Source of the DNA: an uncultured Eubacteriales bacterium
GTDB taxonomy: Bacteria > Bacillota > Clostridia > Lachnospirales > Anaerotignaceae
DNA: 10,098 bases
Reading direction: 5' to 3'
Assembly: GCA_902406135.1 (NCBI GenBank)
Contig: CABPCX010000041.1
Coordinates: forward strand, 1-10,098
The position numbers were made by a program, and so were the translations under genes. Shown here in pieces: positions 1 to 10,098 of the stretch (positions are counted from its first letter, which is position 1; every line of letters starts with the position of its first letter). The notes beneath the pieces are model-generated. The model ran no database searches and was not told the DNA's origin. It saw only the letters and a list, made by a program, of their open reading frames with translations.

Positions 1-1206
1 CTGCTCATTCAGTCGTCGCTGGTCGTTTCGGCCATTTCGACTTTGATACAGGTATACCCCATAGGCGGTAAAAAATGGCCCATACGTCTGGGTGCGGGCC
101 TGCCGGTTATTTTGGGCATAAGTTTTGCTTATCTGCCCAGTATGCAGGCCATTGTGGAAAGCACCGGAAGCATCGGAGCCATTGCGGGTGCCATGGTTGT
201 GGGAGGCATAGTCGCCATTATTGTAGGCCTTATGGTGGATAAGATAAGAAAATTTTTCCCGCCGGTCATAACCGGTACCGTTGTATTTACCATCGGTCTT
301 TCCCTGTATCCCACCGCAGTCAACTATATGGCAGGAGGAACCGCCAATACCTATGAACTGGTGGTGGAGACAAAGGGACTTTCGGAAGCCCTTGTTTACG
401 GCTCCTGGCAGAACTGGCTGGTGGCAGCCATAACGCTGGTGGCGGTAATGGTGCTCAATAATAAGGGCAAAGGCATATGCAAACTGGCGTCCATACTTAT
501 AGGTATGGCCTTCGGATATATAGTGGCCGCTTTCTTTGGAATGGTGGGTTTTTCGGACGTAAGCACCGCATCCATGTTTGCGGTTCCCGAGTTTATGCCC
601 TTCGGAATAGAGTTTGACTTTGCATCCTGTGTGGCCATCGGACTGCTGTTTGCCATCAACTCCATACAGGCCATCGGTGACTTTACTGCCACCACGGTTG
701 GCGGTATGGACCGTGACCCAAGCAATCAGGAGCTTAAGGGCGGTATCGTGGCATACGGACTTACCAATGCGCTGTCGGCATTTTTTGGCGGACTTCCTAC
801 GGCTACATATTCACAGAATGTGGGTATCGTTACTACAAATAAGGTTGTAAACCGCACTGTATTCGGCCTTACAGGAGTATTTCTTCTTTTGGCGGGAGTT
901 TCTCCCAAGTTTGCGGCCATACTGACTACCATACCCCAGTGTGTACTGGGCGGAGCTACAATTACCGTATTTTCCACCATTGCCATGACCGGTATGAAAC
1001 TTATCGCTTCCCAGAAACTGGACGCAAGAAATACTACCATAGTAGGCTTGAGTGCCGCTTTGGGAGTCGGTATTTCCCAGGCATCATCATCGCTGGTGCA
1101 GTTCCCGGAAGAATTTATCATTATCTTTGGAAAATCACCTGTAGTAATCGCCACCGTTATGGCCATACTGCTTAATCTCATACTTCCCAGGGAAGAAAAG
1201 AAATAA
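1..1206 (+). CDS. NCS2-family nucleobase (xanthine/urate-like) permease, 5'-truncated
   Basis: This is an integral membrane nucleobase:cation symporter of the NCS2 (uracil/xanthine permease) family that would import purines, most likely xanthine or a relative. The frame is open from base 1, so the visible 401 residues are the C-terminal part; the family is usually about 430-460 residues, so roughly 40-60 N-terminal residues lie outside the window. The ATG-like ORF starts inside (e.g. an ATA at 43) are not real starts, because AISTLIQVYP upstream already matches the family. Visible signatures are FPPVITGTVVFTIGLSLYP, GDFTATT (227-233) and SQNVGIV (271-277). The SQNxG form points to the xanthine/urate branch rather than the uracil branch (which has SxxExxG). 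About ten hydrophobic segments remain. Oddly, two carboxylates that are essential in E. coli XanQ (E272, D304, by my motif spacing) appear as Gln223 and Tyr252 here. The gene ends with a strong terminator and is not linked to the genes downstream. Confidence 0.9.
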   Translation: MLIQSSLVVSAISTLIQVYPIGGKKWPIRLGAGLPVILGISFAYLPSMQAIVESTGSIGAIAGAMVVGGIVAIIVGLMVDKIRKFFPPVITGTVVFTIGLSLYPTAVNYMAGGTANTYELVVETKGLSEALVYGSWQNWLVAAITLVAVMVLNNKGKGICKLASILIGMAFGYIVAAFFGMVGFSDVSTASMFAVPEFMPFGIEFDFASCVAIGLLFAINSIQAIGDFTATTVGGMDRDPSNQELKGGIVAYGLTNALSAFFGGLPTATYSQNVGIVTTNKVVNRTVFGLTGVFLLLAGVSPKFAAILTTIPQCVLGGATITVFSTIAMTGMKLIASQKLDARNTTIVGLSAALGVGISQASSSLVQFPEEFIIIFGKSPVVIATVMAILLNLILPREEKK

Positions 1207-1220
1207 ATGTTTGAAATGGG

Positions 1221-1246
1221 CGGACTGTCTTTGACAGTCCGTTTTT
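1221..1246 (+). terminator. Intrinsic terminator of the permease gene
   Basis: A perfect 9-bp stem (CGGACTGTC at 1221-1229 with GACAGTCCG at 1233-1241) with a TTT loop is followed directly by five T. It begins 15 bases after the permease stop codon and separates that gene from the marR unit. Confidence 0.93.
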
Positions 1247-1334
1247 GTATGCCGTTGGCAGGTGGGCAAAGACGGAAGGAAATCGGTTTCGGGGATAAAT
1301 TTGGGATATATAGAAATTTATTTTAAAGGCAATC

Positions 1335-1362
1335 TTGACAAAAGAGAGGTAAAGTATATAAT
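1335..1362 (+). promoter_or_regulatory. Sigma-A promoter of marR
   Basis: A perfect TTGACA (1335-1340) and a perfect TATAAT (1357-1362) are separated by 16 bp. The nearest gene downstream is marR. The -10 box overlaps the left edge of a palindrome starting at 1360, so a repressor bound there should block transcription. Confidence 0.88.
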
Positions 1363-1381
1363 AAGTAATAAGTTACTTATT
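1360..1381 (+). promoter_or_regulatory. Probable MarR operator O1 (own promoter)
   Basis: Perfect inverted repeat: AATAAGTAA (1360-1368), 4-base spacer, TTACTTATT (1373-1381). It covers the end of the -10 box and the likely transcription start. The same sequence recurs before the MATE gene with 19 of 22 positions identical, which supports recognition by one protein, most simply the MarR encoded between them. Autoregulation is typical for the MarR family; the binding itself is inferred. Confidence 0.75.
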
Positions 1382-1410
1382 TTTAATCTGGAACATAGGG
1401 AGTGTTTGTT

Positions 1411-1842
1411 ATGATGCCTTTCGGGCTGAAAATAGCCATAATCAACAGAGCCTTTCGCAAAAGACTGGACGAAAAGGCCCAAGCCTTAGGCCTGACGGCG
1501 GTTCAGCTGAGGGTGCTGGGTTCCATAAGCCGTCTGGAGGCGGCAGGCGAGGACGAGATACATCAGAATGACCTGGAGCGTCTTGAGCGTGTTACCCACC
1601 CGGCCATGACAAAGCTTCTGCAGAGACTTGAAAGCAAAGGATTCATACGGTGTGTCCCCAGTGATAAGGACAGGAGATATAAAAAAATCACCTGTACGGA
1701 GCAGTCTGCCGAAATCTATAAGCTTATCCTTGAACAGGATGCGCAGGTGTTTGACGAGATGTGCAGAGGCCTGACCGATGAACAGCGTCAGGAATTTACA
1801 TATCTGGCGGACATTATCCTCAAAAATATTGATTCGGAATAA
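1411..1842 (+). CDS. MarR-family repressor (MepR-like)
   Basis: This is a dimeric winged-helix repressor of 143 residues, a normal length for the MarR family. I chose the ATG at 1411 because AGGGAG (1397-1402) lies 8 bases before it. A GTG at 1402 would add three residues but sits on that ribosome binding site. The DNA-recognition helix is about residues 61-76 (THPAMTKLLQRLESKG) and the wing carries SDKDRRYKKI (84-93), the usual D-x-R-x(2)-K-type wing. Flanking N- and C-terminal helices would form the dimer. The gene sits directly before a MATE efflux pump, and both are preceded by nearly identical palindromes. By analogy with S. aureus MepR/MepA it probably represses itself and the pump and is released by a drug-like ligand. 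The ligand cannot be read from the sequence. Confidence 0.9.
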   Translation: MMPFGLKIAIINRAFRKRLDEKAQALGLTAVQLRVLGSISRLEAAGEDEIHQNDLERLERVTHPAMTKLLQRLESKGFIRCVPSDKDRRYKKITCTEQSAEIYKLILEQDAQVFDEMCRGLTDEQRQEFTYLADIILKNIDSE

Positions 1843-1856
1843 ATCCGTATTTTCCG

Positions 1857-1892
1857 GGCAGTGAACCAAGAGGTAAATCACTGCCTGATTTT
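1857..1892 (+). terminator. Weak hairpin between marR and the MATE gene, possible attenuator
   Basis: An 8-bp stem (GGCAGTGA at 1857-1864 with TCACTGCC at 1878-1885) encloses a 13-base loop and is followed by GA and only four T (1889-1892). It could partly terminate marR transcripts so that the pump is expressed less than its repressor. The poor T-run keeps this uncertain. Confidence 0.4.
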
Positions 1893-1899
1893 CTGGTTT

Positions 1900-1921
1900 A
1901 ATAAGTAACTAGTTACGTATT
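1900..1921 (+). promoter_or_regulatory. Probable MarR operator O2 (before the MATE gene)
   Basis: Inverted repeat AATAAGTAAC (1900-1909), TA, GTTACGTATT (1912-1921), with one mismatched pair. It is 19 of 22 identical to O1 at 1360-1381. It ends just before the AAGGAGG ribosome binding site of the MATE gene. It could block a separate pump promoter (no clear -35/-10 pair was found) or act as a roadblock to read-through from marR. Confidence 0.72.
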
Positions 1922-1940
1922 TTAAGGAGGTCTTATAAAT

Positions 1941-3329
1941 ATGGAAAAAGAAATTCCCGAAAGTCAAAGCCCTTTTGCTTCAGAGCCCATAGGAAGGCTC
2001 ATTGTTAAGTTTGCCGTACCCAGTGTTATAGCGCTTCTTGTAAATTCCCTCTATAACATCGTAGACCAGATATTTATTGGCTGGGGTGTGGGATATCTGG
2101 GCAACGGGGCAACAAATATCGTATTTCCCATAACTATAATAGCACTGGCCCTTTCCATGATGATAGGAAACGGCGGCGCGTCATATCTGAGCCTTAAGCT
2201 TGGCGAAGGAAAAACTTCCCTTGCCCAGAAGGGTGTAGGAAATGCGGTTACACTGGTAACTGTCGTAAGTATCATACTGGCCGTAGTTTTCATCGTATTC
2301 ATAAATCCTATACTTACCCTCTTTGGGGCTACGGACGTACTTCGTCCCTTTGCATTGGATTACGGATATATCATAGGCATAGGTCTGCCCTTTATGATGA
2401 TATCCTCCTCCATAAACTCCATGATACGTGCCGATGGCAGCCCTAAATACGCCATGTTTTCCATGATAATAGGAGCTGTTTTAAATGTTATCCTGGACCC
2501 CGTACTTATTTTTATTTTTGATATGGGAGTTAAGGGTGCGGCCATAGCCACTGTCATTGGCCAGGTGGCGTCCTTTATTGTATCAGTCGTATATATGCCC
2601 CGCTTTAAGACGGTCCACCCTGACTCATCCTCTTTCATACCAAACGCAAAAACCTGCGCCAATATCGTGACATTCGGTCTCAGCAGTTTTATCACCCAGT
2701 TTGCAATCACCATAGTTATGGCGCTTACAAACAATCTCTTGGCTGCCTATGGAGCCGAATCCGTATATGGCGCAGAAATACCCCTTACAGCTACAGGCAT
2801 CGTTATGAAGGTAAACCAGATAATGATAGCCATCCTTCTTGGCATTGCCACAGGAGCACAGCCCATCATCGGTTTCAACTATGGAGCGAAAAACTATAAG
2901 CGTGTTAAACAGGCCTTGGAAATATCCCTTATAGCATCGGAGATAGTATCCATAATCGCCTTTTTGATATTCCAGTTTGCGCCCATGAGCGTTGTATCGC
3001 TTTTTGGCTCCGAAGAAGGGCTTTATAATGAATTTGCAGTAATGGCCTTCCGTATTTTCCTTCTCCTTTGTCCTCTGACAGGATTTCAGACCATTACGGC
3101 AGTATATCTGCAGGCCGTTGGAAAGCCTGTTAAATCAGCCATACTTTCCCTGGCCCGTCAGATAATCTTCTTTGTTCCTGCGGCATTGATACTGCCTAAG
3201 TTTATGGGAGTTACGGGAGTTTTATGGACCGGTCCCGTGGCAGACGGCCTGGCCTTTATTCTTTCTCTTATACTGCTCATATACGAAAGAAATCATTTGA
3301 AAAAGGGACATGAAGCATCGGCAGCTTGA
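1941..3329 (+). CDS. MATE-family multidrug efflux transporter (MepA-like)
   Basis: This 462-residue membrane protein matches the length and layout of MATE drug/cation antiporters (MepA of S. aureus is about 450). It exports cationic drugs or dyes in exchange for Na+ or H+. Two repeated MatE halves are visible, roughly residues 15-180 and 240-410, each with six hydrophobic segments. The first contains the family-typical NSLYNIVDQIFIGWGVG; the second contains MAILLGIATGAQPIIGFNYGA (the Q-P-x-x-G-x-N-Y-G-A motif). It starts at the ATG at 1941, after AAGGAGG (1924-1930). It follows its probable repressor by 98 bases with an operator between, and is followed after 27 bases by a kinase-like gene, probably in the same transcript. 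The substrate is unknown. Confidence 0.93.
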   Translation: MEKEIPESQSPFASEPIGRLIVKFAVPSVIALLVNSLYNIVDQIFIGWGVGYLGNGATNIVFPITIIALALSMMIGNGGASYLSLKLGEGKTSLAQKGVGNAVTLVTVVSIILAVVFIVFINPILTLFGATDVLRPFALDYGYIIGIGLPFMMISSSINSMIRADGSPKYAMFSMIIGAVLNVILDPVLIFIFDMGVKGAAIATVIGQVASFIVSVVYMPRFKTVHPDSSSFIPNAKTCANIVTFGLSSFITQFAITIVMALTNNLLAAYGAESVYGAEIPLTATGIVMKVNQIMIAILLGIATGAQPIIGFNYGAKNYKRVKQALEISLIASEIVSIIAFLIFQFAPMSVVSLFGSEEGLYNEFAVMAFRIFLLLCPLTGFQTITAVYLQAVGKPVKSAILSLARQIIFFVPAALILPKFMGVTGVLWTGPVADGLAFILSLILLIYERNHLKKGHEASAA

Positions 3330-3356
3330 TGATATAAAAATAAGGGAGGCAGACAA

Positions 3357-3935
3357 ATGAAAAACAGGATAATTACTATAAGCCGTGAGTTTGGAAGCGG
3401 AGGACGCACCATAGGAAGAACCGCAGCGGAAGAGCTTGGAATTCCCTGCTATGACAGCGAGCTTCTGCAGAAAATCGCCATTGAAAGCGGTTTTGATGAA
3501 AACTATATAAAAGAAGCCGGCGAATATGCTCCCGGCGGACTTCTTACATCAGCCTTTTCCCATAATCTTTCCGGACCGAACAATGCGGATTATCTTTGGA
3601 ATATACAGTACAAAGTAATTACGGACATAGCCAAACAGGGACCATGCGTCATAGTTGGGCGCTGTGCGGACTATGTACTTCGTGAAAAAGCTGACCTTTT
3701 AAGGGTATTTATCCATGCGGATATGGAATTCCGCGCGGAGCGTATCGTTAAGGTATACGGAGAGAGGGAAGAGTCTCCCATGCAGCGCCTGAAGGATAAG
3801 GACAAACGGCGTGCAGCCTATCACCGTTTCTACACTGATATGAAATGGGGACATGCACAAAACTATGATATTACGCTTAACAGCGGCACCCTTGGTATCG
3901 AAAAATGTGTGGAGATAATCAAAAACCTTTACTAA
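3357..3935 (+). CDS. Cytidylate kinase-like P-loop protein
   Basis: This 192-residue protein belongs to the cytidylate-kinase-like family (Cmk2/AAA_26 type), common as stand-alone genes in Clostridia. The N-terminus has the family form of the P-loop, ITISREFGSGGRTIG (6-20), with Arg in place of the usual Walker Lys, followed by AAEELGIPCYDSELLQKIA. A later block, VIVGRCADYVLRE, then a lid-like region rich in Arg and Lys (QRLKDKDKRRAAYHRFYTD), fits an NMP-kinase fold. True substrates of this family are poorly defined; it should not be read as the housekeeping Cmk. The start follows AAGGGAGG (3342-3349). It sits 27 bases after the MATE gene and is closed by a strong terminator, so it is the last gene of the efflux unit. 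A role in drug resistance is not established. Confidence 0.87.
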   Translation: MKNRIITISREFGSGGRTIGRTAAEELGIPCYDSELLQKIAIESGFDENYIKEAGEYAPGGLLTSAFSHNLSGPNNADYLWNIQYKVITDIAKQGPCVIVGRCADYVLREKADLLRVFIHADMEFRAERIVKVYGEREESPMQRLKDKDKRRAAYHRFYTDMKWGHAQNYDITLNSGTLGIEKCVEIIKNLY

Positions 3936-3983
3936 TCTCGATCACCTACAGATTTTCTCTGCACAGGCCTTCAGGCGTTAAAA

Positions 3984-4011
3984 GGCGATGGCATTTGCCA
4001 TCGCCATTTTT
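3984..4011 (+). terminator. Intrinsic terminator of the marR-MATE-kinase unit
   Basis: A perfect 9-bp GC-rich stem (GGCGATGGC at 3984-3992 with GCCATCGCC at 3997-4005) has a four-base loop and is followed by ATTTTT (4006-4011). It lies 48 bases after the kinase-like stop codon and closes the host-like block. Confidence 0.93.
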
Positions 4012-4082
4012 AAGCAGGTTTAAAAATATTTATGGCAGGATAGAAATTAAGGTATACATTTGTAAATTAAATAATTGAGGTA

Positions 4083-4123
4083 AAAAACAGATATGTTTAA
4101 CAATATTAAGCATATCTGTTTTT
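4083..4123. terminator. AT-rich perfect 13-bp inverted repeat, likely bidirectional terminator
   Basis: AAAAACAGATATG (4083-4095) and CATATCTGTTTTT (4111-4123) are perfect inverse repeats around a 15-base loop. The A-tract on one side and T-tract on the other make it able to terminate transcription from either strand. It ends 12 bases before the next promoter. A second possibility is an operator for the WYL-like regulator encoded downstream. Confidence 0.65.
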
Positions 4124-4135
4124 GTATTATGCACA

Positions 4136-4175
4136 TTGACAATTGTTGACAAAATGATAAGCTTTTGTATATATA
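4136..4175 (+). promoter_or_regulatory. Promoter of the WYL-like regulator gene, with two -35 boxes
   Basis: Two perfect TTGACA boxes lie 10 bases apart, at 4136-4141 and 4146-4151. The downstream one is 16 or 18 bp from overlapping TATATA candidates (4168-4173, 4170-4175). The resulting leader would be about 30 bases before the ATG at 4215. The 10-base repeat (one helical turn) may also serve as a binding site for the regulator. No other promoter of this quality is seen before the next two genes. Confidence 0.75.
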
Positions 4176-4214
4176 GTATTATTTTTTTAGTCTGGAATAT
4201 TATGGAGATAAATT

Positions 4215-5213
4215 ATGAACTTATATGATATTATCAGAAAATTTAAAAGAAACAGCCGATATTACGGTGGTTTAAATGCCGGAATCGTTGAAAATATGGT
4301 ATTCAAAAACGGTATATTTGAGCAAGAATTGGGAGATGAGCTGTATTCTGAGAATCCGGATTTTGAATGTTTTAAATGTGCAGTTAAAGAGTCGGTGAAA
4401 GCTTATAAATCAAATAAGGACAGCATAATCAATATGTATAAAAAACTTATTGATGAAATAAACAAAAGTACAGACTGGAATTTTAATGCCGGATTTTTTC
4501 CTCCGATACCTGTATCCAATACATTTGAAAGACTTATGTTTATATCAAAATATCTGCAGAATCCGGAACATAAATGGAATGATTTAGAAGAAATATTATG
4601 GGTAAGTCCAAGAACTTTGGAAGATGATTTAAAGAAGCTGAGAGGAAATGATGACGACCCTCTGCAGGTGTGTGGCAAAAAATTTGTTATTGATGATATT
4701 GAGAGAAGACATGGAAAAATATCTTTTGCATCTACAGTGCACCCAATATTTCTCACTTTAAATATTACACAGGTTATGTCAATGCTTAAAGGCCTTAAAA
4801 TTATGGCAGAGGATAGGGCCTTTAGGGCTTACGCCTTAAGTACGGCTCGGAACATATGGTCACAACTTTCTGATTATGCAAAAGACAGAATACTTTATGT
4901 ATCAGATGAATTGCTTGGAGAAGAGACTGACTGGTATAAAGAGCTTGAAAACGGCAGCCAGGATTTATTTTTCAGTGAATACAGATGCAGCACAACGGAA
5001 GGTTCTGGAGTACTTTTGGACTGCTTAAAGAACCAGAAAAAATGTTTTATAGAATATGCTGATGGCGAAAATAGCAGGCTTTTAGAGGCAGATAAAGTTT
5101 TAGGTTTTGATAATGTAAAAAAAGAAATAACTGTAATGATTAAAAATGAACAAAAAGTTATTGAGGCAGATAAGGTTATAAGGAGTTCATATTATAAAGA
5201 TATTTTATATTGA
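4215..5213 (+). CDS. Winged-helix regulator with degenerate WYL-like C-terminal domain
   Basis: This 332-residue protein looks like a WYL-type transcriptional regulator. A helix-turn-helix lies at about residues 105-143, with recognition part LEEILWVSPRTLEDDLKKLRG (family pattern: VS-x-RT-x-x-DL-x-x-L). A helical linker follows at about 178-228 (LNITQVMSMLKGLKIMAED). The C-terminus (about 262-325: CFIEYADGENSRLL, VLGFD, KVIEADKVIRS) matches the beta-rich order of a WYL domain, but no Trp-Tyr-Leu tripeptide is present. About 100 N-terminal residues are unassigned. WYL proteins sense nucleic acid or other ligands, and the BrxR/CapW group controls phage-defence loci. Here two genes separate it from the helicases, so a link is only suggestive. 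It starts at ATG 4215 after GGAG (4204-4207). Its promoter region carries a repeat and a palindrome that could be its own operators. Confidence 0.72.
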   Translation: MNLYDIIRKFKRNSRYYGGLNAGIVENMVFKNGIFEQELGDELYSENPDFECFKCAVKESVKAYKSNKDSIINMYKKLIDEINKSTDWNFNAGFFPPIPVSNTFERLMFISKYLQNPEHKWNDLEEILWVSPRTLEDDLKKLRGNDDDPLQVCGKKFVIDDIERRHGKISFASTVHPIFLTLNITQVMSMLKGLKIMAEDRAFRAYALSTARNIWSQLSDYAKDRILYVSDELLGEETDWYKELENGSQDLFFSEYRCSTTEGSGVLLDCLKNQKKCFIEYADGENSRLLEADKVLGFDNVKKEITVMIKNEQKVIEADKVIRSSYYKDILY

Positions 5214-5304
5214 AACCGGGCTTCATTTTTTTTAAGGACAGATTACGTTATTATTAAACCATAAACCAAACAAAAAAATAAAAACTTTGAAAGAGGGGTT
5301 TAAT

Positions 5305-5919
5305 ATGAAAAATACATTTTATCGTCCTGAACTTAAAAGAGGAAAAGCTATAGAAATGCAGGGTATAGTTGATAAACTGAAGTCTGACTTTTATGAAATT
5401 GATAATGCTTCGGAAGATGAGGTTACGGAGTATGTAAAAAGACTTATCGAACAGGGGAAGCCTTTAAAAAATAACAGCAAAATGGTTTTCTGGGGACTTG
5501 ATGAGCCGGAAAATATGCCGTCGGATGCAAGAGTTGATTTTTTCTATATGCCCACATATTATGCCTCGGCAATTATGGCTGCCGGAGTCACAAAATATAA
5601 GTCATTATGGAATATACCGGGATTTAAAGAGTGTCTTGGAAAAGGGTTAAATGCATGCACCGGTCGTAATTTTATGGGCAGCGGATATGGTGACATGAAT
5701 TCTTTTTTGGACACGCTTGAAATTTTTGCCAGAGCCGGAATGAAAATTTTAACAGAAAAATATCCGGATCTTTCTCCGGAATTTACAGAAAAGCTTAATT
5801 GGGCTCTTGGTTTTGTCAAAAACACAATAATAAGCGGAGATGCCGTTGACCCCTGGAGTGGCAGAGATTTCTCAGCCAGAGGAATTGAAGTGGAAATGAT
5901 GTTTGAGGAAGCCGCATGA
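5305..5919 (+). CDS. Conserved-looking hypothetical protein, 204 residues
   Basis: I do not recognise this family. I chose ATG 5305 because AGAGGGG (5292-5298) sits 6 bases before it; an in-frame TTG at 5287 lies upstream of that site and is unlikely. The protein is soluble, with no signal peptide or membrane segment. An acidic, helical N-terminus (about 1-55) precedes a core containing VFWGLDEPENMPSDARVDFF (61-80), YMPTYYASAIMAAGV, a Gly-rich stretch (CTGRNFMGSGYGDMNSF, 118-134) and WALGFVKN. The Gly-rich part is not a Walker motif. It follows the WYL-like gene by 91 bases and overlaps the next gene by 4 bases, so it is translated together with the cyclotransferase-like protein. The two may act together, perhaps in modifying or removing a small molecule or tag; that is speculation. 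Confidence 0.8.
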   Translation: MKNTFYRPELKRGKAIEMQGIVDKLKSDFYEIDNASEDEVTEYVKRLIEQGKPLKNNSKMVFWGLDEPENMPSDARVDFFYMPTYYASAIMAAGVTKYKSLWNIPGFKECLGKGLNACTGRNFMGSGYGDMNSFLDTLEIFARAGMKILTEKYPDLSPEFTEKLNWALGFVKNTIISGDAVDPWSGRDFSARGIEVEMMFEEAA

Positions 5920-6305
5920 AAATACTTTTTGTTTATGGTTCACTTATGAAAAACAGGAGCAACAGTAAGTATATGAAAGATGCCCAATATGTGGGAAGGG
6001 CAGTAATTAAGGATTTTTCAATATATGACCTTGGATTTTTTCCAGGAATAAGGCAGGAAAAGGGAAAACGTGTATTAGGCGAGGTATATAGGGTAAATGA
6101 TGAGGACTTTAAAAAAATATGTGAACTTGAAGGAGAAGGTCTTCTATATAAATTAAAAAAAACAAAAGCGTTTTTAAAAAATAAGCAGGTTTTGAGAGTA
6201 AATACTTTTGTATATAATGGCGAGTGCGAAAGGTACGCACAGGAGCTGGACGGACGGTTTTTATGGAATGAAACAGACTTAACTTTTTTGCAAAATGATA
6301 GATAG
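5916..6305 (+). CDS. Gamma-glutamylcyclotransferase-fold (GGCT/AIG2-like) protein
   Basis: This 129-residue protein fits the small GGCT/AIG2-like family, which cleaves gamma-glutamyl amines or dipeptides to release 5-oxoproline. The N-terminal FVYGSLMKN (5-13) is the family's substrate-loop motif (YGSL). FFPGIRQEKG followed by VLGEVYRVND (41-63) is its second conserved block. The block CELEGEGLLY (69-78) holds the expected catalytic glutamate, E72 or E74; the usual LD-x-x-EG is altered here, so I cannot say which. Its ATG overlaps the stop of the preceding gene in ATGA (5916-5919), indicating translational coupling. Family members also remove gamma-linked groups from unusual substrates, so the true substrate is open. 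Confidence 0.82.
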   Translation: MKILFVYGSLMKNRSNSKYMKDAQYVGRAVIKDFSIYDLGFFPGIRQEKGKRVLGEVYRVNDEDFKKICELEGEGLLYKLKKTKAFLKNKQVLRVNTFVYNGECERYAQELDGRFLWNETDLTFLQNDR

Positions 6306-6376
6306 CGCTTTTTAAATAATACATAAACAAAGACATAATATTTAGCGCAATGGGTGGTTGATTGGAGAGATAGAAT

Positions 6377-8308
6377 ATGGACAAAAAATGTTGGCCGGCT
6401 GCAATTCCGACAGGTAGCAATTACACAGCTATTGAGAGGTCGCTTTTTAATTCTTTTGAAAAAAATATTGAAAATGGCTGGCTAGTATTAGATGCAGATC
6501 CTGTAGGGTTAAAAACCGATAAGGTAAAGATGGGATTTTTTATTAGCAATATAGGATTAATTACATTTTCTATTTATGACAATATCAGCATAGAAGAGAC
6601 TAGAGCTATCGTTAAGATTTATACCGAAATGGTTAAAAAGAAAATAACAGAATTACTTGAGGAATCAGCATTATTAATTGGAAGAGTTGAAGGTAAGAAA
6701 TTTTTGAAGTTCCCGTACTCTCATATTAATATTTTTAATGATGATGTTATTATTCCTGATGAGTTATCTGAATACGCTGCGGGGAATATATTTAATAAAA
6801 AAGAAATAGTAGAAAAAATTTTAAATATAGCTGTCGAAAAATATAAATTTTTAGAGAAACCTGAAATTTCGGATAAGATGGCTGTCTCTATATTGTCAAA
6901 ACTTTCTCCAGAATATACAGTAATAAAACCTGAAATACAAAAAATAGAAAATAATGATAATGAAATACAAAAAGAAATAGATATTGAAAATTTACCTAAT
7001 ATAACAGGAAAAGAAGTAGAATACAGTACATTTTTATTAGATGATGATCAAGTAAAGTATATCAATGAGATGGGAACTGGACACAGAGTATTATTGGCGA
7101 ATGCAGGAGCAGGGAAAAGTGTACTTTTGCTTTCAAGAGCGTACAGATATGCTAGTGCTCACAAGAATGAAAAAGTTCTAATTACTTGTTATAACAATAA
7201 TCTAGCTGATGCATATAAATTTAAAAACGGCTGTTCGAATTTTGGAGAAAATAAAAATGTTTATATTATGACATTTCATAAATTAGTAAAAAAAATATAT
7301 AAAGAATGCTTGAATATAGAGTTAGGAAACAATTATGCTTCAGACCAAGATATACAAAATCTTTTTACTTACATAAATAAAGGTAAAGTTAATTTAAAAT
7401 TTGCGGCGATATTCATTGATGAGGTACAGATTTTTGACCCATTATATTTGGATATTTGCTACTCTATGTTATCAGAAAATAAAGACTCTTTATTTTTATT
7501 AGCAGGTGACTTAAACCAAACAGTTAGAAAACAGAGCAGAAGAGGAGAAGTCCCTTGGAAAAAAATAAACAATGGAAGACTCAATTTTAGTGGCCGAGTC
7601 AAATATATTTCAAAAAATTATAGAAATAGTACACAGATTAGTGTGTATTTAAATAAAATGCTAATTTATATGAACCAGCGTTTATCAGAAGCTGGTTTGA
7701 TAAATGATAAAGAATTTGATTACAACGTATTTGGTAATGGAACTTCAAAAGACATAGCTCTTTTAGTTAATACAGGTATTCCAAAATTAGAAATATGTAA
7801 AAGAGTAATGGATGCTATTGATGAGATAACTCTTAAATACAAAATATCATATTCAGATATAGCTATATTATTTCCGTATTCGAAAAATAAAAAGTTAAAT
7901 TATTATATTTCGTATTGGATAACAACTGAGCTTAAAAAGCGAGGGGTAGAGTATTCTTTTATTTCAGGTACAGGAGATGATGGACCGAGAATACAATACA
8001 GCAGAACAAACGGTATAGTATTATCTACAATAGACTCAGCTTTAGGACTGGATTTTAAGGCTGTTATACTTACAGGACTTTATCCCTATGGATATATTTA
8101 TGGCGATGAAGTAAATGGAAAACCAGTAAAAGTTTCATCATGGAAACAACTATCGAATCTTAATCCAGATGAAAAGGAAACAGTAAAAACTCAGTTAAGA
8201 AAATTATATACTGCTTGTTCAAGAGCAAGAGAAGTTTTATATGTTCTAAGTGATATTGAAAAAGGAAGTCCATTTGAAGATATTTTGGAGGATCGGAGTA
8301 ATGAATAA
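6377..8308 (+). CDS. Superfamily 1 (UvrD-like) helicase, putative defence protein
   Basis: This 643-residue ATP-dependent helicase has a full set of SF1 motifs: Q-motif-like DDDQ (222-225), Walker A ANAGAGKS (241-248, K247), Walker B IDEVQ (D348, E349), motif III GDLNQ (377-381), NYR (414-416), motif V STIDSALGLDF (about 550-560) and motif VI TACSRAR with R616 and R618. It should unwind or translocate on DNA or RNA. Residues 1-180 precede the motor. The stretch AIERSLFNSF...GWLVLDA...FFISNIGLITF (18-64) resembles in pattern a NERD nuclease-like domain, but the Asp and Glu-x-Lys active residues are not apparent. A charged linker with repeated EIQK follows (186-200). The start follows GGAGA (6364-6368). 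Codon use is very AT-rich. It overlaps the next gene by 8 bases, so the two are one translational unit. No clear promoter was seen in 6306-6376. Confidence 0.86.
   Translation: MDKKCWPAAIPTGSNYTAIERSLFNSFEKNIENGWLVLDADPVGLKTDKVKMGFFISNIGLITFSIYDNISIEETRAIVKIYTEMVKKKITELLEESALLIGRVEGKKFLKFPYSHINIFNDDVIIPDELSEYAAGNIFNKKEIVEKILNIAVEKYKFLEKPEISDKMAVSILSKLSPEYTVIKPEIQKIENNDNEIQKEIDIENLPNITGKEVEYSTFLLDDDQVKYINEMGTGHRVLLANAGAGKSVLLLSRAYRYASAHKNEKVLITCYNNNLADAYKFKNGCSNFGENKNVYIMTFHKLVKKIYKECLNIELGNNYASDQDIQNLFTYINKGKVNLKFAAIFIDEVQIFDPLYLDICYSMLSENKDSLFLLAGDLNQTVRKQSRRGEVPWKKINNGRLNFSGRVKYISKNYRNSTQISVYLNKMLIYMNQRLSEAGLINDKEFDYNVFGNGTSKDIALLVNTGIPKLEICKRVMDAIDEITLKYKISYSDIAILFPYSKNKKLNYYISYWITTELKKRGVEYSFISGTGDDGPRIQYSRTNGIVLSTIDSALGLDFKAVILTGLYPYGYIYGDEVNGKPVKVSSWKQLSNLNPDEKETVKTQLRKLYTACSRAREVLYVLSDIEKGSPFEDILEDRSNE
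6931..6973 (+). repeat. In-frame 13-bp direct repeat in the helicase linker
   Basis: TGAAATACAAAAA occurs at 6931-6943 and 6961-6973, exactly 30 bases apart. It encodes two EIQK tetrapeptides in the low-complexity linker between the N-terminal domain and the motor. It probably reflects slippage or duplication in a region with little constraint. Confidence 0.6.
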
Positions 8309-10098
8309 TTATAATGTGTTAGCAGATTTTATTGTACATAAATATATTGATAAAATTTCAGGTAATGATTTAGGTGAGAGAATAATAGGAGAAGAACCTT
8401 TTGAGATAATAATGACAGGACTATTAGCCGAAAATCGTGTAGAACAGACCTTTGATGGAGACTATAGGGAAAATGAGAGTACGAGATTCCAGAGTATTCC
8501 ATCTATAAGCTTAAAATGTTGTGTTAAAAAGAATGATGAAAGTAAAATAAAGATATTTCCAAAAGGATTATTGTTTTATACTGTAAAACCTGAATATGAA
8601 GAAATTGTTGAACATTGCTTAGAACAGGAATCTGAGAGGGACCACAAAAAATATAGTTCAATAGATGAGCTAATTAAAATTTATCCGGACAAAATATTTA
8701 CTATTCCAAAGGTTTACAAGAAAATTAATATTTCAGATGTTTTTAAAGAAGGACTTGAGTTAAATCTAAGAGATTCATTTGGTCAGGTGCATTTTAAAGA
8801 TTTGATTAACCAAAGTTTAAGAAGTTTCATTGCTAGTATTAAAGATGAAATAAAAGTGGTAAACGATAATAGCATATCATATAAGGATTTGGAAAATGAG
8901 GATAAATTCAATTTGGTTTGCAGTGTTAAGGACCAAGTTATTTTGCCTTCTTGGAGTTTTGATATTGTTACTTCACTTAGCGAGTCGCAGGATGGATATG
9001 TTTTATATGTACGAATGGTTAATAGTACAGAAAAGCCTAAAAATAATTATGGATTTTTACCACAAATTTTTAATGCCGGTATTGATATTGTTGGAAATGA
9101 AGCAACTGAATTTTTAGAAATTAAACTAAACTATTTTAAGGATAACTATAAAGAAAGAAAAAAATGTTACTCTGTAGGAGAGAATACGTCGAGTAGCTTT
9201 AATGAGAAAACAAATACCATATCTACAGAAAATATACCCATTTACTATCAGTATAGAACAAAAACAAATGATCGTTTTAATGGATACATAGAGTTCCAGA
9301 AATTAATAGATGACCCAATAGGTAATCTAGAATATATATATCAGCAAATGCAAAAAGATCTAGAAAATAGATATAAAGAGTTCAATGATTATAAAGATAA
9401 TCTTAATTATTTAGCCCGAGATAAGTTTGAAAGGGCATTAACTGATTATGAACAAGAGGTCAAAAGATTTCATTATGGAATTGAACAGATAAAATATAAA
9501 GATTTAGTATATAGAGCTTTTGTATTAATGAATAAAACATTTAAGACTGAAGTAAAAGGCGACCATAGAAGTTATTCAGGATGGAGACTTTTTCAAATTG
9601 TTTTTATAGTTTCACTCATTTGTGAAGTAATAGAGAGTGAATACAAAGATGATCTCTCAATAAAGAATGCAGTAGGAGTCGAAACTGCCAATTTATTATA
9701 TTTCCCCACAGGAGGCGGGAAAACGGAAGCTTTCCTTGGTGTAGCAACTTTTACAATGTTTTTTGATAGACTGCGAGGAAAAAATGTAGGTGTTACTGGT
9801 ATTTTAAAATATCCATTAAGACTTTTGGCAGCTCAGCAGCTTGAACGTGTATTAACCATAGTTATGAAGGCAAACATTGTCAGAGAAAATGAGGAGGATA
9901 TAAAAAATACTACGCCCTTTGCGGTTGGTCTTTTAATTGGAAGCAGTAATACACCAAATAAAGTAGATGAAAATGATATTTATAATAACGGAAGCAAGGC
10001 TATTCTGAATGGGGATGAGCAAAGTTTAAATGAAGGTTATAGGTTTATAGATGTTTGCCCCATTTGTGGTAAAAAATCAGTTAATGTTATGTTTGACA
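8301..10098 (+). CDS. DISARM DrmA-like helicase, N-terminal 599 residues (runs off window)
   Basis: The frame opens at ATG 8301, with TTGGAG (8285-8290) before it and an 8-base overlap with the upstream helicase, and stays open to the window end. Residues 1-340 are a divergent N-terminal region. A helical, probably coiled-coil stretch (about 340-400) ends in KFERALTDYEQEVKRFHYGI (375-394). Next come a block around AF-x-LMN and WRLFQ (428-432), Walker A FPTGGGKTEAF (468-478, K474), and LKYPLRLLAAQQ (502-513) in the motif Ia position. CPICGK with C586 and C589 is the first half of a zinc ribbon inserted after this. This order and wording match DrmA-type superfamily 2 helicases of DISARM and related defence systems. 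The DEAH box, second RecA domain and any DUF1998 partner lie beyond the window. It probably translocates on phage DNA. AT-rich codon use suggests horizontal transfer. DrmA-like is an assignment from memory of the family. Confidence 0.8.
   Translation, partial: MNNYNVLADFIVHKYIDKISGNDLGERIIGEEPFEIIMTGLLAENRVEQTFDGDYRENESTRFQSIPSISLKCCVKKNDESKIKIFPKGLLFYTVKPEYEEIVEHCLEQESERDHKKYSSIDELIKIYPDKIFTIPKVYKKINISDVFKEGLELNLRDSFGQVHFKDLINQSLRSFIASIKDEIKVVNDNSISYKDLENEDKFNLVCSVKDQVILPSWSFDIVTSLSESQDGYVLYVRMVNSTEKPKNNYGFLPQIFNAGIDIVGNEATEFLEIKLNYFKDNYKERKKCYSVGENTSSSFNEKTNTISTENIPIYYQYRTKTNDRFNGYIEFQKLIDDPIGNLEYIYQQMQKDLENRYKEFNDYKDNLNYLARDKFERALTDYEQEVKRFHYGIEQIKYKDLVYRAFVLMNKTFKTEVKGDHRSYSGWRLFQIVFIVSLICEVIESEYKDDLSIKNAVGVETANLLYFPTGGGKTEAFLGVATFTMFFDRLRGKNVGVTGILKYPLRLLAAQQLERVLTIVMKANIVRENEEDIKNTTPFAVGLLIGSSNTPNKVDENDIYNNGSKAILNGDEQSLNEGYRFIDVCPICGKKSVNVMFD

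Follow-up and report, generated by a model that had tools for sequence, protein, structure and literature searches.

Two overlapping helicase genes at the end of the window

The window, the whole 10,098-nucleotide stretch of DNA analysed here, ends in two overlapping genes on the forward strand. The first (6377..8308) is complete and encodes a UvrD-like SF1 helicase of 643 amino acids, identified from the ORF list, profile matches and helicase motifs, and the second (8301..10098) encodes a DrmA-like SF2 helicase of the YprA family, of which the 5' 599 codons lie before the cut made by the window end. The likely start of the DrmA gene is the ATG at 8301, with GGAGG upstream at 8287–8291; a GTG at 8250 is an alternative start in the same open frame. 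Given the ATG start, the genes overlap by 8 bases (8301–8308), as an earlier note on this DNA had described, although its title spoke of a helicase "fused by operon" and these are two overlapping genes with no fusion. The AT-rich DNA that it reported around the pair was borne out, with a G+C content of 0.26–0.34 over 6.5–10 kb vs 0.42–0.52 over the first 3.9 kb (500-base windows).

In Pfam, both AAA_19 and UvrD-helicase match the UvrD-like protein above their cut-offs. Its SF1 helicase core (7040..8308, forward strand) contains a Walker A motif (GAGKS, 7106–7120), motif II (FIDEVQ, 7412–7429) and motif VI (YTACSRAR). The N-terminal domain (approximately residues 1–182; 6377..6922, forward strand) resembles an inactive PD-(D/E)xK-like or Schlafen-linker-like fold; in an alignment with 20 relatives E20 was retained and the E-x-K catalytic pair lost, so the residues of a PD-(D/E)xK nuclease are incomplete. 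A sequence profile alignment of this domain with a true NERD domain was not significant, the likeness being in fold only. No PADLOC profile of DrmE or DrmC matched the protein at E ≤ 1, and the search among plasmids returned distant helicases only.

The partial DrmA matched the PADLOC DrmA profile at 2.3e-48, and the DrmA of relative locus L010 did so at 6.1e-145; together with the Pfam result for its neighbour, this is the outcome of the profile searches which the note had proposed for both proteins. Against NCBIfam DrmAS the truncated window protein reached 8.1e-43 and 146.6 of 950 bits, far below the curated equivalog cut-off, and the full-length L010 DrmA was also below it (333.5 of 950 bits). 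The window DrmA is 61% identical to that of Catonella morbi (L002), which in turn matches the DrmA structure 7s9v in the PDB at 7e-48. The claimed DrmA-like motifs were all located on the forward strand: the Walker A motif FPTGGGKTEAF (9702..9734), LKYPLRLLAAQQ (9804-9839) and CPICG (10056..10070), the first half of a presumed zinc site. GGGKTEAF is invariant in all 27 full-length relatives, as are the DExH and motif VI R-x-G-R beyond Walker A and four cysteines (C588, C591, C611 and C616, L002 numbering). Among the listed plasmid matches none exceeded 35% identity to the window partial DrmA or to L002 DrmA, and the latter had no match in phage records.

A four-gene core in relatives

As the window ends inside DrmA, the downstream genes could be checked on relatives only. 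There the core order is UvrD-like helicase, DrmA, DrmB and a NERD-nuclease/SF1 helicase. DrmA followed the UvrD-like gene in 31/31 loci with room for it, DrmB followed DrmA in 28/28, and a NERD/SF1 helicase followed DrmB in 26/26. The loci were found with the UvrD-like profile, hence these counts show that the helicase implies DrmA and not the reverse. A genome scan, made with two exact peptide patterns, misses diverged relatives. The loci include two near-copies (L007/L022), two from one assembly (L024 and L025) and MAG contigs (L014, L015, L018), and L012 was excluded from the DrmB count, its first 27 DrmB residues being followed by 211 final bases that stop matching. One relative locus, L032, comes from viral contigs.

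The DUF1998 gene sought downstream is therefore present in relatives as a separate DrmB, a defining feature of DISARM; in L010 it matched PADLOC DrmB at 1e-50 and NCBIfam DrmB_fam at 87 of 240 bits, with no Pfam match. Together with the DrmA profile matches, this upholds the suggestion that the pair is DISARM-related. The phospholipase-D gene also looked for was not found directly after DrmB in any of the 26 loci, where the NERD/SF1 helicase stands instead. NERD is a PD-(D/E)xK domain and not a PLD domain (L010 helicase, Pfam), and its residues E18, D55 and E69-x-K71 are invariant in 12/12 aligned NERD helicases.

DISARM class 1 comprises DrmD, DrmMI, DrmA, DrmB and DrmC, and class 2 comprises DrmE-DrmA-DrmB-DrmC and a C5 methyltransferase. 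The core shares adjacent DrmA and DrmB in identical order with class 2, but has an SF1 helicase in the place of DrmE and a NERD/SF1 helicase in the place of the PLD protein DrmC, and the modules recognised with it consist of Dam or Dnd genes where class 2 has a C5 methyltransferase. With class 1 it shares DrmA-DrmB and, in some loci, an SNF2 helicase, DpdE-like in L002 and L014 and DrmD-like downstream of L009; in these loci the gene comes after the core and not in front of DrmA, whereas in class 1 it comes before, and again no PLD gene directly follows DrmB. The first gene has no DrmE match, and no DrmMI-type gene occurred among the scanned proteins. The earlier statement that a UvrD-like partner in first place fits neither class thus holds among our comparators.

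The helicases could nevertheless be members of an ordinary class 2 system, if the UvrD-like protein is a DrmE that has diverged and the NERD helicase a form of DrmC specific to this lineage. They occupy the positions of these two proteins, comparators L059, L061 and L063 read DrmE, DrmA, DrmB, PLD (in L061 DrmE is followed by two small genes), and the window-group DrmA is nested among DrmAs labelled class 2. However, the Walker A pattern had no match in six proteins from the DrmE position, of which three carry the annotation DrmE; these did not align with the UvrD-like proteins (probability 0.4 in hhalign), and neither the window UvrD-like protein nor the L010 NERD helicase (PADLOC, E ≤ 0.01) matched DrmE or DrmC. 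With the NERD domain differing in kind from PLD, we consider this explanation improbable; for want of any alignment, descent of the UvrD-like protein from DrmE is likewise not favoured. The proposal of a distinct variant with two motors was supported as to the SF1 partner in first place, but incomplete: what sets these loci apart is that the core has four genes, two of them for different SF1 helicases, and that its modification module changes.

Companion genes and phylogeny

Which genes accompany the core depends on the lineage: some have a Dam methyltransferase, frequently paired with a DGQHR protein, others have GHKL/radical-SAM-like genes, and others again DpdE/F/H-like genes with Dnd. Modules were called by profile scans on L010 (Dam, DGQHR) and L002/L033 (Dnd, Dpd), and by sequence clusters in the other loci. 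A Dam-type gene lies directly beside the core in 14/26 whole-core loci (10 downstream with the DGQHR protein next, three upstream, and one downstream in G357), so the expected methyltransferase does occur in several lineages, while others carry different genes. Seven deep loci (L026–L032) carry the GHKL/radical-SAM-like genes, whose part in modification is conjectural (radical SAM itself was matched at 27.4 of 29.5 bits, below the Pfam cut-off), and L005, L020 and L021 have no recognised modification gene adjoining the core.

In 2/26 whole-core loci (L002 and L014) dnd genes occur further down the same gene run, in the order DndB-C-D-E-A, homologues having the same order in L014/L034. L033 DndB, C, D and E pass their NCBIfam cut-offs (386/328, 578/290, 475/246 and 122/72 bits) and the DndA-like desulfurase falls below its own (434/480 bits), hence L002/L033 possesses the set expected of Dnd modification (DndB, DndC, DndD and DndE with DndA or IscS). 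DpdE-, DpdF- and DpdH-like genes are present in order in L002/L033, all below cut-off (386/500, 452/550 and 342/450 bits), with a weak DpdG match (20 of 80 bits). No DpdA transglycosylase or 7-deazaguanine genes (NCBIfam, PADLOC) and no DndF, G or H profile match were detected in the ten of fourteen L033 ORFs scanned.

UvrD also acts in DNA repair, and this role would suit a repair operon, in which a nuclease accompanies UvrD and YprA/MrfA-like helicases, better than a defence system. YprA/MrfA relatives likewise function in repair (PMC12458937). Against this, DrmA is closest to DISARM, relatives have Dam, Dnd, restriction-enzyme and candidate-defence genes near the core, and the UvrD-like family is rare, at 3/392, 2/391 and 5/397 genomes (E ≤ 1e-60) in three overlapping draws with G001 and G007 common to all. 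A repair operon is thus very unlikely.

In the DrmA trees WINDOW forms one clade (100/100) with L002 and L014, the loci that carry Dnd genes, separate from every Dam locus. The UvrD-like tree, built from the window, the loci and 45 of the 120 listed protein matches (of 657, from 7992 scored candidates), places WINDOW in a 37-row clade (100*) holding both L002 and L014, which lie in its two other branches with the base not resolved. Among the matches listed, about 30 protein clusters belong to the window clade. These placements argue against the window operon carrying Dam/DGQHR or another module, with the phosphorothioate link special to L002 and L014. As Dnd was seen in two loci only, one of them a MAG contig, and the two DrmA trees disagree, with WINDOW outside L002+L014 in one (95/82) and with L002 in the other (94/90), we hold that alternative to be a serious one, though less likely than not.

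The window-group DrmA is nested among class 2 DrmAs, with class labels taken from neighbouring annotations: L060, L062, L065, L067 and L071 have an unnamed protein in the DrmE place, L064 has no DrmE-sized protein listed there, and L071 was placed with class 1. A similar gene order on alphaproteobacterial plasmids belongs to a different DrmA lineage, the alphaproteobacterial trio being placed beside class 1 rows (98/96). Nor do the two sets of NERD helicases come together, a moderate result given support of 84/89 for the branch that links the alpha group with L081. Because DrmA splits between the classes and the NERD helicases stand apart, we do not favour a common origin for the UvrD-DrmA-DrmB-NERD order.

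A proposed core with exchangeable marks

The genes present in relatives and their order, the intact motifs and the phylogeny make it likely that the two window genes begin an innate immune operon of DISARM-like type, which would combine a conserved restriction core with a lineage-specific modification module. DISARM DrmAB prefers 5'-overhang DNA, and its ATPase is limited by methylation (PMC9142583). Here DrmA-DrmB would load the core on unmarked or incoming DNA, the core would translocate along and unwind it, and the NERD helicase-nuclease would degrade it, a division of labour in which the first SF1 helicase, at the position which DrmE occupies in class 2, may be a second motor or a subunit that senses DNA. 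The module would mark host DNA and thereby spare it, through Dam-type adenine methylation in several lineages. Judging by its closest relatives, the window's own version is probably phosphorothioate-based, with DndA-E and DpdE/F/H-like proteins predicted downstream.

The DpdE-, DpdF- and DpdH-like genes of L002/L033 (sub-cut-off) recall Dpd, which places 7-deazaguanine in DNA, but DpdA was absent from the ten L033 proteins scanned and Dnd genes come next. Dnd phosphorothioation, which pairs DndA-E with DndFGH or other partners, is represented by DndB-E and the DndA-like desulfurase, except that DrmA/B, NERD and DpdE/F/H-like genes stand in front. ARMADA, BRIGADE and TALON share a YprA-family helicase with the core. 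A UvrD-family helicase also occurs in ARMADA II, a NERD nuclease in TALON, and Dpd-like genes in BRIGADE, which was reported from halophilic archaea only (PMC12458937). However, helicase and DUF1998 part are separate here, and their consistent separation marks the DISARM branch (PMC12458937). ARMADA has the order ArmA-B-C-D with RelE-UvrD and a Vsr-fused YprA helicase, its UvrD-type helicase being RelE-fused and last, and so differs in gene order (PMC12458937); neither Vsr nor RelE was found in Pfam scans of window and L010 proteins. In Type-4 BREX, a defence system, phosphorothioation genes replace the methylation part as the Dnd genes would here, but around PglZ, BrxC and BrxL without DrmA-DrmB (PMC12839542). 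None of the papers searched describes the present core, with Type-4 BREX a published precedent for such a swap.

A broader reading, slightly easier to doubt than to accept, is of a modular immune system whose one four-gene restriction core accepts N6-adenine methylation, phosphorothioation or some radical-SAM chemistry as its self-mark, the window's version being a phosphorothioate-licensed DISARM; the arrangement with an SF1 helicase on either side of DrmA-DrmB would then have arisen independently on class 1 and class 2 lineages. DISARM, Dpd and Dnd are currently treated as separate systems, each with its own mark. If the restriction core is constant while the mark changes, this suggests that DrmA-DrmB is independent of one particular chemistry, and how DISARM discriminates self from non-self would become testable through module swaps, extending to DISARM what Type-4 BREX shows for BREX. 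The operon also offers, in bacteria, a Schlafen-like SF1 helicase with an apparently inactive nuclease fold.

Window genes and the conserved core

The window up to the region of 3935 holds the end of a permease gene (named by eye) together with genes for a MarR-type regulator, a MATE transporter and a cytidylate-kinase-like protein (Pfam), with a G+C content of 0.42–0.52 in these genes and 0.26–0.40 from about 4.0 kb. The AT-rich stretch starts with a 332-aa protein (4215–5213) without a Pfam, PADLOC or NCBIfam match, which by eye we take to resemble HTH/WYL-type regulators. This is followed by an ORF without a Pfam or PADLOC match (5305–5919), a gamma-glutamyl cyclotransferase-like gene (5916–6305, 1.7e-19), the UvrD-like SF1 helicase (6377–8308) and, from 8301 to where the window ends, the DrmA-like gene. 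ORF coordinates bear out the 8-base overlap of the last two genes claimed in an earlier note.

A profile of the UvrD-like family, built from 21 sequences, was searched in a genome collection and viral contigs, giving 31 loci and one locus respectively, with one more in genome G357 (33 in total). Core gene content was read from clusters of called ORFs and HMM scans of representatives. Gene order was constant in the relatives: UvrD-like helicase (mostly 630–670 aa, some to 854), DrmA (about 1130 aa), DrmB (about 635 aa) and a NERD-nuclease/SF1 helicase (about 530 aa). Excluding L023 and L025, whose sequence runs out no more than 90 bases past the first gene, DrmA followed in 31/31 loci (L027 by tblastn); DrmB followed in all 28 with room (L001, L008 and L012 end at or soon after DrmA), and the NERD helicase in all 26 that remain once L015 and L018, ending at DrmB, are set aside (L027 and L031 by tblastn). 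A 325–424 aa protein, without a match in HMM scans of two of the five examples, sits between the first gene and DrmA in five deep-group loci (L026, L028, L029, L030, L032). The operon is rare: in overlapping draws of genomes belonging to Catonella's order, class and family, it occurs in 3/392, 2/391 and 5/397.

The UvrD-like proteins of L007, L011, L013, L017 and L022 carry C-terminal extensions of about 100–200 residues (753–854 aa). At L012 (15311–15617), DrmB begins (27 residues) and the match is then lost over the contig's final 211 bases, which is a break in the gene or in the assembly.

Modules beside the core

Modules were counted in the 26 loci with a complete core. In some, a Dam-type D12 methyltransferase gene and then one for a DGQHR (DndB/DpdB-like) protein follow the core, the first within 6 bases or overlapping (10/26: L007, L009, L010, L011, L013, L016, L017, L019, L022, L024). 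In three loci (L003, L004, L006) a Dam gene precedes the core by 18–23 bases; in L003 there is also a DGQHR relative 1.9 kb past the core. The G357 core is followed immediately by a Dam-like gene (43% identity to that of L003) and then by PADLOC candidate PDC-M33 genes; candidate genes of this type lie beside the core, along with a Dam gene, in L004 (6992–9050) and L051 (5621–9796). At seven loci (L026–L032) the core is flanked on one side by a GHKL-ATPase relative. Six of these, L026 being the exception, encode a radical-SAM-like protein past the NERD gene; the single one scanned scored 27.4 bits, below the cut-off of 29.5. These deep-branching cores, with their GHKL, 325–424 aa and radical-SAM-like proteins, possibly go with an unknown DNA modification. 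No recognised module adjoins the core in L005, L020 and L021 (3/26); in L021, a type II restriction-enzyme match and a neighbouring Dam gene lie 3.3 kb upstream.

Other genes were seen in the surroundings. Some kilobases past the L020 core, a single 604-aa ORF fuses a Dam methyltransferase to a DpnII restriction endonuclease (L038, 4536–6347). Downstream of L009, past its Dam and DGQHR genes, lie a 1593-aa sacsin/TmtA-like protein (L044, 2944–7722) and a HEPN-SNF2 protein matching DrmD (7860–11420, 397 bits). Genes of relaxase and MobC type, recognised by eye close to the core (L009 6432–8098, L053 3706–5473 and other loci; clusters c8 and c11), suggest mobilisable islands.

The Dpd/Dnd arrangement was found in 2/26 loci (L002, L014). 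In Catonella morbi (L002, L033) the NERD gene is followed by DpdE-like SNF2, DpdF-like, weak DpdG and DpdH-like proteins, a 217-aa protein without assignment, and then DndB, DndC, DndD, DndE and a DndA-like desulfurase. L014/L034 has a homologue of every one of these genes in identical order (33–67% identity). The top plasmid hit for the Catonella DpdH-like protein (24.6%) lies on L056, a Paenibacillus plasmid that carries two DpdJ genes, DpdF, DpdK and a UvrD-type helicase.

In three trees (UvrD, DrmA and NERD), a single branch separates each of the Dam+DGQHR, GHKL/radical-SAM and Dnd groups from the remaining rows. In the DrmB tree the Dam+DGQHR group is split; this is also the only tree with a branch that sets apart the Dam-upstream group (counted with L021), with weak support. 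The clade of the window's UvrD-like protein (37 rows, 100*) includes both Dnd loci and, among its rows of known gene context, none with a different recognised module. Its DrmA forms one group with those of L002 (61% identity) and L014 (100/100), the branching inside this trio differing from tree to tree. From these two placements, a Dpd/Dnd module is therefore fairly likely to follow the window end.

Relation to DISARM

For comparison we used class 1-like DISARM loci and class 2-like loci on plasmids, most of the latter with DrmE or, in its place, a similarly sized protein without a name, then DrmA, DUF1998 or an unnamed protein, PLD in most and a C5 methyltransferase in several; beyond these annotated comparators, the classes are used in their customary sense. 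In a 32-row DrmA tree the 11 rows of the window's group (100/100) nest with five class 2 rows (96/95); class 2 does not form one clade, and L071 lies among class 1. Six proteins in the DrmE position had no Walker A pattern match and no alignment to the UvrD-like family.

An order of UvrD-type helicase, DrmA, DrmB-like protein and NERD helicase also occurs on four alphaproteobacterial plasmids, from Rhizobium ruizarguesonis (L068), Azospirillum (L069), R. rhizogenes (L070) and Shinella (L079, which carries no annotation and whose first gene matches the NERD-helicase profile weakly, 23.7 bits). The three DrmAs placed in the tree fall in with class 1 (98/96), and none of the first helicases from the same three plasmids matched the profile of the window's family. 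By these comparisons the order was probably assembled twice, which points, in our reading, to a useful joint function of two SF1 helicases next to DrmA–DrmB. A possible decayed relative of the core lies on a Burkholderia plasmid (L082), where a NERD helicase faces a short DUF1998 gene, an IS3 element and a short gene related to helicases.

Proposed mechanism and precedents

Among the texts searched, which did not include supplements and so may miss a mention there, only PMC12458937 brings together DISARM with NERD and DUF1998, or DISARM with UvrD and DUF1998; its main text, as available, names Dnd once, as mobile-element cargo, and does not contain DpdE, DpdF, DpdH or phosphorothio-. NERD nucleases near dnd genes are mentioned in PMC10853773, where DISARM and Dpd are absent from the available text, and PMC11090510 says that a later paper will describe a DISARM-like association with McrBC.

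What the sequences show is operon-like gene order and the motifs. In the mechanism proposed here, DrmA–DrmB would sense and thread foreign DNA and the NERD helicase-nuclease would cut, while the first SF1 helicase may act as a second motor or DNA clamp in DrmE's place. DISARM DrmAB favours DNA with a 5' overhang, and methylation limits it (PMC9142583); ARMADA needs all four of its genes, a UvrD-family helicase among them (PMC12458937). The module would be the source of the self-mark. Type-4 BREX, described in a paper whose available text lacks the word DISARM, uses phosphorothioation and is a precedent for a changed mark (PMC12839542).
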